This document shows, piece after piece, positions 1 to 64,000 of a stretch of DNA of 64,000 nt (within the stretch, counting starts at the first letter, position 1; each line of letters begins with the position of its first letter). The DNA comes from Haloplanus ruber. Its GTDB lineage: Archaea; Halobacteriota; Halobacteria; Halobacteriales; Haloferacaceae. The notes beneath the pieces are model-generated. The model made no database searches, was not told the DNA's origin, and worked only from the letters and a program-made list of their open reading frames with translations. The DNA is taken from contig NZ_JANHDK010000002.1 in the NCBI RefSeq assembly GCF_024494725.1, positions 372,001 through 436,000 on the forward strand. The letters are read 5' to 3'. Made by a program: the position numbers and the translations under genes.

Positions 1-494
1 TCGACATCCCCGAGGTGTCGCTGGTGGCCATCCTCGACGCCGACCAGGAGGGCTTTCTCCGCTCGGAGACCACGCTCGTCCAGACGATGGGGCGGGCGGC
101 CCGCAACGTCAACGGCGAGGTGGTGTTGTACGCCGACGAGGTCACCGACGCCATGGAATCGGCCATCGACGAGACCCGCCGCCGCCGCCGTATCCAGCGC
201 GAATTCAACGAGGAGCACGGCCACGACCCGACGACCATCGAGAAGGCAGTCGGCGAGACCAACCTGCCGGGAAGCGAGACGGACACCTCGGGTGTGACGG
301 GCGACGCCCCCGACACCGACGCGGAGGCCCGCGCCCGAATCGAGGCGCTCGAAGACCGGATGGCGACCGCCGCCGACAACTTGGAGTTCGAACTCGCCGC
401 GGACATCCGCGACCGTATCCGCGAACTCCGCGCCGAGTTCGAGTTCGACGACGCCGACGACGGCGTCGCCCCCGAGGTCGACTCCGAGTTCTGA
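1..494 (+). CDS. uvrB: UvrABC system protein B, C-terminal part (5' end outside window)
   Basis: This is the 3' end of the gene for UvrB, the damage-verifying helicase-like subunit of UvrABC nucleotide excision repair. The reading frame is open from position 3 with no start. It begins with the conserved stretch [20 protein letters not shown], followed by [13 protein letters not shown] (helicase motif VI, DNA/ATP contacts). The last 40 or so residues hold a UVR motif ([20 protein letters not shown]), the UvrC-interaction element. A weakly conserved acidic linker separates the helicase core from the UVR motif. uvrC lies about 45 kb downstream. Truncation is due to the window edge, not decay. 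Confidence 0.96.
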
Positions 495-586
495 TCTCGG
501 GCCGTCCTCCAGCCATTGGTGTGACTCCCGTGTCGGCGTCGGCTGCCGCCGCTACCCTTTTGGACGCGCCGCTCCCAGACTCGGGC

Positions 587-775
587 ATGAATCGTGCGCT
601 ACTCGACGTCGAGGACCTGCTCAAACTCGTCCTCGTCCTCGTCCTCGTCTGGCTCGTCCTCAGGGTGATCGGCGAGGCGTTCGACATCTTCTTCGGCTTG
701 CTCGGCTTCCTTCCCGACCTGCTCGGCCTCGTCGTCGTGGTCCTGATCGTCCTCTGGCTCCTCGACCGCATCTGA
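587..775 (+). CDS. Small two-helix membrane protein (DUF7554-like)
   Basis: This encodes 62 residues: a short acidic N-terminus, one hydrophobic helix built on LVLVLVLVW, a short FDIFFGLLGFLPDL connector and a second helix ending LLDRI. The ATG at 587 was chosen because a TATA-like element (taccctttt, about 553-561) sits near -27, giving a leaderless start; an upstream GTG at 521 would precede the promoter. The first helix is encoded by a tandem hexanucleotide repeat. It resembles a haloarchaeal family I remember as DUF7554. Function is unknown; a membrane-embedded accessory role is all that can be inferred. Confidence 0.7.
   Translation: MNRALLDVEDLLKLVLVLVLVWLVLRVIGEAFDIFFGLLGFLPDLLGLVVVVLIVLWLLDRI
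626..649 (+). repeat. Tandem ctcgtc hexamer, four units
   Basis: Four consecutive copies of ctcgtc encode the LVLVLVLV core of the first membrane helix of the small membrane protein. A unit is two codons, so copy-number change would lengthen or shorten the helix without a frameshift. Confidence 0.85.
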
Positions 776-776
776 C

Positions 777-1286
777 GTGTACAGCCTCAACGTCCCCGTT
801 CCCGGCGCTGTCGAGCGTCTGGCGAACGATCTCCACCCGAAACTGACGGGGTTCGACCAGGTCCGCGACCGCCACGCCGTCGTCTGCAAGCGGTTCGCGG
901 CCGCGGAGGACGAGTACCACCGCCTGCGCGAACGCCTCCGCTCGTCGCTCTCGCCGACGCCCGCGTTCGAGGCGACGGTGACGGGTATCGACGCCTTCGA
1001 GACGCCGACCCACGGCCTCGGTCCCGTGGTCTACCTCGCCGTCGAGAGTCCGGGACTCTACGACCTTCATCGGCGCTTAGTCGACACCTTCGGCGCCGTT
1101 GACGACGAGTTGGAGGGACCGGCCTACGTCCCCCACGTCACCCTCGCCCGCGACGGCCCGCCCGAGGCCGTCGACCGACTGTTGGCGACGGATATCGACC
1201 CCGTCACGTGGACGGTCCCGGAACTCCACCTCTGGAGTCGTGCCCGGCGGGCGACGGCGTGGCGTGTCTCGTTGCCCCAGCCCTGA
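777..1286 (+). CDS. 2H phosphoesterase / 2'-5' RNA ligase-like protein
   Basis: A 169-residue protein of the two-histidine (2H) phosphoesterase type. The C-terminal half holds a clear H-x-T motif, YVPHVTLAR (near residues 117-125). The N-terminal half has only a degenerate counterpart around RDRHAVVCKRF, where the expected Thr is replaced. Family members hydrolyse 2',3'-cyclic phosphates or ligate RNA; with one weak motif the activity here is uncertain. The GTG start lies one base after the stop of the upstream membrane-protein gene, so the two are probably co-transcribed. Length matches the family. Confidence 0.75.
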   Translation: MYSLNVPVPGAVERLANDLHPKLTGFDQVRDRHAVVCKRFAAAEDEYHRLRERLRSSLSPTPAFEATVTGIDAFETPTHGLGPVVYLAVESPGLYDLHRRLVDTFGAVDDELEGPAYVPHVTLARDGPPEAVDRLLATDIDPVTWTVPELHLWSRARRATAWRVSLPQP

Positions 1287-1332
1287 GCGAACGGCCGATT
1301 CTGTCGGCTTACGCGCCACTATCCGGGCGGGC

Positions 1333-1689
1333 CTAAGGTGGCGCCCCCGTCGACTTCCGGGCCCGCTGGACGAGATAGAGTCCGGCGACGTAGTGCGTCA
1401 TCGGGTTCAGAAACGCCACGCTGCCGAGCAGCGAGACGACTACCCCGCCTGCGGCCCAGACTCGCGGGTTCGGACGCCAGGGGCCGTCGGCCGCCCGAAC
1501 CGCCCCAGTCAGCCGGTACAGCGCGTAGTAAAACACCGGCGTGAGCAGGAGTAACGCGCCGCCGAACAGCACCCACCCGCTCGCCGGGCCAACGGTGAAC
1601 CGCTCGCCCGAGAGCACGCCAGCGAGCGACCAGACGACGTTGAGCGTGGCGATACCGACGACCGTCCGTCGCCACCGGCGTCGTTCCAT
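1333..1689 (-). CDS. Four-helix membrane protein of unknown function
   Basis: This encodes 118 residues with a basic start (MERRRWRR) and about four hydrophobic segments, the last followed by a basic tail (QRARKSTGAPP), consistent with an integral membrane protein. A TATA-like element (gggtttatcacc on the minus strand, about 1710-1721) lies some 26 nt before the ATG, so it should be leaderless and transcribed separately from the P450 gene upstream. It is convergent with the 2H phosphoesterase gene. I do not recognise the family beyond a haloarchaeal hypothetical. Confidence 0.65.
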   Translation of the reverse strand: MERRRWRRTVVGIATLNVVWSLAGVLSGERFTVGPASGWVLFGGALLLLTPVFYYALYRLTGAVRAADGPWRPNPRVWAAGGVVVSLLGSVAFLNPMTHYVAGLYLVQRARKSTGAPP

Positions 1690-1765
1690 ATTTCCGGTAG
1701 CTCTCCGACGGTGATAAACCCACGCGGCGATGCCGGCCCGCGAACGGGTGACGGCGTCGGGGTCG

Positions 1766-3124
1766 CTACCCGCCGTCCGCTCGCTCTCGCACCCGCATCG
1801 GCATCCCGTTCTCGGGGTGCATGGTCAGCGATCCCCGGAGGTCGAACGGCTCGTCCCGGCCGTAGTCGAGTCGGTACTCTTGGCCGATGACGGCGAGGAT
1901 GATCTTCGCCTCCAGGAGCGAGAACTGCTTGCCGATACAGGCCCGTGGCCCGCCGCCGAACGGGAAGTGCGCGAATCGCGGGCGGTCGGCCCGCCGCTCC
2001 CGGGTCCAGCGGTCGGGGTCGAACTGATCGGGCTCCGTCCACCACCGTGGCGAGCGGTGGACCGCCCACTGTGGCAGCATGATCGCGGCGCCTTCGGGCA
2101 CCCGGTAGCCCCCGAGTTTCACGTCCACCACGGGCTCCCGGAACATCACGTAGACCGGCGGATACAGGCGCATTGTCTCCTGAAGCACCCGATTCAGATA
2201 GGTCAGATTCCGGGTGTCCGCGAACGTCGGCGGGCCGTCGAGGACGTCGTCGAGTTCCGCGTGGACCTGCCGCTCTGCGTCGGGGTTCTCCGAGAGCAGG
2301 TAGCAGGCGTAGGTAAGGGTCAGCGCCGTCGTGTCGTGGCCCGCGAGCAGCATCGTCACCACTTCGTCGCGGAGCTGTTCGTCGCCTTGCTCGCCGCGCT
2401 TCTGGGCCCGCAGGAGGATCGAAAGCAGGTCCATCGGCGGGTCGTCGTCGTCCTCGTGGCCCTCGGTGCCGCGGCGCTCGGCGATTACGTCGGCGACCAC
2501 GTCCTCCAGGCGCTGGACCGCGGCCTCGTACTCGCGGTTCTCCTGGGTGGGTAGCCAGTCGGGTGTGACGAACCGAATCGGGTCAGGCTCGAACCGCGCA
2601 CCCAGTGGTTCGAGGTTCTCTTGGATCGTCCGCACCCGCTCCTCGCCGAGGTCGACCCCCAGCATGGCGTTGGCGATGATCCGCACCGTCAGGCGCGCCA
2701 TCTCCAGTTCGAGGTCCAGTTCGTCGCCCGCCGACCACGACTCCACGGCTTCGACCGCGTCTTGGGTCATCACGTCCGCGATGTCGGCGATCCGTGACAT
2801 GTTGAACGCGGGATTGGCGAGGTCACGTTGCTTCTCCCACCGGTCGCCCTCGCTCAGCAGGAGTCCGTCGCCGAGGAGGCGGCCGAGCGCGTCGTCCTGG
2901 AACGCCGGCTTCCGGTACTTCTCGTGGTCGCCGACCAGCACCCGTTCGATGTCGTCCGGGTTCGTCGCGATGTAGGTTTCCATCGGTCCGAGGTCGGCAG
3001 CCACCACGTCGCCGTAGGCCGACTCACACGCCGACAGGAACTCGAATGGGTCCCGGGCGTACTGTCTACTGTTACCGAAGACGGGCTCTCCACGGGGACC
3101 AGGTGGCCGTGACTGCTGACGCAT
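1766..3124 (-). CDS. Cytochrome P450
   Basis: This is a 452-residue haem-thiolate monooxygenase without a membrane anchor. Visible hallmarks are the oxygen-activating I-helix AGHDTT (261-266), the ExxR pair ETMR (316-319), the PERF-like region FDPDRW (368-373) and the haem-binding loop FGGGPRACIG with Cys396 as axial ligand. N-terminal PPGPRGEPVFGN is the usual proline-rich hinge. It resembles the CYP174-type enzymes of Halobacterium from memory. Substrate is unknown. A TATA element (minus-strand gcttatgt, 3147-3154) about 26 nt upstream supports a leaderless start at MRQQ. No reductase is adjacent; two small ferredoxins elsewhere in the window are possible electron donors. Confidence 0.95.
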   Translation of the reverse strand: MRQQSRPPGPRGEPVFGNSRQYARDPFEFLSACESAYGDVVAADLGPMETYIATNPDDIERVLVGDHEKYRKPAFQDDALGRLLGDGLLLSEGDRWEKQRDLANPAFNMSRIADIADVMTQDAVEAVESWSAGDELDLELEMARLTVRIIANAMLGVDLGEERVRTIQENLEPLGARFEPDPIRFVTPDWLPTQENREYEAAVQRLEDVVADVIAERRGTEGHEDDDDPPMDLLSILLRAQKRGEQGDEQLRDEVVTMLLAGHDTTALTLTYACYLLSENPDAERQVHAELDDVLDGPPTFADTRNLTYLNRVLQETMRLYPPVYVMFREPVVDVKLGGYRVPEGAAIMLPQWAVHRSPRWWTEPDQFDPDRWTRERRADRPRFAHFPFGGGPRACIGKQFSLLEAKIILAVIGQEYRLDYGRDEPFDLRGSLTMHPENGMPMRVRERADGG

Positions 3125-3162
3125 CGGACTCTGTTAGGCGGGGATCGACATAAGCGCGTGGC

Positions 3163-3777
3163 CTAGCCGTCGCGTTCGGCGACGAACCAGAAGTCGTACG
3201 GCCGGTCCTCGCCCCGGTACGATTCGAGCGAGAGGGTCACGCGGTACGGTCCCGCAGGCTCGCCGTCCACCACCGCGGCGCGCTCGTCGACCCGCACATC
3301 GTCGACTGCGGTGCCGTTTCGGTAGGTCACCGTCACGTTCGTGACCACGAGGGCGTGGCCGGCGTCGAACCGGCCGGGCGCAGTGAGTCGCGCGAGCGAC
3401 CGGTCACCGTCGAGGTCGGTCAGGTCGAGGGTCACCGTCGCCGACCGGTGACATTCGCCGTCCGGTGGCGCGATGGGCGTCACCGTCGGCTTGAACGGCC
3501 CGGCGAACGTCTCCCGCCAGCACGGGCCTGCGTCCGCGCTCCGTTCGACGAAGACCACCTGCAGTGTCGCGGTCACCGATCCGATGTCGTCGGGGACCGA
3601 GCCGGCCTGTACGACGTACTCGACGCCGACTGGGGCTGGCGTCGCTGTCTCCACTGTCGTTGGCGCTTCCGCTGTCGCGTCGGTCGATGTCGTCGCCGTC
3701 GTCGACACACCGGGTGCGCTCACACACCCGGCCAGTGCGACGACGAGTGCGACGAGTAGGGGGACCAGTCGTCGCAT
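3163..3777 (-). CDS. Secreted lipoprotein of unknown function
   Basis: Two hundred and four residues beginning MRRLVPLLVALVVALAGC: a Sec-type signal peptide ending in a lipobox with Cys18, followed by a Thr/Ala-rich linker typical of haloarchaeal surface lipoproteins. The remainder is a beta-rich domain with paired strands (TATLQVVFVERS, ATVTLDLTDLDGD, ALVVTNVTVTYRNG) and two Cys that could pair. The start at 3777 is preferred over one at 3801 because a TATA-like element (gattttgtg, 3801-3809) overlaps the longer version. Function unknown. Confidence 0.75.
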   Translation of the reverse strand: MRRLVPLLVALVVALAGCVSAPGVSTTATTSTDATAEAPTTVETATPAPVGVEYVVQAGSVPDDIGSVTATLQVVFVERSADAGPCWRETFAGPFKPTVTPIAPPDGECHRSATVTLDLTDLDGDRSLARLTAPGRFDAGHALVVTNVTVTYRNGTAVDDVRVDERAAVVDGEPAGPYRVTLSLESYRGEDRPYDFWFVAERDG

Positions 3778-3819
3778 ATCCGACACCAGCGGTTCGCTCA
3801 CAAAATCGTTTGCGGACGG

Positions 3820-5982
3820 TCACGGCGTCGGCGGGTCGCCCTCGTAGGCGTCGAGGTCGGCGAAGAAGTTCAGGAGCGCGAACTCGAGTTTCTCGGGGGC
3901 GACGTCGATGAGTTCGTCCCGTTCCTCCGGCGGGAACGAGTCGCGGACGCCGTATTTCCCCATGTCCCGGCCGGCGCGCGTGTAGCGCTTATCGAGGAGG
4001 ACCCGCACCCCGTAGTCGTCGGGCGAGCGGATGACCCGCCCGAGCGCCTGTCTGGTCTTGCGGATCGTTGGAATCTCGACGGCGTAACGCCATCCCGCGT
4101 CGAGTCGGTCGTCGTAGACCCGGTCGTAGGCAGCCTGCACCGCCTCCAGGCGCTCCGAGAGGTTCGGATACGGAACGCCGACGACGACCACCGCGCGGGC
4201 GTCGTCGCCGTCGAAGCTCACCCCCTCGCCCAGGGTCCCCCACAGCGACGTAAACAGGGCCGCATCGTCGTCGTCGACGAACCGTTGGCGGAGGGTTTCC
4301 GTGGGCGTCCCCGCCTCGTCGAGGTAGGTGTTCGACGCGCCGAGCAGGTCGTGATACCGCTCGGCCTCGGCGTAAGACGGGAAAAAGCAGAGCGTGTTTC
4401 CGGGTGTCATCCGGATCACGTCCGCGAGTGCCTCCGCGACGGTCGCTTGGGTCTCTGGGTCCTCCCGGTCGCTGGCGAACAGCGCTGGCCCCTCGACGGC
4501 GAAGGTCCGTCGGCGGTCCTCGGGGTACGCCAGGCCGTAGGTGAGCGTCGCCGGGTCCGACAGGCCGAGGACGTCCGCGAGTACGTCAAAGGGGCGGAGC
4601 GTCGCGCTCATCAGCACGCTCGCGGCCACCTCGTCGAACAGTCCTTCGGTCACCTCTCGTGGGATCGCGGTGTAGAGCTCCGCCCGCCCGTACACCTCGT
4701 CGGTGCCCGCGTCGCGACGAACCGCGGCCATCGGATGCCGGCCGAGGTCGCTCCCCTCTGACATCCAGTCGGCGACGAACCCGGCCGCTTGGAGGGTCGG
4801 CGACTCCTGGCGGGTCGTCGTCTCGCCGCGTCGGTAGGCCTCCTCGTAGGCTTCGTCGAGCGCCTCGCCCACCTGCAAGGCGAGGTCGACCTCGGCGCCG
4901 ATCCCGCTCCCCTCGTAGGCGTCAAGAAAGGCGAGCGTGAGGTCGTTCCGACGGTCGTCGTTGGCGATGTCGAGGTCGTGCCAGTTCTCGCCGACCTGTT
5001 CGCGCTCGCCGAACCCCAGAGCGTCATCGACGGCCGTCTCCAGCCCCGTCAGAAACGCCTCGATCACGTTGCGTGCGCGGCCGGCCCGCGAGTCGTCGGC
5101 CTCGTCGAGTTCGGCCAGCGCGCCCTCCAGCGTTCGCGCCGAGAGCGTCCGCGTCGCGTGGTCTCGGGCCGCCGACTCGACGTTGTGTGCCTCGTCGAAA
5201 ACGGTGACGACCTCCGAGGGATCGCGGCCCAGCCACCGGAAGAAGTGCTCGCGGATGGTCGGATCGAGCAGATGGTGGTAGTTACATACCGCGAGGTCGA
5301 CCCCCTCCATCCCCTCCTTGAGGAGTTCGTACCCACAGAGTCCGCGTTCGTCGGCGTAGGCGTAGATTTCCTCGGGCGTGCGAACGTCGTCGAACAGCCA
5401 CCCCTCGAACTCCTCGGTGTCCCGCGTCAGGTTCGCGCGGTAGTGCTCACAGACGTTCGCCGACTCCAACTCCTCGATATCCTCCTCGACGGCTTCGAGT
5501 TCGTCGACAACCGCTGCCCGGGCCTCCGCGGCTTCCTCCTCCCCGGCGCGTACGTCGTCCAAGAGCGCCTCGCTTCGCTTGGCGAGGTCCTGGCGGTCCG
5601 CCTCCGCCTCGACCAGCGACCGCGTGGTCTCCTTGAGGCTCCGACACTCCTCGTAGCCGACGTCGAGGTGGCACATCGAGGCCTTGCCCTTGAATACGAC
5701 CGCCCGGATCGGCTCCTCGCCCGCGATGGCGCGGGCGTCCTCGACGAACTGGCGCATCTGCTGGTGGACGTTCGTCGTGATGACCACCGTTCGGTCTTCC
5801 GCACGGGCGTGTGCGAGTGCGGGCACCAGCGCCGACAGCGTCTTGCCGGTGCCGGGGGCGCCCTCTAGCAACACGTCCTGGCCGCGGGCCAGCGAGTTGG
5901 CGATGCGGTCCATCGCCTCGCGCTGGTTCGGGTACGGCGACTCGTACGGAAAGAACCGCTCGTGTCCCGCCGTGTCTGCCAC
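3820..5982 (-). CDS. XPD/Rad3-type iron-sulfur DNA helicase
   Basis: This 720-residue superfamily 2 helicase has Walker A GAPGTGKT (41-48) and a DEAH box (263-266). Between them lies a cysteine-containing insertion with Cys near 104, 113, 178 and 216, the arrangement expected for the 4Fe-4S domain of XPD/FancJ/DinG enzymes, and a coiled-coil-like arch segment (about 120-175). The C-terminal helicase domain keeps SATLRPFD, GEGVSFDGDDARAVVVVG and QALGRVIRSPDDYG (motif VI). Family members are 5'-3' helicases in excision repair. A TATA element (ttttaatc, 6005-6012) 26 nt upstream supports leaderless expression. Confidence 0.93.
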   Translation of the reverse strand: MADTAGHERFFPYESPYPNQREAMDRIANSLARGQDVLLEGAPGTGKTLSALVPALAHARAEDRTVVITTNVHQQMRQFVEDARAIAGEEPIRAVVFKGKASMCHLDVGYEECRSLKETTRSLVEAEADRQDLAKRSEALLDDVRAGEEEAAEARAAVVDELEAVEEDIEELESANVCEHYRANLTRDTEEFEGWLFDDVRTPEEIYAYADERGLCGYELLKEGMEGVDLAVCNYHHLLDPTIREHFFRWLGRDPSEVVTVFDEAHNVESAARDHATRTLSARTLEGALAELDEADDSRAGRARNVIEAFLTGLETAVDDALGFGEREQVGENWHDLDIANDDRRNDLTLAFLDAYEGSGIGAEVDLALQVGEALDEAYEEAYRRGETTTRQESPTLQAAGFVADWMSEGSDLGRHPMAAVRRDAGTDEVYGRAELYTAIPREVTEGLFDEVAASVLMSATLRPFDVLADVLGLSDPATLTYGLAYPEDRRRTFAVEGPALFASDREDPETQATVAEALADVIRMTPGNTLCFFPSYAEAERYHDLLGASNTYLDEAGTPTETLRQRFVDDDDAALFTSLWGTLGEGVSFDGDDARAVVVVGVPYPNLSERLEAVQAAYDRVYDDRLDAGWRYAVEIPTIRKTRQALGRVIRSPDDYGVRVLLDKRYTRAGRDMGKYGVRDSFPPEERDELIDVAPEKLEFALLNFFADLDAYEGDPPTP

Positions 5983-6064
5983 GGTTCGGGCTTGCGCGTG
6001 CCGGGATTAAAACCCTCGGTGACCCCCGCCACGAGCCGTTCGGCGCGAAACGAGGACGCCGGTG

Positions 6065-7438
6065 TCAGTCGATCCGCGGTTCGACGTCGTCGAGGCTCTC
6101 GCGGGCGGCATCGAGCAGGAGCTTCCGCTCGGCGCGGGCGACCACCCGGCGCACCTCGTCCACGGCGTCGATGTTCGAGGACAGCGAACTGATCCCCTTC
6201 TCGACGAGGAACTTCGCCATGTCCGGATGTGATCCCGACTGGCCCGTGATGGTGGTGTCGACGTCGTGTTCGTTGCACGCCTCGATGACCTCCGCCATCG
6301 CCTCTAGGATGGTCGGATGGAAGTCGTCGAAGCGATCCGCCACCATCGCGTTGTTGCGGTCGACTGCGAGCATGAACTGGACGATATCGTTCGTCCCGAG
6401 CGCGACGAAGTCGATCCCTTCCTCGATGATCTCGTCGATGGCACGGATACTGGCCGGCGTCTCGATCATCGCGCCCCAGTCGTGTTCCTCGCGGTCGATG
6501 CCCACCTCGTCCATCAACTCTCGTGCCCGCCGCACGTCCTCGGCGTCGTTGGGCAGCGGGAACATGACCTCGACGTTGTCGTAGCCCATGTCGTGCAGGC
6601 GCTTGAACGCCCGCAGTTCGAGTTTGACCATCTCTGGCTCCTTGAGACTCCGGCGGATGCCCCGGTAGCCGAGCATCGGGTTGTGTTCATGGGGTTCGTC
6701 CTCACCGCCTTCCAACTCCGCGAGTTCGTCCGTCGGCGCGTCGAGCGTCCGGGCGCGGACCGGCCGCGGGTAGAAGGCGTCCGCAACCTTCCGGATCTCC
6801 TCGGAGATTTCCTCGACAAAGGCGTCCTCGCCGTGGTCCGCGACGTACTTCTCGGGGGTTTTGCTCGTCGAGAGCAGGATATGCTCCAGTCGGAGTAGGC
6901 CGACGCCGTCGGCGCCCGTATCCGCGGCGCGCTGGGCCGCGTCGGGAATCGAGACGTTCACCTTCACCTCAGTCGCCGTCGTGGGCGCCCCGCCCGCCGT
7001 CGGGTCGGGGCTCTCGCCCGCCGGATCGGCGTCCGCGACGGCCTCCTCAGCCGTTGACGCCGCGTCCGCGTCCGGAACCACGACGGTCCCCTTCTGGCCG
7101 TCGAGCGTGATCCGCTGGCCGTCGGCTAGGACCGCCGTCGCCTCGCCACAGCCCACGATGGCCGGGACGCCGAGTTCGCGGGAGACGATGGCCGCGTGGG
7201 AGGTCATCCCTCCCTCGTCGGTGACGATGCCCGCGGAGCGTTTCATCGCCGGGACCATGTCGGGGGCGGTCATCTCCGTGACGATCACATCCCCCTCGTC
7301 GATCCGGTCGGCTTCGTCGATGTCCTCGACGATTCGCACCGGCCCCGTCGCGACCCCGGGGCTCGATCCGTAGCCGCTGACCAGTTCTGTCCCCGGTTCC
7401 TGCGTCTCGTCGACCGCTTCGGTCTCGTTTGCCGTCAT
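6065..7438 (-). CDS. PEP-synthase-like protein lacking the ATP-grasp domain
   Basis: This 457-residue protein contains only the last two domains of the PEP synthase/PPDK/EI family. The swivelling domain (about 20-122) carries the phosphorylatable His81 in GGMTSHAAIVSREL. An acidic linker follows, then the PEP-binding TIM barrel (about 158-450). Barrel residues are retained: Arg183, Arg230 (RTLD), Arg259 (NPMLGYRGIR), Glu326 (MIETPAS), Asn350-Asp351 and Arg361. The catalytic Cys, normally in a CGQ or CGE motif, is Thr398 (TITGQSGSHP). Full PEP synthases are about 750-800 residues with an N-terminal ATP-grasp domain, absent here and upstream. The ATG follows directly after the GAPDH stop, so they form one operon. 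It may be a split subunit, a phosphocarrier or a PEP sensor. Confidence 0.85.
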   Translation of the reverse strand: MTANETEAVDETQEPGTELVSGYGSSPGVATGPVRIVEDIDEADRIDEGDVIVTEMTAPDMVPAMKRSAGIVTDEGGMTSHAAIVSRELGVPAIVGCGEATAVLADGQRITLDGQKGTVVVPDADAASTAEEAVADADPAGESPDPTAGGAPTTATEVKVNVSIPDAAQRAADTGADGVGLLRLEHILLSTSKTPEKYVADHGEDAFVEEISEEIRKVADAFYPRPVRARTLDAPTDELAELEGGEDEPHEHNPMLGYRGIRRSLKEPEMVKLELRAFKRLHDMGYDNVEVMFPLPNDAEDVRRARELMDEVGIDREEHDWGAMIETPASIRAIDEIIEEGIDFVALGTNDIVQFMLAVDRNNAMVADRFDDFHPTILEAMAEVIEACNEHDVDTTITGQSGSHPDMAKFLVEKGISSLSSNIDAVDEVRRVVARAERKLLLDAARESLDDVEPRID

Positions 7439-8431
7439 TTAGATGTCGCCGATCTCCATCACGTCGTTCGTCAGTTCGATGCTCTCTGCCGCGTCGGCCT
7501 CGCCCATCATCGCGCGGATGGCGTCCACGTTCTCCGGCACCACGTCGCTCTCGCGGTGGATCGACTGGAACAGGTGAAGCTGTGACCCATCCATGGTGAT
7601 GGAGTCCTCGAAGATCTGGTTCTCGTAGAGGTTCATCCGGTCGCGGCCACGGTCGAGGGCGAACTCCTGGAGTTCCCACCCCGAGTCGACGCCGAGGTCG
7701 CCGTCGACGACGTGAATCCGCGACTGCGAGGCCAACAGATCGCGAACCGCCGCGGCGCTCGGCGTCTCGCCGAGTTCCACGTTGATCCCGTGGAAGTGGT
7801 GGCGTACCGTCGGCACCTTCATCCCCATCGTCGTGACCGGGCCCATGTCCGGGATGACCTCGAGGGCATCCGGGCCGTGGTGGGACGGCAGGGTCACGGG
7901 ATCGGCCGAGATGACGGCGTGTTCGCCCCGGCAGCGGACCAGCGTGATGCTCGCCCGTTCGACGCCGTACTCCTCGTGGAGCGGTGCGAACATCCGGTTC
8001 AGGCCCGTCGTGTTACAGGAGACGATCCGGACGTAGTCCTTGTCGGTGGCCTCGGAGTAGTTGGCGCGAGCGGTGAAACTCGCCTCGGCCACGTCTGCCT
8101 CCTCGCCGCCCTGGAACAGGGCGGGCGTGTCGTACTCCTCGTAGATCGGACGGTACTCGGCACCCATCCCGGCCGGCGTCGCGTCGGCGACGATGTCGCT
8201 CGCTTCGATGAGGTCCTCGACGTCGCCGGCGACGGCCATCCCCACCTCGTCCCACCGGTCCTCGCGACCCTCGGGCACGTAGATGTCGTACCCGCGGTCG
8301 GCGGCCGCGTCCGCCGTGTGGTTCGGACTCGCCTTCCCGATGCCGACCAACTCCATGTCGGGCATCGCATCCACTGCGTCAGCAACCCGCTTGCCGATGG
8401 TACCGTACCCGTTGACGCCTACGCGAATCAT
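7439..8431 (-). CDS. gapB: Class II (archaeal) glyceraldehyde-3-phosphate dehydrogenase
   Basis: This 330-residue enzyme has the archaeal GAPDH pattern: N-terminal Rossmann motif VGVNGYGTIGKRV, TPAGMG cofactor-loop region, and the catalytic Cys139 in IVSCNTTGLNR. It interconverts glyceraldehyde 3-phosphate and 1,3-bisphosphoglycerate with NAD(P); in haloarchaea the class II enzyme is mainly linked to gluconeogenesis (known for the family). A TATA box (actatatg on the minus strand, 8453-8460) lies about 25 nt upstream. Its stop codon abuts the start of the truncated PEP-synthase-like gene, coupling two proteins of the lower glycolytic/gluconeogenic section. Confidence 0.97.
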   Translation of the reverse strand: MIRVGVNGYGTIGKRVADAVDAMPDMELVGIGKASPNHTADAAADRGYDIYVPEGREDRWDEVGMAVAGDVEDLIEASDIVADATPAGMGAEYRPIYEEYDTPALFQGGEEADVAEASFTARANYSEATDKDYVRIVSCNTTGLNRMFAPLHEEYGVERASITLVRCRGEHAVISADPVTLPSHHGPDALEVIPDMGPVTTMGMKVPTVRHHFHGINVELGETPSAAAVRDLLASQSRIHVVDGDLGVDSGWELQEFALDRGRDRMNLYENQIFEDSITMDGSQLHLFQSIHRESDVVPENVDAIRAMMGEADAAESIELTNDVMEIGDI

Positions 8432-8452
8432 ACGCTCCGTTGGCTACACCCG

Positions 8453-8460
8453 CATATAGT
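8453..8460 (-). promoter_or_regulatory. TATA box of the gapB operon
   Basis: The minus-strand octamer actatatg is centred about 26 nt before the gapB ATG, the expected archaeal TATA distance for a leaderless transcript. The neighbouring 8460-8510 stretch is unusually AT-rich for this genome and probably also carries the promoter of the divergent small gene at 8551. Confidence 0.7.
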
Positions 8461-8550
8461 GTCGACGTATCTCGCAGGTTTTGCATTAACTTTCGTGCTT
8501 AACCTTGGGGGACTCCCATCTCAGATGTCGACGCTCGACGACGCTTCACC

Positions 8551-8760
8551 ATGGCCAATCCGAAACAACAGGTCTCCAGTCGCGGTATCCGCGTCCTCGG
8601 AGTCTTCGTCCTCGCGTATCTGCTGGTCGGCTCGTATCTGTACTTCTACCTGGACCTTCCGACGCTCGCCTACGTCGCCTACGGGGTCCTCAGTTGGGCC
8701 GGCGGAATGTTCCTATTCTACCGACTCCACACCAACTTCATGGCCGACTTCGATCCGTAG
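8551..8760 (+). CDS. Small two-helix membrane protein
   Basis: Sixty-nine residues: a basic cytoplasmic head (MANPKQQVSSRGIR), a first hydrophobic helix with several Tyr (VLAYLLVGSYLYFYL), a second helix (YVAYGVLSWAGGMFLFY) and a short acidic tail. It is divergent from gapB across an AT-rich 119-bp intergenic region. I do not recognise a function; such small paired-helix proteins are common in haloarchaea. Confidence 0.65.
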   Translation: MANPKQQVSSRGIRVLGVFVLAYLLVGSYLYFYLDLPTLAYVAYGVLSWAGGMFLFYRLHTNFMADFDP

Positions 8761-8878
8761 TCGCCCATTCTATCACGGACGTTCATTTACTTCCTCGGCA
8801 GAATTCCTCAGGAACGAACGTTTTAATCACGGTTGATAATTACCTCGGTAAGTATATTTGGGTCCAATCATAAATTGC

Positions 8879-8884
8879 TAGGAG
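8879..8884 (+). promoter_or_regulatory. Shine-Dalgarno-like element before the gene at 8889
   Basis: The sequence taggag ends four bases before the ATG at 8889. A TATA-like gtatattt lies at about 8852-8859, so the transcript would have only a short leader. Recognisable ribosome-binding sites are a minority in this window, where most genes look leaderless. Confidence 0.5.
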
Positions 8885-8888
8885 AACA

Positions 8889-9140
8889 ATGGCCGCCGTC
8901 TCAGACTCCCACGACGAACAATTTGGTCCCGCGTCCGGGGGACGGACCCCCGACGCACAGGTAGTACTTGGGACCGTAATGCTCGCGACGGTTCTCGCCG
9001 TCGCCGCCGCTGGCTACATTTTCGACGCGACCGCCGCGGCCCAAACGGCTGTGGTGATGCTCCCGCTTCTGGTCGCCACCTCCCTTCGCACCTCGCTCGC
9101 CGACCATTCGGCGTACGTCTCGCTCGCTCGGCGCCGCTGA
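8889..9140 (+). CDS. Small two-helix membrane protein
   Basis: This encodes 83 residues: a polar N-terminal tail of about 30 residues, then two hydrophobic segments (VVLGTVMLATVLAVAAAGYIF and AAQTAVVMLPLLVATSL) and a basic C-terminus (LARRR). It follows another small membrane protein on the same strand after a 128-bp AT-rich gap that carries its own TATA-like and SD-like elements. It is convergent with the methyltransferase. Family and function unknown. Confidence 0.6.
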   Translation: MAAVSDSHDEQFGPASGGRTPDAQVVLGTVMLATVLAVAAAGYIFDATAAAQTAVVMLPLLVATSLRTSLADHSAYVSLARRR

Positions 9141-9141
9141 A

Positions 9142-9969
9142 CTACTGCTCAGGGCGATAGAGCACGTCGTACCCGTGGGCAACGTAGGTCAAGCTTCCCG
9201 CTTCTAGCTGCCGACGCCGACTCGTCAGCCACGACTCCGCCGCCGGCACCTCGCCCTCGGCGGCGTCCGCGACGAACGAGAGGATTCGTTCGAGGAAGTA
9301 CCGCTCGTCGGCCGGGTAGCTGCCGTCTCGTGGGTGGACCACCCAGTCCGACGCCCCGGCCGCCAGTAGGTCTCCGTCGCGTGCCCGACAGCGGTCGAGC
9401 AGGTGCCGGCCCGCCCGTGTGTCCCGTCCCGGTTCGTCGTCGATGGCTTGGTGGTACGCGTCGATCACGGCATCGTCGGCCGGGTGGTCGGGCTGAAACA
9501 TCGTCACGCCGTCGAAGGTGATCGGAGCGTACACCAATCCGTCGGGGCCAAGTGCGGCCGCAAAGGCGTCGAGCGCCGCCTCGACCGGCACCAGATCCAC
9601 GAACGCTCCCGCAACCACGAGATCAGCCCGCTCGTCGTCGAACGCCGTCAGCGCGTCGCCCGCCTCGAACCGCCCCGTCAGGTCGCCGACGCGGAACCCG
9701 GCGTCGGTGCGCTCGGCGTCGAGTTCGGCCGTCCGGAGGGCCTGGGCGCGTTCGACGATTCCCGGATCGCTGTCGACGCCGCGGTACGACCCCGCACGCA
9801 CCCCCCAGTCGAGGAGTCGGGGGACCGTAACGCCCGTGCCGGCTCCCGCCTCCAACACCCGCGGGGCTGTCGGGAGTTCCGCGAGGAGGCGGTCCCGGAC
9901 CCGCCGGTCGAACGCCCGTTCGTCGACCGTCCGTTTCGCCTCCAGATACCGCTCGTCGGCGTGGTCCAT
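9142..9969 (-). CDS. SAM-dependent class I methyltransferase
   Basis: This encodes 275 residues with the Rossmann methyltransferase core: motif I VLEAGAGTGVTVPRLL (near residues 38-53), the acidic motif II loop GVDSDPGIVERA, and ADLVVAGAFVDLVP as motif IV. The ATG at 9969 was preferred to one at 10014 because it shares one base with the stop codon of the PTPS-like gene (TGATG), indicating translational coupling. It is the last gene of the five-gene minus-strand cluster, so its substrate is probably the cluster's product or an intermediate. No motif identifies the acceptor. Confidence 0.85.
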   Translation of the reverse strand: MDHADERYLEAKRTVDERAFDRRVRDRLLAELPTAPRVLEAGAGTGVTVPRLLDWGVRAGSYRGVDSDPGIVERAQALRTAELDAERTDAGFRVGDLTGRFEAGDALTAFDDERADLVVAGAFVDLVPVEAALDAFAAALGPDGLVYAPITFDGVTMFQPDHPADDAVIDAYHQAIDDEPGRDTRAGRHLLDRCRARDGDLLAAGASDWVVHPRDGSYPADERYFLERILSFVADAAEGEVPAAESWLTSRRRQLEAGSLTYVAHGYDVLYRPEQ

Positions 9970-10346
9970 CAGAGCGCTCGCTCGTGGCTGGCCCACGCGT
10001 CCTCGTCTTCCCACATCCGGACGGTCAGGCCAGTCGGCGTCCCCGTCGGGACGGCTTCGACGAACCGGTCGCCGAAGACCCGTGCGAAGCGCTCGACGCT
10101 CGGGTTCGCGTCGGCGAACTCCGGCAGGTCGTTCAAGAGTGCGTCGCGGTACCGAGATTCGAGTTCGTCGAGCGCCGCGTCGACGGCGTCGATGTCGACA
10201 AGATAGCCGTACTCGTTCAGGTCGGGGCCGGCAAACTGCACCGCCACCTCGAAGTGGTGGCTGTGGACCTCGCCCTCGGGGCCGGGGTCGGGGACCGTGA
10301 GGAAGTGTTGGGCCACGAAGTCCCGCGACACGGAGAGCCGATACAT
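9969..10346 (-). CDS. PTPS/QueD-fold protein without the catalytic Cys
   Basis: A 125-residue T-fold protein. The three zinc-binding histidines of 6-pyruvoyl-tetrahydropterin synthase and QueD are visible: His14 (FVAQHF) and His28/His30 (HSH, in place of the usual HGH). The catalytic Cys of the CxxxHGH motif is replaced by Glu24 (EGEVHSH). Family knowledge: PTPS-III enzymes also use Glu, but in an ExxH spacing. A Glu-containing C-terminal strand (VRMWEDEDAW) may bind the pterin-like ring. It is therefore unlikely to be ordinary QueD. An internal TATA-like element (10367-10376) precedes it. It overlaps the methyltransferase by one base. Confidence 0.85.
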   Translation of the reverse strand: MYRLSVSRDFVAQHFLTVPDPGPEGEVHSHHFEVAVQFAGPDLNEYGYLVDIDAVDAALDELESRYRDALLNDLPEFADANPSVERFARVFGDRFVEAVPTGTPTGLTVRMWEDEDAWASHERAL

Positions 10347-10366
10347 ACCTAGCGGTGGGTCGCGAG

Positions 10367-10376
10367 CGTCTTATGC
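10367..10376 (-). promoter_or_regulatory. TATA-like element before the PTPS-like gene
   Basis: The minus-strand gcataagacg is centred about 25 nt before the PTPS-like ATG. It suggests the last two genes of the cluster can be expressed apart from the upstream three. Confidence 0.5.
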
Positions 10377-10383
10377 GCTGGGC

Positions 10384-11463
10384 CTACTCGAAGGTGAGCA
10401 ACACCTGCAGCGCGTTCTCGGGGCCGTCGTCGAGCAACTGGTACGCCTCCGTGGCGTTCTCGACGCCGATTCGGTGGGTGATGAGACGCTCGGTCGGCAG
10501 TTCGCGGAGTCGATCCCACGCCGTCTCCATCCGGCGCTCCTTCGTCCACCGGCCGCGGAGTTCGGGCGCGAGCGTGCTCACCTGGCTCGACGACACGTCG
10601 ATCCGGTTGCGGTGGAAAAACCCCCCGAGATCCGTCTCGGCGCGCTTGCGCCCGTACCACGAGCCGACGATAATCCGGCCGTCGTAACCCACGGCGTCGA
10701 CGGCGTCGTCGAGCGTCTCGGGCGACCCCGAGAGTTCGTACACCAGGTCGGCACCCGCAGGGTCGCCCCGCTCACCGACCTGCGCTGCCGCGTCGGGCCG
10801 GAGCGTCTCGTCGGCGCCCAGGTTCGCGGCCATCTCGCGGCGCTCCGGGACGGGTTCGACCACCGTCAGTCGCTCCAGCGGGAACGCCGAGAGGACGTGT
10901 GTCGTCACGAGACCAACCATCCCGGCGCCGAAGACGACGACCCGTTCGCCCACACGGGGGTTGCTGTCCATGCACAGCGTCGTCGCCGTCTCGGCGGTCG
11001 GCAGGAGCGCCGCCGTCTCCGTCGAGACGTCCTCGGGGACGGTCACGAGGTCCGCCGGCGACGCCGCGAAGTGACTCTCGTGGGGGTTGAACGCGAAGAC
11101 ACGGCGGCCGCGCCACGCCTCGTCGACGTCCGCCCCCGTCGCCACCACGTCGCCGACGGTGGCGTAGCCGTATTTCAGCGGGTACGTCAGATCGTCACCC
11201 AGTGCGTCGATGGTCGCGTCGGCGGCCAAGTCACGCGGCATCTCCCCTCGGTAGATCAGGAGTTCGGTGCCCGAACTCACCGCCGCGACGCGTGCTTCGA
11301 CGAGTACCTCGTCGGCCTCTGGTTCGGTCACCGGTTCGTGTTCGACGCTGACCGTTCGGGGCCCGGTGAAGTACAGCGCCCGCCCGGTCGCGGGGACGGC
11401 CGTCTCCGACTCGTCCGCGTCCTCGACACTCCCTGTCACGCCCTCCTTAACCACGCTGCTCAC
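10384..11463 (-). CDS. MDR-family (zinc-type alcohol) dehydrogenase, probably without catalytic zinc
   Basis: This is a 359-residue medium-chain dehydrogenase/reductase. The GroES-like domain starts at ALYFTGPRTVSVE; the NAD(P) fold is marked by VVVFGAGMVGLVTTHVL. The usual catalytic zinc Cys of the C-x-T/S-D motif is replaced in VAAVSSGTELLIYRGE, so zinc is probably not bound there. The general pattern resembles BchC-like and other SSGTE dehydrogenases. A 30-residue acidic N-terminal extension is present and may be dispensable. It lies 30 nt after the phosphatidyltransferase gene and 37 nt before the PTPS-like gene, within the minus-strand cluster. Confidence 0.88.
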   Translation of the reverse strand: MSSVVKEGVTGSVEDADESETAVPATGRALYFTGPRTVSVEHEPVTEPEADEVLVEARVAAVSSGTELLIYRGEMPRDLAADATIDALGDDLTYPLKYGYATVGDVVATGADVDEAWRGRRVFAFNPHESHFAASPADLVTVPEDVSTETAALLPTAETATTLCMDSNPRVGERVVVFGAGMVGLVTTHVLSAFPLERLTVVEPVPERREMAANLGADETLRPDAAAQVGERGDPAGADLVYELSGSPETLDDAVDAVGYDGRIIVGSWYGRKRAETDLGGFFHRNRIDVSSSQVSTLAPELRGRWTKERRMETAWDRLRELPTERLITHRIGVENATEAYQLLDDGPENALQVLLTFE

Positions 11464-11493
11464 TTCATACTGCCGCCCGTCCCGACGGAGGCT

Positions 11494-12336
11494 CTAGGCC
11501 CCGAGTCGGCCCGTGACGACCAGATAGTCCCGGCCGAACGTCGCGAGCGACGGCACGACAGCGATCAGCGCCGCCGCGTGGACCGTTACCGCCGGGAAGA
11601 GTGGCGTTAGCGCAACCGCGATGAACGCCATCTGCAGCGCCGCCAGCGGCCGCCGGACCCGGCTCTCGGGCAGGTCGCCGACGGGACGCCCCCGCCACCG
11701 ACGCCACGTCGTCGCCGCGCGGTACACGTAGCGCGCGGCCGACAGCGCGAGGTAGGCGACGGGGAGTCGGCCCCAGGCGACGCCCACCAGCGGCGCGACC
11801 AGGAACCCGAGCGTATCGAAGGCGTGATCGAGTTTCGTCCCGAGCGGCGTCGTTCGGTCGGTCCTCCGCGCGAGGCGGCCGTCGGCGAAATCGAGGGCGA
11901 CCCCGGCGCCGTAACAGAGGGCGGGTGCCCAGCGAATCGCGGCGGGCGGCGCGCCGACTCCTGTGACCCCGAGGACGCCCGCCACCGACGACGGCGGGAC
12001 GGCCAGAAACCCTGCCGTCGCGGCGTACAGCACCCCCCGAATCGTCGTCACGAGGTTCGGCGGCGCGGCGGCCGCGGCCAGTCGGTTGGCGTCGACGTGG
12101 TAGGCGAGAAAGCCGACCACGTAACACAGCACCACCCCCGTCACGAGCGTCCAGCGGTTCGCGACACGCGGGGTCGTCGCCGCGGCGACGACCGCCCGGC
12201 CACCGGCCGCGACGCCCGCGGCGGCGACGGCGGTTCCCGCCACCGCCGCGATTCCACGCCGCCGTCGGCGGACGGTCCCGCCGCCTTCGCCCCCTCCGGC
12301 TCTGCACCCGCCAGCCCCGCTTTCACTGTCGCTCAT
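11494..12336 (-). CDS. CDP-alcohol phosphatidyltransferase family protein
   Basis: This 280-residue integral membrane enzyme carries the complete family signature from Asp149 to Asp174: DxxDG (149-153), AR (156-157), Gly166, Asp170 and Asp174. About seven hydrophobic helices are visible. Family enzymes transfer a phospho-alcohol from a CDP-linked donor to a second alcohol, making phospholipids or soluble phosphodiesters such as inositol phosphates. The ATG at 12336 overlaps the stop of the upstream oxidoreductase fusion (ATGA), which fixes the start. The Ser/Gly/Arg-rich first 30 residues look like a cytosolic tail. Acceptor and donor are not evident. Confidence 0.9.
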   Translation of the reverse strand: MSDSESGAGGCRAGGGEGGGTVRRRRRGIAAVAGTAVAAAGVAAGGRAVVAAATTPRVANRWTLVTGVVLCYVVGFLAYHVDANRLAAAAAPPNLVTTIRGVLYAATAGFLAVPPSSVAGVLGVTGVGAPPAAIRWAPALCYGAGVALDFADGRLARRTDRTTPLGTKLDHAFDTLGFLVAPLVGVAWGRLPVAYLALSAARYVYRAATTWRRWRGRPVGDLPESRVRRPLAALQMAFIAVALTPLFPAVTVHAAALIAVVPSLATFGRDYLVVTGRLGA

Positions 12337-14318
12337 CGCTCGAACGTGGGGTCTTCGAGCGCCGCGAACCGCTCGCGACCCTCCGGCGGCAGACGGTATC
12401 CCGCCGCGGCGAGGTTCTCGACCACGTGGTCGGAGTCGGTGCTGGACGGGATGGGAACCACGCCGTCCCCAACGTGCCACGCCAAGACGGCCGTCGCGGG
12501 CGACACGCCCATCTCGGCGGCCACGTCCGTCACCACTGGGTCGTCGAGGAGGCCCGGCACCGAGAGCGGCGAGTGGGCGATCACCCGGATTCCACGCTCG
12601 TGACACCACGCCACCAGGTCGTCGCGCGGCCGATACGGATGACGGGCCACCTGGACGACCGCTGGGGGGACGCGAGCGAACTCGACGAGGTCCGCGAGCG
12701 TCGACAGGTCGACGTTACAGATCCCGAGGGTCGCCGCCAGCCCCCGGTCGTACACCGCCTCCATCCGCCGCCAGGTCGATTCGAGGCTCACGTCCACCCG
12801 GTCACGCTCGCCGTCCGCTGTCTCGGGGAAGGTGAGCGCCTCCTGTTTCTCGACCGGCAGTTCGGCGAGACGACGGAGTGGCCCGGTGTACGCCCACGAC
12901 TCCGGCCAGTGGATCATGTAACAATCGAGGGTATCGAGACCGAGGTCGGCGAGTGTCGTCTCGCAGGCTTCCGCAACGTGGCCGTGGTTGGTGTTCCATA
13001 CCTTGCTCACGACGAAGAGGGCCTCGCGGTCCGGACTCCCCGGGGCGGCGATGATCTCGCCGATCCGGGCCTCGTTGCCGTAGAGTTCCGCGGCGTCGAG
13101 GAGACGATAGCCCGCGTCCAGCGCCCGCTCGATGGACGCCCGGCGGTCGACGTAGGTGTCGTCACGGTAGCGCGAACAGCCGAACCCGACGGGTGGCAGG
13201 CGGAGCGCGGCGGTTGGGGGGGTCGGTGGGGCCGTGCCGCCGGTCTCGTCACCACCGACGCTCCACACCACCGGCCGGCGGGCGGCGTCGTCCACGACGC
13301 TCCCGTCGACAGCCACCGACTCGCCGAGATCAGACGCCCGCTCGATGGCATTACAGATCCCGACGACGTGAGCGGCCCGTCGCGCGGTCGAGCGGTCCGG
13401 ACGCCCCTGGCGAACGCTCGCCGCGAGTCGCTCCGGCCCGGCCAGGTATCGCGTCCGCTGTGGCGGCGTCGTGAGTGGGTTCGGGGTGTACGCCCGCCCA
13501 ACACGGCCCACCGAGACGGGGGTGTGGTCGTCGCCGCCGAGTCCTCCCGCGTCAGCGAGATATAGCGACCCGTCGTCGCCGTGGCATTCGAGGCTATAGA
13601 ACTCCCGGCTCCGGTGGGGCGCATAGAGGCTCGCGGTGAGGCGGACGAGCGGGCCGTCCGCGAACGCGACTGTCGCCTCGACGTGGCTCGGGCGCTCCGG
13701 CGCGCGCGATTCGCGGTCGGGCCAGGGGTCGATGGCGTCCGCGACCCGCACCCGGCGCGCCGGGCCGAACCACGACACGAGAAGGCTCAGGGGGTACACC
13801 GCGCCGTCGTACAGCGGGCCGACTTGGAGGAAGGAGTCGGGAGCGTCGTGCCACTCAGTCACCCGGCCGACGTGGGCGTGGGCGTAGGCCAGACGCACCG
13901 GACCGAGTCGCCCGTCGTCGAGCGCCCGGCGGGCGAGCCGCTGCCCCTCACAGCCCGGGGTGAGCGGCGCACAGCCGAGCGCGCGGTCGTGCCGGGCCGC
14001 GAACGCGACGAGGTCGCGCGCCCGTTCGGCGCCCAGCGCGAGGGGCTTCTCGCTCCAGACGTGTCGCCCCGCGCGAAGCGCCCGCTCGGTCACCGCGGCG
14101 TGAGCGCCGTGGCTGGTCAGATTCACCACGAGCGGCGCGTCTGTGGTGTCGAGGAGAGTGTCGAGATCGGTGTACGCTGTCGCGTCGGTGGCGGCCGCGA
14201 ACGACGCCGCCCGGTCGGCGTCGAGATCACACACTGCGACCGGCGAGAGCGGCGACGAGTCGAGGTCGGCGGCGTACTTCTCCGCCACGGCCCCGCAGCC
14301 CACGAACGCACACTCCAT
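12333..14318 (-). CDS. Gfo/Idh/MocA oxidoreductase fused to an aldo/keto reductase
   Basis: This is a 661-residue two-enzyme fusion. The N-terminal half (about 1-355) is a Gfo/Idh/MocA sugar or inositol dehydrogenase, with dinucleotide motif FVGCGAVAEKY and the Glu-Lys-Pro motif at 90-92. The C-terminal half (about 374-661) is an aldo/keto reductase whose catalytic tetrad is visible as Asp408, Tyr413, Lys439 and His470 (YMIHWPE). A Pro/Thr-rich linker (about 360-372) joins them. Both halves act on polyol or sugar carbonyls, suggesting successive redox steps on one substrate. It heads the minus-strand cluster. A TATA element (aggcttttca, 14341-14350) lies 27 nt upstream. Confidence 0.9.
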   Translation of the reverse strand: MECAFVGCGAVAEKYAADLDSSPLSPVAVCDLDADRAASFAAATDATAYTDLDTLLDTTDAPLVVNLTSHGAHAAVTERALRAGRHVWSEKPLALGAERARDLVAFAARHDRALGCAPLTPGCEGQRLARRALDDGRLGPVRLAYAHAHVGRVTEWHDAPDSFLQVGPLYDGAVYPLSLLVSWFGPARRVRVADAIDPWPDRESRAPERPSHVEATVAFADGPLVRLTASLYAPHRSREFYSLECHGDDGSLYLADAGGLGGDDHTPVSVGRVGRAYTPNPLTTPPQRTRYLAGPERLAASVRQGRPDRSTARRAAHVVGICNAIERASDLGESVAVDGSVVDDAARRPVVWSVGGDETGGTAPPTPPTAALRLPPVGFGCSRYRDDTYVDRRASIERALDAGYRLLDAAELYGNEARIGEIIAAPGSPDREALFVVSKVWNTNHGHVAEACETTLADLGLDTLDCYMIHWPESWAYTGPLRRLAELPVEKQEALTFPETADGERDRVDVSLESTWRRMEAVYDRGLAATLGICNVDLSTLADLVEFARVPPAVVQVARHPYRPRDDLVAWCHERGIRVIAHSPLSVPGLLDDPVVTDVAAEMGVSPATAVLAWHVGDGVVPIPSSTDSDHVVENLAAAGYRLPPEGRERFAALEDPTFER

Positions 14319-14340
14319 ACCCCTCGGCGGGCGGCGGCGG

Positions 14341-14367
14341 TGAAAAGCCTCCCGCCCGGCTTAAGCC
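14341..14367. promoter_or_regulatory. Divergent promoters of the oxidoreductase-fusion cluster and the glycosyltransferase
   Basis: Two TATA-like boxes are packed into 27 bp. Minus-strand aggcttttca (14341-14350) is 27 nt before the fusion gene; plus-strand ggcttaagcc (14358-14367), a palindrome, is 27 nt before the glycosyltransferase ATG. Such close packing implies co-regulation or interference of the two transcription units. Confidence 0.65.
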
Positions 14368-14389
14368 CGTCCCGCCCGCAGGGAGGACG

Positions 14390-15493
14390 ATGGCCCGGAT
14401 CGCGGTCCTCCACAACACCCTCGACGGTCGCGGCGGCGCCGACGCCGTTTGCCTTCACGTCTGTGCGGCCCTGCAGGACATCCACGACGTGACGCTGGTT
14501 ACCCTCTCGCGGTCGTCACTGTCGACGCTGAACCGCCTGTTCGACACCGACGCGGCCGTGCCCGTCCACCGCCCGCCGGGCACCGCGCTGGTCTCCCGGG
14601 CGTTCGACGCCCTGCCCGAACGGGTCGGTCCGGCGCTCGCTCCGCGGAGCGTCCTCCTCGACCGTGCCTTCGCCCGTCACGCCTCCCGGTTCGACGCGGC
14701 CGTCAGCACCGCCAACGAGTTCGCGCTGTCGCTCCCGTCGGTCCAGTACGTCCACTTCCCGCAGTTCAACCGGCGGTGGACGCCGGTCGGCGAGGGGGGT
14801 CGCCTCGACCCACTCTGGAGTCGGCTGGCCGGTCTCGGCGACCGCCAACTTCCGGCTGACGCCCGCCTTCTCGCCAACTCGGGGTGGACGGCCGACGCCG
14901 TCGAGGACATCTACGACCGGCGGCCGACGGTTTGCCATCCGCCGGTCGATCCGCCGCCGACCCCGCGCCCCTGGGACGACCGCGAGGACGGCGTCGTGGT
15001 CGTGGGACGGCTGGCGCCGGACAAGCGGCCGCTCCGGGCGATCCGGATCGTCGACGGCGTCCGCGACCGGGGTCACGACCTCCACCTCCACCTCGTTGGG
15101 TCGTCGTCCATGTACCCCGACTACGCCGACCGCGTCGCCGCCGCCGCGGCCGCCCGACCGTACGTCAACCTCGACCGCGACGCGCCCCGTGAGCGGATCG
15201 ACACGCTCCTCGAAACGCACCGCTACGGTCTCAACTGCAAGCCGCGAGAACACTTCGGGATGGCGGTCGCGGAGTACGTCGCCGCTGGGATGGTGGCGTT
15301 CGCCCCCGATGCGGGAGGGCAACGAGAGGTACTGGACGGCCGCTCCGACCGACTGTTCGAGTCGACGGCCGACGCCGTCGAAACCGTTGCCGCCGCCGTC
15401 GCGGCCGACGCCCGTCCGACGCTCCCCCGCGACCGCTACGCGAGCGAGCGGTTTCACGCCGCCGTCCGGGACCACGTCGCGGCAATCCTGTAG
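14390..15493 (+). CDS. GT4-family glycosyltransferase
   Basis: A 367-residue GT-B fold glycosyltransferase. The N-terminal acceptor domain starts with IAVLHNTLDGRGGAD; the donor half contains GVVVVGRLAPDKRPLRAI and the E-x7-E motif in EHFGMAVAEYVAAGM, which binds the sugar nucleotide. The pattern YVHFPQFNRRW and the loop NLDRDAPRERIDTLLE resemble ALG11-like mannosyltransferases, although the exact sugar cannot be read. It is divergent from the five-gene redox/phosphotransfer cluster and shares its promoter region, so it may glycosylate that pathway's product. No transmembrane segment is visible. Confidence 0.88.
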   Translation: MARIAVLHNTLDGRGGADAVCLHVCAALQDIHDVTLVTLSRSSLSTLNRLFDTDAAVPVHRPPGTALVSRAFDALPERVGPALAPRSVLLDRAFARHASRFDAAVSTANEFALSLPSVQYVHFPQFNRRWTPVGEGGRLDPLWSRLAGLGDRQLPADARLLANSGWTADAVEDIYDRRPTVCHPPVDPPPTPRPWDDREDGVVVVGRLAPDKRPLRAIRIVDGVRDRGHDLHLHLVGSSSMYPDYADRVAAAAAARPYVNLDRDAPRERIDTLLETHRYGLNCKPREHFGMAVAEYVAAGMVAFAPDAGGQREVLDGRSDRLFESTADAVETVAAAVAADARPTLPRDRYASERFHAAVRDHVAAIL

Positions 15494-15612
15494 CCGTCGC
15501 TCGGAGCTAGATCGTCACACCGCGCCGGTGTGGACGGCGTACATCGCCCCGCGGCCGTCAGCGTCGGCGTGTCGACGAATCTCGGCACCCCGGTCGAACC
15601 GCAGAAGAACGC

Positions 15613-15777
15613 TCAGTCCTGCCCGGCGCCGTCGCGCGTCTCACTCAGATGTTCCCAGATTTCCGTACAGCCCGCGCCGGCTTCGACGTCGGAGAGATGA
15701 TTTCGCTCTTCGGCGCCGTCGTCTCGCTCGGCGTCGGCCTCCGTCGAGCCCGTCACGGTCTCGCTTTTCTCGGTCAT
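15613..15777 (-). CDS. Small acidic protein with a GCTEIWEHLSE C-terminus
   Basis: Fifty-four residues. The N-terminal half is a low-complexity acidic tail; the C-terminal half, LSDVEAGAGCTEIWEHLSET, is the part that resembles a recurrent haloarchaeal mini-protein (DVxDGxGCxEIWEHLSE, from memory). A single Cys37 sits before the aromatic helix. A TATA-like element (ccttatggtacc on the minus strand, about 15799-15810) lies about 27 nt upstream, supporting a leaderless ATG at 15777. Function unknown. A 33-codon open frame (15515-15616) starting at CTG overlaps its stop by four bases. Confidence 0.65.
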   Translation of the reverse strand: MTEKSETVTGSTEADAERDDGAEERNHLSDVEAGAGCTEIWEHLSETRDGAGQD

Positions 15778-15994
15778 CGATACGTTCTAGGCGATACGGT
15801 ACCATAAGGCCGTGCCCCCGCGTAATCGCTACCCGTTCTCCCGCATGGAGGCGGTCCTTTCCGGTATCCGTGACGGGGTGATACGCCGAAAATCGGCCGC
15901 TGTCGGTCGATTCGGGGCGTACGTCGGAGCGTGACGACCGGCAATCGTCACGGACGCCGACGGGCTTACCGCCGTCGGGCTGTAAGCTGCGGCT
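15778..15994. other. 217-bp intergenic region, the longest in the window
   Basis: This stretch holds the minus-strand TATA-like element of the small acidic protein near 15800 and a plus-strand gggcttaccg near 15963, about 29 nt before the gene at 15995. I see no convincing ORF, tRNA or repeat in between. Confidence 0.5.
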
Positions 15995-16330
15995 ATGACG
16001 ACCGACGTTCACCAGCTCGACGACGGTGCCTGGGTCAGTGTCAACGACTCCCGCGAGGTGAACGTAAGCGACCTCTGGCGGCTCGCAGCCCACGATTTCT
16101 GTGCGTGTGCGCTCGCCGACTTCCTCGCCGAGGGGTTCGTCGAGGTGAGCGCCGACGGCGCGAACGTCGAGGGACGGATCGCCGGTCGCTGTATCCAGTG
16201 TGGCGCCGAGGGCGTGACCGACTGGCTGACGCTCGGCCGCGTCGATCCGGACACCGGCGAGTTCCGGCCTGTCGTCCCCGAGAGCGTCCACCTTCCTGGC
16301 CGCCGCCGTCGCCCCGCCGCGCCGCGCTGA
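15995..16330 (+). CDS. Haloarchaeal hypothetical protein with CxC and CxxC motifs
   Basis: This encodes 111 residues. A conserved-looking core runs VSVNDSREVNVSDLWRLAAH; it is followed by FCACALADFL and RCIQCGAEG, giving four Cys that could bind a metal. The tail is a Arg/Pro-rich extension. A TATA-like element about 29 nt upstream suggests a leaderless ATG. It lies just before nirA but has its own promoter, and nirA has a separate TATA box. I do not recognise the family. Confidence 0.65.
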   Translation: MTTDVHQLDDGAWVSVNDSREVNVSDLWRLAAHDFCACALADFLAEGFVEVSADGANVEGRIAGRCIQCGAEGVTDWLTLGRVDPDTGEFRPVVPESVHLPGRRRRPAAPR

Positions 16331-16411
16331 CCGCTCGCCGCGTGACTCGCATATAGCGGCAACAATCTCCTCGTCCCCGGAGAGGCGGGAAGGTTGGCGG
16401 TGGGACCGACG

Positions 16412-16419
16412 GTATATAC
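16412..16419 (+). promoter_or_regulatory. TATA box of nirA
   Basis: The octamer gtatatac is centred about 30 nt before the nirA ATG at 16446. It is one of the stronger TATA matches in the window, consistent with an inducible nitrogen-assimilation gene. Confidence 0.65.
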
Positions 16420-16445
16420 GTTTGGGTCTATTCTAGCCCGCCATA

Positions 16446-18224
16446 ATGCCGTCAAAGGTCGAGCGCTGGAAAGACGAAACCTACGGAATGGAGATCCGGG
16501 AGCATCTTCTCCGGTTCGCGGAGGAGGGCTGGGACGCCATTCCGGAAGACGAACACGACGCCTGGTTCGAGCGGTTCAAGTGGTGGGGGCTGTACCACCA
16601 GCGGAAGGGCCAAGAGAGCTACTTCATGATGCGCATCGGGACGCCGATGGGCCGCATGACGCCGGAACAGCTCCGCACCGTCGGCGAGGTGGCCCGCGAC
16701 TACGCCACCGGCCCGGTCGAGAACCCCGAGTTCGGTGACGCCTACGCCGACTTCACGACCCGGCAGTCGATCCAACTTCACTGGATCAAAGTCGAGGACA
16801 TCCCCGACATCTGGGACGAACTCGAATCCGTCGGGCTCTCGACGATCCAGGCCTGTGGTGACTCGTGGCGCAACATCGTCGGCTCGCCCGTCGCCGGCCG
16901 CGACGCCGACGAACTCGTCGACGTCTGGCCCATCGTCCAGGAACTCCACGAGAAATTCAAGGGCAACGACCTCTACGCAAACCTGCCCCGGAAGTGGAAG
17001 GTCGCCATGACTGGCGACCGCCGTGGCTCCGGCCAGGGCGACATCAACGACCTCGCCTTCGAGCCCGCGATCAAGGAACTCGACGGCGAGGAGGTCGAGG
17101 GATTCAACGTCAACGTCGGCGGTGGCCTCTCCCGCAAGGAACCGCGGTTCGCCCGCGACATCGACGTCTTCTGTCGCCCCGAGAACGCCGCGGACGTCGC
17201 CGCCGGCATGTCCTCGCTCTTCCGTGACTACGGCGACCGTGACGACCGCTTCAACGCCCGCATCAAATTCCTCATCGACGAGTGGGGTCCCGAGAAGATG
17301 CGCTCGGTCCTGCAAGAGGAGTATATGGACTACGAACTCCCGACCGCCGGCCAGGGACTCCGCGACGAGTACGACTACAACGCCGGCCGCACGGACGCCC
17401 ACGGCGACTACATTGGCGTCCACGACCAGAGCGACGGGCAGAACTTCGTCGGCCTCTCGGTGCTCGTCGGTCGGATGAGCGCCGACGACGTGATCGAACT
17501 CGCTGACCGCGCCGAGGCGTACGGCTCCGAGATGATCGGCCTCACCCAGCGACAGAACCTCATCGTTGGCGACATCGCCGATGAGGACCTGGACGACTTC
17601 CTCGACGAGGATCTGTTGGAGGAGCACTCGCCTGACCCCCACCCGTTCATGCGCGGCTCCATCGCCTGTACGGGCACCGAGTACTGCTCGCTCTCTATCG
17701 TCGAGACGAAAAATCGGATGGTGCGGTACGGGCGCTGGCTCCGGGACAACGTCGACCTCCCCGAGGGCGTCAACGACTTCCACATCCACCTCTCGGGCTG
17801 TACCGCGTCGTGTGCTCAGCCACAGATTGCGGATATCAGCCTTCGTGGCATGAAAACGCGAAAGGACGGCGACGCCGTGGAGGCGTTCGACGTCGGCCTC
17901 GGCGGCGGCCTCGGCGAGAACCCGACCTTCGCCGACTGGGTGAAGATGCGCGTCCCTGCCGACGAGGTTCCGGGCTACATCGCCAACCTGCTCGAGGCCT
18001 TCGAGGCGGAGCGGGAGAGCCCAGAGCAGTCCTTCCGTGACTTCGTCGCCGAACGCGACGAGGACGAACTCGCCAACCTCGCGGAGTCCGCGGAGACGAG
18101 CTACGAGGACCCCTATCTCGGCAACACGAAGCTGACGTGGTACCCCTACGCCGAGGACACCAGCATGGACGCCTCGCCGGCGCCGACCGACCCCAACGAC
18201 CAGCCGCTCCCCTCGGACGACTGA
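16446..18224 (+). CDS. nirA: Ferredoxin-dependent assimilatory nitrite reductase
   Basis: This 592-residue enzyme of the nitrite/sulfite reductase family performs the six-electron reduction of nitrite to ammonium in the cytoplasm. Siroheme/4Fe-4S ligands are visible as C-x5-C (Cys408, Cys414; ACTGTEYCS) and C-x3-C (Cys452, Cys456; SGCTASCAQP). Two repeated ferredoxin-like modules flank these halves (TTRQSIQLHW and LTQRQNLIVG). A 30-residue acidic tail ending PSDD is typical of haloarchaeal versions. Nitrite rather than sulfite is inferred from similarity to haloarchaeal NirA and from context. It is followed two bases later by a small acidic protein, then siroheme genes. Confidence 0.95.
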   Translation: MPSKVERWKDETYGMEIREHLLRFAEEGWDAIPEDEHDAWFERFKWWGLYHQRKGQESYFMMRIGTPMGRMTPEQLRTVGEVARDYATGPVENPEFGDAYADFTTRQSIQLHWIKVEDIPDIWDELESVGLSTIQACGDSWRNIVGSPVAGRDADELVDVWPIVQELHEKFKGNDLYANLPRKWKVAMTGDRRGSGQGDINDLAFEPAIKELDGEEVEGFNVNVGGGLSRKEPRFARDIDVFCRPENAADVAAGMSSLFRDYGDRDDRFNARIKFLIDEWGPEKMRSVLQEEYMDYELPTAGQGLRDEYDYNAGRTDAHGDYIGVHDQSDGQNFVGLSVLVGRMSADDVIELADRAEAYGSEMIGLTQRQNLIVGDIADEDLDDFLDEDLLEEHSPDPHPFMRGSIACTGTEYCSLSIVETKNRMVRYGRWLRDNVDLPEGVNDFHIHLSGCTASCAQPQIADISLRGMKTRKDGDAVEAFDVGLGGGLGENPTFADWVKMRVPADEVPGYIANLLEAFEAERESPEQSFRDFVAERDEDELANLAESAETSYEDPYLGNTKLTWYPYAEDTSMDASPAPTDPNDQPLPSDD

Positions 18225-18225
18225 G

Positions 18226-18510
18226 ATGGCCGACCGCGTGCTGAAGGTCAACGCCTTCACGACGTTCGACCTCCTCGACGCCCGTATCGAGGGCCACGGA
18301 TTCGAGGAGGAGGCCTTCGCCACGCTCAACGTGCGGACGGCCCGGAACGACCCCGAGGAGGTATCGCTCGACCTCGAACTCGACAACACCCAACTCGACA
18401 GCGTGCCCGCCCACGCCGACCGGGTCAGCCTCTCGGCCGCGGAGGCCCGGACCCTCGCGGCCGAACTCCAACAGGCGGCCGAGCGCGTCGACGAGGCCGG
18501 GGACGCATGA
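18226..18510 (+). CDS. Small acidic protein in the nitrite-assimilation cluster (DUF6360-like)
   Basis: Ninety-four residues, starting one base after the nirA stop, so almost certainly co-translated with it. The pattern VLKVNAFTTFDLLDARIEGHG is followed by a helix rich in Ala/Glu (SAAEARTLAAELQQAAERV). It resembles a haloarchaeal family I remember as DUF6360. No Cys is present, so it is not an electron carrier. A structural or assembly role for NirA is only a guess from the tight linkage. Confidence 0.75.
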   Translation: MADRVLKVNAFTTFDLLDARIEGHGFEEEAFATLNVRTARNDPEEVSLDLELDNTQLDSVPAHADRVSLSAAEARTLAAELQQAAERVDEAGDA

Positions 18511-18595
18511 TCCGCCGTCTCCCGACCCTCGTGACGACGGACGCGGGCACGTGGGCACCCCCACAGGCAACGAATTACCACGACACACCCCAACG

Positions 18596-19435
18596 ATGAG
18601 CACGACGACCACCGGCACGGTGTATCTCGTCGGGGCCGGCCCGGGCGACCCCGAACTCATGACGGTGAAGGCCCGCCGACTCCTCGACGAAGCGGACGTC
18701 GTCCTCCACGACTCGCTCGTGGGCGACGGCGTGATCGAATCGATCCCCGACCCCACGCGGGTCGAGAACGTCGGCAAGCGCGCCGGCGGCGAGCGAACCC
18801 CCCAGGCCGAGATCAACGACCGCCTGATTCGCGAGGCACAGGCCGGCCGGGACGTCGTCCGTCTGAAAGGCGGCGATCCGACCATCTTCGCCCGCGGCGG
18901 CGAGGAGGCCGAACACCTCGCGCGCCACGGCGTCCCCTTCGAGGTGGTGCCGGGGGTCACAAGCGCCATCGCCGCCCCAGGGGTCGCTGGCGTCCCAACG
19001 ACTCACCGGGACCACGCCTCGGCGCTCGCGGTCGTCACCGGCCACGAGGACCCGACCAAGGCCGATAGCGCCCTCGACTGGGGGGCACTCTCCGGTCTCG
19101 TCGCCGCCGGCGGCACGCTGGTAATCCTCATGGGCGTCGGCCGGCTCCCGGACAACGTGGCGGCGCTCCGCGCCAACGGCGTCGCGCCCGACACGCCCGT
19201 CGCCATGGTCGAACGCGCCACCCTCGACGACGAACGCGTCGTCGCCGGGACGCTCGACACCGTCGTCGACCGGGCCGACGAGGCGGCCGTCGAACCCCCC
19301 GCCGTCACCGTCGTCGGCGAGGTGGTGGGTGTCCGCGAGACGGTCGCCCACTGCCTCGGTGGTACCGACGCGGCCGTCGAGGGGTCGACGCTCGCCGTCC
19401 CCGAGCGAGTCGTGGGGGTGACCGACAGTGACTGA
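18596..19435 (+). CDS. cobA: Uroporphyrinogen-III C-methyltransferase
   Basis: A 279-residue SAM-dependent enzyme that methylates uroporphyrinogen III twice to precorrin-2, the first step to siroheme. Visible motifs are VYLVGAGPGDPELMTVKA at the N-terminus, the DVVLHDSLVG loop, VVRLKGGDPTIFARGGEEAE and the PGVTSAIAAPGVAGVPTTHR segment. The start MSTTTT at 18596 was chosen because these motifs follow at normal spacing; a longer frame from 18551 adds non-conserved residues. Siroheme is the NirA cofactor, which explains its place downstream of nirA. It overlaps the next gene by eight bases. Confidence 0.95.
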   Translation: MSTTTTGTVYLVGAGPGDPELMTVKARRLLDEADVVLHDSLVGDGVIESIPDPTRVENVGKRAGGERTPQAEINDRLIREAQAGRDVVRLKGGDPTIFARGGEEAEHLARHGVPFEVVPGVTSAIAAPGVAGVPTTHRDHASALAVVTGHEDPTKADSALDWGALSGLVAAGGTLVILMGVGRLPDNVAALRANGVAPDTPVAMVERATLDDERVVAGTLDTVVDRADEAAVEPPAVTVVGEVVGVRETVAHCLGGTDAAVEGSTLAVPERVVGVTDSD

Positions 19436-20483
19436 ATCTGACGGCGACTGGCCGCTCAAGCGCCTCATGACCGAGGTTGTCGGCTCCGGCACCAAGTCCG
19501 CCGAGGACATGACCCGCACGCAGGCCGCCGAAGCCATGCGGCGCATCCTCGACGGCGACCCCGATCCGACGACGCTCGGCGCCTTCTGGCTCGCTAACCG
19601 CTGGAAGCACAACACCCCGACCGAACTCGCGGCGTTTACCGACACGATGTGTGACCGGGTCGAGTACGTCACCCCCGACGCCGACCCCGTCGACTGCGGC
19701 GCGAACTACGACGGCAAGGGACGGTCGGCCGTTCTCGGCGTCGCCGCCGGTGTCGTCGCCGCTGCCGCCGGCACGCCCGTCGTCGTCCACTCCGGCGACC
19801 GGGTGCCCACGCAGAAACAGGACGCCTACAAGCACGTCCTCGACGAACTCGGGGTCGCGACCGAACTCACGCCCGGGGACTCCGCGGCCATGGTCGACGA
19901 CGTGGGCTTTGGCTTCTACTACCAGCCGTCGTTCAACCCTGTCGTCGCCGACCTGTTCGACCGCCGCGACCGGATGGGCGTCCGCACGTTCGTCAACACC
20001 GTCGAGACGCTCGCCAACCCCGCCGGCGCGAGCGTCCACCTCGGCTCCTTCTATCACCTCGCCTTCGCGAAGAAGGTGGTCGAGACCTTCCAGCAGAGTG
20101 CGTTCCACGACCTCGACCGGGTCGTCATGTTCCAGGGCATGGAAGGGTACGACGACATCCGCCCCGGCTACACGAAGGTCGCGGACTGGCGGGCCGACGG
20201 CGAGTTCGACGACTACGAGATCGAGACCGCCGAGTACGGTATGGACTTCGAAACCGAGGATCTGGGCGTTGCGGACGTGGCCGCCGACAGCGCCCGTCTC
20301 ACCCGCGAGGTGCTCGACGGCGACCGCACCGACCACTGGTACGACGCCGTCGCGCTCAACGCGGCGGTTCGGGTTTACGCCGGCGACGGCGCCGACTCGC
20401 TCGCGGACGGTCTCGACGCCGCCCGCGACGCCATCGACGACGGCTCGGCCGCGGCCGTCCTCGACGACCTTCGGGCCTTCTGA
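19428..20483 (+). CDS. TrpD2/anthranilate phosphoribosyltransferase-like protein
   Basis: This 351-residue protein has the nucleoside phosphorylase/TrpD fold: a helical N-terminal domain (MTRTQAAEAMRRIL) and an alpha/beta domain. The TrpD PRPP-binding motif GTGGD is replaced by NYDGKGR (93-99), and KHGNR by VHSGDR (119-124), the pattern of the TrpD2/YbiB branch. It is therefore unlikely to make phosphoribosyl-anthranilate. A GTG start overlaps cobA by eight bases, placing it inside the nitrite-reductase/siroheme operon. From memory, a TrpD-like protein (CnaT) is needed for nir operon expression in Anabaena; a similar regulatory role is an inference. Confidence 0.8.
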   Translation: MTESDGDWPLKRLMTEVVGSGTKSAEDMTRTQAAEAMRRILDGDPDPTTLGAFWLANRWKHNTPTELAAFTDTMCDRVEYVTPDADPVDCGANYDGKGRSAVLGVAAGVVAAAAGTPVVVHSGDRVPTQKQDAYKHVLDELGVATELTPGDSAAMVDDVGFGFYYQPSFNPVVADLFDRRDRMGVRTFVNTVETLANPAGASVHLGSFYHLAFAKKVVETFQQSAFHDLDRVVMFQGMEGYDDIRPGYTKVADWRADGEFDDYEIETAEYGMDFETEDLGVADVAADSARLTREVLDGDRTDHWYDAVALNAAVRVYAGDGADSLADGLDAARDAIDDGSAAAVLDDLRAF

Positions 20484-20517
20484 CGGGGTTTAACTCCCTA
20501 CCCAACCATCCACGATT

Positions 20518-20862
20518 ATGAGCGACGACACCGACGAAGTCCGGCGTCCGAGCGACGTCGGCGACGCCGACGCACCTCCCGTCGAGGCGAAGCCCTACAA
20601 GGTCATCTTCGAGGCGAACAAGTGTATCGGCACCGGGAAGTGCGCCGAGGTGTCTGACAACTGGGACCTCGATCTCGACACCGGGCTGGCACGGCCGAAG
20701 ACCTACTACGTCGACGAGGCCGACCTCGGGCACAACGTCCGCGCCGCCGAGGTCTGTCCGGCGAAGAAAGGGCGAGGAGTCATTCACGTGATCGACCGCC
20801 GCACCGACGAGGAGATTGCCCCCGATCCTGCGGGTGACGGGACGCTGAGCGTCGACTGGTAA
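20518..20862 (+). CDS. Small three-cysteine ferredoxin
   Basis: One hundred and fourteen residues with an acidic N-terminal extension. The only cysteines are Cys36 and Cys42 (KCIGTGKC, C-x5-C) and Cys80 (VCPA). This is the ligand set of a single 3Fe-4S (or labile 4Fe-4S) ferredoxin of the type that serves P450s and other reductases. Its position after nirA/cobA suggests it might donate electrons to nitrite reductase, although 2Fe-2S ferredoxins are more usual donors. A TATA-like gtttaact (about 20486-20493) gives it its own promoter. It is convergent with the siroheme dehydrogenase. Confidence 0.85.
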   Translation: MSDDTDEVRRPSDVGDADAPPVEAKPYKVIFEANKCIGTGKCAEVSDNWDLDLDTGLARPKTYYVDEADLGHNVRAAEVCPAKKGRGVIHVIDRRTDEEIAPDPAGDGTLSVDW

Positions 20863-21504
20863 TCAGTTCTCCAACGCCGCCTCGACCACCCGCTCGGCCA
20901 CGGCCCGCACCTCCGCCTCGCCGTCCCGCGCGGCCGCCCACACGGCCGACGACTCGGGGACCGCCCGGATCGCCGCACGGCGGGCGTCCGGAGAGACGTC
21001 CCGTTCCTGTAACTCCGTCCGCAGATCGCCGACGACTGTCGCTACTGCCCCCGCGCCGGCCACTGTCGACTCCAGTTCCCGGCGCAGGTGCCGGCTCACC
21101 GCCGGACTGGTCCCGCTCGTCGTGACCGCGACGGTGACGGGACCGTCAGCGACGGTGGCGGGGACGACGACGCTTCCCGTCTCGCGGTCCCCGCTCCGGT
21201 CGGCGCGGTTGACGAGGACGCCCGCCTCACGGGCGTGACGTTCGATTGCGGCGTTGAGCGCGCCGTCGTCCGTCGCCGCGATGACCAGGGCGGGAGCGGC
21301 AGTGTCGAGCCACGCGGGCACGTCAGCGGGGGTGGGCGCCGCGCGGACGAACTCGCTGGCGCCGAAGTCGGCGTCGGCAAACGCCGGGCTGACGACGACG
21401 ACGCGTGCCTCGCGGGCGAACCGGCGCGCCTTCCGGGCGCCGACGGCGCCGCCGCCGAACACCAGCACTACCTCGTCGTGGAAGTCGTGGACGAGCGGGA
21501 TCAC
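20863..21504 (-). CDS. Precorrin-2 dehydrogenase / siroheme synthase
   Basis: This 213-residue protein corresponds to the N-terminal module of CysG (SirC/Met8). The NAD-binding motif LVFGGGAVGARKARRF is followed by ATDDGALNAAIERHAREAG and the conserved VNRADRS...GSVVVPA segment. It oxidises precorrin-2 to sirohydrochlorin and, in Met8-type enzymes, inserts iron. It completes the siroheme route for NirA. A TATA-like element (gacttttcacc, about 21526-21536) lies 25-30 nt upstream. In many haloarchaea the heme gene hemA follows; here the convergent ferredoxin lies there instead. Confidence 0.93.
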   Translation of the reverse strand: MIPLVHDFHDEVVLVFGGGAVGARKARRFAREARVVVVSPAFADADFGASEFVRAAPTPADVPAWLDTAAPALVIAATDDGALNAAIERHAREAGVLVNRADRSGDRETGSVVVPATVADGPVTVAVTTSGTSPAVSRHLRRELESTVAGAGAVATVVGDLRTELQERDVSPDARRAAIRAVPESSAVWAAARDGEAEVRAVAERVVEAALEN

Positions 21505-21583
21505 GGTGACACCTCGCGGCCGTCGGTGAAAAGTCGTCCCCCGCAGTCCGAACCGTTATGACGCCGACTGCGTATCCTGTCCT

Positions 21584-21940
21584 ATGCTCGGACGGGTACT
21601 GGGCTGGCTTGGGGTAGGTGACGGCGGCGGCGAGGACGCCGGCACCGACACCGACCTCGATTGGGTCGATCCGAACGTCGAGTACGGCGGCGACGGACCG
21701 CTGCGGCGGTACACGTGCGCCGAGTGTGACGCTCCCATCGAGGGCTTTGGCCCCGACCGACAGGTGACCTGTGCGGACTGCGGGACGGTGTTCAAAGGCG
21801 TCCTCGTGCCCGATCACGCGGTCTGCCCGGACTGCGAGTCGCGGATCGACGACGCCGAGTTCTTCCCCGAGACGCGGCAGGACACCGAGTTCGCCGACTG
21901 CGGGGCGTGTGGCTACCGCTGGGAGAGCGATCCGCGGTAA
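21584..21940 (+). CDS. Protein with four CxxC zinc-ribbon pairs
   Basis: This encodes 118 residues. A hydrophobic, glycine-rich N-terminus (MLGRVLGWLGVG) is followed by an acidic linker and a C-terminal region with four CxxC pairs: CAEC, CADC, CPDC and CGAC. They would make two zinc ribbons. A leaderless start is supported by a TATA-like ccgttatga near 21551-21559. No catalytic residues are apparent; nucleic-acid or protein binding is the usual role of such domains. Family unrecognised. Confidence 0.7.
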   Translation: MLGRVLGWLGVGDGGGEDAGTDTDLDWVDPNVEYGGDGPLRRYTCAECDAPIEGFGPDRQVTCADCGTVFKGVLVPDHAVCPDCESRIDDAEFFPETRQDTEFADCGACGYRWESDPR

Positions 21941-22000
21941 CGCCTCCCGTCGCTCTTCGGTGGACGGCCACCGCTTCGCCCGCGGCCCCGCTTGCCCCGT

Positions 22001-22324
22001 TCACTCGGCCCCGCTCACCGTCTCCGTCCCGCCGTCCGCGCCCTGTAACGTCACCTCGTGGCGAGTGTGACGGGCGTGCGTCTGCGCCCAGCGCCGCGCG
22101 GCCGACTCCGAGAGCCGTTCGACGCCGCTGGGACAGTGCCGGCAGGCCGCCCGCCACGTCGCCACGTCGTCGGGGTAATGCCCCGTGTGGCGCTCGTGGT
22201 CGAGCGCGAACTGTTCGACGGCACGATTTCCTGCCATCAGTTCGTCGAGTTCGTACGAGAGGTCCCACTCCCGTCCACAGCGCTCGCAGGTAACCGTCGG
22301 GAGGTCGTCGATCCGGTCTGACAC
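22001..22324 (-). CDS. Duplicated C2H2-like zinc-finger protein
   Basis: This 107-residue protein has two similar units, each a CxxC followed after about 30 residues by a His-rich helix: CERC then LDHERHTGHYP, and CRHC then THARHTRHEV. This looks like an internal duplication of a C2H2-like finger. The start is a GTG (22324), supported by a TATA-like element (cgttcaatagcg, about 22344-22355) 26 nt upstream. A DNA- or RNA-binding role is plausible but not shown. I do not recognise the family name. Confidence 0.7.
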   Translation of the reverse strand: MSDRIDDLPTVTCERCGREWDLSYELDELMAGNRAVEQFALDHERHTGHYPDDVATWRAACRHCPSGVERLSESAARRWAQTHARHTRHEVTLQGADGGTETVSGAE

Positions 22325-22476
22325 GGCGGCGTGTACGTCGCCAACGCTATTGAACGATTGGACGGAGGCGGCGGTGGGGGGACACCCGCCGCGGTCCGTC
22401 GTCGTCCGCCGGAGGATATCCGACGGACGTGATAATATCGTGGCCGGACTGAAATAATACTCCCGCCGATTGTGGC

Positions 22477-24192
22477 CTAAAACAGGCCGCTGACGTTCCC
22501 GTCGGCGTCGACGTCCATCCCCTCGGCGGCGGGTTCGGCTGGCAGGCCCGGCATCGTCAACACGTCACCGGTGAGGACGACGACGAAGCCCGCTCCGGCG
22601 TCGGGGTAACACTCGCGCACTGTGAGCGTCCAGTCGAGCGCCGGTGCGCCCTTCCGACTCGGATCGTCGGTGGTCGAGTGCTGGGTCTTCGAGAGACAGA
22701 CCGGCATGTCGCCGTACCCCTGTTCTTCGAGGCGTTCGAGGTCCTCGCGGGCGTCCTCGGTGAAGTGGACGTCCGAGGCACCGTACACCTCGGTGGCGAC
22801 CGTCCGGATCTTCTCTGTGAGGTCTTCCTCGATGCCGTACAGGGGTTCGAAGTCGCCTTGCTCGCTGTCCGCGAGGTCTTTCGCCGTCTCGGCCAGGTCG
22901 GCGGCGCCCGCGCCCCCGTCGGCGAAGGCGTTCGAGACGACGACCGGGTAGCCCTCTCGCTCGCAGTGGTCGATGATGGCCTGAATCTCCGCGTCGGTGT
23001 CCGTCGGGAAGCGGTTGATCGCGACGACGAAGGGGACGCCGAACTGTTCGATGATGCCCGCGTGGTGATCGAGGTTCGTCATCCCGGCCTGGACCGCCTC
23101 GGCGTCGGGTTCCTTCAGGCGGTCGTAGTCCACCGGCCACATCTCGAGGCCGTGATACTTCATCGACCGAACGGCGGTCGTCAGGACGGCGGCGTCGGGC
23201 GCGACGCCCCGCCGCGAGACGATGTTGCCGAACTTCTCGAAGCCGAGATCCGCGGCGAAGCCCGCCTCGGTGACGAGATAGTCTCCGAGAGCGAGACCGA
23301 GTTTGTCCGCCACGAGCGAGTTCGTCCCGTGGGCGATGTTGGCGAAGGGACCGCCGTGGACGAAGGCGGGCGTCCCCTCGATGGTCTGGACGAGGTTCGG
23401 GCGCAGGGCGTCTTTCAGGAGCATGGCCATCGCGCCTTGGATGCCCAGGTCGTCGACGGTGACGGGGTCGCCCGCCGAGTCGTAGGCGACGATGGTCCGT
23501 GCGAGACGCGCTTTCAGGTCCGACAGTGAGTCGGCCAGACAGAGCACCGCCATCACCTCGGAGGCGGCCGTGATCTGGAACCCCTCCTCGCGGGGCGGGC
23601 CGTTGGTTGACCCGCCGAGACCGACGACCACCTCGCGAAGCGCGCGGTCGTTCATGTCCAGCGCCCGCTTCCAACTCACCTCGTCGACGTCCACGTCGAG
23701 GTCGTTGCCGTAGTGGACCTTGGTATCGAGCGTCGCCGAAACGAGGTTGTGGGCCGTCGTCAGCGCGTGGAGATCACCCGTGAAGTGGAGGTTGATGTCC
23801 TCCATGGGAAGCACCTGGGAGTGACCGCCGCCCGCCGCGCCACCCTTGATCCCGAAGACGGGTCCGAGCGACGGTTCGCGTACCGCGACGACGCCACGCT
23901 CGCCGATGTGGTTGAGTCCCTGCCCGAGACCGACCGTCGTGACGGTCTTGCCCGCCCCCTTGGGCGTCGCTGTCGTCCCCGTTACGAGGATCAGTTTCCC
24001 CTCGTCGGCGTCCGACAGCGTCCGCTGGATCGCGTCCTGTTCGATCTTCGCGATGCCTTTGCCCTGTGGATCGAGATCCGACTGCGAGAGTCCGAGGTCG
24101 CCGGCAACGTCGGCTATCGGGCGTGTCTCCGTCGCCCGTGCGATCTCCATGTCCGTCGGTGCGTCGTCGCCGCCTGTGTCGTCCGAAGTCAT
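22477..24192 (-). CDS. fhs: Formate-tetrahydrofolate ligase
   Basis: This 571-residue enzyme makes 10-formyl-tetrahydrofolate from formate, THF and ATP. The ATP-binding loop TPKGAGKTVTTVGLGQG, the EPSLGPVFGIKGGAAGGG segment, NLHFTGDLHA and FVHGGPFANIAHGTNS match the family closely. The ATG at 24192 is preferred over a GTG at 24216 because a TATA box (cttacatatg, 24216-24225) overlaps that GTG. The enzyme is common in haloarchaea, where it supports folate-dependent purine and methionine C1 supply. Confidence 0.97.
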   Translation of the reverse strand: MTSDDTGGDDAPTDMEIARATETRPIADVAGDLGLSQSDLDPQGKGIAKIEQDAIQRTLSDADEGKLILVTGTTATPKGAGKTVTTVGLGQGLNHIGERGVVAVREPSLGPVFGIKGGAAGGGHSQVLPMEDINLHFTGDLHALTTAHNLVSATLDTKVHYGNDLDVDVDEVSWKRALDMNDRALREVVVGLGGSTNGPPREEGFQITAASEVMAVLCLADSLSDLKARLARTIVAYDSAGDPVTVDDLGIQGAMAMLLKDALRPNLVQTIEGTPAFVHGGPFANIAHGTNSLVADKLGLALGDYLVTEAGFAADLGFEKFGNIVSRRGVAPDAAVLTTAVRSMKYHGLEMWPVDYDRLKEPDAEAVQAGMTNLDHHAGIIEQFGVPFVVAINRFPTDTDAEIQAIIDHCEREGYPVVVSNAFADGGAGAADLAETAKDLADSEQGDFEPLYGIEEDLTEKIRTVATEVYGASDVHFTEDAREDLERLEEQGYGDMPVCLSKTQHSTTDDPSRKGAPALDWTLTVRECYPDAGAGFVVVLTGDVLTMPGLPAEPAAEGMDVDADGNVSGLF

Positions 24193-24215
24193 CCGTTCGA
24201 GATAGACCACCGCCA

Positions 24216-24225
24216 CATATGTAAG
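24216..24225 (-). promoter_or_regulatory. TATA box of fhs
   Basis: The minus-strand decamer cttacatatg is centred about 29 nt before the ATG at 24192. It overlaps an in-frame GTG, which rules that GTG out as the start of a leaderless message. Confidence 0.65.
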
Positions 24226-24281
24226 CCGCGACCCGGGCGATTTTCACATCATCTTTTGCCGACGACGCCCCTCGTAGCCCG

Positions 24282-24797
24282 TCACTTCTCCACGTCGAGC
24301 AGGGCGACGCGTTCGTGAACCAGATCGGTCAGGTCGCCGTCGACAGCGTCGAGTTCCGCCGCCGGCACGTCGAAGAAGGCTCGTACGCGCTCGGCGTCGA
24401 CCGCGTCGAGCGTCGGCGTCGGATCGAGCGCGAGTCGGTCACGCAGGGCGGTCGCCGCGGCCGATTCGGCGTCGCTCTCACCCGTCGTGCCCGCGTCGTC
24501 GACGACAGCCGCGACCGGCATCCGCCCCTCGCCGACACCCATCTCGAGGGCGTCGTCGATCTGTCGGCGGCCCGCGGCGTACAGCAGTATCTCGACGCTC
24601 CGCTCGCGTGCGACGTTCTCCCCGCGGTCGAACGCGCGGTCGGCCAACGCAACCGCCCGCTCCAGGTGCCTTCGGTCGACGAGATAGCGCGCGTCGAACG
24701 CTTGGACCGTGACGCCGTACTCGTCGGCGACGGTATCGAGCGTCGACAGCGTTCCGTCGAGGTCGTCGATGTCGGCGACCCCCTCGACGACGATCAT
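24282..24797 (-). CDS. cgi121: KEOPS complex subunit Cgi121
   Basis: A 171-residue protein with the Cgi121/TPRKB signature [20 protein letters not shown] and a following [13 protein letters not shown] strand. In KEOPS it binds the CCA end of tRNA and supports t6A37 modification through Bud32. The C-terminal third (about 100-171) is an acidic extension typical of haloarchaeal versions. The ATG overlaps the stop of hel308 by four bases, so translation of the two is coupled, an arrangement I remember as conserved in haloarchaea. Confidence 0.88.
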
Positions 24798-27052
24798 CCG
24801 AAATCACCCAGGTTGGCCTGGCCGTCGGCGTCGGCCGGTCGGTCGGTCGTCGAGTCGTTCGTGTCGTCGTCGACGGCCGTCCCCTCGGCGGCGCTCACGC
24901 CGTCCATCGAGGGGTCCTGCCGGCCGGCGTTCTCTAGGACTCGCTCGGCGGTGCGCTCACGCCCCCGCAATGCCCCGAGGACGACTGACTTCTCGGCCTC
25001 CCGGAGGTCCGCCCGGGACTCGACACCGGCCTCGTAGAGCCGCCGCGCGCGCTTGCGGCCCACCCCGCGGACGCCCGTGAGGTCGAGCAACTCCTCGCGG
25101 ACGCCGTCGGCGACCCGCTTTTTCGCCTCGCGCACCGCGACGGCCGAGTCGAGTTCGAGTTCGACCGCCAGACGCTCGGCGGCGCCCAGCAACCACTCCG
25201 CGGTGTCGACCTTGCCGCGAACGTCGCCGGGACCGACGCCGTATCGCTCGGTAACCCGGTCCTCGTCGACTTCGCTCGCCCAATCCTCCAGCAGTTTGGC
25301 CGTCTTCAGCGCCGACAGCCACTCCTCGAAGCGCACGTCCTCGAACTCGGAGGGGACGCGGCCGAGCAGTTCCGTCTCGCGTTCGTAACACAGTTCGGTG
25401 TAGGTCTCCCGGTCCCCCGACTTCAGGTAGAGCTGGTACATATCGGGCGTCCGACAGACGAGGTGATAGAGGCCGAGAGCGGTCGGCTCCTCGCTCGCCC
25501 GCAGGCCGTCGACGATTTCAGCTGCGCTCATCGGATCTAGGTAGAGCCGGGAGACGGTGTGGCCCAAGTTTGTCGCCGCGAGGTCACCGTCCGACCGCTC
25601 GACGAAGTCGTTGGCGACGAGATACTCGATCACGCTGTCGACGACCGACTCCAAGCGCTCGGTCGTGTCGCTCTGGGCCGCGTACAGCGTTCGGTCGAGG
25701 AACTCGAGGAGGCCGTCGCGACTCCGGGCGAACCCGGAGGCGACCGTCGCCAGCAGGTGGGTCCGCATCGCCGGCTCCCGGGCCAGTTTCGACTGCACCG
25801 GCTCCGGGTCGGCGTGGACGTATCGCTCGAACAACTCGTCCATGGTGTCGTGATCTTTCGCCAGCAAGATCGCCTCGCCGTAGGGGTCGAGTCCCGGCCG
25901 CCCGGCGCGGCCGAACATCTGGTGGACCTCGAGGACGTCGAGGGGTTTCATGCCCCCGAATTCGCCGTCGTATCGCCGCCAGTCGCGGACGATCACCCGT
26001 CGACTGGGGGTGTTGACCCCCGCCGCCAGCGTCGGCGTCGCACAGATGGCCTTCAGCAGGCGGTCGCGGAAGGCGTCCTCGACGAGCGACCGGTGTTCGG
26101 CCGAGAGGCCGGCGTGGTGGAAGGCGGCGCCCGTTCGCACCACTGCGGCGAGGTCGTCGCTCGTCTCGGTGTCCGAGACGCCCGCCACCTCGTCGGCCAA
26201 GGCGGCCAGTTCGTCCCGTTCGTCGTCGGTGAGATGTCTCTCGGTCACGTCGGCCTGTCGGCGGGCCGCCGCCTCGGCGTTCCGCCGGGAGTTGACGAAC
26301 ACGAGCGACGAGCCACCCTCCCCGAGGGCGTCGTCGACGAGTGCGGCGGTCGGCCGCTCGCCCCGGCCCACGGGCACCTTCCGCCTGCTGTCGTCGCCAA
26401 AGGTGATGGCGTCGCCGTAGTGGACGCCGGTCCGGAGGTCGACCGGCCGCCAGTCCGACGCGACGAGTTCGGCGTCCAGCCAGTCGGCCACCTCGTCGGC
26501 GTTGTCGACGGTCGCCGAGAGCGCGACGACCTGCAGGTCCGGGTTGATCCGCCGGAGTTTCGCCAGCGTCACCTCCAGGGTCGGCCCCCGGTTCGGATCG
26601 TCGACGAGGTGGACCTCGTCGGCGACGACGCAGGTGAGGTTCTCGATCCACGGCGCGCCGTTGCGCACCAGTGAGTCCACCTTCTCGCTCGTCGCGACGA
26701 CGATGTCGCGGGAGGAGAGCCACTCCTCGCTCGACTCGTAGTTACCCGTCGAGATACCCACCTCGACATCGAAGTCGGCCCAGCGCTCGAACTCGGCCTT
26801 CTTCTCGCTGGCGAGCGCGCGGAGCGGGACGACGTACAGCGCCTTGCCGCCTCGTTCGACGCTCGACAGCATGGCGAGTTCCGCGATCAGGGTCTTGCCG
26901 CTCGCGGTCGGGACGCTCGCGACGAGGCTATCGCCCCGGGTGACGCCGGCCTCGACGGCCGCGGCCTGTGGCGGGTAGAGTTCCTCGATCCCCGAGTCGC
27001 GGAGAAACTCGGGAACGCCCGACGGGAGGCCGGGCACGTCGGTGGGGTTCAT
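24794..27052 (-). CDS. hel308: Hel308-type DNA helicase
   Basis: This 752-residue superfamily 2 Ski2-like helicase unwinds stalled replication forks 3'-5'. Visible parts are the Q-motif region [12 protein letters not shown], Walker [11 protein letters not shown] (45-54), DEVH (145-148), motif [11 protein letters not shown], motif [16 protein letters not shown] and a winged-helix/ratchet domain. A C-terminal helix-hairpin-helix ([19 protein letters not shown]) and a disordered acidic tail ending QANLGDFG, which looks like a PCNA-interacting motif, follow. A TATA-like element (gcgtaaacg, about 27083-27091) precedes it. It overlaps cgi121 by four bases. Confidence 0.96.
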
Positions 27053-27121
27053 CGGTCGGTGGCCCTTGGCGCGGCCCCGCGTTTACGCTTTCGGGTCGGC
27101 GACGGCCCCACGACGGTCGTC

Positions 27122-27694
27122 TCAGCGGCTCACGAGGACGCCTTTCATCCCTAACGCCCGGTGGGGCGTACAGTAGTACCGCCACGTTCCCGCCTCCGGG
27201 ACAGTGTACTCGAACGTCGCGGCGCCGCCCGACACCGGCTCTCCGCTGTCGAAGTCGCCGGTTGCCGCGACGATGTTGTGGAGGCCGCCGCTCCCGGTCC
27301 ACTCCCAGACGACCGTCGTCCCCGGGTCGACGCGGACGGCGGCCGGATCGAAGGCGAACCCGCCGCCGTTTCCCTCGGCGCCGACGGCGACGGTCACCTC
27401 GTCCCGGCCGGTGCGGTCGACAACCGTCCCGTCGTAGTTGCTCGTCCCCGAGAGGTAGTCGTCGATCCCGCTCTCTCCCTCCGTCGCCGACCCTTTCTCG
27501 GTCGGCGTTGGCGTGTCGGTCGCGGCCGTCGTCGCCGTCGGGCTGGGTGTTCCGGTCGGCGCTGGCGTGTCGGTTGCCGTCCCGGTCGCCGTCGATGTGC
27601 TGTTCGCTTCGGTGTCGCCCCCAGAACAGCCGGCGAGGGCGAGACCGACGGCGGCACCCAGCGCTCGCACGAATCGCCGTCGTTCGCGTCTCAT
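27122..27694 (-). CDS. Halocyanin-like blue copper lipoprotein
   Basis: This encodes 190 residues: a basic Tat-like signal (RRERRRFVRALG) ending in a lipobox with Cys23 (LALAGC), a long Thr/Pro/Ala linker and a plastocyanin-fold domain. The type 1 copper ligands are His139 (GLHNIV), Cys175, His178 and Met183 (CTPHRALGM). It would be an extracytoplasmic, membrane-anchored electron carrier. A TATA-like element (gacttaac, about 27718-27726) supports the start. The divergent neighbour is a copper-amine-oxidase-like protein, so the pair may be linked functionally. Confidence 0.93.
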   Translation of the reverse strand: MRRERRRFVRALGAAVGLALAGCSGGDTEANSTSTATGTATDTPAPTGTPSPTATTAATDTPTPTEKGSATEGESGIDDYLSGTSNYDGTVVDRTGRDEVTVAVGAEGNGGGFAFDPAAVRVDPGTTVVWEWTGSGGLHNIVAATGDFDSGEPVSGGAATFEYTVPEAGTWRYYCTPHRALGMKGVLVSR

Positions 27695-27818
27695 CGGGCC
27701 GACGTTTCGGCGACGCCCTGTTAAGTCGTTCGGTCAAAATTCCTTAATCCGGGTACAATACTAGGAAAAGCGGACGAATGATTGTCTAAATGCCGAATAA
27801 GAGGATATTAATACAAAG

Positions 27819-27829
27819 ATATATTATCT
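27819..27829 (+). promoter_or_regulatory. TATA box upstream of the amine-oxidase-like gene
   Basis: The sequence gatatattatc lies in a strikingly AT-rich island (27760-27850). It is about 32 nt before the ATG at 27856 and supports that start over an in-frame ATG at 27790. Confidence 0.6.
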
Positions 27830-27855
27830 CTCTGAGCACCTGTTCTTTCACACAC

Positions 27856-29712
27856 ATGTCGAACAACGGTACGGAACGGTTGATAGACGAGGGGCGACGG
27901 CGGTTTCTCTCGTCGCTGGGCGGCGTCATGCTCGGCGCGGGGAGTGCGACCCTTGGGGCCGAGTCGGCGGTCACCCGTGTTGCAGCCCAGGAAGGTACCC
28001 CGGACCCCGGTGAGCGGATCACGAGCGCCCGCCGGATCGGACCGCGTGACGTGGGGGCGGAGCAGTATCACACGCTGTGGGCCTACCGGAAGCGCCAGTC
28101 GGTCGAGACGCTGTTGCAGGACCCGGCGGTCAACGACCTCGCGAGCGACTGGATCGCTTCCTTCGAGGCGTACGACCCGCTGACGAACGGGCTTGACGCC
28201 ATCAGCGTCCAGGGAACGACGGACCTCTCGGTCGAGGGGACACGGGACGGCGGCGCCTTCGACGTCACTGCGGTTGACCGGCAGGTGGCCTACGGGCTGG
28301 TGGATCGGACCACCGACGAACTGGTCGGACTGGAGATCACGGACCCGATGAACATCGAGTGGGAGCGAGGCTATACGGCCCCGTCCCGTCGCCGCCGTCA
28401 CGAGTTCGTCCTCGGACACGACGAGGTCTGGCAACACCTCGAAGGGCGGGAGTGGTACCCCTTCGTGAAGGTTGCGGAGGTCATCACGGCCTACGACGAC
28501 TACCCCCATGGCGAGGTGACACCCATTGCGTACTACTTCAAAAACGAGGACAGTGGCCTCTCACTTTTGAGCACCTTCGTCGACGTCTCCGGTGAGGAGT
28601 TCGAACTGCTCGATGTGACGCGGGTCGACCGGTTCGTTCGGACGTCACCGATGGAGATGGCGCGAGCCGTCGAGCCGACGGGCGAGACGGCGCTTGGCTC
28701 CCTGCCGGTACCGCCGATGACCCAGCGGCCCCAGATCACCGGGCCACAGGGCTTTCACAACATCGAGACGCCGCCAAACACCATCGAGCAGTCGAGTTGG
28801 GAGATCACTTGGCAACCTCCGGAGACGGAGGGTGCCGTCGTCGACGCCAGCTACGACGGGACGCCGGTGTTCGAGAACCTCGGCGCGATGGCCACTCCGA
28901 CCGGCTACGACCTCCCCGAACGTAACGGGCGCAACACGCGGGAGTGGTTCTTCCCCGACGACTCGCCCGTCTTCAGCGGTAACCTCCTCTACTGGGACAT
29001 CCACAGTCCGACCTTCGGCGGACCGGGCGTCCTGGGAACCACCGACCACCCCGAAACCGGCGACCACCCGGCGGGCTTCCGGCTCCGGACCCACTTCCAT
29101 ACCGGCGCCTTGCCCAACGCCAGGGACTTCCACTCGGGGCACCGCTTCGGGCCGTACAACTACTACATCAACTTCGACTTCTACGAGGATGGGGTGTTCA
29201 TGCCCTCCTGGCAGCGCCAGGGGCCGGGCTACATCACGGAGTATCTCTTCGATCCGGACCGCCGCGACAACGAGGGTCCCGTCCAGTACTACCTCTCGCT
29301 CTGGGCGTTCCGGCCGACGCCCGGTGGGGGTGGGGGCGTCGAGACGCACGTCTTCGACGGCGACGAGTGGCGACAGCCGGAAGAGGAGGTGTATATCGAG
29401 GGCGACGACCGCACCATCGTCCGGTTCTCCCACCGGACGTTCTCCCAGCGCATCGACATCCCGCTCGATGACTACACGGAGATGGTGATCGTCAGGCCGG
29501 ACGAAGACGAGATCGGGGAGGCAACCCGGGTGCTCGACGCCGACGCCGAACTCGACTTCTATCACCCAGCACAGTACGTCGACGGCGACCGTATCCAAGA
29601 GCAACCGGTCATCGCGTGGCTCATCTTCGAGGCGCCGATCCACGAGGTTCCCCACCCATCCGGCATCTCGACGTTCACGGCGCTTGGCGAGTTCCACCTC
29701 TCGGGGTACTGA
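27856..29712 (+). CDS. Tat-exported copper-amine-oxidase-like protein lacking the HxH copper site
   Basis: This 618-residue protein starts with a twin-arginine signal (GRRRFLSSLGG, 13-23). The body resembles copper amine oxidases: VVDASYDGTPVFENL, YWD with possible catalytic base Asp381, and NYYINFDFYEDG (435-446) aligning with the region holding the TPQ-forming Tyr (N-Y-D/E-Y), here Tyr436. Downstream, the HQH copper ligands are replaced by Val476-Gln-Tyr478; the last His region (PIHEVPHP, 594-601) is present. TPQ formation needs copper, so catalysis by the standard mechanism is doubtful. The alignment is by eye. The divergent halocyanin may be a partner. Confidence 0.7.
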   Translation: MSNNGTERLIDEGRRRFLSSLGGVMLGAGSATLGAESAVTRVAAQEGTPDPGERITSARRIGPRDVGAEQYHTLWAYRKRQSVETLLQDPAVNDLASDWIASFEAYDPLTNGLDAISVQGTTDLSVEGTRDGGAFDVTAVDRQVAYGLVDRTTDELVGLEITDPMNIEWERGYTAPSRRRRHEFVLGHDEVWQHLEGREWYPFVKVAEVITAYDDYPHGEVTPIAYYFKNEDSGLSLLSTFVDVSGEEFELLDVTRVDRFVRTSPMEMARAVEPTGETALGSLPVPPMTQRPQITGPQGFHNIETPPNTIEQSSWEITWQPPETEGAVVDASYDGTPVFENLGAMATPTGYDLPERNGRNTREWFFPDDSPVFSGNLLYWDIHSPTFGGPGVLGTTDHPETGDHPAGFRLRTHFHTGALPNARDFHSGHRFGPYNYYINFDFYEDGVFMPSWQRQGPGYITEYLFDPDRRDNEGPVQYYLSLWAFRPTPGGGGGVETHVFDGDEWRQPEEEVYIEGDDRTIVRFSHRTFSQRIDIPLDDYTEMVIVRPDEDEIGEATRVLDADAELDFYHPAQYVDGDRIQEQPVIAWLIFEAPIHEVPHPSGISTFTALGEFHLSGY

Positions 29713-29760
29713 CCGATACTCTCGGCGGGAATTTTACGCGTCGCGCTCCCACACTCGCCC

Positions 29761-29994
29761 ATGTCAACGCTCACCGTCGACGCCGGCGAACTGACCGTCG
29801 CCGAGATCATCGACGCCTTGGAGGAGGGGACACGGGTCGTCGTCCGTCTCGAGATGCTCGGCGGCGTCCACGAGGTGACGCTCCGGCACGACGGCACGAC
29901 CTACTACTGTGATACGCCGACGACGCTTCACAAGCACGACTCGGCCGACGAGATGCGGACCTGCATCGAGAAGATGGGCTACGGGCGAGACTGA
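29761..29994 (+). CDS. Small haloarchaeal hypothetical protein
   Basis: Seventy-seven residues: a helix-strand-strand pattern (TVAEIIDALEEGTRVVVRLEML then VHEVTLRHDGTTYYC) followed by TTLHKHDSADEMRTCIEKMGY. Two Cys are present. A TATA-like gaattttacg (about 29728-29737) about 28 nt upstream supports a leaderless ATG. I recognise it only as a widespread haloarchaeal hypothetical; function unknown. Confidence 0.7.
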   Translation: MSTLTVDAGELTVAEIIDALEEGTRVVVRLEMLGGVHEVTLRHDGTTYYCDTPTTLHKHDSADEMRTCIEKMGYGRD

Positions 29995-30054
29995 ACGGCG
30001 GCAAGCAATGCGACCCTGCCGCAGTTTTAACGTCGCGCGCGGCAAACAGCGGGT

Positions 30055-30432
30055 ATGTCCGATGCTCCTGAACTCGACGAACTCGTCGGCGTCGAGGAGC
30101 CAAGCTTCCAGCACGTCCTCTCCTGTGTCTTCGGCGTCCAGACCCACGAGAGCCGGACGTATCTGACCCTGCTCGACAACCCCGGTAGTACGGTCGCGGA
30201 ACTCGCGGAGGAACTCGACCGCGACCGGAGCAACGTCAACCGGTCGCTGACGACACTCCTGGAGAAGGGGTTGGTCGAACGGGAGCGACGCCTGCTCGAT
30301 CCGGGCGGGTACGTCTATCAGTACACCGCGACGCCGCTTCCGGAGGCCAAGGAACTGATGCACCGCACTCTCGACGAGTGGGTCGACCAGGTCCACGTCG
30401 CCATCGACGACTTCGGCACGGACGTGGAATGA
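30055..30432 (+). CDS. HTH transcriptional regulator (TrmB/MarR-like)
   Basis: One hundred and twenty-five residues with a winged helix-turn-helix in the middle: TVAELAEELDRDRSNVNRSLTTLLEKGLVERERR (about residues 43-77; recognition helix around SNVNRSLTTL), followed by a wing and a C-terminal helix for dimerisation (EWVDQVHVAIDDF). No ligand domain is present. A TATA-like gttttaacg (about 30024-30032) lies about 28 nt upstream. It sits 40 bp before thrC on the same strand, so control of threonine synthase is possible but thrC has its own TATA-like element. Confidence 0.82.
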   Translation: MSDAPELDELVGVEEPSFQHVLSCVFGVQTHESRTYLTLLDNPGSTVAELAEELDRDRSNVNRSLTTLLEKGLVERERRLLDPGGYVYQYTATPLPEAKELMHRTLDEWVDQVHVAIDDFGTDVE

Positions 30433-30472
30433 ACCCGCCCTGTTTTTGCCTCCGCGGCCCATCCTTCCGCCA

Positions 30473-31732
30473 ATGAGTCTCGACCTGACCGCGGCGGCCC
30501 CGGCGGCACCGACCACCGCCGACGACGGCGTCTGGCTCGCTTGCATCGAGTGTGGCGAGACCTTCGCCCCCTTCTCGTCGATCCGGTACACCTGCGATCA
30601 CTGCGACGGCCTGCTAGAGGTGCGCTACGCCGACCCGCCAACCTTCGAGGACTTCGCGGGCGACGGCGTCTGGCGCTACGCGGCCGCGCTCCCCTTCGAG
30701 GAGGGCGTCTCACTCCCCGAGGGGTCGACGCCCCTCCATCACGTCCCTCGGCTGGAATCGGAGGTTGGCGTCGAGCGTCTCCGCGTCAAACACGAGGGGA
30801 TGAACCCGACGGGAAGCTTCAAGGACCGAGGCATGACCGTCGGCGTCCGCGTCGCGAAGGAACTCGGCGTCGGCCGCCTGGCCTGTGCCTCGACGGGCAA
30901 CACTAGCGCCGCGCTCGCCGCCTACGGCGCCCGTGGCGGGATGGCGACGCTCGTGCTCCTCCCGGCGGGCAAGGTAGCCGCCGGCAAGATCGCACAGGCC
31001 GCCCTCCACGACGCCCGGATCCTCGAAGTCGACGGCAACTTCGACGACTGTCTCGACATCGTCCAAGAACTCGCGGCCCGCGGCGAGGTGTACCTGCTCA
31101 ACTCGCTCAACCCCTTCCGCTTGGAGGGACAGAAGACCATCGGCTTGGAGATCCTCGAGGAGTTCCGCGCGGACCACGACACCTACCCCGACCGGATCGT
31201 CCTCCCGGTGGGCAACGCGGGCAACACCTCGGCGCTGTACAAGTGCTTCCGGGAACTCGTCCAGAGCGGGGCGCTCGACCCCGCGGACGTGCCGAAACTC
31301 ACCGGTGTCCAGGCTGAGGGCGCCGCGCCGCTGGTCGAAGCGGTCGAGGAAGGCAACGACGGAATCCGCCGCTGGCCCGACGTCGAGACGGTCGCGACCG
31401 CCATCCGCATCGGCAACCCGGTGAACGCACCGAAGGCGCTCCCGGGAATCCGGGCGACCGGCGGCACCGCCGTTGCGGTCTCCGACGAGGCGATCACCGA
31501 CGCCCAACGGGCGCTCGCCGGCGAGGGTGTCGGCGTCGAACCCGCCTCGGCGGCCTCTATCGCTGGCTTGCGGAAACTCCGCGACCAGGGCGTCGTCGAC
31601 GCCGACGAGCAGGTGGTCTGTCTCACCACCGGCCACCTCCTGAAAGATCCTGACGCCGCCTTCGAGGCGGGCAATGATCCCGAACCCGTCCCGAACGACG
31701 CCGAGGCTGTCCTCGAGCACATCGCGGAGTAA
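30473..31732 (+). CDS. thrC: Threonine synthase
   Basis: This 419-residue fold-type II PLP enzyme converts O-phosphohomoserine to threonine. The N-terminal zinc-ribbon-like CIEC/CDHC pair (Cys24-27, 41-44) is followed by the PLP Lys117 in NPTGSFKDRGM, the STGNTSAALAAYGARGG segment and the phosphate-binding PVGNAGN. The start MSLDLT at 30473 is supported by a TATA-like tgtttttgcc (about 30441-30450). It opens an aspartate/serine-family block with serA, serB and metX/metY downstream. Confidence 0.95.
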   Translation: MSLDLTAAAPAAPTTADDGVWLACIECGETFAPFSSIRYTCDHCDGLLEVRYADPPTFEDFAGDGVWRYAAALPFEEGVSLPEGSTPLHHVPRLESEVGVERLRVKHEGMNPTGSFKDRGMTVGVRVAKELGVGRLACASTGNTSAALAAYGARGGMATLVLLPAGKVAAGKIAQAALHDARILEVDGNFDDCLDIVQELAARGEVYLLNSLNPFRLEGQKTIGLEILEEFRADHDTYPDRIVLPVGNAGNTSALYKCFRELVQSGALDPADVPKLTGVQAEGAAPLVEAVEEGNDGIRRWPDVETVATAIRIGNPVNAPKALPGIRATGGTAVAVSDEAITDAQRALAGEGVGVEPASAASIAGLRKLRDQGVVDADEQVVCLTTGHLLKDPDAAFEAGNDPEPVPNDAEAVLEHIAE

Positions 31733-31765
31733 TTGCCGTCCGCGGTGTCTCTCCGCGGTCAGTTT

Positions 31766-32077
31766 TTACGCCCCGATCTCGGGGTCGGCCGCCAGGTCGT
31801 CGAACCCGGCGAGTCGGTAGGGTCGCGAGTCGGTGCAGTCCTCGTGCTCGGCCGCCAGGGTGCCGATCACCAGATCGTACCGGTGGGCGACGTCCTCGTA
31901 GTCGTCCGCGTCGGCGACGGCGTCGAGCAGTTCCTCGGCGGTCAGATCCTCGGCTACCTCCGACCGGAACGCCGCCGCCTTCGACGCCGCCGCGTCGGCC
32001 GTCTCGGCGTCGGCGTCGAACTGTGACTGGAAGCCCGCTGCGACCGTGGATCGAAACGTCTCGTCGTCCTTACTCAT
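31766..32077 (-). CDS. Acidic haloarchaeal hypothetical protein
   Basis: This encodes 103 residues, mostly helical and very acidic (FDADAETADAAASKAAAFRSEV, AEELLDAVADADDYEDVAHRYD), ending LAGFDDLAADPEIGA. No signal, membrane segment or metal motif is evident. A TATA-like element (cgtataggtgg, about 32099-32109) lies about 27 nt upstream. Convergent with thrC and divergent from the coiled-coil gene. Function unknown. Confidence 0.65.
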   Translation of the reverse strand: MSKDDETFRSTVAAGFQSQFDADAETADAAASKAAAFRSEVAEDLTAEELLDAVADADDYEDVAHRYDLVIGTLAAEHEDCTDSRPYRLAGFDDLAADPEIGA

Positions 32078-32178
32078 AGACGAAGCCAGGACCGCCCGCC
32101 ACCTATACGTTGCGAGTTCGCCGCCGTCGGACGGTCGTCTGACGGGGCTTTTTGATCGCGTGTGCCAACGTGTGACAC

Positions 32179-32487
32179 ATGGTTCCGAGCGGGCTCCCGA
32201 CGGGGACGGTCAGTAGCGGTCGCGACGGCTCCGACGCCACGCGCGACGGCGGTGACACCCCCGACGCTCGGGCACGTATCGCCGAACTGGAGCGGGAAAA
32301 CGAGGCGCTCCGTGCCGCAGTCGAGAAACAGCGCCGCGAGAACGAGCGGATCGTCGAGCGATACGAGCAGTTGCTCGACCGACAGCAGACGGCGTCGAAC
32401 GGACGGCCGGCCGCCGAGAGCCACGCCGACGACGCCGGTGACGACGACGGCCCCCTCGAACGCCTCGCCGGCCTCCTTCGGCGCTAG
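32179..32487 (+). CDS. Coiled-coil hypothetical protein
   Basis: One hundred and two residues with one clear coiled coil in the middle (ARIAELERENEALRAAVEKQ to YEQLLDRQ, about residues 35-73), flanked by disordered Gly/Asp-rich tails, ending ERLAGLLRR. A TATA-like gctttttgat (about 32148-32157) supports the start. Its last four bases overlap the convergent serA stop. No recognised family; probably an oligomerising adaptor. Confidence 0.6.
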   Translation: MVPSGLPTGTVSSGRDGSDATRDGGDTPDARARIAELERENEALRAAVEKQRRENERIVERYEQLLDRQQTASNGRPAAESHADDAGDDDGPLERLAGLLRR

Positions 32488-34100
32488 TCGTCCGCCGTCG
32501 CGTCGGTGTCCTCGTCCTCGCCGTTCCCGAGCGTGATCTGTTTCACCTCGATGATACGCTCGTCGGCTCGGATCTCTCCGGCGGCGTCCTCGGGCACCGA
32601 CGAGTCGAGATTGTAGACGGTCATCGCCTCGCCGCCGAGGGTCTCGCGGCCGTTGAACATCCCCGCGATGTTGACGTCGCTGTCGCCGAGGACGGTCCCG
32701 ATCAGGCCGAGGACGCCGGGGCGGTCGTAGTTGCGTACGACGAGCATCTGGCCGTGGGGGACGGCGTCGACCCGGTAGCCGTCGATCCGGACGATCCGGG
32801 GATCGTCACCGGTAAAGAGCGTGCCACAGACGCCGACTTCGTCCTCGCCGTCGCCGACGGTGACGGTGACGAGGCTCTGGAAGTCCTCGCTCCGTCGGGT
32901 CTTTTCCTCGGTCACCTCGATGCCACGCTCCTCGGCAATCTTCGGCGCGTTGACGGCGTTTACCTGCCACTCCAGCGGCTCGAAGACACCCTTGAGGCCG
33001 CTCGCGGTGACGAACTCGATGTCCTCGTCGGCGATGTCGCCCTCGTAGCGCACGCGGACCTCCGAGATCCGGCCATCGAACATCTGGGCGGCGACCTTCC
33101 CGGCCGTCTCCGCGAGTTCGACGTACGGCTGGACCCGGGGGAACGCGCTCTCGTCGATGGAGGGGGCGTTCAGCGCGTTCGCGACCGGCTCGTCCGCGAA
33201 CGCCGCGAGAATCTGGTCGGCGATGCTCGTCGCGACGTGTTCCTGTGCGGCCTCCGTCGACGCCCCGAGGTGCGGCGTGACGACGACGTCGTCGAGGGCC
33301 AGCAGTGGACTGTCCGGCGAGACGGGTTCGTCAGCGAACACGTCGACGGCGGCGCCGGCGAGCGTGCCGTCCTCGACGGCCGCCGCGAGGGCCGTCTCGT
33401 CGACGACGCCACCGCGCGCACAGTTGATGAGATACCCCCCTGCCAGCAGTTCGAGTTCGTCCTCGGCGATCATGCCCTCCGTCTCCGGGGTCAGTGGCGT
33501 ATGGACCGTCAGGAAGTCGGCCCGCTCCAGACACGCCTCGAAGTCGACGAGTTCGGCGCCGAGTTGATCGGCCCGTTCCTGTCCGATGTAGGGGTCGTAC
33601 GCGACTAGCTCCATCCCGAGTGAGCCGAGGCGTTTCGCCACCTCCTGTCCGACGCGGCCGAGGCCGACGACCCCGAGGGTCTTGGCGTTGAGTTCCGTCC
33701 CGAGGTAGTCGCTTTTCGCCCACTCGCCGGCCCGCAGGCGGGTATGGGCCTGTGGGATGGAACGAGCGGCCGCGAACGACATCGCAACGGTGTGTTCCGC
33801 CGCCGCGCGGACGTTCCCCTCGGGGGCGTTGGCGACGATGACGCCGTGATCGGTCGCCGCGTCGATGTCGATGTTGTCGACGCCGATCCCCGCCCGGCCG
33901 ACGATCACCAGGTCGGACGCGGCTTCGAACACGTCCTCGGTCACGTTCGTCCCCGACCGCACCACGAGCGCGTTGGCGTCGGCGACGGCGTCGCGCAGCG
34001 CCGCCCCCTCGATATCGTACGCGGTTTCGACGTCGTGGCCCGCGTCGCGAAGGCGGTCCAACCCTGCGTCGGCGATGGGATCCGTGACGAGTACCTTCAT
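32484..34100 (-). CDS. serA: D-3-phosphoglycerate dehydrogenase
   Basis: This 538-residue enzyme oxidises 3-phosphoglycerate to 3-phosphohydroxypyruvate, the first step of serine synthesis. The substrate domain holds VVRSGTNVTEDV and GRAGIGVDNID; the NAD motif is VVGLGRVGQEVAKRLG. Intervening (ASB) and C-terminal ACT (LVVRNYDRPGVLGLIGTVL) domains, as in long-form PGDH, imply feedback control, usually by serine. The ATG at 34100 is supported by a TATA-like cccttaac (about 34125-34132), which lies in the 3' end of the sensor-kinase gene. serB is 1.2 kb upstream on the other strand. Confidence 0.96.
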   Translation of the reverse strand: MKVLVTDPIADAGLDRLRDAGHDVETAYDIEGAALRDAVADANALVVRSGTNVTEDVFEAASDLVIVGRAGIGVDNIDIDAATDHGVIVANAPEGNVRAAAEHTVAMSFAAARSIPQAHTRLRAGEWAKSDYLGTELNAKTLGVVGLGRVGQEVAKRLGSLGMELVAYDPYIGQERADQLGAELVDFEACLERADFLTVHTPLTPETEGMIAEDELELLAGGYLINCARGGVVDETALAAAVEDGTLAGAAVDVFADEPVSPDSPLLALDDVVVTPHLGASTEAAQEHVATSIADQILAAFADEPVANALNAPSIDESAFPRVQPYVELAETAGKVAAQMFDGRISEVRVRYEGDIADEDIEFVTASGLKGVFEPLEWQVNAVNAPKIAEERGIEVTEEKTRRSEDFQSLVTVTVGDGEDEVGVCGTLFTGDDPRIVRIDGYRVDAVPHGQMLVVRNYDRPGVLGLIGTVLGDSDVNIAGMFNGRETLGGEAMTVYNLDSSVPEDAAGEIRADERIIEVKQITLGNGEDEDTDATADD

Positions 34101-34125
34101 ACCCGAATCGATCCGAGGACGGCTG

Positions 34126-35160
34126 TTAAGGGTTTCCAAACGCGTCGTCGGTCGGGGCTGCCCGGAGGCAAATCTCGATCCGGGCGCCCGTCTCGCGGTT
34201 CGTCACCGTCATCTCGCCATCGTACCGTTCGACCAGCGTCACCACCAGATACCGCTGGAACTGAAGGACGCCCCCGTCGGTGTCGATGGCCTCGGGGTCG
34301 ACCGTTCCGACGGCCGGATCCGCGGCGTCGTCGTCGACGGTGAGGACCACGTCCCCGCCCGTCCGGGTCGCGCTGATGCGGACCGTGACCGTCCCACTCG
34401 CCCGGTCGACTGCCTGGTTCAGGAGCGCCTCCACCAACACGTCGAGGGCGTCGTCGGCAAGTACCGAACACGGCTCGGGAACCTGATCGACGACGCGGAC
34501 CTCGGTGCCGAACCCCTCGCTCGCCGCCGTCACCGACGCCGCGAGGTCGACGGGCCAGCACGCACCGTCGCTCGGCACCAGCGCCCGCATCTGCTCGACG
34601 TGTCGGGCCATCCGGCGGCCGGTGTCGGCGACGACCGTCGCGTCGGTTTCGTCGGTGCGCTCGGCCACCAGTTCCGCCCGGCCGACGATCACCTGCGCGG
34701 CGTTCAGCACGTAGTGTCTGAGTAGTTCGTTCAGGAAGTCGATTCGCTCGCGTTCCCGGCGGAGCGCCCGCTTGCGTTCCCGCCAGCGGGCGTTGTTCGT
34801 CCCCACCCACAGCCCGGCGACGGCCCCGACCGAGGTGACGACCGGGGTGAGTGCCGCGAACGGAAGCCCCGTGGCGAGGAGGCGGCTCAGGGTCGTGATC
34901 CAGAGTGCGACCACGACCATCCCGGCGACGACCGAGAGGGTCCACGCCGTCACGACGGCGGTGAACCCCGGCGACCGCCGGCGGGCGTACGCCACCCCAG
35001 CGTAGGTCACGCCACCGAGCAGCAAGAGCGGCACCACGCCTTCGAGGAGCGCCGCTACGCGGTCCGTATCGACGAGTAGTCGCGTCCCGGGGACGGTGGC
35101 GAGAGCCACCCCCGTGATCGCGAGCGACCAGCGTTTCAGCGGGTGGGGAGCGTCGACCAT
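34126..35160 (-). CDS. Membrane sensor-histidine-kinase-like protein with degenerate ATP-binding domain
   Basis: A 344-residue protein with four hydrophobic helices in the first 120 residues, then a basic coiled linker and an H-box LLRHYVLNAAQVIVGRAELV with phospho-acceptor candidate His149. The C-terminal HATPase domain is eroded: the N-box region (241-254, VLVEALLNQAVDRA) lacks the canonical Asn pair, the G1 box is DDDAADP (276-282) instead of DxGxG, and the G2 glycines are missing (VLQFQRYLV, 298-306). It may be a pseudokinase. It lies between serA and the divergent serB. Confidence 0.75.
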   Translation of the reverse strand: MVDAPHPLKRWSLAITGVALATVPGTRLLVDTDRVAALLEGVVPLLLLGGVTYAGVAYARRRSPGFTAVVTAWTLSVVAGMVVVALWITTLSRLLATGLPFAALTPVVTSVGAVAGLWVGTNNARWRERKRALRRERERIDFLNELLRHYVLNAAQVIVGRAELVAERTDETDATVVADTGRRMARHVEQMRALVPSDGACWPVDLAASVTAASEGFGTEVRVVDQVPEPCSVLADDALDVLVEALLNQAVDRASGTVTVRISATRTGGDVVLTVDDDAADPAVGTVDPEAIDTDGGVLQFQRYLVVTLVERYDGEMTVTNRETGARIEICLRAAPTDDAFGNP

Positions 35161-35255
35161 CGCTCGGGGACCAGGTGCACGTCACGTCCCTCACGGGACC
35201 GACATAAACGTTGCCGCGGCGAGGGATTCAAACCCCCGGCCGGCGAGGGGCCGAT

Positions 35256-35900
35256 ATGCGACTCGTCGCCTTCGACTTCGACGGCACGCTGTCGGACTCC
35301 GAGATGACGGTCCTGCTCGGGGGCCAGCGCGGCGTCGCCGACCGCATGGCTTCGATCACGGAACGGGCGATGAACGACGAACTCAGCTACGCCGAGAGCC
35401 TCCGCGAGCGCGCGGCGTTACTGGAGGGACTCTCTCTCGACGACGCCGACGACGCCTTCGACCGGGTCCGACTCCGTGAGGGCGCGGCCGACCTGATCGC
35501 CCGTCTGAACGACGCCGGCCACCACACGGCTGTCCTCACCGGCGGGTTCGAGCGCGGCGTCGAACGCGCCCTCGACCGCGAGGGGGTCGCCGTCGACACC
35601 GTGGTCGCCAACCGCCTCCCCGCCAGCGACGGCCACCTGACCGGCGCCGTCGAGGGGCCGCTGATCGAGGGCACCAAAGACGAGGCCCTGGAGTCGCTCA
35701 CCGCCGAGCACGACCTGCCGCTGTCGCGAACCGTCGCCGTCGGCGACGGCGCAAACGACCTCCCGATGCTAGAGGTGGCGGGACTGGCCGTCGGCTTTCT
35801 CCCCAAACCCGCCGTCCGGCCCGCCTGTGACACCGTGGTGGCGTCGATGGATCGGCTGGGACGGGTGTTCGAGGAGCGCGGCCTGCTCGACGCCCGATGA
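35256..35900 (+). CDS. serB: Phosphoserine phosphatase (HAD family)
   Basis: This encodes 214 residues of a HAD-superfamily phosphatase. Motif I DFDGTL (7-12), motif II VLTGGFERG, and motif III/IV KDEALESL with VGDGANDLPML. It removes phosphate from phosphoserine in the last step of serine synthesis; family and nearby serA support this. The start MRLVAF at 35256 is favoured by a TATA-like gattcaaac (about 35225-35233). Its stop overlaps the asparaginase start in ATGA. Confidence 0.9.
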   Translation: MRLVAFDFDGTLSDSEMTVLLGGQRGVADRMASITERAMNDELSYAESLRERAALLEGLSLDDADDAFDRVRLREGAADLIARLNDAGHHTAVLTGGFERGVERALDREGVAVDTVVANRLPASDGHLTGAVEGPLIEGTKDEALESLTAEHDLPLSRTVAVGDGANDLPMLEVAGLAVGFLPKPAVRPACDTVVASMDRLGRVFEERGLLDAR

Positions 35901-36856
35901 CCGTCGCCGTCGTCTCTACTGGCGGCACCATCGCATCGACCGACGACACGGGCGGCGACGCGGCGCCCGACCTCGGCGGCGCGGAACTCGTGTCCGCCGT
36001 GCCTGCCCTCGACGACGTCGACTTACGCGTCGAGGAGTTCTCGACCGTCCCCAGCCCACATTTCACCGTCGACCAACTGTTCGACCTCGCGGCGCTTGTC
36101 GAGACGCTCGACACCGACCCCGACGTGGACGGCGTGGTCGTCACACAGGGGACGGACGTCCTCGAGGAGACGGCGTACTTCTTGGACCTCTGTCACGGTG
36201 GGTCGACGCCCGTGGTCGTGACGGGGGCGATGCGAAACCCGTCGCTCCCCAGCCCCGACGGTCCCGCGAACCTGCTTGCGTCCGTCCGAACGGCGCTCGA
36301 TCCGGGCGCACGCGACCGAGGGGTCCTCGTTGCCTTCGCCGGCCGCGTCATGCCCGCACGCGAGGCGACCAAGACCCACTCCCAGGCGGTCGATACGTTC
36401 CGGTGTCCCGAGTTCGGTCCCGTGGGGGCCATCGACGAAGGGTCGGTCACGTGGCGACGGCAGGCGGAGAACCCCGACCAAACGTTCGATCCCGACCCCG
36501 ACCGTCTCACGAACGACGTCGCAGCGGTGTACGTCACCGTCGACGCCCCGCCCTCCCATCTCGCCGCTCACGCGGACGCGACCGCCGTCTGTCTCGCGAC
36601 GACCGGCGCCGGACACGTCACCGAACGACTCGTCGATCCGCTCACCGACCTCCGCGCGGCCGGTGTGCCGGTGATCGCCACCACCCGCTGTCCCGAAGGG
36701 CGCCTCGCGCGCAGTACCTACGGATACCGGGGGAGTGAGCGGACGCTACGGGAGGCCGGCTGCTTGATCTCGGATTTGAACCTCCAGAAGACGCGGATCA
36801 GAGCGATGGTCGCCCACGCGGCCGGTCGACTGGACGAGGCGTTCGACGGCGGCTGA
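35897..36856 (+). CDS. ansA: L-asparaginase family protein
   Basis: A 319-residue type I/II asparaginase-fold enzyme hydrolysing asparagine to aspartate and ammonia. The N-terminal nucleophile Thr is in VSTGGTIAST; the second signature VVVTQGTDVLEETAYFLDL holds the Thr-Asp pair. It lacks the N-terminal domain of the GatD amidotransferase subunit, so a free asparaginase is more likely. It is coupled to serB by a four-base overlap. The C-terminal domain ends with DLNLQKTRIRAMVAHAAGRL, usual for the family. Confidence 0.9.
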   Translation: MTVAVVSTGGTIASTDDTGGDAAPDLGGAELVSAVPALDDVDLRVEEFSTVPSPHFTVDQLFDLAALVETLDTDPDVDGVVVTQGTDVLEETAYFLDLCHGGSTPVVVTGAMRNPSLPSPDGPANLLASVRTALDPGARDRGVLVAFAGRVMPAREATKTHSQAVDTFRCPEFGPVGAIDEGSVTWRRQAENPDQTFDPDPDRLTNDVAAVYVTVDAPPSHLAAHADATAVCLATTGAGHVTERLVDPLTDLRAAGVPVIATTRCPEGRLARSTYGYRGSERTLREAGCLISDLNLQKTRIRAMVAHAAGRLDEAFDGG

Positions 36857-36862
36857 GACGTA

Positions 36863-38158
36863 TCAGGTGGCCGCGTCGATGGCCTGATCCAGGTCGGCGA
36901 CGATATCCTCGATGTCCTCTAGGCCGACCGAGAGACGGACCATGTCGGGCGTGACGCCGGCCGCCGCCTGCTCCTCGTCGGTCAACTGCTGGTGGGTGGT
37001 GGAGGCGGGGTGGATCACCAGCGTCTTCGCGTCGCCGACGTTCGCCAGCAGCGAGGCGAGTTCGACGTTGTTCACGGTCCCTTTCGCGGCCTCGTAGCCC
37101 TCGGCGAGGCCGAAGGTGATCATGCCGCCGTAGCCGCCGTCGAGATACTCACTCGCCATCTCGTGGGTCTCGTGAGAGTCGAGGCCGGGGTAGTTCACCC
37201 ACGCGACTTCGGGGTGGTCCGCCAGATGTTCCGCGACGGCCATCGCGTTCTCGCAGTGGCGCTCCATCCGCATCGGGAACGACTCGAGGTTCTGGAGGGT
37301 GACCCAGGCGTCGAACGGCGACTGGGTGTTGCCGAGGTCACGCAGGCCGCGGGCGATGGCGGCGTAGGTGAACCCCGCGGGAGCGAACGTCTCGTGGAAG
37401 TTGACGCCGTGGTAGGCGGGGTTGTCCTGGCCGATTTCGGGGTAGTCGTCGGCGTGCGTGCCCCAGTCGAAGGTACCGCCGTCGACGAGGACGCCCCCGA
37501 CGGTCGATCCCGATCCGTGGAGCCACTTGGTCGTCGAGTCCCAGACGAGGTCCGCACCGTGTTCCAGCGGCCGGCAGAGATACGGCGTCGCGAAGGTGTT
37601 GTCGACGAACAGCGGCACTCCGTGCTCGTGGGCGATGTCGGCGACCCGCTCGATGTCGGGGGTGACGAGCGCGGGGTTGCCGATGGTTTCGAGGTGGACG
37701 TAGGCGGTGTCGTCGTCGATGGCCTCGGCGTAGGCGTCGTAATCGAGCGTATCGACGAAGCGGGTACTGATCCCCCGGCGTTCGACGGTGTGAGTGAAGT
37801 AGGTGTAGGTCCCGCCGTACAGCGCCGAGGCGGTGACGATGTTGTCTCCTGCCTCCGCGAGGAGAAACGTCGCGAGGTCCAGCGAGGCCATGCCCGAGGC
37901 GGTAGCGGCGGCGCCGACGCCCCCCTCCAGCGAGGCCAGACGCTCCTGCAGGGTGCCGACGGTGGGGTTCATCAGCCGCGAGTAGATGTGGCCCTCCTTC
38001 TCGAGGGCGAACTGCCCCGCGGCGTCGTCGGCGTCGTCGAAGACATAGGAGGTGGTCTGGTAGATGGGCGGCGCCCGCGCCCCCGTCGACGGGTCGGATG
38101 ACTGGCCGGCGTGCAGGCTTCGCGTGTGGAATCCGGGTGCGTCGTCTTCGTCTGCCAT
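36863..38158 (-). CDS. metY: O-acetylhomoserine sulfhydrylase (first copy)
   Basis: A 431-residue Cys/Met-metabolism PLP enzyme that makes homocysteine from O-acetylhomoserine and sulfide. Motifs: HTRSLHAGQ, the aromatic YGGTYTYF near the [24 protein letters not shown], the PLP Lys in DSTTKWLHGSGSTVGG, and the C-terminal SVGLEDIEDIV. A TATA-like element (ggttttacg, 38183-38191) about 29 nt upstream gives it its own promoter. A second, diverged copy lies beyond metX. Confidence 0.94.
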   Translation of the reverse strand: MADEDDAPGFHTRSLHAGQSSDPSTGARAPPIYQTTSYVFDDADDAAGQFALEKEGHIYSRLMNPTVGTLQERLASLEGGVGAAATASGMASLDLATFLLAEAGDNIVTASALYGGTYTYFTHTVERRGISTRFVDTLDYDAYAEAIDDDTAYVHLETIGNPALVTPDIERVADIAHEHGVPLFVDNTFATPYLCRPLEHGADLVWDSTTKWLHGSGSTVGGVLVDGGTFDWGTHADDYPEIGQDNPAYHGVNFHETFAPAGFTYAAIARGLRDLGNTQSPFDAWVTLQNLESFPMRMERHCENAMAVAEHLADHPEVAWVNYPGLDSHETHEMASEYLDGGYGGMITFGLAEGYEAAKGTVNNVELASLLANVGDAKTLVIHPASTTHQQLTDEEQAAAGVTPDMVRLSVGLEDIEDIVADLDQAIDAAT

Positions 38159-38182
38159 GGCGTGACCTTCGAAATCGACCCT

Positions 38183-38191
38183 CGTAAAACC
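38183..38191 (-). promoter_or_regulatory. TATA-like element of the first metY copy
   Basis: Minus-strand ggttttacg lies about 29 nt before the ATG at 38158, in the 81-bp gap after metX. It shows that this copy can be transcribed apart from the metY-metX pair. Confidence 0.55.
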
Positions 38192-38239
38192 GCCGGCGAA
38201 CGGGCGCGACGGCCGATGGCGGGTCCACCGACGCGGCGC

Positions 38240-39466
38240 TCACCCGCTGAAAAGCGAGTTGTGGACGGGGGCGAAGTCCGCCTCCCCCTCGTCCTCGTCG
38301 TCCTCGCTCACGGTGTCGTGAATCGCGCGGCCGTCGAGACCGTCGGCGAGGAAGTCCCGCAGCGGCGGCCCCACCTTCTCGGGTTCGACGAGGAAGGCGT
38401 CGTGACCGTGGTCCGACTCGACGACGTGGTGGGCGACGGGGACGCCCGCCGTCCGGCAGGCGTCGGCGAGCGACTCGGACTGTTCGACGGTGAAATGCCA
38501 GTCGCCGGTAAAGGACATGAGCAGGGTCTCGCCCTCGAAGGCGGCCAGGGCGTCGGCGTCGCCCTCGTACCCCTCGCTGAGGTCGTAGTCGTCCATCGCG
38601 CGGGTGAGGTAGAGATAGGTGTTGGGATCGAAGCGGTCGACGAACTTCTCGGCCTGGTAGTCGAGGTACGACTCCACCTCGCGGTAGGGGAAGTAGGCGG
38701 CGGCGCGGTCGGCGGGGAAGGATCGCACGGCGTCCCGGCCGGCCGCCCGGCGGCCGAACTTCTCGCCCATCGACGTCTTCGAGAGGTACATCACGTGGCC
38801 GATCTGTCGGGCGAGTGCGAGGCCCTCGGTCGGTCGCTCGTCGCCGTAGTAGTCCCCGCCCTGCCAGGCGTCGTCGGTGGTGATGGCGCGGCGGGCGATG
38901 GCATCGAGAGCGAGACACTGTGCGTCGAGGCGTGCGGCGGCCGCGACGGGGACGATGCGCGCCACGTCGTCGGGATACTGGACCGCCCAGTCGAGCACGT
39001 TCATGCCGCCCGCGCTCCCGCCGACGACGGCGTGGAGGCGGCCGACGCCCAGATCGTCGAGCAGGCGTCGCTGGGCTCGCGTCCAGTCGCCGACGGTCAC
39101 CGGCGGGAAGTCGGTCCCCCACGGCTCGCCTGTCTCGGGATTCTCGGCGGGCGGGCCGGAGCTTCCGTAACAGGACCCGGGGACGTTCGCACAGACGACG
39201 TAGTACTCGGTGGTGTCGATGGCCTTCCCCGGGCCGACGATGTCGTTCCACCACGCCCGCGCCTGCCCCGCCGTCTCCGCGAGGCCGGCGCTGGCGACGT
39301 TCTGACTCCCGGTGAGCGCGTGACAGACCAGGACGGCGTTGCTCCCCTCCTCCGTGGCCTCGAAGTCGCCGTAGGATTCGTAGGCCACCTGCAGGTCGTC
39401 GATGGACTCGCCACACTCGAAGGTGAACTCGCCCAGACGCCGCGTGCCGCTCTCGACGGCGGTCAT
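38240..39466 (-). CDS. metX: Homoserine O-acetyltransferase
   Basis: This 408-residue alpha/beta-hydrolase-fold enzyme transfers acetyl from acetyl-CoA to homoserine. The nucleophile elbow is [15 protein letters not shown] (GxSxG), oxyanion region [12 protein letters not shown], and the catalytic His lies in [16 protein letters not shown]. Family members with acetyl or succinyl specificity cannot be told apart with certainty by eye. It overlaps the upstream sulfhydrylase by four bases (ATGA). It supplies the substrate for both flanking sulfhydrylases. Confidence 0.95.
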
Positions 39467-40728
39467 CGCAACCCACGCTCCAGGTCGGCGACGATATCCT
39501 CGACGTCCTCCAGTCCGACCGAGAGGCGGACCATATCGGGCGTGACGCCCGCGGCGCGCTGTTCGGCCTCGCTCAACTGTGAGTGGGTGGTGGAGGCGGG
39601 ATGGATCACCAGCGTCTTGGCGTCGCCGATGTTGGCGAGGAAACTCGCCATCTCGACGGTCTCACACAACTCCTTGGCGGCGTCGAAGCCGTCCGCGAGG
39701 CCGAAGGTGACCATGCCGCCGCCGCCGTCGAGGTACTCGCTCGCCGTCTCGTGGCTCTCGTGGGACTCCAGCCCGGGGTAGGTCACCCAGCCGACCGCCG
39801 GGTGATCCGCCAGGAACTCGGCGACGGCGGCGGCGTTCTCGCAGTGGCGCTCCATCCGCAGCGGGAGCGTCTCTAGGCCTTGGAGGGTGACCCAGGCGTC
39901 GAACGGCGACTGGCCGCTGCCGAGACTCCGGAGCGAGCGGTACCGCGCGGCGGCCGCGAAGGCGCGGTCACCGAACCGCTCGGTGAAATCGAAGCCGTAG
40001 GCCGGATTCTCCCCGGCGAGTTCGGGGTAGTCGACCGCCGAGTGGTCCCAGGGGAAGGTGCCGCCGTCGACGAGGACGCCCCCGAGCGTGGTGCCGGAGC
40101 CGTGGATCCACTTGGTCGTCGACTCCCAGACGATGTCCGCGCCGTGTTCGAGTGGCCGACACAGATACGGCGTGGCGAAGGTGTTGTCGACGAACAGCGG
40201 CACCCCACGCTCGTGGGCCACCGCGGCGAGTCGTTCGAAGTCCGGCGTCAGCAGCGACGGGTTCGACAGCGTCTCGACGTGAACGAAGGCGGTGTCGTCG
40301 TCGATGGCGTCGGCGTAGGCGTCGTACGCGAGGGTGTCGACGGTGCGAAATTCGATTCCCCGGCGCGAGGCCATCTTCGAGAAGTACGTGCTGGTCCCAC
40401 CGTACATATCGGAGGCGGCGACGACGTTGTCGCCGGCCTGTGCGAGGATGCTCGTGGCGGCGTCGAGTGCCGCCATGCCCGCGCCGGTGGCGACGGCGTC
40501 GGTTCCCCCCGACAGCGCCGCCAGTCGGCGTTCGAGGGTCCGGGTCGTCGGGTTCGAGAACCGTGAGTAGATGTTGTCCTCGACGTTCAGGCTGAACCGC
40601 TCGGCCGCGTCGTCGGCGTCGTCGAAGACGTACGACGTGGTCTGGTAGATGGGCGGGGCACGGGCACCCGTCGCCGGGTCCGGTTCCTGCCCGGCGTGGA
40701 GGCTTCGGGTGTGAAAGCCGTCGGTCAT
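39463..40728 (-). CDS. metY: O-acetylhomoserine sulfhydrylase (second copy)
   Basis: A 421-residue paralogue of the enzyme at 36863, with the same landmarks: [44 protein letters not shown] Lys in [16 protein letters not shown], and [11 protein letters not shown]. It differs at many positions in the middle and in the DYPE loop region. It is the first gene of a metY-metX operon. A strong TATA box (ggttataagt, 40754-40763) about 30 nt upstream supports the start MTDGFH. Confidence 0.94.
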
Positions 40729-40753
40729 GTGTACAGTGCATATTTCCGGAGCA

Positions 40754-40763
40754 ACTTATAACC
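40754..40763 (-). promoter_or_regulatory. TATA box of the metY-metX operon
   Basis: Minus-strand ggttataagt is centred about 30 nt before the ATG at 40728 and is a good match to the archaeal TATA consensus. Confidence 0.65.
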
Positions 40764-40860
40764 GTCAGATCCGGTGCGGAACGGGGGGTCGGCGGCCGCC
40801 AACGGGGGCGGTATCAAAAGGACCATGACGCCGCGCGCCTCCATTTCGGTCAGTAGTGGC

Positions 40861-41970
40861 ATGACCGAGCAACGCGAATACACGGACGACTACCCCGACA
40901 AGACGCTGTACATTCCCGGTCCCACCGAGGTGCGCGAGGAGGTCATCGATGCGATGGCCCAGCCGATGTTCGGCCACCGGATGGACCGCATGACCGACCT
41001 CTATACGACCATCGTCGAGGATACGAAGGACTTTCTCGGCACGGACAAGGAGGTCATCGTGCTCACGGCGTCGGGCACCGAGTTCTGGGAGGCGTCGACC
41101 CTCAACCTCGTCGACGAACACATCCTCTGTACGACCTGTGGCGCCTTCGGCGAGCGTCACGCCAACGTGGCCGAGCGCGTAGGGAAGACGGTCGACCGCC
41201 TCGCGTACGAGTGGGGACAGGCCGTCAAGCCCGGTGACGTGCGTCGACGACTCGAACAGAGCGACGCCGACTACGACGTCGTCACCTGCGTGATGAACGA
41301 GAGTTCGACCGGCGTCCGGAATCCAATCGAGGAGATTGGCGACGTGGTCGCCGACTACCCGGACACCTACTTCGTCGTCGACGCGGTGTCGGCACTGGGC
41401 GGCGACTACGTCGACATCGACGCCCACGGCATCGACGTGATCTTCGCGTCGACACAGAAGGCCTTCGCCATGCCCCCCGGCCTCGCCGTCTGTGTCGTCA
41501 GCGACGACGCCTACGAGCGGGAACTCGACGCCGATTCCGCGTCGTGGTACGGCGGCTTCCAGCGCTGTCTCGACTACTACGACCGAAAGGGACAGACCCA
41601 CTCCACGCCCGCCATCCCGGTCATGCTGGCCTACCGTGAACAGATGAAACACATGCTCGAGGAGGGACACACATCGCGAGCCCACCGCCACCGCGAGATG
41701 GCCGAGTACACCCGCGAGTGGGCCCGCGACCACTTCGATCTCTTCCCCGAGTCGGGGTACGAGTCGCTGACGGTGAGTTGTATCGAGAACACGCAGGACA
41801 TCGACGTCGCCGCGACCATCGACGCCGTCTCCGAGCGGGAGGATATGGTCTTCTCGAACGGCTACGGCGACCTCGGCGAGGAGACGTTCCGAATCGGCCA
41901 CATGGGTGAACACACCGTCGAGAGCATCGAGGCGCTCACCGACGCCATCGAGGACGTCGCCGACCTATAA
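40861..41970 (+). CDS. Class V aminotransferase (serine-pyruvate / alanine-glyoxylate type)
   Basis: This encodes 369 residues of a PLP fold-type I enzyme. The N-terminus has TLYIPGPTEVREEVIDAMAQ and GHRM; the PLP Lys is in FASTQKAFAMPPGLAV, after the FVVDAVSALGG aspartate motif. Family members transfer amino groups between serine, alanine, pyruvate and glyoxylate; with serA and serB nearby and no other serC in the window, a phosphoserine aminotransferase role is possible but unproven. The ATG at 40861 was chosen because the conserved part begins there; an in-frame ATG at 40825 is an alternative. Confidence 0.88.
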   Translation: MTEQREYTDDYPDKTLYIPGPTEVREEVIDAMAQPMFGHRMDRMTDLYTTIVEDTKDFLGTDKEVIVLTASGTEFWEASTLNLVDEHILCTTCGAFGERHANVAERVGKTVDRLAYEWGQAVKPGDVRRRLEQSDADYDVVTCVMNESSTGVRNPIEEIGDVVADYPDTYFVVDAVSALGGDYVDIDAHGIDVIFASTQKAFAMPPGLAVCVVSDDAYERELDADSASWYGGFQRCLDYYDRKGQTHSTPAIPVMLAYREQMKHMLEEGHTSRAHRHREMAEYTREWARDHFDLFPESGYESLTVSCIENTQDIDVAATIDAVSEREDMVFSNGYGDLGEETFRIGHMGEHTVESIEALTDAIEDVADL

Positions 41971-42789
41971 GTCGGCTTCGCGGAACCACAGCAGGCCAAG
42001 CAGCGGCGGCACGAGGATCCACAACACCAACATCAGCGTCGCGGACACCTGCATGCTCACCTGCCCGCCCGTGTAGAGCGACCCTTGGAGGAACGCGTTC
42101 GAGACGATTTTGAACGAGCCGGTGGGATTGAGCAAGCGGAGCATCCGCAACACCTGCTGACCCGTGAGCGGAAGCCACGACGGACCACCGCCCATGCCGA
42201 GGTAGAGTTGGAGCGGGAACCGCACCGCACCCCACAGCGGCACGAACAGGAAGTAGATCCCGATAGCGCCGGCGACTGCCCGCCGACTCGACGACGCGGC
42301 CGCCGAAAAGCCCACGGCGATGCCGACGAACGCCACCGCGAGAATCGCCGTCAACAGCGTGTAGCCGACGTAGGACACGACGTCGAAATTCACGGGCGGT
42401 GCGACGAGCAACACTACCGCGGGCAGGAGAAAGCCGGCCGAGATTGGCGCGGCGATGGCCGCGGCCCGTCCAGCTACCTTCCCGAACACCACGTCCGCCC
42501 GCGAGTGCGGAAGCGAAAGCAGGAGTTTCAGCGACCCGGACTCCCGCTCGCCGACGACGGCCTTGTACGCGACGACGAGGGCGAGCAACGGCACCAGCGT
42601 CGTCACCAGGGCGTCACGGACGACCAACGAGTTGAGCACCGCGTTCGAACTGATCGTCTCACCCGGCGCCGGGCGGACGAGATACGCCGCCGCCGACACG
42701 AGCAGGATGAACAGTACCGACAGCCCCGCGACCCACCGCGACCGGATGGCGTCCTGGAAGTCCTTGCGCGCCACGGCGGTCCACGTCAT
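41965..42789 (-). CDS. ABC-2 type transporter permease
   Basis: This 274-residue membrane protein has about six hydrophobic segments, starting with VARKDFQDAIRSRWVAGLSVLF. The GERESGSLKLLLSLPHSRAD motif at the end of the first cytosolic loop is the hallmark of NosY/CcmB-like ABC-2 permeases. It pairs with the ATPase encoded upstream, overlapping it by four bases. Substrate unknown; such pairs are often exporters for antibiotics, lipids or nos-type cofactors. Confidence 0.9.
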   Translation of the reverse strand: MTWTAVARKDFQDAIRSRWVAGLSVLFILLVSAAAYLVRPAPGETISSNAVLNSLVVRDALVTTLVPLLALVVAYKAVVGERESGSLKLLLSLPHSRADVVFGKVAGRAAAIAAPISAGFLLPAVVLLVAPPVNFDVVSYVGYTLLTAILAVAFVGIAVGFSAAASSSRRAVAGAIGIYFLFVPLWGAVRFPLQLYLGMGGGPSWLPLTGQQVLRMLRLLNPTGSFKIVSNAFLQGSLYTGGQVSMQVSATLMLVLWILVPPLLGLLWFREADL

Positions 42790-43709
42790 GCCGACACCTC
42801 CCCTTCCTCGCCCTCGGTGTACGCGAGAAACAGGTCTTCCAGCGACGTTTCCTCGGTCTGGAAGTCCTTGACCGTCACCCCGGCCTCTTCCAGCGCGCCG
42901 ATGACCCCCGTCTTTGCGTCGGCGTCACAGGAGACGGTGACGGTGCCACCGTCGGTCGCCGCCGAGCTGACACCGTCGAGCGCCCGCACCGCCGTCAGGT
43001 CGTCCTCGCTCGCGGCGTCGACGGTAACCGTCAGCGTCTCGCCCTCGTCGACGGCGCCGCGTAGCCCCTCGATGCTGTCCTCCGCGACGAGGTTGCCCCC
43101 GCGCATGATGCCCACGCGGTCACACACCGCCTCGACCTGTCCCAGCACGTGACTGGAGAAGAAAACGGTCGTCCCGCGGTCGGCCTCTGATCGGACGATT
43201 TCGCGCATCTCGCGGGCGCCACCCGGGTCCAATCCGGAGGAGGGTTCGTCGAGGATCAGCAGGTCGGGTTCGCCGACCAGTGCCATCCCGAGGACGAGTC
43301 GCTGGCGCATCCCCTTGGAGTAGCCGCCAGCCTTGCGGTCGGCGGCGTCGGCGATACCCACTCGTTCGAGCACCGCGCTGGCGTCGTCGTCGACCTCCTT
43401 CGAGCGCATGGCGAACTCGATGTGTTTTCGCCCGGTGAGACGCTCGTACACGTCGTATCCCTCGGGGAGGACGCCCGTCCGACGGCGCACCGCGACGCTG
43501 TCACGACCCGCATCGAGGCCTAGCACGCGCACCTCACCGGCCGTCGGGCGGACGAAATCGAGCAACATATTGATGGTCGTCGACTTTCCCGCGCCATTCG
43601 GCCCGAGAAAGCCGAACACCTCGCCCTCGGGGACCGTGAGGTCGAGGTTCGAGACGGCGGTGACGTCGCCGAAGCGCTTGGTCACGCCGTCGAGTTCGAT
43701 TGCGGCCAT
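42786..43709 (-). CDS. ABC transporter ATP-binding protein
   Basis: This encodes 307 residues with Walker A GFLGPNGAGKSTTI, Q-loop, signature GYSKGMRQRLVLG, Walker B LLILDEPSSGLDP and the H-switch SSHVLGQVEAVC. A C-terminal acidic domain (about 215-307) follows, as in CcmA/NodI-type exporters. A TATA-like element (ctttaacc, about 43727-43734) is about 21-25 nt upstream. Coupled to the permease by ATGA overlap. Confidence 0.94.
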   Translation of the reverse strand: MAAIELDGVTKRFGDVTAVSNLDLTVPEGEVFGFLGPNGAGKSTTINMLLDFVRPTAGEVRVLGLDAGRDSVAVRRRTGVLPEGYDVYERLTGRKHIEFAMRSKEVDDDASAVLERVGIADAADRKAGGYSKGMRQRLVLGMALVGEPDLLILDEPSSGLDPGGAREMREIVRSEADRGTTVFFSSHVLGQVEAVCDRVGIMRGGNLVAEDSIEGLRGAVDEGETLTVTVDAASEDDLTAVRALDGVSSAATDGGTVTVSCDADAKTGVIGALEEAGVTVKDFQTEETSLEDLFLAYTEGEEGEVSA

Positions 43710-43753
43710 GGGAACCCCTTGGTCCAGTCCCGGTTAAAGAGTTTAGGTGTCGT

Positions 43754-44026
43754 TCACACCGTCTCGTCGGGGTCGTGATTCTCGGCCATCCGCCGGGCCT
43801 CCGCCGCGTACCGCTCCCGCAACGACGCCTCCTCGACGGGGGCGAGTCCGTCCCGTTCGGCCTCGACGGCTGCGGTGACGCCGCCCGACCGCTCGACGGC
43901 GATCGGTGCCCGCTCGATCCGCCGGACCGCCTCGCCGTCGGTCGTCGCGTACACCAGCGCGATCAGCCCCTTGTCGTCGTAGGTTCGCTCGACCAGCCAC
44001 AGCCGCGTCGTTGCGTCGTCGCTCAT
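43754..44026 (-). CDS. Small haloarchaeal hypothetical protein
   Basis: Ninety residues: an N-terminal strand pair (TRLWLVERTYDDKGLIALVYATTDG) followed by a long helix (SLRERYAAEARRMAENH). No Cys, signal or membrane segment. A TATA-like ctataacc (about 44051-44058) lies 25-30 nt upstream. It looks like a conserved haloarchaeal hypothetical; function not recognised. Confidence 0.68.
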   Translation of the reverse strand: MSDDATTRLWLVERTYDDKGLIALVYATTDGEAVRRIERAPIAVERSGGVTAAVEAERDGLAPVEEASLRERYAAEARRMAENHDPDETV

Positions 44027-44074
44027 AGTCCGGCATCGTCGCCCGCGGGTTATAGTCGTCCGGATCGCCCCGAC

Positions 44075-45703
44075 CTACCAGCCGCCGTCGCCTCGCGCCT
44101 CGCCTGCCCGCAGTTCGTTTACGCTCCGCGTGAGTTCGTCGACCGCCGCGTCGGCCTCGTCGGCAGCCGCGACGATCCGGTCGGCGGCCTCGGCCGTCTC
44201 CGTCGCCCGATCCCGGAGTGTCTCGATGGTCGCGGTCAGTTCCTCGCCGGTCGCCGCTTGGTCGTCGGCCGTCCGAGAGACTTCCGCGACGCCGTCTGCG
44301 ACCCGGTCGATGGTTTCGGCAATCTCCTCGAAGGTCTCCAGTACCTCGTCGATCTGCTCGCTCGCCGTCCCGATCCGTTCGACGGACCGGGTGGCGGCGT
44401 CGACCGTCTCGTCTGTCTGTGTCTGGAGCAGTCGAATGTCGTCGGTGATCTCCTCGGTGTGGTCGTGGGTCTGCTCGGCGAGGCTCTTTACCTCCTCCGC
44501 GACCACAGCGAACCCGTCGCCGTCCTCGCCCGCTCGCGCCGCCTCGATGTTGGCGTTGAGCGCCAGCAGGTTCGTCCGGTCGGCGACCTCCGAGATCACC
44601 TCGACGACCTCCTCGATTTCGTCCATCCGGTCGCCGAGGGCCGTCACGTCCCCGACGAGTTCCTCGCCCACGTCGACGACGCTCTCAGTCGCCTCGCGGG
44701 CGTCCTCGCTCGCGTCCAGTCCGTCGGTCGCGGCGTCCCGTGCCTCGTCGGCCGCCGACTCCACCTCGTCGGTCGTCGCCGCTACCTCCTCGATGCTCGC
44801 GCTGAACGACTGCATCTCCTCGGCGCCCTCCTGGAGTAGCCCGTTCTGGTCGTCGACGTTCTCCGCGATGTCGACCGCCGCCGTCGCCGTCCGGTCGATG
44901 GCGTCGGCCAGCGACCGTGTCTCGCCGTCGACTTCGCTGGCGAGGCTCTCGAACTCCTCGGCCGTCCGGTTCAACTCCGTGATGACATCCGCGAGGCGGT
45001 CGTCGACCGCCCGTCCGTCGGCGTCGAAGGCCGCCCGGGAATCGAGGTGGCCGTCGGCCAAGTCGTGGAGTGTGCCCCGCACCTCATCGACCAAGTCCGC
45101 GACCGCCTCCTGGCGTTTCACTTCCTGTGTCCGGTCGCGAATCGCCTGGATGACGGCCACGAACGCCCCATCCTCGTACAGCGGCATCGAGGTGTGTCGG
45201 ACGTGGCGGGTGTTCCCCCAGCGGTCGGTCAGCGTCTCGTCGGTTGCGTACAGCGACAGCGTCTCGTCTTCGAGTTCGATGCCCTCGCGCTCGTCGGCCG
45301 ACTCCGGGCTGTCGAGTACGGTCTCGGCCAGCATTTCCCGCGTTCGTCCGTCCGGATAGAACACGGTGCTCGGCGCCGTCGATCCGATGGCGGCGTCGTC
45401 CCCGTTGCCGGTCAACTCCTCGATGCTGTGGTTCCACGCCGCGATAGCGCCGTCACGGTCGAGGATGAACACCGGCATCCCCACGCCGTCGATCAGGACG
45501 TCGTCGTCGACGTTGAGTTCGACCTCGACTGCCCCCTCTGCCTCGTGGGTTCCGTTCGTCGCTCCCGTCTCGTCCGCTTCGACCTCGGCGTCCCTCGATT
45601 CGATCGTGACGGCGTCGTCTCGACCGCCGTCGGTCCGACCCCGTTCGGAACGGGTGTCGGCCGCCGCCGGCTCCGATCCGTGTGAGTCGGGAGCGTGATT
45701 CAT
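44075..45703 (-). CDS. Soluble PAS-containing methyl-accepting transducer
   Basis: This 542-residue chemotaxis transducer has no transmembrane segment. After a disordered acidic N-terminus (about 1-65) comes a PAS domain (about 70-190: [22 protein letters not shown] to [15 protein letters not shown]), a short helical linker, and a long methyl-accepting helical bundle whose hairpin tip reads [20 protein letters not shown]. Glu/Asp-rich methylation helices flank it. It should signal to CheA/CheW from the cytoplasm, with PAS binding a small ligand, redox or light-sensing cofactor. Divergent from uvrC. Confidence 0.92.
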
Positions 45704-45812
45704 GTGACAGGCGACACCAGGGCACTGCTTAACATTTTCCGACGATTCTCAGCGCTGAAACTCGCGCCCGACGCGTCAGGCTCATGGGTGCGGACTCGCT
45801 ACAAAATCGGTG

Positions 45813-47549
45813 ATGGACGCAAGTGCGGTTCGCGAACACGCCGCCGACCTCCCGACCGACCCGGGCGTCTACCTCTTCTACGCGGACGAAGCCGTCCAGT
45901 ACGTCGGCAAGGCGGTCGATCTTCGGGACCGCGTCCGCGCCTACGCCGATCCGCGGAGCGACCGCATCCGGCGGATGGTCGACCGCGCCGACCGGATCGA
46001 CGTGGCCGTCACCGACACCGAGACCCAGGCGCTCCTGCTGGAGGCGAACCTCATCAAACGCCACCAGCCGCGGTACAACGTCCGCCTGAAGGACGACAAG
46101 TCCTACCCGCTGGTCCAGTTCACCGACCACCCGATCCCCCGGATCGAGGTGACCCGAGACCCCGACGAGGGAGCGACCGTGTTCGGTCCCTTCACCGAGA
46201 AGGGCCGCGTCGAGACGGTGCTGAAGTCGATCCGAGAGGTATACGGCCTCCGAGGGTGCTCCGATCACAAGTACCGCGGCCGGGACCGTCCCTGTCTCGA
46301 CTACGAGATGGGGCTGTGTAGCGCCCCTTGCACCGACGAGATCGACCCGGCATCGTACGCCGAGGACGTGCAAGCCGCGGTTCGATTTTTCGAGGGTGAG
46401 ACGGGCGCGCTGGCCGACCCCCTCCGCCGGCAGATGACGGCCGCCGCGGAGTCTCAGTCCTTCGAGCGCGCCGCCAACCTCCGGGACCGCCTCGACGTCA
46501 TCGAGTCCTTCCACGGCGCGGGTGGCGAAGCGGTGACCGCCCCCGCCGACGAGCGGACGGTCGACGTCCTGGGCGCGGCCGTCGAGGGCGACCGGGCGAC
46601 GGTCGCTCGCCTCCACAGCGACCGGGGACAACTCGTCGACCGCTCGCGACATCACCTCGACGCCCCCGACGGCGAGGACCGAACCGCGGCCCTCCTCGCG
46701 GCCTTCATCCCACAGTATTACGCCGACCGCGACCTCCCCGATGCCATCCTCCTCCCCGAACGCCTCGACGACGACGAGGTGGGCGCGTGGCTGGACGCCG
46801 CGGGCGTCGCCCTGCGGGTCCCCGGCGCCGGCCGCGAGGCGAAACTGGTCGACCTCGCGCTCAAGAACGCCCGTAGTCGGGCCGGCCGCGACGACGGTGG
46901 CGCCCGCCTCGCCGAGGCACTCGGCCTCGGCAGCCGCGTCGAGCGGGTTGAGGGGTTCGACGTAAGTCACACGGGCGGCCGGGCCGCCGTCGGCAGCGAC
47001 GTCTGTTTCGTCGACGGAAGCGCGGCGAAGTCGGCCTACCGCCGGAAGAAACTCACCGACCGGAACGACGACTACGCGAACATGCGCGAACTCGTCCGCT
47101 GGCGGGCCGGCCGCGCCGTCGACGGACGCGACGACCGCCCCGATCCGGACCTCCTCCTGATCGACGGCGGCGAGGGACAACTGGCAGCCGCGCGCGATGC
47201 CCTCTCCGAGACGGGGTGGGACGTGCCCGCCGTCGCGCTGGCGAAAGCCGAAGAACGGGTGATCACGCCCGACAGCGTCCACGACTGGGACGACGACGCG
47301 CCACATCTCCACCTTCTCCAGCGCGTCCGCGACGAGGCCCATCGCTTCGCCGTCCAGTATCACGGCACCGTCCGCGACGAGGTGTCGACCGCACTGGACG
47401 AGGTGCCGGGCGTCGGCCCCGAGACGCGCCGGCGCCTCCTCCGGCGCTTCGGGAGCGTCGAGAACGTCCGGGCGGCATCGACAGCGGATCTACGGGACGT
47501 CGAGGGGGTCGGGGAGAAGACGGCGGAGGCGCTCGTCCGACGCCTGTAG
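45813..47549 (+). CDS. uvrC: UvrABC system protein C
   Basis: A 578-residue excision nuclease making both incisions around UvrB-bound lesions. Visible domains: GIY-YIG nuclease ([24 protein letters not shown], about 14-37), a Cys-containing zinc-like segment (GCSDHK...[13 protein letters not shown]), the UVR motif ([18 protein letters not shown]), the RNase-H-like nuclease ([21 protein letters not shown]) and a C-terminal double helix-hairpin-helix ([20 protein letters not shown]). ATG 45813 is used; a GTG three bases earlier is the alternative. uvrB is at the window start. Confidence 0.97.
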
Positions 47550-47646
47550 CGTACAGGTGACGCCCCGCCGGCCGTCGGCGCGGGACACGGCGTCACACTT
47601 CTGTGAACGTTTCGTGGCCCCCGTTAGGACGGGGGAGCGGCCCGAC

Positions 47647-48561
47647 TCAGGCGATCTTCTCGTACTGGTCGGCGAGTTTCTCGGCGGCCTCGTCCATCAG
47701 GTCGGTCTCGTAGTCGGCCAGATCCCATTCGACGACCTCCTCGACGCCGTCCGACCCGAGTCTGAGGGGGACGCCGAACGCGGTGTCCTCGTAGCCGTAC
47801 TCGCCGTCGAGGGCGATGCTCCCGGGGAGGACCGCGCCGGTGTCCCGAAGGATCGACTCGACCGTGTGGGCGACACCCGTCGCGGGTCCCCACTCGGTGG
47901 CGCCCTTGCGTTCGATGACGTCCATCGCGGACTCTTGGAGGTTGCCGAGTATCTCCTCGCGTTCGTCGGGCGAAAAGGAGGGGTCGCGGCCGTCGACCCG
48001 GACCTTCGAGAAGACGGGAACCTGCGCGTCGCCGTGTTCGCCGAGAATCGTCCCCTCGACGTTCCGAACGGGCGTGTCGAACCGCTGGGCGAGGACGTAC
48101 CGAAAGCGAGCGGAGTCGAGGCGGCCGCCGAAGCCGATCACCTTGTGCCGGTCGCGGTCGCCTGTTTCGTAGAGGTGGCGGTTGAGAAGGTCGACCGGGT
48201 TCGAGGTGGTGACCGAGACGAAGTCGTCGTTGTACTCGGCGACGGACGCACCGATGTCCTCCATGATGGGCGCGTTATCGCCAGCGAGGTCGATCCGGGT
48301 CTGTCCCGGCTTGCGTGGGATGCCCGCCGTGATGACGACCACGTCCGATCCCTCGGTCGCCGCGTAGTCGCCCTGCCGGACGACCGTGTTCGAGTCGTAG
48401 GCGATGCCGTGGTTCACGTCGGCCGCCTGGCCAACCGTCTTCGCCTCCATGTCCGGGATGTCGACCAAAACGAGTTCGTCCGCGATATCGCGGAGCGCGA
48501 TGTTGTACGCCGTCGCGGCCCCGACGGTGCCCGCCGCGCCGATGACGCTCACTTTCGTCAT
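47647..48561 (-). CDS. mdh: LDH-like malate dehydrogenase
   Basis: A 304-residue NAD-dependent enzyme with [20 protein letters not shown], the [19 protein letters not shown] loop (Arg for malate specificity), [14 protein letters not shown] and the catalytic His in [13 protein letters not shown]. Length and pattern match the well-known halophilic malate dehydrogenase of Haloarcula. A TATA-like element (gtttaatc, about 48586-48593) 26 nt upstream fixes the leaderless ATG; a much longer open frame upstream is not coding. Confidence 0.97.
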
Positions 48562-48685
48562 GTCACCTACTCTTGGCCCGGGACCCAGATTAAACGCTTC
48601 GGAACACCCGACCGTTCGACCGCGACGACGGCCCCGTGACCGCCGTCCCGTGGGGTTTTTCGACCTTGGCCGTCTCTCATCGTCC

Positions 48686-49324
48686 ATGAGCGAGTTCGAC
48701 AAAGAGGCCGAGCGCGAGCGACTCCGGGAGAAGTACGAACGTGACCGGGAGAAGCGCGCGGCGACACAGCGCATGAGCGAACTCCTCCTGAAGGGGGCGA
48801 CGATGACAAACAGCCACTGCGATTCGTGTGGCGACCCCATCTTCCGCTACGACGGCGAGGAGTTCTGCCCGACGTGTCAGGCGCCGGATGCGGACCCGGA
48901 CGCCGAGGCGGCGTCACCCCCGGAAGCGGAGACGAGCGCCGCGGACCCCTCGGATGCCGACCCCGCCGATGCGGCGGCGACCGACACGACCGCCGACGCG
49001 GAGACGGCCCCGGACGAGACGACGGACGCGGCACGCCCCCGGACGCCGGCCGTCGCCCGGGACCGCCAGCCGGCCCCCGCCGACGGGGCCGACCCGTCGA
49101 CCCCCGTCCACTCCCGTGACGCCGGCGCCGACGATGCGAGCGTGTCCAGCCCGCGGTCCGCGCCGGCGCTCGACGACACCCGTGCCTCGCTCTCGCGGAC
49201 GCTCGACCGGTTCGCGCGGGCGGCCGAGGAGACGGACGACCCGCGTCGCGCCCGGGACCTGTTGGCCGCCGCCCGCGAGGCCGCCGAGACGCTCGCGGCG
49301 CTCGACAGTCGCGGTCGACGTTAG
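48686..49324 (+). CDS. SSSCA1 (autoantigen p27)-family zinc protein
   Basis: This encodes 212 residues. The N-terminal part has a charged helix ([22 protein letters not shown]) then [34 protein letters not shown], the zinc ribbon (CDSC/CPTC) typical of the Sjogren syndrome/scleroderma autoantigen 1 family. A long low-complexity acidic stretch (about 75-160) leads to a C-terminal helical domain ([17 protein letters not shown]). A T-rich TATA-like element (gggtttttcg, about 48653-48662) lies near -28. Role unknown. It overlaps the convergent Hef gene by four bases. Confidence 0.85.
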
Positions 49325-51741
49325 TCGTAGTCGCTCCCGATGACGGTCCGAACCCGGTCGGCGGTCACCTCGCCCACGCCGTCGACCTCCAGCAGATCCT
49401 CCTCGCGGGCGGTCATCACCGCCTCGACACTCCCGAAGTGTTCCAAGAGCGAGCGGGCGGTCACGGGGCCGATGTCCGCGATGGCGCCCACGACGTACTC
49501 CTGTTGCTCGTCGAGTGTCTTCGCGCTTTTCTCGCCGTGAACGCTGACAGCGCGGTCGCGGGTCGTCTGCTCCCGTTTCGCGAGCACCGCCAGCAGATCG
49601 GCCGTGTCCGCCTCCCCCGTGGTCCGCAGGACGCTCACGCCGAAGTCCACCGAGAGCGACGCCAGCGCCCCGCGGATGGCGTCAGGGTGGACATTTCGCT
49701 CCTCGTAGAGGTCCTTGCCCTCTAGTAGGACGACCGGGCGGGCGTAGTGACGCGAGAGGTCGCCCACCTGATCGAACAGCGAGCGGTCGCCGCCGGTGAG
49801 CGTATCGAGGAAGTCCGCGACCGTCTTGCGCTCGACGGCCACGCGGTCCGAGACGACGTAGTCACCGACCGCCAGCGTCTCCAGTCGCGTCTCGATTCCC
49901 TCGCGCGTCGAGAGGTCACGCGCGATGGTCGCGTCGAGTTCCCGCTGGTCGACGACGACTTCGACCGTTTCCTCGTCGCCCTCGGCCGTCGCGACGACGG
50001 CGTCGTCCGCTGTCTCCGACGCCGAGTCGCCGCCGTCCTCGTCGGCTCCGAATTCGGTCAGCCCTGGCTGTGTGCTCGCGCCGCCGTCGGCCTCCGTGGC
50101 GCTCCCGTCGGCGTCCCCGGCCGGGTCGTCGGTCGCCGTCCCGTCGTCGAACGCGTCGAGTGCGGTCTGGCCGTCGTCGAGTTCCGCCGCCATCTCGTCG
50201 GCGACGCCTTTCAGCTTCGCCAACTCGTCTTCCATCTCCTGTTCTCGCCGGCGGGAGATCCAGAAAAACGCCTCGTCGCGGGTGTCCTCGGCCATGAGGA
50301 CGACGACGCGGCCCTCCTCCTGGCGGCCGGTTCGCCCCTTCCGCTGGATCGACCGAATCGCCGTCGGAACGGGTTCATAAAAGAGCACGAGGTCGACCTC
50401 GGGGACGTCGAGGCCCTCCTCGGCGACGGAGGTGGAGACCAGCACCTCGAACTCGCCGCCCCGGAAGGCATCGAGCGTCTCGCCTTGCTCTTTCTGTGTC
50501 ATGCCGTCGGAGCCGTCCTTGTCGCCCTGGCCGACGAACCGCCGCACGTCGAAGCTCTCGCTCAGGAACTCGGTGAGCGCCTCGGCGGTGTCCCGTGACT
50601 CCGTGAAGACGATGACTCGCTCCCCGCCGCCGATACCGAGTGTCTGTGCCAGCAACACTCGCGTCTGCCGGAACTTTGGGTGGAGGTCGTCGAACTCCTC
50701 GGCCGTCCGCATCGCCTCTCGCACCTTCGGCTCCGCGACCAGCCGCTGGCTCGCCTTCGACGCACCGGAGGCGCGGGCGGCGTTGCGCTGGCGCTCGAAG
50801 TACCTGCGAAGCGACTCCACCGACTGTGTCTCCGCGAGTTCGACCGCCCGTCGGAGCTTCATCACCTCGGCGTGGACGGACATCCCCTCGTACCCCTCGG
50901 ACTGGTCGGCGTCGATGAGGTCCTGCAACTCCCCGCGCATCCGGTTGAGGTCCCGCTGTGAGAGGTCCGGACTCGTCGTGTTCGTGACACCGAGTTCCTT
51001 CAGCGTCTCCAGACGGTCGACGATCACCTCGTTGAGTGCGTCCCTGATCGTCAGGATCCGGTCGGGGAGGGTGACCCGCTCCCACTCCACGTCCGTGTCG
51101 TGGGTGTACTCGGCCACGTCGGCGTCGTCCTCGGTCATCACCGCCACCTCGTGCAGGCCGAGGTTCTCACAGACGGTCATGATCGCCTCCTCGTCGCCGC
51201 CGGGCGAGGCGCTCATTCCCGTCACCAGCGGCGCCTCGGCGTCCGTGTGGTACCGCTCCGCGATGTAAACGTAGGCGTAGTCGCCGGTCGCGCGGTGACA
51301 CTCGTCGAAGGTCAGATGTGTTACGTCGGCAAGCGAGATACGGCCGCCGATCAGATCGTTCTCGACGACCTGTGGCGTCGCGATGACGATCCGGCTCTCG
51401 GTCCACAGGTCGGCCCGGTCCTCCGGGCGTACCTCCCCGGTGAAGACCGTAATCTCGTCGTCCGGAACCGTGAGCGCCTCGCGGTAGAACGCGGCGTGTT
51501 GCTGAACAAGGGGCTTGGTCGGGGCGAGAAAGAGCGCCGTCCCGCCACTCTCGTGGAGGCGGTCGGCGGTCACGAGCAGACTCACCGTCGTCTTGCCCAG
51601 CCCCGTCGGCAGACAGACGAGGGTGTGATCCTCGCTCGCGGTGTCCGCGAGTTGCCGCTGGTACTCCCGTCGCTCGATGACCTCGGAGACCAACAGGGGG
51701 TGGTCGACGTACGCCTGGTCGCCGTCGTCGGTGGCCGCCAT
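49321..51741 (-). CDS. hef: Hef helicase/nuclease (XPF/FANCM family)
   Basis: This 806-residue archaeal fork-processing enzyme has an N-terminal SF2 helicase with Walker A LPTGLGKTTVSLL, DECH box (FDECHRATGDY) and motif VI QRKGRTGRQEEGRVV. An acidic linker (about 540-600) leads to the XPF nuclease with VGDYVVSDRVAVERKTVADF (GD...ERKxxxD), and a tandem helix-hairpin-helix (IADIGPVTARSLLEHFGSV). It cuts and unwinds stalled forks. The start at 51741 is supported by a TATA-like gcttaacc (51766-51773); a longer frame is not coding. Confidence 0.97.
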   Translation of the reverse strand: MAATDDGDQAYVDHPLLVSEVIERREYQRQLADTASEDHTLVCLPTGLGKTTVSLLVTADRLHESGGTALFLAPTKPLVQQHAAFYREALTVPDDEITVFTGEVRPEDRADLWTESRIVIATPQVVENDLIGGRISLADVTHLTFDECHRATGDYAYVYIAERYHTDAEAPLVTGMSASPGGDEEAIMTVCENLGLHEVAVMTEDDADVAEYTHDTDVEWERVTLPDRILTIRDALNEVIVDRLETLKELGVTNTTSPDLSQRDLNRMRGELQDLIDADQSEGYEGMSVHAEVMKLRRAVELAETQSVESLRRYFERQRNAARASGASKASQRLVAEPKVREAMRTAEEFDDLHPKFRQTRVLLAQTLGIGGGERVIVFTESRDTAEALTEFLSESFDVRRFVGQGDKDGSDGMTQKEQGETLDAFRGGEFEVLVSTSVAEEGLDVPEVDLVLFYEPVPTAIRSIQRKGRTGRQEEGRVVVLMAEDTRDEAFFWISRRREQEMEDELAKLKGVADEMAAELDDGQTALDAFDDGTATDDPAGDADGSATEADGGASTQPGLTEFGADEDGGDSASETADDAVVATAEGDEETVEVVVDQRELDATIARDLSTREGIETRLETLAVGDYVVSDRVAVERKTVADFLDTLTGGDRSLFDQVGDLSRHYARPVVLLEGKDLYEERNVHPDAIRGALASLSVDFGVSVLRTTGEADTADLLAVLAKREQTTRDRAVSVHGEKSAKTLDEQQEYVVGAIADIGPVTARSLLEHFGSVEAVMTAREEDLLEVDGVGEVTADRVRTVIGSDYD

Positions 51742-51827
51742 CGTCCGAACGTGGTCGGCGGCGGGGTTAAGCGTTGGCGAACCGTGGTGAAAGTGATCGC
51801 GTCGCCGGACAGCCGGCGTCGCCCGTC

Positions 51828-52070
51828 TCAGACGACCTGCTCGCCGTCGTCGTCGTACAGTTCGATGGCGTCGACCGGGCAGGTGCGCGCCGCGAACTCC
51901 GCGTCGAGTTCGGCCGCTTCGGGCACCTCGCGGACGAACACGTCCGACTCCGTCTCCTCGCTTTCCGCGAGGTCTGCCTTCCCGTCGTCGCGGTTCTCCT
52001 CGAACGCCGCCCACTCCTCGACGCACTGGAACATCCCGATGCAGGTGTCACGGTCGAACTCGACGTGCAT
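51828..52070 (-). CDS. Small three-cysteine ferredoxin
   Basis: An 80-residue ferredoxin: Cys10 and Cys16 (TCIGMFQC, C-x5-C) and Cys64 (RTCPVDAI) are its only cysteines, fitting a single 3Fe-4S cluster. It is paralogous in layout to the ferredoxin at 20518, with a shorter N-terminus. Start at MHVEFDRDT is backed by a TATA-like element (acctatgc, about 52094-52101). It lies about 90 nt upstream of hef on the same strand, with a separate hef promoter between. Candidate electron donor to P450 or another oxidoreductase. Confidence 0.88.
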   Translation of the reverse strand: MHVEFDRDTCIGMFQCVEEWAAFEENRDDGKADLAESEETESDVFVREVPEAAELDAEFAARTCPVDAIELYDDDGEQVV

Positions 52071-52134
52071 ACGCCCCCTAGTGCGTTCCCGGGCATAGGT
52101 GTGGTGCCCGCGCCGTGTCACACGCCGGTCGCGG

Positions 52135-52821
52135 TCAGTTCGTCGTCGACTTCGACTCGCCGCCGTTCTCCGGCGGTTCGACGCCCTCGACGACCTCCGC
52201 AACCTCCGTCTCCTTCTCCGTGTCGACGTGCCAGCGGTCGACGCTGTCCTCGTAGGTCGCCAGCCGCTCGCTCACCGCCGTCTTGAGGTCGTCGTCGTTG
52301 ACGTTCACCTCGAAGACGAACTGGTCTTCGTCGCCGCCGCGAGCCGTCTTCTGGACGTTGGCGCTTACGAGTTCGTTGTCGAAGTAGTAGGGGGCGAGCT
52401 GTGTCATCACCTTCCGGTAGACGGTGTCCTCGACCGCCCGGAGGGCCTTTCGACCCGCCGAGTCGGCGGCGCGGGCGACGTAGTTGATCGAGTCCTGCCA
52501 CTGTTCGACCGCGCCCTCGTTGTCGCCCTCCTCGACGCGCTCGTAGGACTCGGAGAGCTTCTCGCCGGCCGTACGGAGGTCCTCGTCCGGGTTTTTTCCG
52601 GCCTTCTCGCCTTCCCCTTCCGCGACGCTTGCCTGCTCGGCCGTCTTCTCGTTGACGTCCTCGCCGAGACGCTCGTGAGACTTGGGCCGCCACTCGTCCC
52701 ACTCCGCGAACGCCGGCCCGTCGGCGCCGGCCTCGCGGAGCGCACGCGTGATACGTTCGCCGTGTTCGACGATCTCCGACCACGTCCCCCGGCGTTTGAA
52801 TCCGGACACGCTCTCTTCCAT
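52135..52821 (-). CDS. DUF5828-like haloarchaeal protein
   Basis: A 228-residue acidic, mainly helical protein: MEESVSGFKRRGTWSEIVEHGERI, then LREAGADGPAFAEWDEWRPKSHE, a disordered Glu/Lys stretch (DVNEKTAEQASVAEGEGEK), and a folded C-terminal half (AVEQWQDSINYVARAADSAGRK; VYRKVMTQLAPYYFDNELVSANVQK). No membrane segment or Cys. I remember the family as DUF5828, restricted to haloarchaea. Function unknown. A TATA-like ggttttgtg (about 52851-52859) precedes it. Confidence 0.78.
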   Translation of the reverse strand: MEESVSGFKRRGTWSEIVEHGERITRALREAGADGPAFAEWDEWRPKSHERLGEDVNEKTAEQASVAEGEGEKAGKNPDEDLRTAGEKLSESYERVEEGDNEGAVEQWQDSINYVARAADSAGRKALRAVEDTVYRKVMTQLAPYYFDNELVSANVQKTARGGDEDQFVFEVNVNDDDLKTAVSERLATYEDSVDRWHVDTEKETEVAEVVEGVEPPENGGESKSTTN

Positions 52822-52926
52822 CGCTCGTCAGGCTCTCATGGCGTCAGCGCACAAAACCGTTCCGTGCCACGGCGGGTCGTGACCCGCGACGACGGCCTTT
52901 TTGCCCCGCCCCGACTCCGTGGGGGT

Positions 52927-53298
52927 ATGGGCTATCACGTCGTCGATACGGACGCAGTCGACCCCGATCCGGACCGCCCCTGTACCCGTCGGTCGCTGTC
53001 CGACCCGGCCGGCCTCTCGGAGATGGCGATCAACCGCTACACGGCCGACCCCGGCGAGGAACTGCCGCTCGCCTACCACTACCACGACGATCAGGAGGAG
53101 GCCTTCTACGTCCTCTCGGGGACGCTTCACGTCGACACGCCCGAGGGGACTCTGGAGGCGGGGCCAGACACGTTGCTCACGGTCGAGCCTGGCAGCCCCC
53201 AGTTTGCGTACAACCCCGAGAGCGCGACCGAGGCCGTCGACGTCGTCGCTGTCGGCGCGCCGCCGTCCGCGGACGACGTTCACGCCTACGAGCCGTAG
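52927..53298 (+). CDS. Cupin-domain protein
   Basis: One hundred and twenty-three residues of a single-domain cupin. Motif 1 is PLAYHYHDDQEEAFYVLSG (two His and Glu that bind a metal) and motif 2 is PGSPQFAYNP, where the usual His is replaced by Gln. Metal binding may therefore be partial. A T-rich TATA-like cctttttgc (about 52896-52904) gives a leaderless ATG. Substrate unknown; no gene nearby indicates a pathway. Confidence 0.88.
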   Translation: MGYHVVDTDAVDPDPDRPCTRRSLSDPAGLSEMAINRYTADPGEELPLAYHYHDDQEEAFYVLSGTLHVDTPEGTLEAGPDTLLTVEPGSPQFAYNPESATEAVDVVAVGAPPSADDVHAYEP

Positions 53299-53502
53299 CT
53301 AGCGGTTCCAGACGAACCGCGTCACCGCGTCGTCGATCCGTGCCGAGACTCGTCCGAGCCACGCCTCCGGCGACGCCCGCTCCATGGACTTGCGGTCGAC
53401 CTCGATCCGTTCGTCGCCGAACGGGTCGCGGTCGTCTCCGTCGGCGGCGTCGACGACGACGCTCATCGAACAGCGGCCGCACGCTTCCGTATCCTTCGCC
53501 AT
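53299..53502 (-). CDS. Small CxxC protein
   Basis: Sixty-seven residues beginning MAKDTEACGRCSMSVVVDAADGDD, with one CxxC (CGRC), and a basic/aromatic C-terminus (RVSARIDDAVTRFVWNR). It resembles small haloarchaeal zinc-type proteins. A TATA-like element (ggatttaagcc, about 53525-53535) lies about 27 nt upstream, supporting a leaderless start at 53502. Its stop abuts the cupin gene's stop. Function unknown. Confidence 0.68.
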   Translation of the reverse strand: MAKDTEACGRCSMSVVVDAADGDDRDPFGDERIEVDRKSMERASPEAWLGRVSARIDDAVTRFVWNR

Positions 53503-53548
53503 CACCCGCTGTTGGGCCGCCAGCGGCTTAAATCCCGGCCGCGATGCG

Positions 53549-53556
53549 CTTTTTAC
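53549..53556 (+). promoter_or_regulatory. TATA-like element ahead of a short upstream ORF
   Basis: The sequence ctttttac is centred 26 nt before an ATG at 53579. That ATG opens a 16-codon frame, not the main gene at 53626. Transcription would therefore start at the short ORF's initiation codon. Confidence 0.55.
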
Positions 53557-53578
53557 TGTCGCCGGAGTACGCCACCCC

Positions 53579-53629
53579 ATGCATCGACTCGCGACGCCGA
53601 TACCGCCACGCGGCCGTCGACGCCGATGA
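53579..53629 (+). CDS. Candidate 16-residue leader peptide, translationally coupled
   Basis: This short frame encodes [16 protein letters not shown] and then stops with a TGA (53627-53629) that overlaps the next ATG (53626) as ATGA. The TATA-like element at 53549-53556 sits 26 nt upstream, ideal for a leaderless message starting here. The peptide ends in four Arg. It may be only a leaderless entry site for ribosomes that then reinitiate, or an arginine-sensing leader; the sequence cannot tell which. Confidence 0.4.
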   Translation: MHRLATPIPPRGRRRR

Positions 53630-54339
53630 GCGACGATCCGGCCGCGACCACGGAGTCCGGGCCTGCGTCCGGCGCGGCGGACCCGCCCGAAGGACCGGCC
53701 GACCGGGCGCCCGACGACGACTGGGGGGCACCCGAGGAGGTTCGGGCCGCCGACCTGCCCGAGGAGGTAGTCGAGGCGGTCCCCGACTGGCCCGACGACC
53801 CGTATCTCGACCGCGTGAGCGACCGGCTGATGCACAGCTACGACCTCGACAAGGACGCCCACGTCGCGGGCGAACGCTGGGACCTCTACGGCGAACTGCG
53901 GGTGGTGAATCAAAAACAGTTCGTCCACCCCGCGCTCTCCTACGCCGACCACGAGTCCGAGGAGTATCTGTTTGCCCGCCGGGTTGGTCGCCCGACCGTT
54001 GCCGACCTCGAACGGCTGGTTGACCTCGGACACGACGTGGCCGACGAGCGTGTGACCGGCCACGAGGAACATTACCGTACCGACGTCACCTTCGTCCTCG
54101 TCGCCGACGAGATTCCCGACGACGTTCGCGAGTTCGTCGTCGGGTTCCGGGACCGCACGCTGCTGAAGTTCGGCTACTACGGCCACTACGAGGTGAACCT
54201 GATCGTCGTCGCGCCGGCGCGGCGTACCGCCGCCGCCAGTGAGGTCGCTGACGCCGTCCAAGCGTTCGCCCTCTGGGAGGACCTCGCCGACCCCGACCCC
54301 GGACTGCTCGACCGGATCGCCCGCCGGTTCTGGTCGTAG
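53626..54339 (+). CDS. Haloarchaeal hypothetical protein (237 residues)
   Basis: This encodes 237 residues. A disordered acidic N-terminus (about 1-60) precedes a folded domain: DWPDDPYLDRVSDRLMHSYDLDKD, GERWDLYGELRVVNQKQFVHPALSYADHESEEYLF, then VTFVLVADEIPDDVREFVVGF and LLKFGYYGHYEVNLIVVAP. The pattern of alternating strands looks like an alpha/beta cytosolic domain. No membrane segment or Cys. It is followed by the lipoprotein gene one base later. I do not recognise the family. Confidence 0.75.
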   Translation: MSDDPAATTESGPASGAADPPEGPADRAPDDDWGAPEEVRAADLPEEVVEAVPDWPDDPYLDRVSDRLMHSYDLDKDAHVAGERWDLYGELRVVNQKQFVHPALSYADHESEEYLFARRVGRPTVADLERLVDLGHDVADERVTGHEEHYRTDVTFVLVADEIPDDVREFVVGFRDRTLLKFGYYGHYEVNLIVVAPARRTAAASEVADAVQAFALWEDLADPDPGLLDRIARRFWS

Positions 54340-54340
54340 C

Positions 54341-54958
54341 GTGCGCCGACGCGACCTCCTCGCTGGCGGACTGGCCGGCCTCACCGGTGTGGCCGGCTGT
54401 GGACTGGTCCCCGAGGAGAGCGATCCGGTCGAGGCGAGCGCCACGGCACCCGCGACGCTCCCCGCGGCCGCCGCCGCCGACGCGGGCTACGAGCGAACCG
54501 TCGCGGAGACGGCCACGGTCGAGACGACGCTCGACGCCGACCTCAGCGGCGACGTCGAACTGAGCGCTAGCCGTGACGCGGTGATCACGCTGTTCCGACG
54601 AGCCTACCGCGGCGACGGCGGGCGACGGTTCGGACTGGCCACTGCGCCGACGGTCCGGATCATCGAGAACTCGGAGTCACGCTACGACCCCATCCCGTCG
54701 CTCGACCCCGCTCGCGTCGTCGCCCTCGCGACCGACCGGTCGGTCGACGCCGTGCGTGATCCGGGCGCGTCGGGGTCGGTCACGCTCCTCGGGACGGAGA
54801 CGCCCCGCGAGACGGCGACGGCGAGTGACGGGGGCGCCGACCTCGCACTCGTCCGGGCACGGGTCCGTGCTGGCGGCGACGCCATCACCGCCGTCGCGCT
54901 CGCTCCGACGGCCGACGCCGTTCGCGCGCCCTTCGACGCCGTCGCTCGCGAGCCGTAG
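54341..54958 (+). CDS. DUF6517-like Tat lipoprotein
   Basis: Two hundred and five residues starting at GTG 54341, directly after the preceding stop: RRRDLLAGGLAGLTGVAGC, a Tat signal with a lipobox Cys20. The mature part has SATAPATLPAAAAADAGYERTVAETATVETTLD, a pattern I associate with haloarchaeal DUF6517 lipoproteins, followed by RDAVITLFRRAYRG and FGLATAPTVRII. It should be anchored on the outer face of the membrane. Function unknown; the coupling with the preceding cytosolic protein suggests a shared operon. Confidence 0.72.
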   Translation: MRRRDLLAGGLAGLTGVAGCGLVPEESDPVEASATAPATLPAAAAADAGYERTVAETATVETTLDADLSGDVELSASRDAVITLFRRAYRGDGGRRFGLATAPTVRIIENSESRYDPIPSLDPARVVALATDRSVDAVRDPGASGSVTLLGTETPRETATASDGGADLALVRARVRAGGDAITAVALAPTADAVRAPFDAVAREP

Positions 54959-54995
54959 CGACCGAAAAAACTGCGACAGAGGTCCGCGCCGCGCG

Positions 54996-56846
54996 TCAGT
55001 CGTCGCTCGGGGCGCCTGCCGCGCCGCCTTCGCTCCGGACGCTCCGGATGTTCGCGTAGCCGATGCGGACGAGCGACAGCGCGAGGTAGATGAGCACGAA
55101 CGCGAGTCCCGCTTGGACGGCACTGGAGATCATCGCGGACGTCGACTCGGCGCCGCCTTGCAGGATGTTGATGTAGATGTTCTCGTAGACGGCCAGCCAC
55201 AGCAGCCCCAGAATCGTGATGACCGTCATGACGGCCATCGGGACGCCGGTGGAGATGAGCTGTTTGGAGTCGTCCCAGTTGGCGAGCCACACGGTCGCGG
55301 TCAGGAGCGCGAGCGCGGCGAGCAACTGGTTCGCGCCACCGAACAGCCCCCACAGCACGACCCACTCGCCGGACGCGACGAGCGCGTAGGCGGCGAGGGT
55401 CTGGATGACTGGGTTGGTGTAGCGGCCGCGGGCGAGGTTTCCGAGGCCGAAGCTCTCCAGCCCGGTCGCGGTCTGTCCCGCAGGCATGCCGACGATTTCC
55501 TCCATCATGTATCGGCCGAGACGGACGGCGGTGTCCGTCGAAGTGAGGAGGAAACTCACCAGTACGAGCGCCATGAAGACGCTGGCGGGCGTCTCGGGCA
55601 GGCCGAAGCTGGTGAGGATGATGCCACCACCGGAGGCGAAGTTGGGGAGCGCGCCGCCGATGCCGCCGGCGGCAGCGTCACCCGCGAACCCTGCGACTGC
55701 GAGCGTCGAGAGCGCGACGGCTGCGAGTAGCCCCTCACCGAGCATCCCGCCGTAGCCGATGAGGCGGGCGTCGGTCTCTTTGTCCAGTTGTTTCGCGGTC
55801 GTTCCCGAGGACACCAGCGAGTGGAACCCGCTGATCGTCCCGCAGGCGATGGTGATAAACAGCAACGGGAACAGCGGGAGGAAGACCCCCTCGACCCCCC
55901 AGAAGCCGTTGAACATCCCGATGGAAGGGTCGACGGTGAGCGGCTGACTACTGGTTCCGAAGATTGTACCGACGATGACGGCGAGCAAGGCACCCCCGAC
56001 GCCAGTATACAGGAGGAACGACGAGAGGTAGTCACGCGGCTGGAGCAACACCCACACCGGCAGCGCGCTGGCGATTCCGGCATACACCAGCACGACCGGG
56101 ATCCAGGCCGCGGTGTTGGCACCGAGCGATCCGGCGGCGGGCACCCAGTTGCCCGCTCCAGAGAGCAACACGAACGTCCCGGCGGGGTGGGAGCCTTCCG
56201 CCAGCGAGAACAGTGCGAACGGATACTGCAGTCCGACCCAGACGCCGGCGAAGACGCCGGCGACAAACAGGATCGTTCCCGGGATGAACGGCCCGTCGAG
56301 TTGATACAGATAGACGCCGAACACGAGCGCGAGCGCGACGTAGACGAAACTCGCGGTCGCTACCTGCGGGAACGCGTTGAACACAATCGCCACCACGAGG
56401 GCGAACACCGCCACGACGAGGACGATGGTGAGAAAGGCAAACCACAGTAGCATGTTCTTGCCTTTCCGCCCGACGTACTGGCCGATGATGTAGCCAATCG
56501 ACTTCCCCTCGTGCCGGAGTGACCCGGACAGCGAGACGAAGTCGTGGACCGCGCCCATCAGGGGGTTACCGACGGCGATCCACAGAAGCGCCGGGAGCCA
56601 CCCCCACACGGCCCCGGCGGTGATCGGACCGACGATGGGTGCACCGCCGGCGATGCTCGAGTAGTGATGCCCCAACAGCACCGGTTTCTTCGACGGCACG
56701 TACTCCTGTCCATCCTCGTATTTGTGTGCTGGTGTCTCGGCGTCCTCTTCCAGCCCCACGAACTGCGCGAGGTAGCGCGAGTATCCGACGTAGCCGAAGG
56801 TGAACGTCACCAGCACCGCGAGTACGATCCAGATTACTTGTGTCAT
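54996..56846 (-). CDS. cstA: CstA-family carbon-starvation / peptide transporter
   Basis: A 616-residue polytopic membrane protein with about 16 hydrophobic segments. Family landmarks are the N-terminal YVPSKKPVLLGHHYSSIAGGAPIVGPI, WGWLPALLWIAVGNPLMGAVHDF, RHEGKSIGYI and SGFHSLVSSGTTAKQLDKETDAR. CstA proteins take up pyruvate or small peptides in bacteria; archaeal substrates are not fixed. A minus-strand gcttaagtcc near 56875-56884 may be its promoter, leaving a short leader. It is convergent with the DUF6517-like gene. Confidence 0.95.
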   Translation of the reverse strand: MTQVIWIVLAVLVTFTFGYVGYSRYLAQFVGLEEDAETPAHKYEDGQEYVPSKKPVLLGHHYSSIAGGAPIVGPITAGAVWGWLPALLWIAVGNPLMGAVHDFVSLSGSLRHEGKSIGYIIGQYVGRKGKNMLLWFAFLTIVLVVAVFALVVAIVFNAFPQVATASFVYVALALVFGVYLYQLDGPFIPGTILFVAGVFAGVWVGLQYPFALFSLAEGSHPAGTFVLLSGAGNWVPAAGSLGANTAAWIPVVLVYAGIASALPVWVLLQPRDYLSSFLLYTGVGGALLAVIVGTIFGTSSQPLTVDPSIGMFNGFWGVEGVFLPLFPLLFITIACGTISGFHSLVSSGTTAKQLDKETDARLIGYGGMLGEGLLAAVALSTLAVAGFAGDAAAGGIGGALPNFASGGGIILTSFGLPETPASVFMALVLVSFLLTSTDTAVRLGRYMMEEIVGMPAGQTATGLESFGLGNLARGRYTNPVIQTLAAYALVASGEWVVLWGLFGGANQLLAALALLTATVWLANWDDSKQLISTGVPMAVMTVITILGLLWLAVYENIYINILQGGAESTSAMISSAVQAGLAFVLIYLALSLVRIGYANIRSVRSEGGAAGAPSDD

Positions 56847-56914
56847 GTGTCGCCTCGGTCACAAAGATGATGAAAGTCGGACTTAAGCGTTGGCGTCCCG
56901 TGCGCGCGTGCCGG

Positions 56915-57901
56915 TTAGCCGTCGCGGTCGACGAACGTCGGCGCCTCGGCGCTCGGGTCGATGGCAAGTTCCTCGGCTACCGCGGCCAGCAGGTCGCCCC
57001 GCACCTCGCGTGATCGGGACTCGATTTCCGCGACGAGCGGGGGGTCGAACCGCTCGCGGACCTGCGCCAGTCGCTCGCGCTCCGTCTCGATTCGATCCCG
57101 AAGATAGCGGGCGCCGCGGCCGTTCTCGTCCTCGTCCGGTGAGGGTGTCAGCCGATTCGCGACCAGTCCGCGAACCGATAGCTCTCGCTCTGCCATCCCC
57201 TCGATTGCCCGCCCGGTTTCGTTGACCGACAGCTGATCCGGGTTGAGTACGAGAAAGAAGGCCGCGTCGTTCCGGAGCGCACCGCCGGCGAACTCGAAGA
57301 AGTCCCGGCGCTCTTCCAGGCGTTCGAGGACTGGGTCGCCCGCCATCACCCGCCGGGGTTCGTTGTTGCCGATGGCGGCCTTCTCGAAGAGGTCGATGCT
57401 CTGCCGGCGCTTGTGCGTTAGCCGGTCGATCCAGTCGCGCAGGAAATCCGGGAGCCCGAGCAGTCGGAGCGTCGCCCCCGTGGGCGCCGTGTCGAACACC
57501 ACCCGGTCGTAGTCGTCGCGCTCCCGCATCACCTCGACGAACCGGTCGAACAGTGCGGCCTCGTACGCGCCGGGCGTCTGGTGAGCCATCTCCAGTTGTC
57601 GGTTGATCTCGTTGACCATCGACGCCGACACCTGTTCGGAGAGCTGTCGCCGGATGCCGTCGAGGTGGTTCGCCACCTCCCGTTCGGGGTCGATCTCCAT
57701 CGCCGACAGCCCGTCGATCCCCTCGACCGACCCCGGAGTGTCGTCGAACGACTGATCGAACACGTCCGACACCGAGTGCGCGGGGTCGGTCGAGACGACC
57801 AGCGTCTCCACGCCCGCGGTTGCACACCGCCGGGCGTACCCACAGGAGACGGTGGTTTTCCCGACGCCACCTTTCCCGCCGAAGAAGACGAACGGTTCCA
57901 T
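56915..57901 (-). CDS. ArsA/Get3-family ATPase
   Basis: This encodes 328 residues of a deviant Walker A ATPase: FGGKGGVGKTTVSCG (8-22), switch I STDPAHSVSDVF, and the DTAPTGATLRLLGLP box. In ArsA/Get3 that box is usually DTAPTGHTLRLL; here His is Ala. Switch II-like and adenine-loop regions (LVLNPDQLSVNETGRAI; VANRLTPSPDE) are present. It is single-domain like Get3, so a tail-anchored-protein or other membrane-insertion role is as likely as arsenite transport; no arsenic genes are near. The ATG lies one base after the stop of the small upstream gene. Confidence 0.92.
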   Translation of the reverse strand: MEPFVFFGGKGGVGKTTVSCGYARRCATAGVETLVVSTDPAHSVSDVFDQSFDDTPGSVEGIDGLSAMEIDPEREVANHLDGIRRQLSEQVSASMVNEINRQLEMAHQTPGAYEAALFDRFVEVMRERDDYDRVVFDTAPTGATLRLLGLPDFLRDWIDRLTHKRRQSIDLFEKAAIGNNEPRRVMAGDPVLERLEERRDFFEFAGGALRNDAAFFLVLNPDQLSVNETGRAIEGMAERELSVRGLVANRLTPSPDEDENGRGARYLRDRIETERERLAQVRERFDPPLVAEIESRSREVRGDLLAAVAEELAIDPSAEAPTFVDRDG

Positions 57902-57902
57902 C

Positions 57903-58199
57903 TCAGAAGTGGTACTGCTGGCCCTTGCGTTCGAGATACGAGTCCCGATCCCACAGGCGCCGCTCCCACGCCTCGAACTCGTCTTCGAGGTAGGGGAGCA
58001 GTTCGGCGGTGTAATAGGAGACCGGTGAGGGGATGCCGAACGCGTCCGGGAAGCAAGCCAGCAAGAACGCGTCCTCGCTGTCCTCGGCCTCCTTCTCGAT
58101 TTTCTCGTAGGCTGGATGTGAAATAATGCCATGGTACAGCCCCTGGAGCCACTCCCGCAGGATCTCGCGGTAGGCCGCGATGCGGTCGGCGACTGTCAT
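57903..58199 (-). CDS. Small helical protein coupled to the ArsA/Get3-like ATPase
   Basis: Ninety-eight residues, mostly helical with many aromatic residues: AYREILREWLQGLYHGIISHPAYEKI, then CFPDAFGIPSPVSYYTAELLPYLEDEFEAWERRL, ending QQYHF. One Cys, no membrane segment. Its stop lies one base before the ATPase start, so both should be made together. A TATA-like ggtttatgtc (about 58226-58235) drives the pair. I do not recognise the family; it may be a cofactor or substrate-recruiting partner of the ATPase. Confidence 0.78.
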   Translation of the reverse strand: MTVADRIAAYREILREWLQGLYHGIISHPAYEKIEKEAEDSEDAFLLACFPDAFGIPSPVSYYTAELLPYLEDEFEAWERRLWDRDSYLERKGQQYHF

Positions 58200-58301
58200 C
58201 GTTTCTCATCCAACCGCTCGCCGAGACATAAACCCCGTGCCGTCCGCGACGGTGGTGCCGAGACGACGGGCTTGAAGCCGCCGCAGGCCTCACCTCCTCC
58301 C

Positions 58302-59495
58302 ATGACCGACACGGATCGCATCCCCGTGACCGTCCTGTCCGGGAGCCTCGGCGCGGGCAAGACGACGCTGTTGAACCACCTGCTGGCCAACGCCGACCGC
58401 GACGTCGCGGTCCTCGTCAATGATATGGGCGAGGTGAACGTCGACGCCGAACTCCTCGCCGAGGGGTCGGATCTGGGCGGGGCGGTTGCCGAACTCTCGA
58501 ACGGCTGTATCTGTTGTGAACTCCGCGACGACTTGGAGACCGCAGTGGTCCGTCTCGCCCGCGAGCGCGACTTCGACGCGCTGGTGGTGGAGTCTTCGGG
58601 CATCTCCGAACCCGCGCCGGTCGCGCGCCTGTTCACCACCGACTCCGCCGCCGCCGCCCGCTATCGCCTGAACGCGCTCGTGACCGTCCTCGACACCCGG
58701 CGCTTTCTCGACACCTTCGACGACGACACGGTCCCCGAACGCCGCGGAAGCGCGGACGACCGCCCTCTGTCGGACCTCCTCGTCGAACAGGTCGAGGTGT
58801 CGACACGCGTCTTGCTCAACAAGGGCGACCTCTGTACCGACGTCGAACTCGACCGGGCCGAGTCGTTGGTCGCGGCCCTTCGCCCCGGTGCCGAGACGGT
58901 CCGGACGGAGTTCTCGGCGGTCGACCCCGCCCGTCTCCTCGACGCCGGGGGCGTCGACGCCGATGCCCTCGCCACCCTCCCTGGCTGGAAGCGAGCCATC
59001 GAGGCCGACGACGACCACGCTGACCACGCACACGCCCACCCCGACGAGGTGTACGGCGTCACCTCGTTCACCTACCGCCGTCGCCGCCCGTTTCACCCCG
59101 AGCGGATCGCGTCGGTCCTTCGGAACCTCCCCCCGGCTGTCGTCCGCTCGAAGGGCACGCTCTGGGTCGCCGGCACCGACCGCCGGCAGTCCGTGAGTCA
59201 GGCCGGATCGTCGATTCGGGTGACCGCACAGGGTCCCTGGATCGCGTCGCTCCCCGACATCGAACAGAAAACCTACCGCGCGAACCGGCCGGACCTCGAC
59301 TGGCACGACACCTACGGCGACCGCCGGACGGAGTTCGTCGTCATCGGCACCGACCTCGACGAGGCGACGCTTCGTGCCCGACTCGACGACGCGCTCCTCA
59401 CCGACGAGGAGTGGGGCGACGGCGGAGACGTCGCCGTCGACGCCGCCCCGTTTCCCACGACTGACGGCGAGACGGCCGTCCTCCGTGAACCCTGA
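58302..59495 (+). CDS. COG0523/CobW-family GTPase
   Basis: A 397-residue G3E-class GTPase with Walker A SGSLGAGKTTLLNHLLAN (13-30), the metal-binding CxCC motif Cys69-Cys71-Cys72 (GCICCELR), VVESSGISEPAPVARLF (switch region) and NKGD as the guanine-recognition loop (residues near 175). A histidine-rich stretch (HADHAHAH, about 240-248) and a CobW C-terminal domain (VRSKGTLWVAGTDRR) follow. Such proteins load zinc, cobalt or nickel into targets. A TATA-like gggcttgaag (about 58268-58277) precedes it. A CxxC protein lies convergently at its 3' end. Confidence 0.92.
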   Translation: MTDTDRIPVTVLSGSLGAGKTTLLNHLLANADRDVAVLVNDMGEVNVDAELLAEGSDLGGAVAELSNGCICCELRDDLETAVVRLARERDFDALVVESSGISEPAPVARLFTTDSAAAARYRLNALVTVLDTRRFLDTFDDDTVPERRGSADDRPLSDLLVEQVEVSTRVLLNKGDLCTDVELDRAESLVAALRPGAETVRTEFSAVDPARLLDAGGVDADALATLPGWKRAIEADDDHADHAHAHPDEVYGVTSFTYRRRRPFHPERIASVLRNLPPAVVRSKGTLWVAGTDRRQSVSQAGSSIRVTAQGPWIASLPDIEQKTYRANRPDLDWHDTYGDRRTEFVVIGTDLDEATLRARLDDALLTDEEWGDGGDVAVDAAPFPTTDGETAVLREP

Positions 59496-59735
59496 TCAGC
59501 AGGCACACCCCGACCCGGCCGCCCGCTCGAAGCGCATCGGATCGCCGCAGTCGGGACACCGCGGTGTTCCGTCCGCGGTCCGGTCGAGGCCCTCGTCGTC
59601 GACGGCCACGTCGCGGACGCGGACGCCACAGTCGTCACACCAGAAGGCACCGGCGGAGCCGTCGTCGCCGGCGTCGTCGGGCGCGCGACTCGTCGAGGCC
59701 GAGAGCACCGCCGACACCGTGTCGATGAGTCCCAT
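59496..59735 (-). CDS. Small zinc-ribbon protein with a Cys tail
   Basis: Seventy-nine residues: a hydrophobic start (MGLIDTVSAVLSAS), an acidic linker, a zinc ribbon with CDDC and CPDC (WCDDCGVRVR and PRCPDCGDPM) and a C-terminal GSGCAC that adds two more Cys. The gene stops immediately beside the end of the COG0523 GTPase gene, in the opposite direction. A TATA-like gatttagc (about 59759-59766) supports the start. Role unknown; metal binding is the visible property. Confidence 0.72.
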   Translation of the reverse strand: MGLIDTVSAVLSASTSRAPDDAGDDGSAGAFWCDDCGVRVRDVAVDDEGLDRTADGTPRCPDCGDPMRFERAAGSGCAC

Positions 59736-59799
59736 ACCTGAGACTTCCTATCCACCGGGCTAAATCCGCCGCGTTCGTGTGAAAGACACGCACGACCGT

Positions 59800-60201
59800 T
59801 CAGACGGCCGCCGCTAATCCGTCGAGCAACCGGTCGAGTTCGCCGCCCCGCTTCCAGGCCCCGAGGCGGTCGGCCAGCGGCAGGGACAGAGAGAGCGACA
59901 CCCGCGACCGGACCCGAACTCGCGACCCCTCGTCCTCGGGGGTCACCGTGATTCGCGTCTCCATCTGCTCGAAGGGGCCGTTGCCCGTCCCCTCGTATCG
60001 GTAGCCGTCCGGCAGTTCCTCGAACCGGAGCTGGAAGGACATTCCCGGCCCGGTGGCGGTGACGAGCGTCGCCTCGCCGTCTTCGGTCACGTCCCCCACC
60101 TCGAAGCTCCCCTCCCACGCCAGCAACGCCCGCGGCGAGAGCCGTCGTTCGATCTCACGGGGGCTCGCGGCGACGAACCGGTCGCGTTCGACTTCGCGCA
60201 C
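59800..60201 (-). CDS. SRPBCC (START-like) domain protein
   Basis: One hundred and thirty-three residues with the polyketide-cyclase/START-like pattern: REVERDRFVAASPREIERRLSP at the N-terminus, then antiparallel strands (WEGSFEVGDVTEDGEATLVTATG; SFQLRFEELPDGYRYEGTGNG; TRITVTPEDEGSRVRVRSRVS) and a long C-terminal helix (WKRGGELDRLLDGLAAA). The start is a GTG at 60201: a TATA-like gcttatagg (about 60222-60230) lies 25 nt upstream, making it leaderless. The pocket should bind a hydrophobic ligand; no other clue to function. Confidence 0.82.
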   Translation of the reverse strand: MREVERDRFVAASPREIERRLSPRALLAWEGSFEVGDVTEDGEATLVTATGPGMSFQLRFEELPDGYRYEGTGNGPFEQMETRITVTPEDEGSRVRVRSRVSLSLSLPLADRLGAWKRGGELDRLLDGLAAAV

Positions 60202-60256
60202 GAACGCCCATGGGGGACGGGAGCCTATAAGCGCCGCCGGAGTCGCGCCGGAACGA

Positions 60257-60571
60257 TCAGAGCAACGGGATCGATAGCCCGAGGAGGATGGCTCCAAGTG
60301 CCAGCGCGAGATAGCACAAGCGGTCGGCGTCGGCCCGCCGGACGTCGGCGGCCGCGGGCGTCCCGTGGCGGACGAACTGTTGGTACGCGCCCCCGACGAT
60401 TGCGACAGCGGCGGCGGCCGATACCGTCAACGCCGTCCGGAGGGAGAGGCCGTACGCCAACCCGTAGAGCGGGCCGAGCGAGAACGCGAGCATCGCGCCG
60501 ATGCCCGCGACGACGACGAACGGGACGGGATCGACCGGCCGGCCGTCCCGGTTTCGGGGGCGCCGGTCCAT
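60257..60571 (-). CDS. Four-helix membrane protein of unknown function
   Basis: This encodes 104 residues: a basic, disordered N-terminus (MDRRPRNRDGRPVDP), hydrophobic helices (VPFVVVAGIGAMLAFSL, GLAYGLSL, ALTVSAAAAVAIVGG) and a C-terminal helix (LALALGAILLGLSIPLL), with a cytosolic DVRRADADRL loop. Divergent from the gene at 60630 across 58 bp. I recognise it only as a haloarchaeal hypothetical. Confidence 0.65.
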   Translation of the reverse strand: MDRRPRNRDGRPVDPVPFVVVAGIGAMLAFSLGPLYGLAYGLSLRTALTVSAAAAVAIVGGAYQQFVRHGTPAAADVRRADADRLCYLALALGAILLGLSIPLL

Positions 60572-60595
60572 GCTCGCCGGTTGGACGCCAGGGAC

Positions 60596-60607
60596 AAGAG
60601 GTAAGTG
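60596..60607. promoter_or_regulatory. Possible overlapping divergent promoter elements
   Basis: Within the 58-bp gap, the segment around aagaggtaagtg is about 25-30 nt from both divergent ATGs (60571 minus, 60630 plus). Its minus-strand reading, cttacctctt, is the better TATA match. The two genes may share this element or exclude each other. The match is weak. Confidence 0.35.
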
Positions 60608-60629
60608 GCGCTCGCACCGCTCCACACGC

Positions 60630-60845
60630 ATGGCCGACGACGCCGAGGGGTTCGACGACGCGGTGGCAGACACCGAGGGTGACCCCCGGGTCATCCTCGC
60701 CCTGAACCTGGTGTTGTCCTCGCTGTTCGCGTGGGTCGTCGTCTGGGGACTCTCGATGATCGATATCGTCGCCTACGGCGCCGTCAACGTCGTCACTCTG
60801 GCGGCCGTCCTCGTCGGCGTGACCTATCTGATTACGCAGCGCTAA
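60630..60845 (+). CDS. Small two-helix membrane protein
   Basis: Seventy-one residues: an acidic head (MADDAEGFDDAVADTEGDPRV), then two hydrophobic helices (ILALNLVLSSLFAWVVVWGL and VNVVTLAAVLVGVTYLI) and a short basic tail. It lies 39 bp upstream of upp, which has its own TATA-like element. It looks like a conserved haloarchaeal hypothetical found beside upp; function unknown, although a uracil-related role cannot be excluded. Confidence 0.7.
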   Translation: MADDAEGFDDAVADTEGDPRVILALNLVLSSLFAWVVVWGLSMIDIVAYGAVNVVTLAAVLVGVTYLITQR

Positions 60846-60884
60846 GGCAGGCGTTTTAAGTCCGCTGCGGCCGGTTCCCCGACG

Positions 60885-61562
60885 ATGACCATCGAAGACC
60901 GCGACGACGCGTATCTCATCACGCACGCACTCGCGAAGGACACGCTCTCGAAGATCCGTGACGCCGACACCGAACAGGTCGCCTTCCGCAAGGGCCTCGT
61001 GAAACTCGGGCGGATCTGTGGCTACGAGATCATCGACGGCGCGATGGAGACGGAGTACGTCGCCATCGAGACGCCGCTCGCGGAGACGACCGGTGAGCGC
61101 GTGAAAGGACTCGACGACGTGGTCATCATCAACGTCCTGCGGGCGGCGACGCCGTTCGTCGAAGGGCTGTTGAAGGCCTTCCCGCGCGCCAAACAGGGCG
61201 TCATCAGCGCCGGTCGTGACGAGGAAGCCGGCATGAACGAGGACGGCGAGTTCCCCATCACGGTCGACTACGTCAAACTCCCCGAGATCAGCGAGGACGA
61301 CACCGTCATCGTCGCCGACCCGATGCTCGCCACCGGCTCGACGATGTCGGCCGTCCTCGATTACGTCCTCGACGGCCAGACGACCCCAGAGAACCTCTTT
61401 GTCCTCTCGGCGGTCAGCGCCCCGGATGGCCTGCTTCGCGTCTCCGAGGCCGTCCCCGAGGCGGACCTCCTGACCGTCGCCATCGACGATCGCCTCGACG
61501 AAAACGGCTTCATCGTCCCGGGCCTCGGCGACGCCGGCGACCGGGCGTTCCGGACGGCCTGA
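60885..61562 (+). CDS. upp: Uracil phosphoribosyltransferase
   Basis: This 225-residue salvage enzyme converts uracil and PRPP to UMP. The PRPP loop is [18 protein letters not shown]; the flexible-loop and uracil-binding segments are [22 protein letters not shown] and the C-terminal [22 protein letters not shown]. It closely matches archaeal Upp in length and motif order. A TATA-like cgttttaag (about 60852-60860) supports the ATG. Confidence 0.96.
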
Positions 61563-61694
61563 GACTGCCGCCCCACCAGCGAACCCCTTCGCTTCAGGTC
61601 GAACACCGCCAGACGGCGGCCCGACGACCGCGAACGAATCTCCACCGAAACGGACCCGTCGAGCGCTCCCTACCGCTCCGGAGCACTCTGAAAC

Positions 61695-62300
61695 TCAGCC
61701 CAGTTCGACCCGGCCGCCGGTCGCGGAGCGCAGGCGGTCCCGGAGGCTCTCGGCCTCGGCGACGGGCACTCGCACCTCGAAGGCGACCCGTTCCTCGTAG
61801 GCCGCCTCGAAGTCGACGCCCTCGCTTTCGAGGATTCCGCGGACGGTCCCCGAATCGTCGTAGTCGACGACGGCCGACACGCGTTCGTGGGGTCGCTCTT
61901 CGACCACGCCCGCGGCGTCGACCGCGTCGCTCACACCGCGGGCATACGCCCGAGCCAGCCCCCCGACACCGAGATTGACGCCGCCGTAGTAGCGGGTCAC
62001 CACCGCGACGACGTTCCGCAGGTCACGCTGGACGAGGACGTTCAGCGCGGGTTTGCCCGCCGATCCCGTCGGCTCGCCGTCGTCGCTCGCCCACTCGCGG
62101 AGCATCGCTCCACCCTCGGCGGGCACGCGGTAGGCCGGCACGTTGTGTGTGGCGTCGTCGTACGCGGCTCGCACCTCGTCGACGAACGCCTCGGCCTCGG
62201 CGACCGACTCCGCGGGGGCGACGTGGCCGAGAAACTCCGAGCCTTTCACCTCGAACTCGGCGTCCGCGCGCTCGGCCACCGTGCAATAGGGCTCGGACAT
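61695..62300 (-). CDS. IMPACT/YigZ-family protein
   Basis: This encodes 201 residues: an N-terminal UPF0029 domain with FEVKGSEFLGHVAP, ATHNVPAYRV, EWASDDGEPTGSAGKPALNVL and VVTRYYGGVNLGVGGLARAY, followed by a DUF1949-type ACT-like domain (about 135-201). Related proteins bind ribosomes or regulate translation in eukaryotes (IMPACT); the archaeal role is unknown. It overlaps the upstream HTH-ACT gene by one base, so the two are co-expressed. Confidence 0.93.
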   Translation of the reverse strand: MSEPYCTVAERADAEFEVKGSEFLGHVAPAESVAEAEAFVDEVRAAYDDATHNVPAYRVPAEGGAMLREWASDDGEPTGSAGKPALNVLVQRDLRNVVAVVTRYYGGVNLGVGGLARAYARGVSDAVDAAGVVEERPHERVSAVVDYDDSGTVRGILESEGVDFEAAYEERVAFEVRVPVAEAESLRDRLRSATGGRVELG

Positions 62301-62800
62301 TAGAACTCGACCCGGCGAACGTACGGCAACTCACGGATCTCGACCAGTAGCTCCCCGGGGAGCGCCGCGTCGGTGATGACGTACAGTTTTGCGTCGTCGA
62401 CGAACTCCGGGTCCTCGCTGATGACCTGCCGGATGGAGATTTCGTGGGCGGCGATGGCCGTCGTCACCTCGGCGACGATGCCCGACTCGGTCTCGTCGTC
62501 GACCCAGACTGTCAGCACCGAGAGATCGAGTACCGGCGCCAGATCCATCAGACTGGGGATGGCCGTGATGTTCTGGAAGATACGGCGAAGCTCCGGATCG
62601 TCGAGGATGGCGTCGGTCGTCGAGTCGACCACCCGTCGGTCGACGCCAATCTCGCGGGCGATCCCCGTGTTGGGAATCTCGATGCCGCCGGAGACGACCC
62701 GCCCCTCGTCGTTGACGGAGAAGCCCCGTTCGAGCAGGAGGCGGATCACCTCCTGTTGGCTCGGGCTGCCCTCGAACTTTTCCATGATCTCGTCGAACAT
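62300..62800 (-). CDS. HTH-ACT amino-acid-responsive regulator
   Basis: A 166-residue protein with an N-terminal helical/HTH-like domain (SPSQQEVIRLLLERGFSVNDEGRV; NTGIAREIGVDRRVVDSTTDAIL) and a C-terminal ACT domain (LSVLTVWVDDETESGIVAEVTTAIAAHEIS; KLYVITDAALPGELLVEIREL). This matches the archaeal COG2150 type predicted to regulate amino-acid metabolism. A TATA box (ggtatatc on the minus strand, 62828-62835) precedes it. It is coupled to the IMPACT-family gene. Confidence 0.85.
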   Translation of the reverse strand: MFDEIMEKFEGSPSQQEVIRLLLERGFSVNDEGRVVSGGIEIPNTGIAREIGVDRRVVDSTTDAILDDPELRRIFQNITAIPSLMDLAPVLDLSVLTVWVDDETESGIVAEVTTAIAAHEISIRQVISEDPEFVDDAKLYVITDAALPGELLVEIRELPYVRRVEF

Positions 62801-62827
62801 TCGTCCGACGACTTGTCCGGGGCGGTT

Positions 62828-62835
62828 GATATACC
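62828..62835 (-). promoter_or_regulatory. TATA box of the HTH-ACT/IMPACT operon
   Basis: Minus-strand ggtatatc lies about 31 nt before the ATG at 62800. The opposite side of this AT-rich intergenic region carries the promoter of the membrane-protein/transducer pair. Confidence 0.6.
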
Positions 62836-62917
62836 TGCGGCCATTGGGGTGCCCTCGTGGCTGGCCCTCCAGGTTCGACCCTATAATTATTCTTTATGAA
62901 AATTTGGCCGGAACGCT

Positions 62918-62926
62918 GTATATATC
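62918..62926 (+). promoter_or_regulatory. TATA box of the membrane-protein/transducer operon
   Basis: The sequence gtatatatc is centred about 22 nt before the ATG at 62944. It lies in the coding part of a longer open frame from 62896, which argues for the shorter protein. Confidence 0.6.
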
Positions 62927-62943
62927 CCACCTATCACGAACTG

Positions 62944-63258
62944 ATGGAGGAACAGACCTTGTCAACCGTATTCGAAACGTTCGGTGCGCAGACGACCGTC
63001 GTTCTGATCGTCGCACTCATCGGTCTCATCCCGGTGATACTGTACCGTCAGAAGACGCCGCGCTGGTTCGTTCTGGCATACGGCTTCCTGTTTGTCGCCG
63101 CGTTCGCGACGAACTTCGAGAACGTCCTTTTGCCAACCGCGCTGAATCTGACGGAACACTTCGTTGGGAACCTCGGGGCCGGGGTTGCCTTCGCCGTCGC
63201 TGCGTACACGTACAGACGGCAGCACATCGACACCGAGGGAACCGGAGGGGAGGCCTGA
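62944..63258 (+). CDS. Three-helix membrane protein preceding a transducer
   Basis: This encodes 104 residues: a short acidic N-terminus, then three hydrophobic helices (FGAQTTVVLIVALIGLIPVIL, FVLAYGFLFVAAFATNF and FVGNLGAGVAFAVAAYTY) with a YRQKTPRW loop and a polar tail. The layout resembles small haloarchaeal membrane proteins encoded beside sensory regulators. It ends two bases before the transducer ATG, so they should be made and possibly assembled together. The ATG at 62944 follows the TATA box. Ligand or function unknown. Confidence 0.72.
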   Translation: MEEQTLSTVFETFGAQTTVVLIVALIGLIPVILYRQKTPRWFVLAYGFLFVAAFATNFENVLLPTALNLTEHFVGNLGAGVAFAVAAYTYRRQHIDTEGTGGEA

Positions 63259-63260
63259 CG

Positions 63261-64000
63261 ATGGTGGGTGACCAGATCATCCCGTTCGTCGACGCGACTG
63301 CTACCCTCGGATTCGTCGCGGCTGCCGGTATCGGGGTCCGGAACTACCAAGACACCGAGTTAGAGCGGACGTTTTGGGCGAGCTTCGTGCTCGTCTCGGT
63401 CACCGGGGCCCTCTGGATGGGGCTCGTGACCGTCGAGTGGCTCGGTATCAGCGGCGAGTTGATGGACACACTCAGCACCTCGCTCCAAGCCATCGTTCTC
63501 GGCGTGTTCTCCGTCGGGTCGATTGGGACCATGGCCGTCGTCGCGGACCTCAAGGAGTCACAGGCCGAGACGGAGCGGCGACGGGCGGAAGCGGAACAGG
63601 CACGCACCGAGGCCGAGCGTTCGAAGGAGGAAGCAGAGACGGCCCGTGAGGAGGCAGAGACGGCCCGCGAGGAGGCCGAAACGCTCAACGACCACATCGA
63701 GACGAAGGCCACGTCGTTCAGCGCGGTGATGGACCAGGCGGCAGAGGGGGATTTCACCCAGCGGATGGACCCCGAAAGTCACAACGCCGCCATGACCGAA
63801 ATCGCCGAGTCGTTCAACGGCATGATGGACGAAATCGAAGCGACGGTCGCACGGATTCGCTCGTTCGCCGACCGCGTCGCCGACTCCTCGCGGGAGGTCA
63901 CCACGGGAGCCGAGGAGAGTCAGCGTGCCAGCGAGCAGGTGAGTGACTCCATCCAGACAATCTCCGCCGATGCCGAGGCCCAATCGGAGCAACTCCGCGA
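63261..64000 (+). CDS. Membrane methyl-accepting transducer, N-terminal part (continues past window end)
   Basis: The frame stays open from ATG 63261 to the window end (246 codons). Three hydrophobic helices (about 5-21, 38-62 and 76-96) are separated by short loops, so there is no large extracellular sensor domain. A charged coiled coil with a repeated EEAETAR unit (about 100-140) leads into a HAMP-like domain (AEGDFTQRMDPES...EIAESFNGMMDEIE) and then the start of the methyl-accepting signalling helices (SSREVTTGAEESQRASEQVSDSI). The signalling tip is outside the window. It probably senses through its membrane part or through the small protein encoded just upstream. Confidence 0.88.
   Translation, partial: MVGDQIIPFVDATATLGFVAAAGIGVRNYQDTELERTFWASFVLVSVTGALWMGLVTVEWLGISGELMDTLSTSLQAIVLGVFSVGSIGTMAVVADLKESQAETERRRAEAEQARTEAERSKEEAETAREEAETAREEAETLNDHIETKATSFSAVMDQAAEGDFTQRMDPESHNAAMTEIAESFNGMMDEIEATVARIRSFADRVADSSREVTTGAEESQRASEQVSDSIQTISADAEAQSEQLR
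63627..63689 (+). repeat. Tandem 21-bp repeat encoding EEAETAR
   Basis: Three head-to-tail 21-bp units, the first two nearly identical and the third diverged, encode EEAETAR, EEAETAR and EEAETLN in the coiled coil of the transducer. Each unit is one heptad, so copy-number change would lengthen the stalk in phase. Confidence 0.8.

Follow-up and report, generated by a model that had tools for sequence, protein, structure and literature searches.

Do six adjoining genes of the haloarchaeon Haloplanus ruber, encoding enzymes of redox, PTPS-fold, CDP-alcohol, glycosyl transfer and methyl transfer families, serve a single pathway, and what might that pathway make? Here we analyze this cluster within a window of 64,000 nucleotides (positions 372001-436000 of contig 2 of the genome), together with related loci in other Halobacteriales and in bacteria.

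Organization of the gene cluster

The cluster is bounded on the left by a small convergent ORF and on the right by a nitrite/sulfite reductase block, and comprises the following features:

9142..9969, minus strand: class I SAM-dependent methyltransferase (Pfam Methyltransf_23/25/11)
9969..10346, minus strand: PTPS-fold protein of the haloarchaeal GPEGxxHSH type (PF01242, E 5.7e-25)
10384..11463, minus strand: MDR-family oxidoreductase, BchC-like (best NCBIfam model TIGR01202 bchC)
11494..12336, minus strand: CDP-alcohol phosphotransferase, a membrane enzyme (PF01066, motif intact)
12333..14318, minus strand: Gfo/Idh/MocA dehydrogenase fused to an aldo-keto reductase (Pfam)
14319..14389: 71-bp divergent intergenic region carrying TATA-like A/T runs toward either gene (from sequence), a putative divergent promoter region
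14390..15493, plus strand: divergent GT4 glycosyltransferase (PF00534)

The six ORFs and the domain assignments made in an earlier sequence-only reading of this DNA all hold. In the order of transcription, the minus strand encodes the Gfo-AKR fusion, the CDP-alcohol phosphotransferase, the MDR oxidoreductase, the PTPS-like protein and the methyltransferase, and the successive junctions are a 4-bp ATGA overlap, gaps of 30 and 37 nt, and a 1-bp overlap, in agreement with the tight spacing described in that reading. The likely start of the CDP-alcohol phosphotransferase gene at 12336 gives the ATGA overlap with the fusion gene, and that of the methyltransferase gene at 9969 (MDHADERY, 275 aa) gives the 1-bp overlap with the PTPS gene. 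The shared promoter had been put at 27 bp, but the intergenic region is longer, as listed above. Its A/T runs GAAAAG and CTTAAG lie ∼27 nt from each start codon of the divergent pair, a distance that may be the source of the 27-bp figure. A sigma-70 promoter scan of the DNA gave no match, as expected for an archaeon.

The PTPS-like protein, MDR oxidoreductase and CDP-alcohol transferase

The PTPS-like protein (motif PGPEGEVHSHH) keeps the HxH pair of Zn ligands, with the catalytic Cys replaced by Glu. Glu or Asp occupies the QueD catalytic Cys position in 60/60 haloarchaeal members, all of which also carry His two residues beyond the first motif position (the motif count leaves out part of the paralogue rows of the alignment). 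In the bacterial cluster members the same position is Ala (8/8), within the motifs FGPAQ or FGSAQ followed by HGA, and an intermediate motif, FGPETRLHGH, occurs in some other archaea. The window protein does not carry FGPAQ, the published signature of PTPS-IV (SCO6650 type) (PMC5445326). It scores 41 bits with the QueD model (equivalog cutoff 89.25), and a separate CxxxHGH paralogue is encoded on contig 1 of the same genome. Since the catalytic Cys is lost, QueD or biopterin chemistry is unlikely for this enzyme, judging from its sequence. The analysis also suggests that these genes are very probably misannotated in public records, where they are labelled 6-carboxytetrahydropterin synthase of queuosine biosynthesis.

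The MDR protein scores 84.2 bits with the bchC model (equivalog cutoff 291), and apparently lacks the usual Cys/His zinc ligands, going by positions read from the sequence. The CDP-alcohol phosphotransferase has an intact DxxDGxxARx8GxxxDxxxD motif (DFADGRLARRTDRTTPLGTKLDHAFD). Its score with the archaetidylinositol phosphate synthase model NF040950 is 17.5 bits (cutoff 180), and its best solved relatives are cholinephosphotransferases (E 0.002).

Co-inheritance of the genes in Halobacteriales

Orthologues were surveyed in 243 Halobacteriales genomes using the window proteins as queries. A clear PTPS orthologue is present in 132 genomes at the cut-off of E < 1e-20 (E 1e-3 would give 141), and a CDP-alcohol transferase orthologue in 106. 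Both genes occur in 103 genomes, PTPS only in 29, the transferase only in 3, and neither in 108 (Fisher p ∼6e-37, uncorrected for shared ancestry). The 29 genomes with PTPS and no detected transferase orthologue fall mostly in one family. The two genes lie within 10 kb of each other in 65 of the 103 genomes, and are further apart or on different contigs in the other 38.

Mapping of 60 PTPS-centred loci (the window and 59 others) showed the MDR gene in 54, a methyltransferase orthologue adjoining PTPS in 52, a GT4 of some type in 52, the CDP-transferase in 38, DUF7475 in 32 and the Gfo-AKR fusion in 14. The MDR, PTPS, methyltransferase and CDP-transferase genes are found together in 38/60 loci; all six families are present in 14, and 7 of these, including the window, also have the same GT type. 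The recurrence of the gene set in these loci argues that the arrangement is not due to chance. Just 10 plasmid records match the methyltransferase, the very records in which the PTPS-like gene occurs.

A further 20 CDP-transferase loci were fetched from elsewhere in the genome, away from the PTPS locus. The Gfo-AKR fusion stays with the transferase in 10 of them, two of which also hold other core genes: one (L205) is a further copy of the cluster in which PTPS is broken, and the other (L207) carries MDR, a GT4 and GTP cyclohydrolase III in addition to the fusion and transferase. The methyltransferase adjoins the transferase in 5 other loci, and two further loci carry MDR. Of the five genomes with the methyltransferase at the transferase locus, those with a mapped PTPS locus (G149, G192 and G199) have no methyltransferase there. 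In these split sets, the pieces shuffle yet remain grouped as one set. Independent scatter of the six genes in related genomes, the outcome that the sequence-only reading had named as refuting it, is not seen, and a collection of independent neighbours was rejected on the co-occurrence of PTPS and CDP-transferase in 103/243 genomes. Together, co-occurrence and mix-and-match linkage support the single pathway first proposed from the sequence: the six genes almost certainly belong to one pathway. The same reading held that no standard route explains the set, and indeed the set fits none of the standard haloarchaeal routes to lipids, queuosine, folate or F420.

Related clusters in bacteria

The best PDB match of the window PTPS protein is SCO6650 (3d7j) from Streptomyces coelicolor, which aligns over nearly the full length (E 5e-9), ahead of QueD (1e-4). 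SCO6650-type genes are found on annotated plasmids of Streptomyces, Methylosinus, Thiodictyon, Peteryoungia, Agrobacterium, Palleronia and Microbacterium. MDR adjoins these genes, except on a plasmid of S. anthocyanicus (L042) where PTPS stands alone, and varying combinations of GT4, methyltransferase, CDP-alcohol transferase, RibA, RibD, cytochrome b and flippase-like genes lie nearby. The same neighbours recur in Streptomyces, Methylosinus, Thiodictyon, Rhizobiaceae, Roseobacteraceae and Microbacterium. Clusters of this kind occur in Actinomycetota and Pseudomonadota, and GTP cyclohydrolase II is often among their genes. Among 80 Streptomyces loci, MDR, GT and CDP-transferase are each present in 79, the methyltransferase in 78, and creatininase, RibA and a flippase-like gene in 74. 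When the window MDR was searched against 72,556 plasmid records, the matched MDR adjoined a SCO6650-type PTPS in 16 of the 18 bacterial records scoring at least 93 bits, which argues that the MDR-PTPS pairs of the two domains are orthologous. Between Archaea and Bacteria, the CDP-transferases and the methyltransferases show a lower level of relatedness (∼15-60 bits), and a genome-contig search with SCO6650 alone as query returned Streptomyces matches only.

On these sequence comparisons, the window cluster is the archaeal counterpart of a bacterial orphan cluster, that of SCO6650 (PTPS-IV). The set is neither restricted to haloarchaea nor previously unnoticed. The orphan SCO6650-type cluster is a known kind; the haloarchaeal variant, the cyclohydrolase swap described below, the co-inherited CDP-transferase and the Gfo-AKR module did not turn up in the openly licensed PMC literature searched. 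In the same literature, PTPS-IV neighbourhoods containing RibA (GTP cyclohydrolase) and RibD_C have already been noted (PMC5445326), and a search for a published product of SCO6650/PTPS-IV clusters found only neighbourhood notes (PMC5445326, PMC5041015).

Entry into the pathway from GTP

The sequence-only reading missed the entry enzyme, a GTP cyclohydrolase III or II that is encoded outside the window and lies within the clusters of many relatives. GTP cyclohydrolase III (PF05165) is present in 21/60 haloarchaeal PTPS loci, with ∼0.4 expected. Of the 25 genomes with two copies of this gene, 20 have PTPS (p 0.01), and in some genomes the sole copy sits inside the cluster. In an archaeon of the same phylum and another family (locus L242), a bacterial-type GTP cyclohydrolase II takes its place, so that two unrelated cyclohydrolases substitute for each other. 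The presence of either enzyme in the relatives' clusters indicates that the missing entry step converts GTP into a ribosylaminopyrimidine phosphate of the formylamino or diamino type. The window has no cyclohydrolase, deformylase or RibD gene, and the pathway must therefore use copies elsewhere in the genome, which has a single GTP cyclohydrolase III gene (at C1:1008043), a single RibD_C gene and two creatininases, all outside the window.

In the RibA of Streptomyces clusters, Met (motif RAM or QAM) replaces the catalytic Tyr105 of the E. coli enzyme (motif RAY) in 74/74 loci. This change, in work attributed to Spoonamore in 2006, reportedly makes SCO6655 stop at formylaminopyrimidine, which is also the product of GTP cyclohydrolase III. 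Tyr is kept in the proteobacterial cluster RibA examined and in the archaeal RibA of L242. As the latter has a creatininase nearby, it breaks the candidate rule that Met-type RibA always, and Tyr-type never, occurs with a creatininase. RibD_C is present in proteobacterial clusters but in only 1/80 Streptomyces loci, and none was found in the mapped haloarchaeal loci. The creatininase family includes a formamidase of riboflavin biosynthesis (PMC9478397). The cluster creatininases score 37-41 bits or have no match with the ArfB equivalog model (cutoff 180), and fall under every NCBIfam equivalog cutoff, so that a role as FAPy deformylase/formamidase, suggested by family, is a guess. Considered together, GTP cyclohydrolase III, the Met-type RibA and the creatininases indicate that the routes probably converge on a diaminopyrimidine ribosyl phosphate, and we regard entry from GTP through FAPy as likely and well supported.

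Variable enzymes: the Gfo-AKR fusion and GT4

Two of the six genes are variable rather than core, namely the Gfo-AKR fusion and the window GT4. The window's GT4 type occurs in 9/60 PTPS loci and a different GT4 in 43/60; because the two are never found together, the window GT4 seems to replace the GT4 of most other clusters. In all 24 loci where the Gfo-AKR fusion lies beside a CDP-transferase, the transferase is of the window-like subtype; the other subtype is found in 29/35 loci without the fusion. This association points to a role of the fusion in preparing the acceptor that the window-like transferase would use. Among NCBIfam models, the Gfo domain matches inositol 2-dehydrogenase best, though weakly.

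Proposed pathway and product

Our preferred reading, to which we give about an even chance, is that the cluster is the haloarchaeal form of a specialised pathway, shared with bacteria, for a compound of pteridine or pyrimidine type that carries methyl and sugar groups and is joined to a lipid by a phosphodiester. In the first step, GTP would be opened by GTP cyclohydrolase III to produce formylaminopyrimidine ribosyl phosphate (FAPy), and deformylation would then give the diaminopyrimidine that also feeds riboflavin. In the second step, the side chain on the ring may undergo rearrangement together with oxidation or reduction, through the PTPS-like enzyme, which lacks the Cys, and the BchC-like MDR. 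Going by enzyme family, a sugar would be added by the GT4 and a methyl group by the methyltransferase. The CDP-alcohol transferase would then link the archaeol phosphate of CDP-archaeol to a hydroxyl, either on this compound or on a polyol that the Gfo-AKR fusion has shaped, and the resulting membrane phospholipid would carry a head group of pteridine or pyrimidine type. The lipid anchor, taken by itself, is close to evenly balanced, if slightly on the doubtful side. The lipid step is favored by the intact motif of the CDP-alcohol transferase, by its DUF7475 membrane and flippase-like neighbours, and by the lack of an annotated cytidylyltransferase in the clusters examined; against it counts the fact that enzymes of this family may accept different donors or acceptors. 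Also counting against the preferred reading are the 29 genomes with PTPS and no detected transferase orthologue, the lack of cyclohydrolase, deformylase and RibD genes in the window, and the uneven occurrence of creatininase and RibD_C. Both products suggested from the sequence, the phosphodiester-linked lipid head group and the pterin-type compound, fit the wider evidence, and both may be true.

A broader proposal, which we advance tentatively and consider rather doubtful, is a phospholipid common to Archaea and Bacteria whose head group would be a glycosylated, methylated pteridine-type ring derived from GTP. If this is true, such a phospholipid could be a lipid-anchored redox carrier or a light-absorbing membrane cofactor of a new kind, in view of the cytochrome b561-like and flippase-like bacterial partners.

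Alternative explanations

A single pathway with a soluble product is unlikely, though it retains appreciable weight. Here, much as di-myo-inositol phosphate is made, a CDP-activated small alcohol would be joined to a pteridine or sugar, and the resulting phosphodiester would serve as an osmolyte, pigment or cofactor. The CDP-alcohol transferase superfamily makes both lipids and soluble phosphodiesters, and the inositol 2-dehydrogenase match of the Gfo domain and the cholinephosphotransferase relatives of the transferase fit such a product. However, no cytidylyltransferase is annotated in the haloarchaeal or bacterial clusters examined, and the flippase-like, DUF7475 and phosphatase/sulfatase-like partners point rather to a product in the membrane. 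Quite improbable is a juxtaposition of two pathways, with MDR, PTPS and methyltransferase making a pterin and GT4, Gfo-AKR and CDP-transferase a lipid head group. The separation of the halves in 38/103 genomes and the fusion's attachment to the transferase would agree with this division, but 103 of the 106 genomes with CDP-transferase also have PTPS, other genomes split the set differently (the methyltransferase having moved to the CDP locus), and Streptomyces clusters keep the core together.

A role of PTPS-IV in F420 has been mentioned as unpublished (PMC5041015). That PTPS-IV serves coenzyme F420 or riboflavin biosynthesis, with its neighbours as tailoring genes, is nevertheless very unlikely. 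The shared precursor, the location of GTP cyclohydrolase III or of RibA and RibD_C beside PTPS (PMC5445326), and the sole cyclohydrolase III inside some clusters favor it, but a core cofactor would be neither patchy nor plasmid-borne. F420 biosynthesis was rejected on distribution, since cofG is present in 205/205 near-complete genomes, with or without the cluster, and PTPS in 132/243. Canonical PTPS chemistry, in which a biopterin, folate or queuosine precursor enzyme lies among unrelated neighbours, is extremely unlikely. It would suit the Pfam PTPS fold and the public annotation, but was rejected on the motif without Cys in haloarchaeal and bacterial members alike, the QueD score and the separate paralogue.

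Significance and comparison with known systems

The Streptomyces GTP cyclohydrolase and PTPS homologue have been orphans for almost two decades. That their core recurs in haloarchaea, where an unrelated cyclohydrolase holds the equivalent position, narrows the entry metabolite, and the tightly co-inherited CDP-alcohol transferase suggests a lipid end point. The pathway question is now testable in two domains.

The closest known system is the S. coelicolor SCO6650/SCO6655 cluster, which shares with the haloarchaeal pathway the orthologous MDR-PTPS pair, GT4, methyltransferase, CDP-alcohol transferase and a cyclohydrolase feeding the route. It has the GTP cyclohydrolase II homologue SCO6655, whereas haloarchaea use GTP cyclohydrolase III, and its PTPS motif is of the FGPAQxxHGA rather than the GPEGxxHSH type. 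The window cluster has in addition the Gfo-AKR fusion and a different GT4, and, unlike the Streptomyces clusters, has no flippase-like or creatininase gene. The archaeal riboflavin/F420 entry route (ArfA GTP cyclohydrolase III, ArfB deformylase, ArfC reductase) has the same first enzyme and probably shares its first intermediates with the cluster pathway, but has no place for PTPS, MDR, GT4, methyltransferase or CDP-transferase, and the cluster is present in only about half of the genomes. BchC bacteriochlorophyllide dehydrogenase is the closest NCBIfam model of the window MDR, although the score is far under the equivalog cutoff and there is no chlorophyll pathway here. Archaetidylinositol phosphate synthase and other CDP-alcohol phosphotransferases share the catalytic motif and membrane-enzyme family of the window transferase, which forms a group of its own, tied to this cluster.

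Gene content of the clusters and their surroundings

The only GTP cyclohydrolase III gene of the genome lies next to the PTPS-like gene in several Halobacteriales (G060, G014, G057, G144, G173, G188, G065, G029, G050 and G040), and the PTPS cluster therefore seems to have captured a housekeeping gene for entry into riboflavin and F420 synthesis. On the Natrarchaeobaculum sulfurireducens plasmid NZ_CP024046.1, GTP cyclohydrolase IIa adjoins an MDR oxidoreductase (81580-82563), a possible partial cluster; no PTPS match was found on this plasmid.

On Haloarcula marismortui pHMA411 (locus L038, about 4900-9324; G201:C7:104289-104659), the PTPS-like gene is disrupted by a stop or frameshift, and the Gfo/Idh/MocA-aldo-keto reductase fusion gene is split and lacks annotation. 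Both genes are intact in H. sinaiiensis, which suggests ongoing decay of the cluster in the strain carrying pHMA411. A second PTPS copy in another genome (L205, G120:C1:179642-180006) is in two pieces, within a second, otherwise fairly complete cluster of that genome.

To the right of the cluster in the window, the ORF translations between 16446 and 21504 point to a nitrite/sulfite reductase and a uroporphyrinogen methyltransferase, together with TrpD-like transferase, ferredoxin-like and precorrin-2 dehydrogenase-like proteins; these genes appear to form an assimilatory reductase and siroheme block.

Related clusters in other lineages

Cytochrome b561-like genes adjoin RibD in three proteobacterial clusters (L044, L045 and L046), so the cluster product may have a redox function. 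In loci from another family of the phylum (L244-L246), the BchC-like MDR adjoins a PTPS with the motif FGPETRLHGH, a form between the haloarchaeal (GPEGxxHSH) and bacterial (FGPAQ/FGSAQ and HGA) ones.
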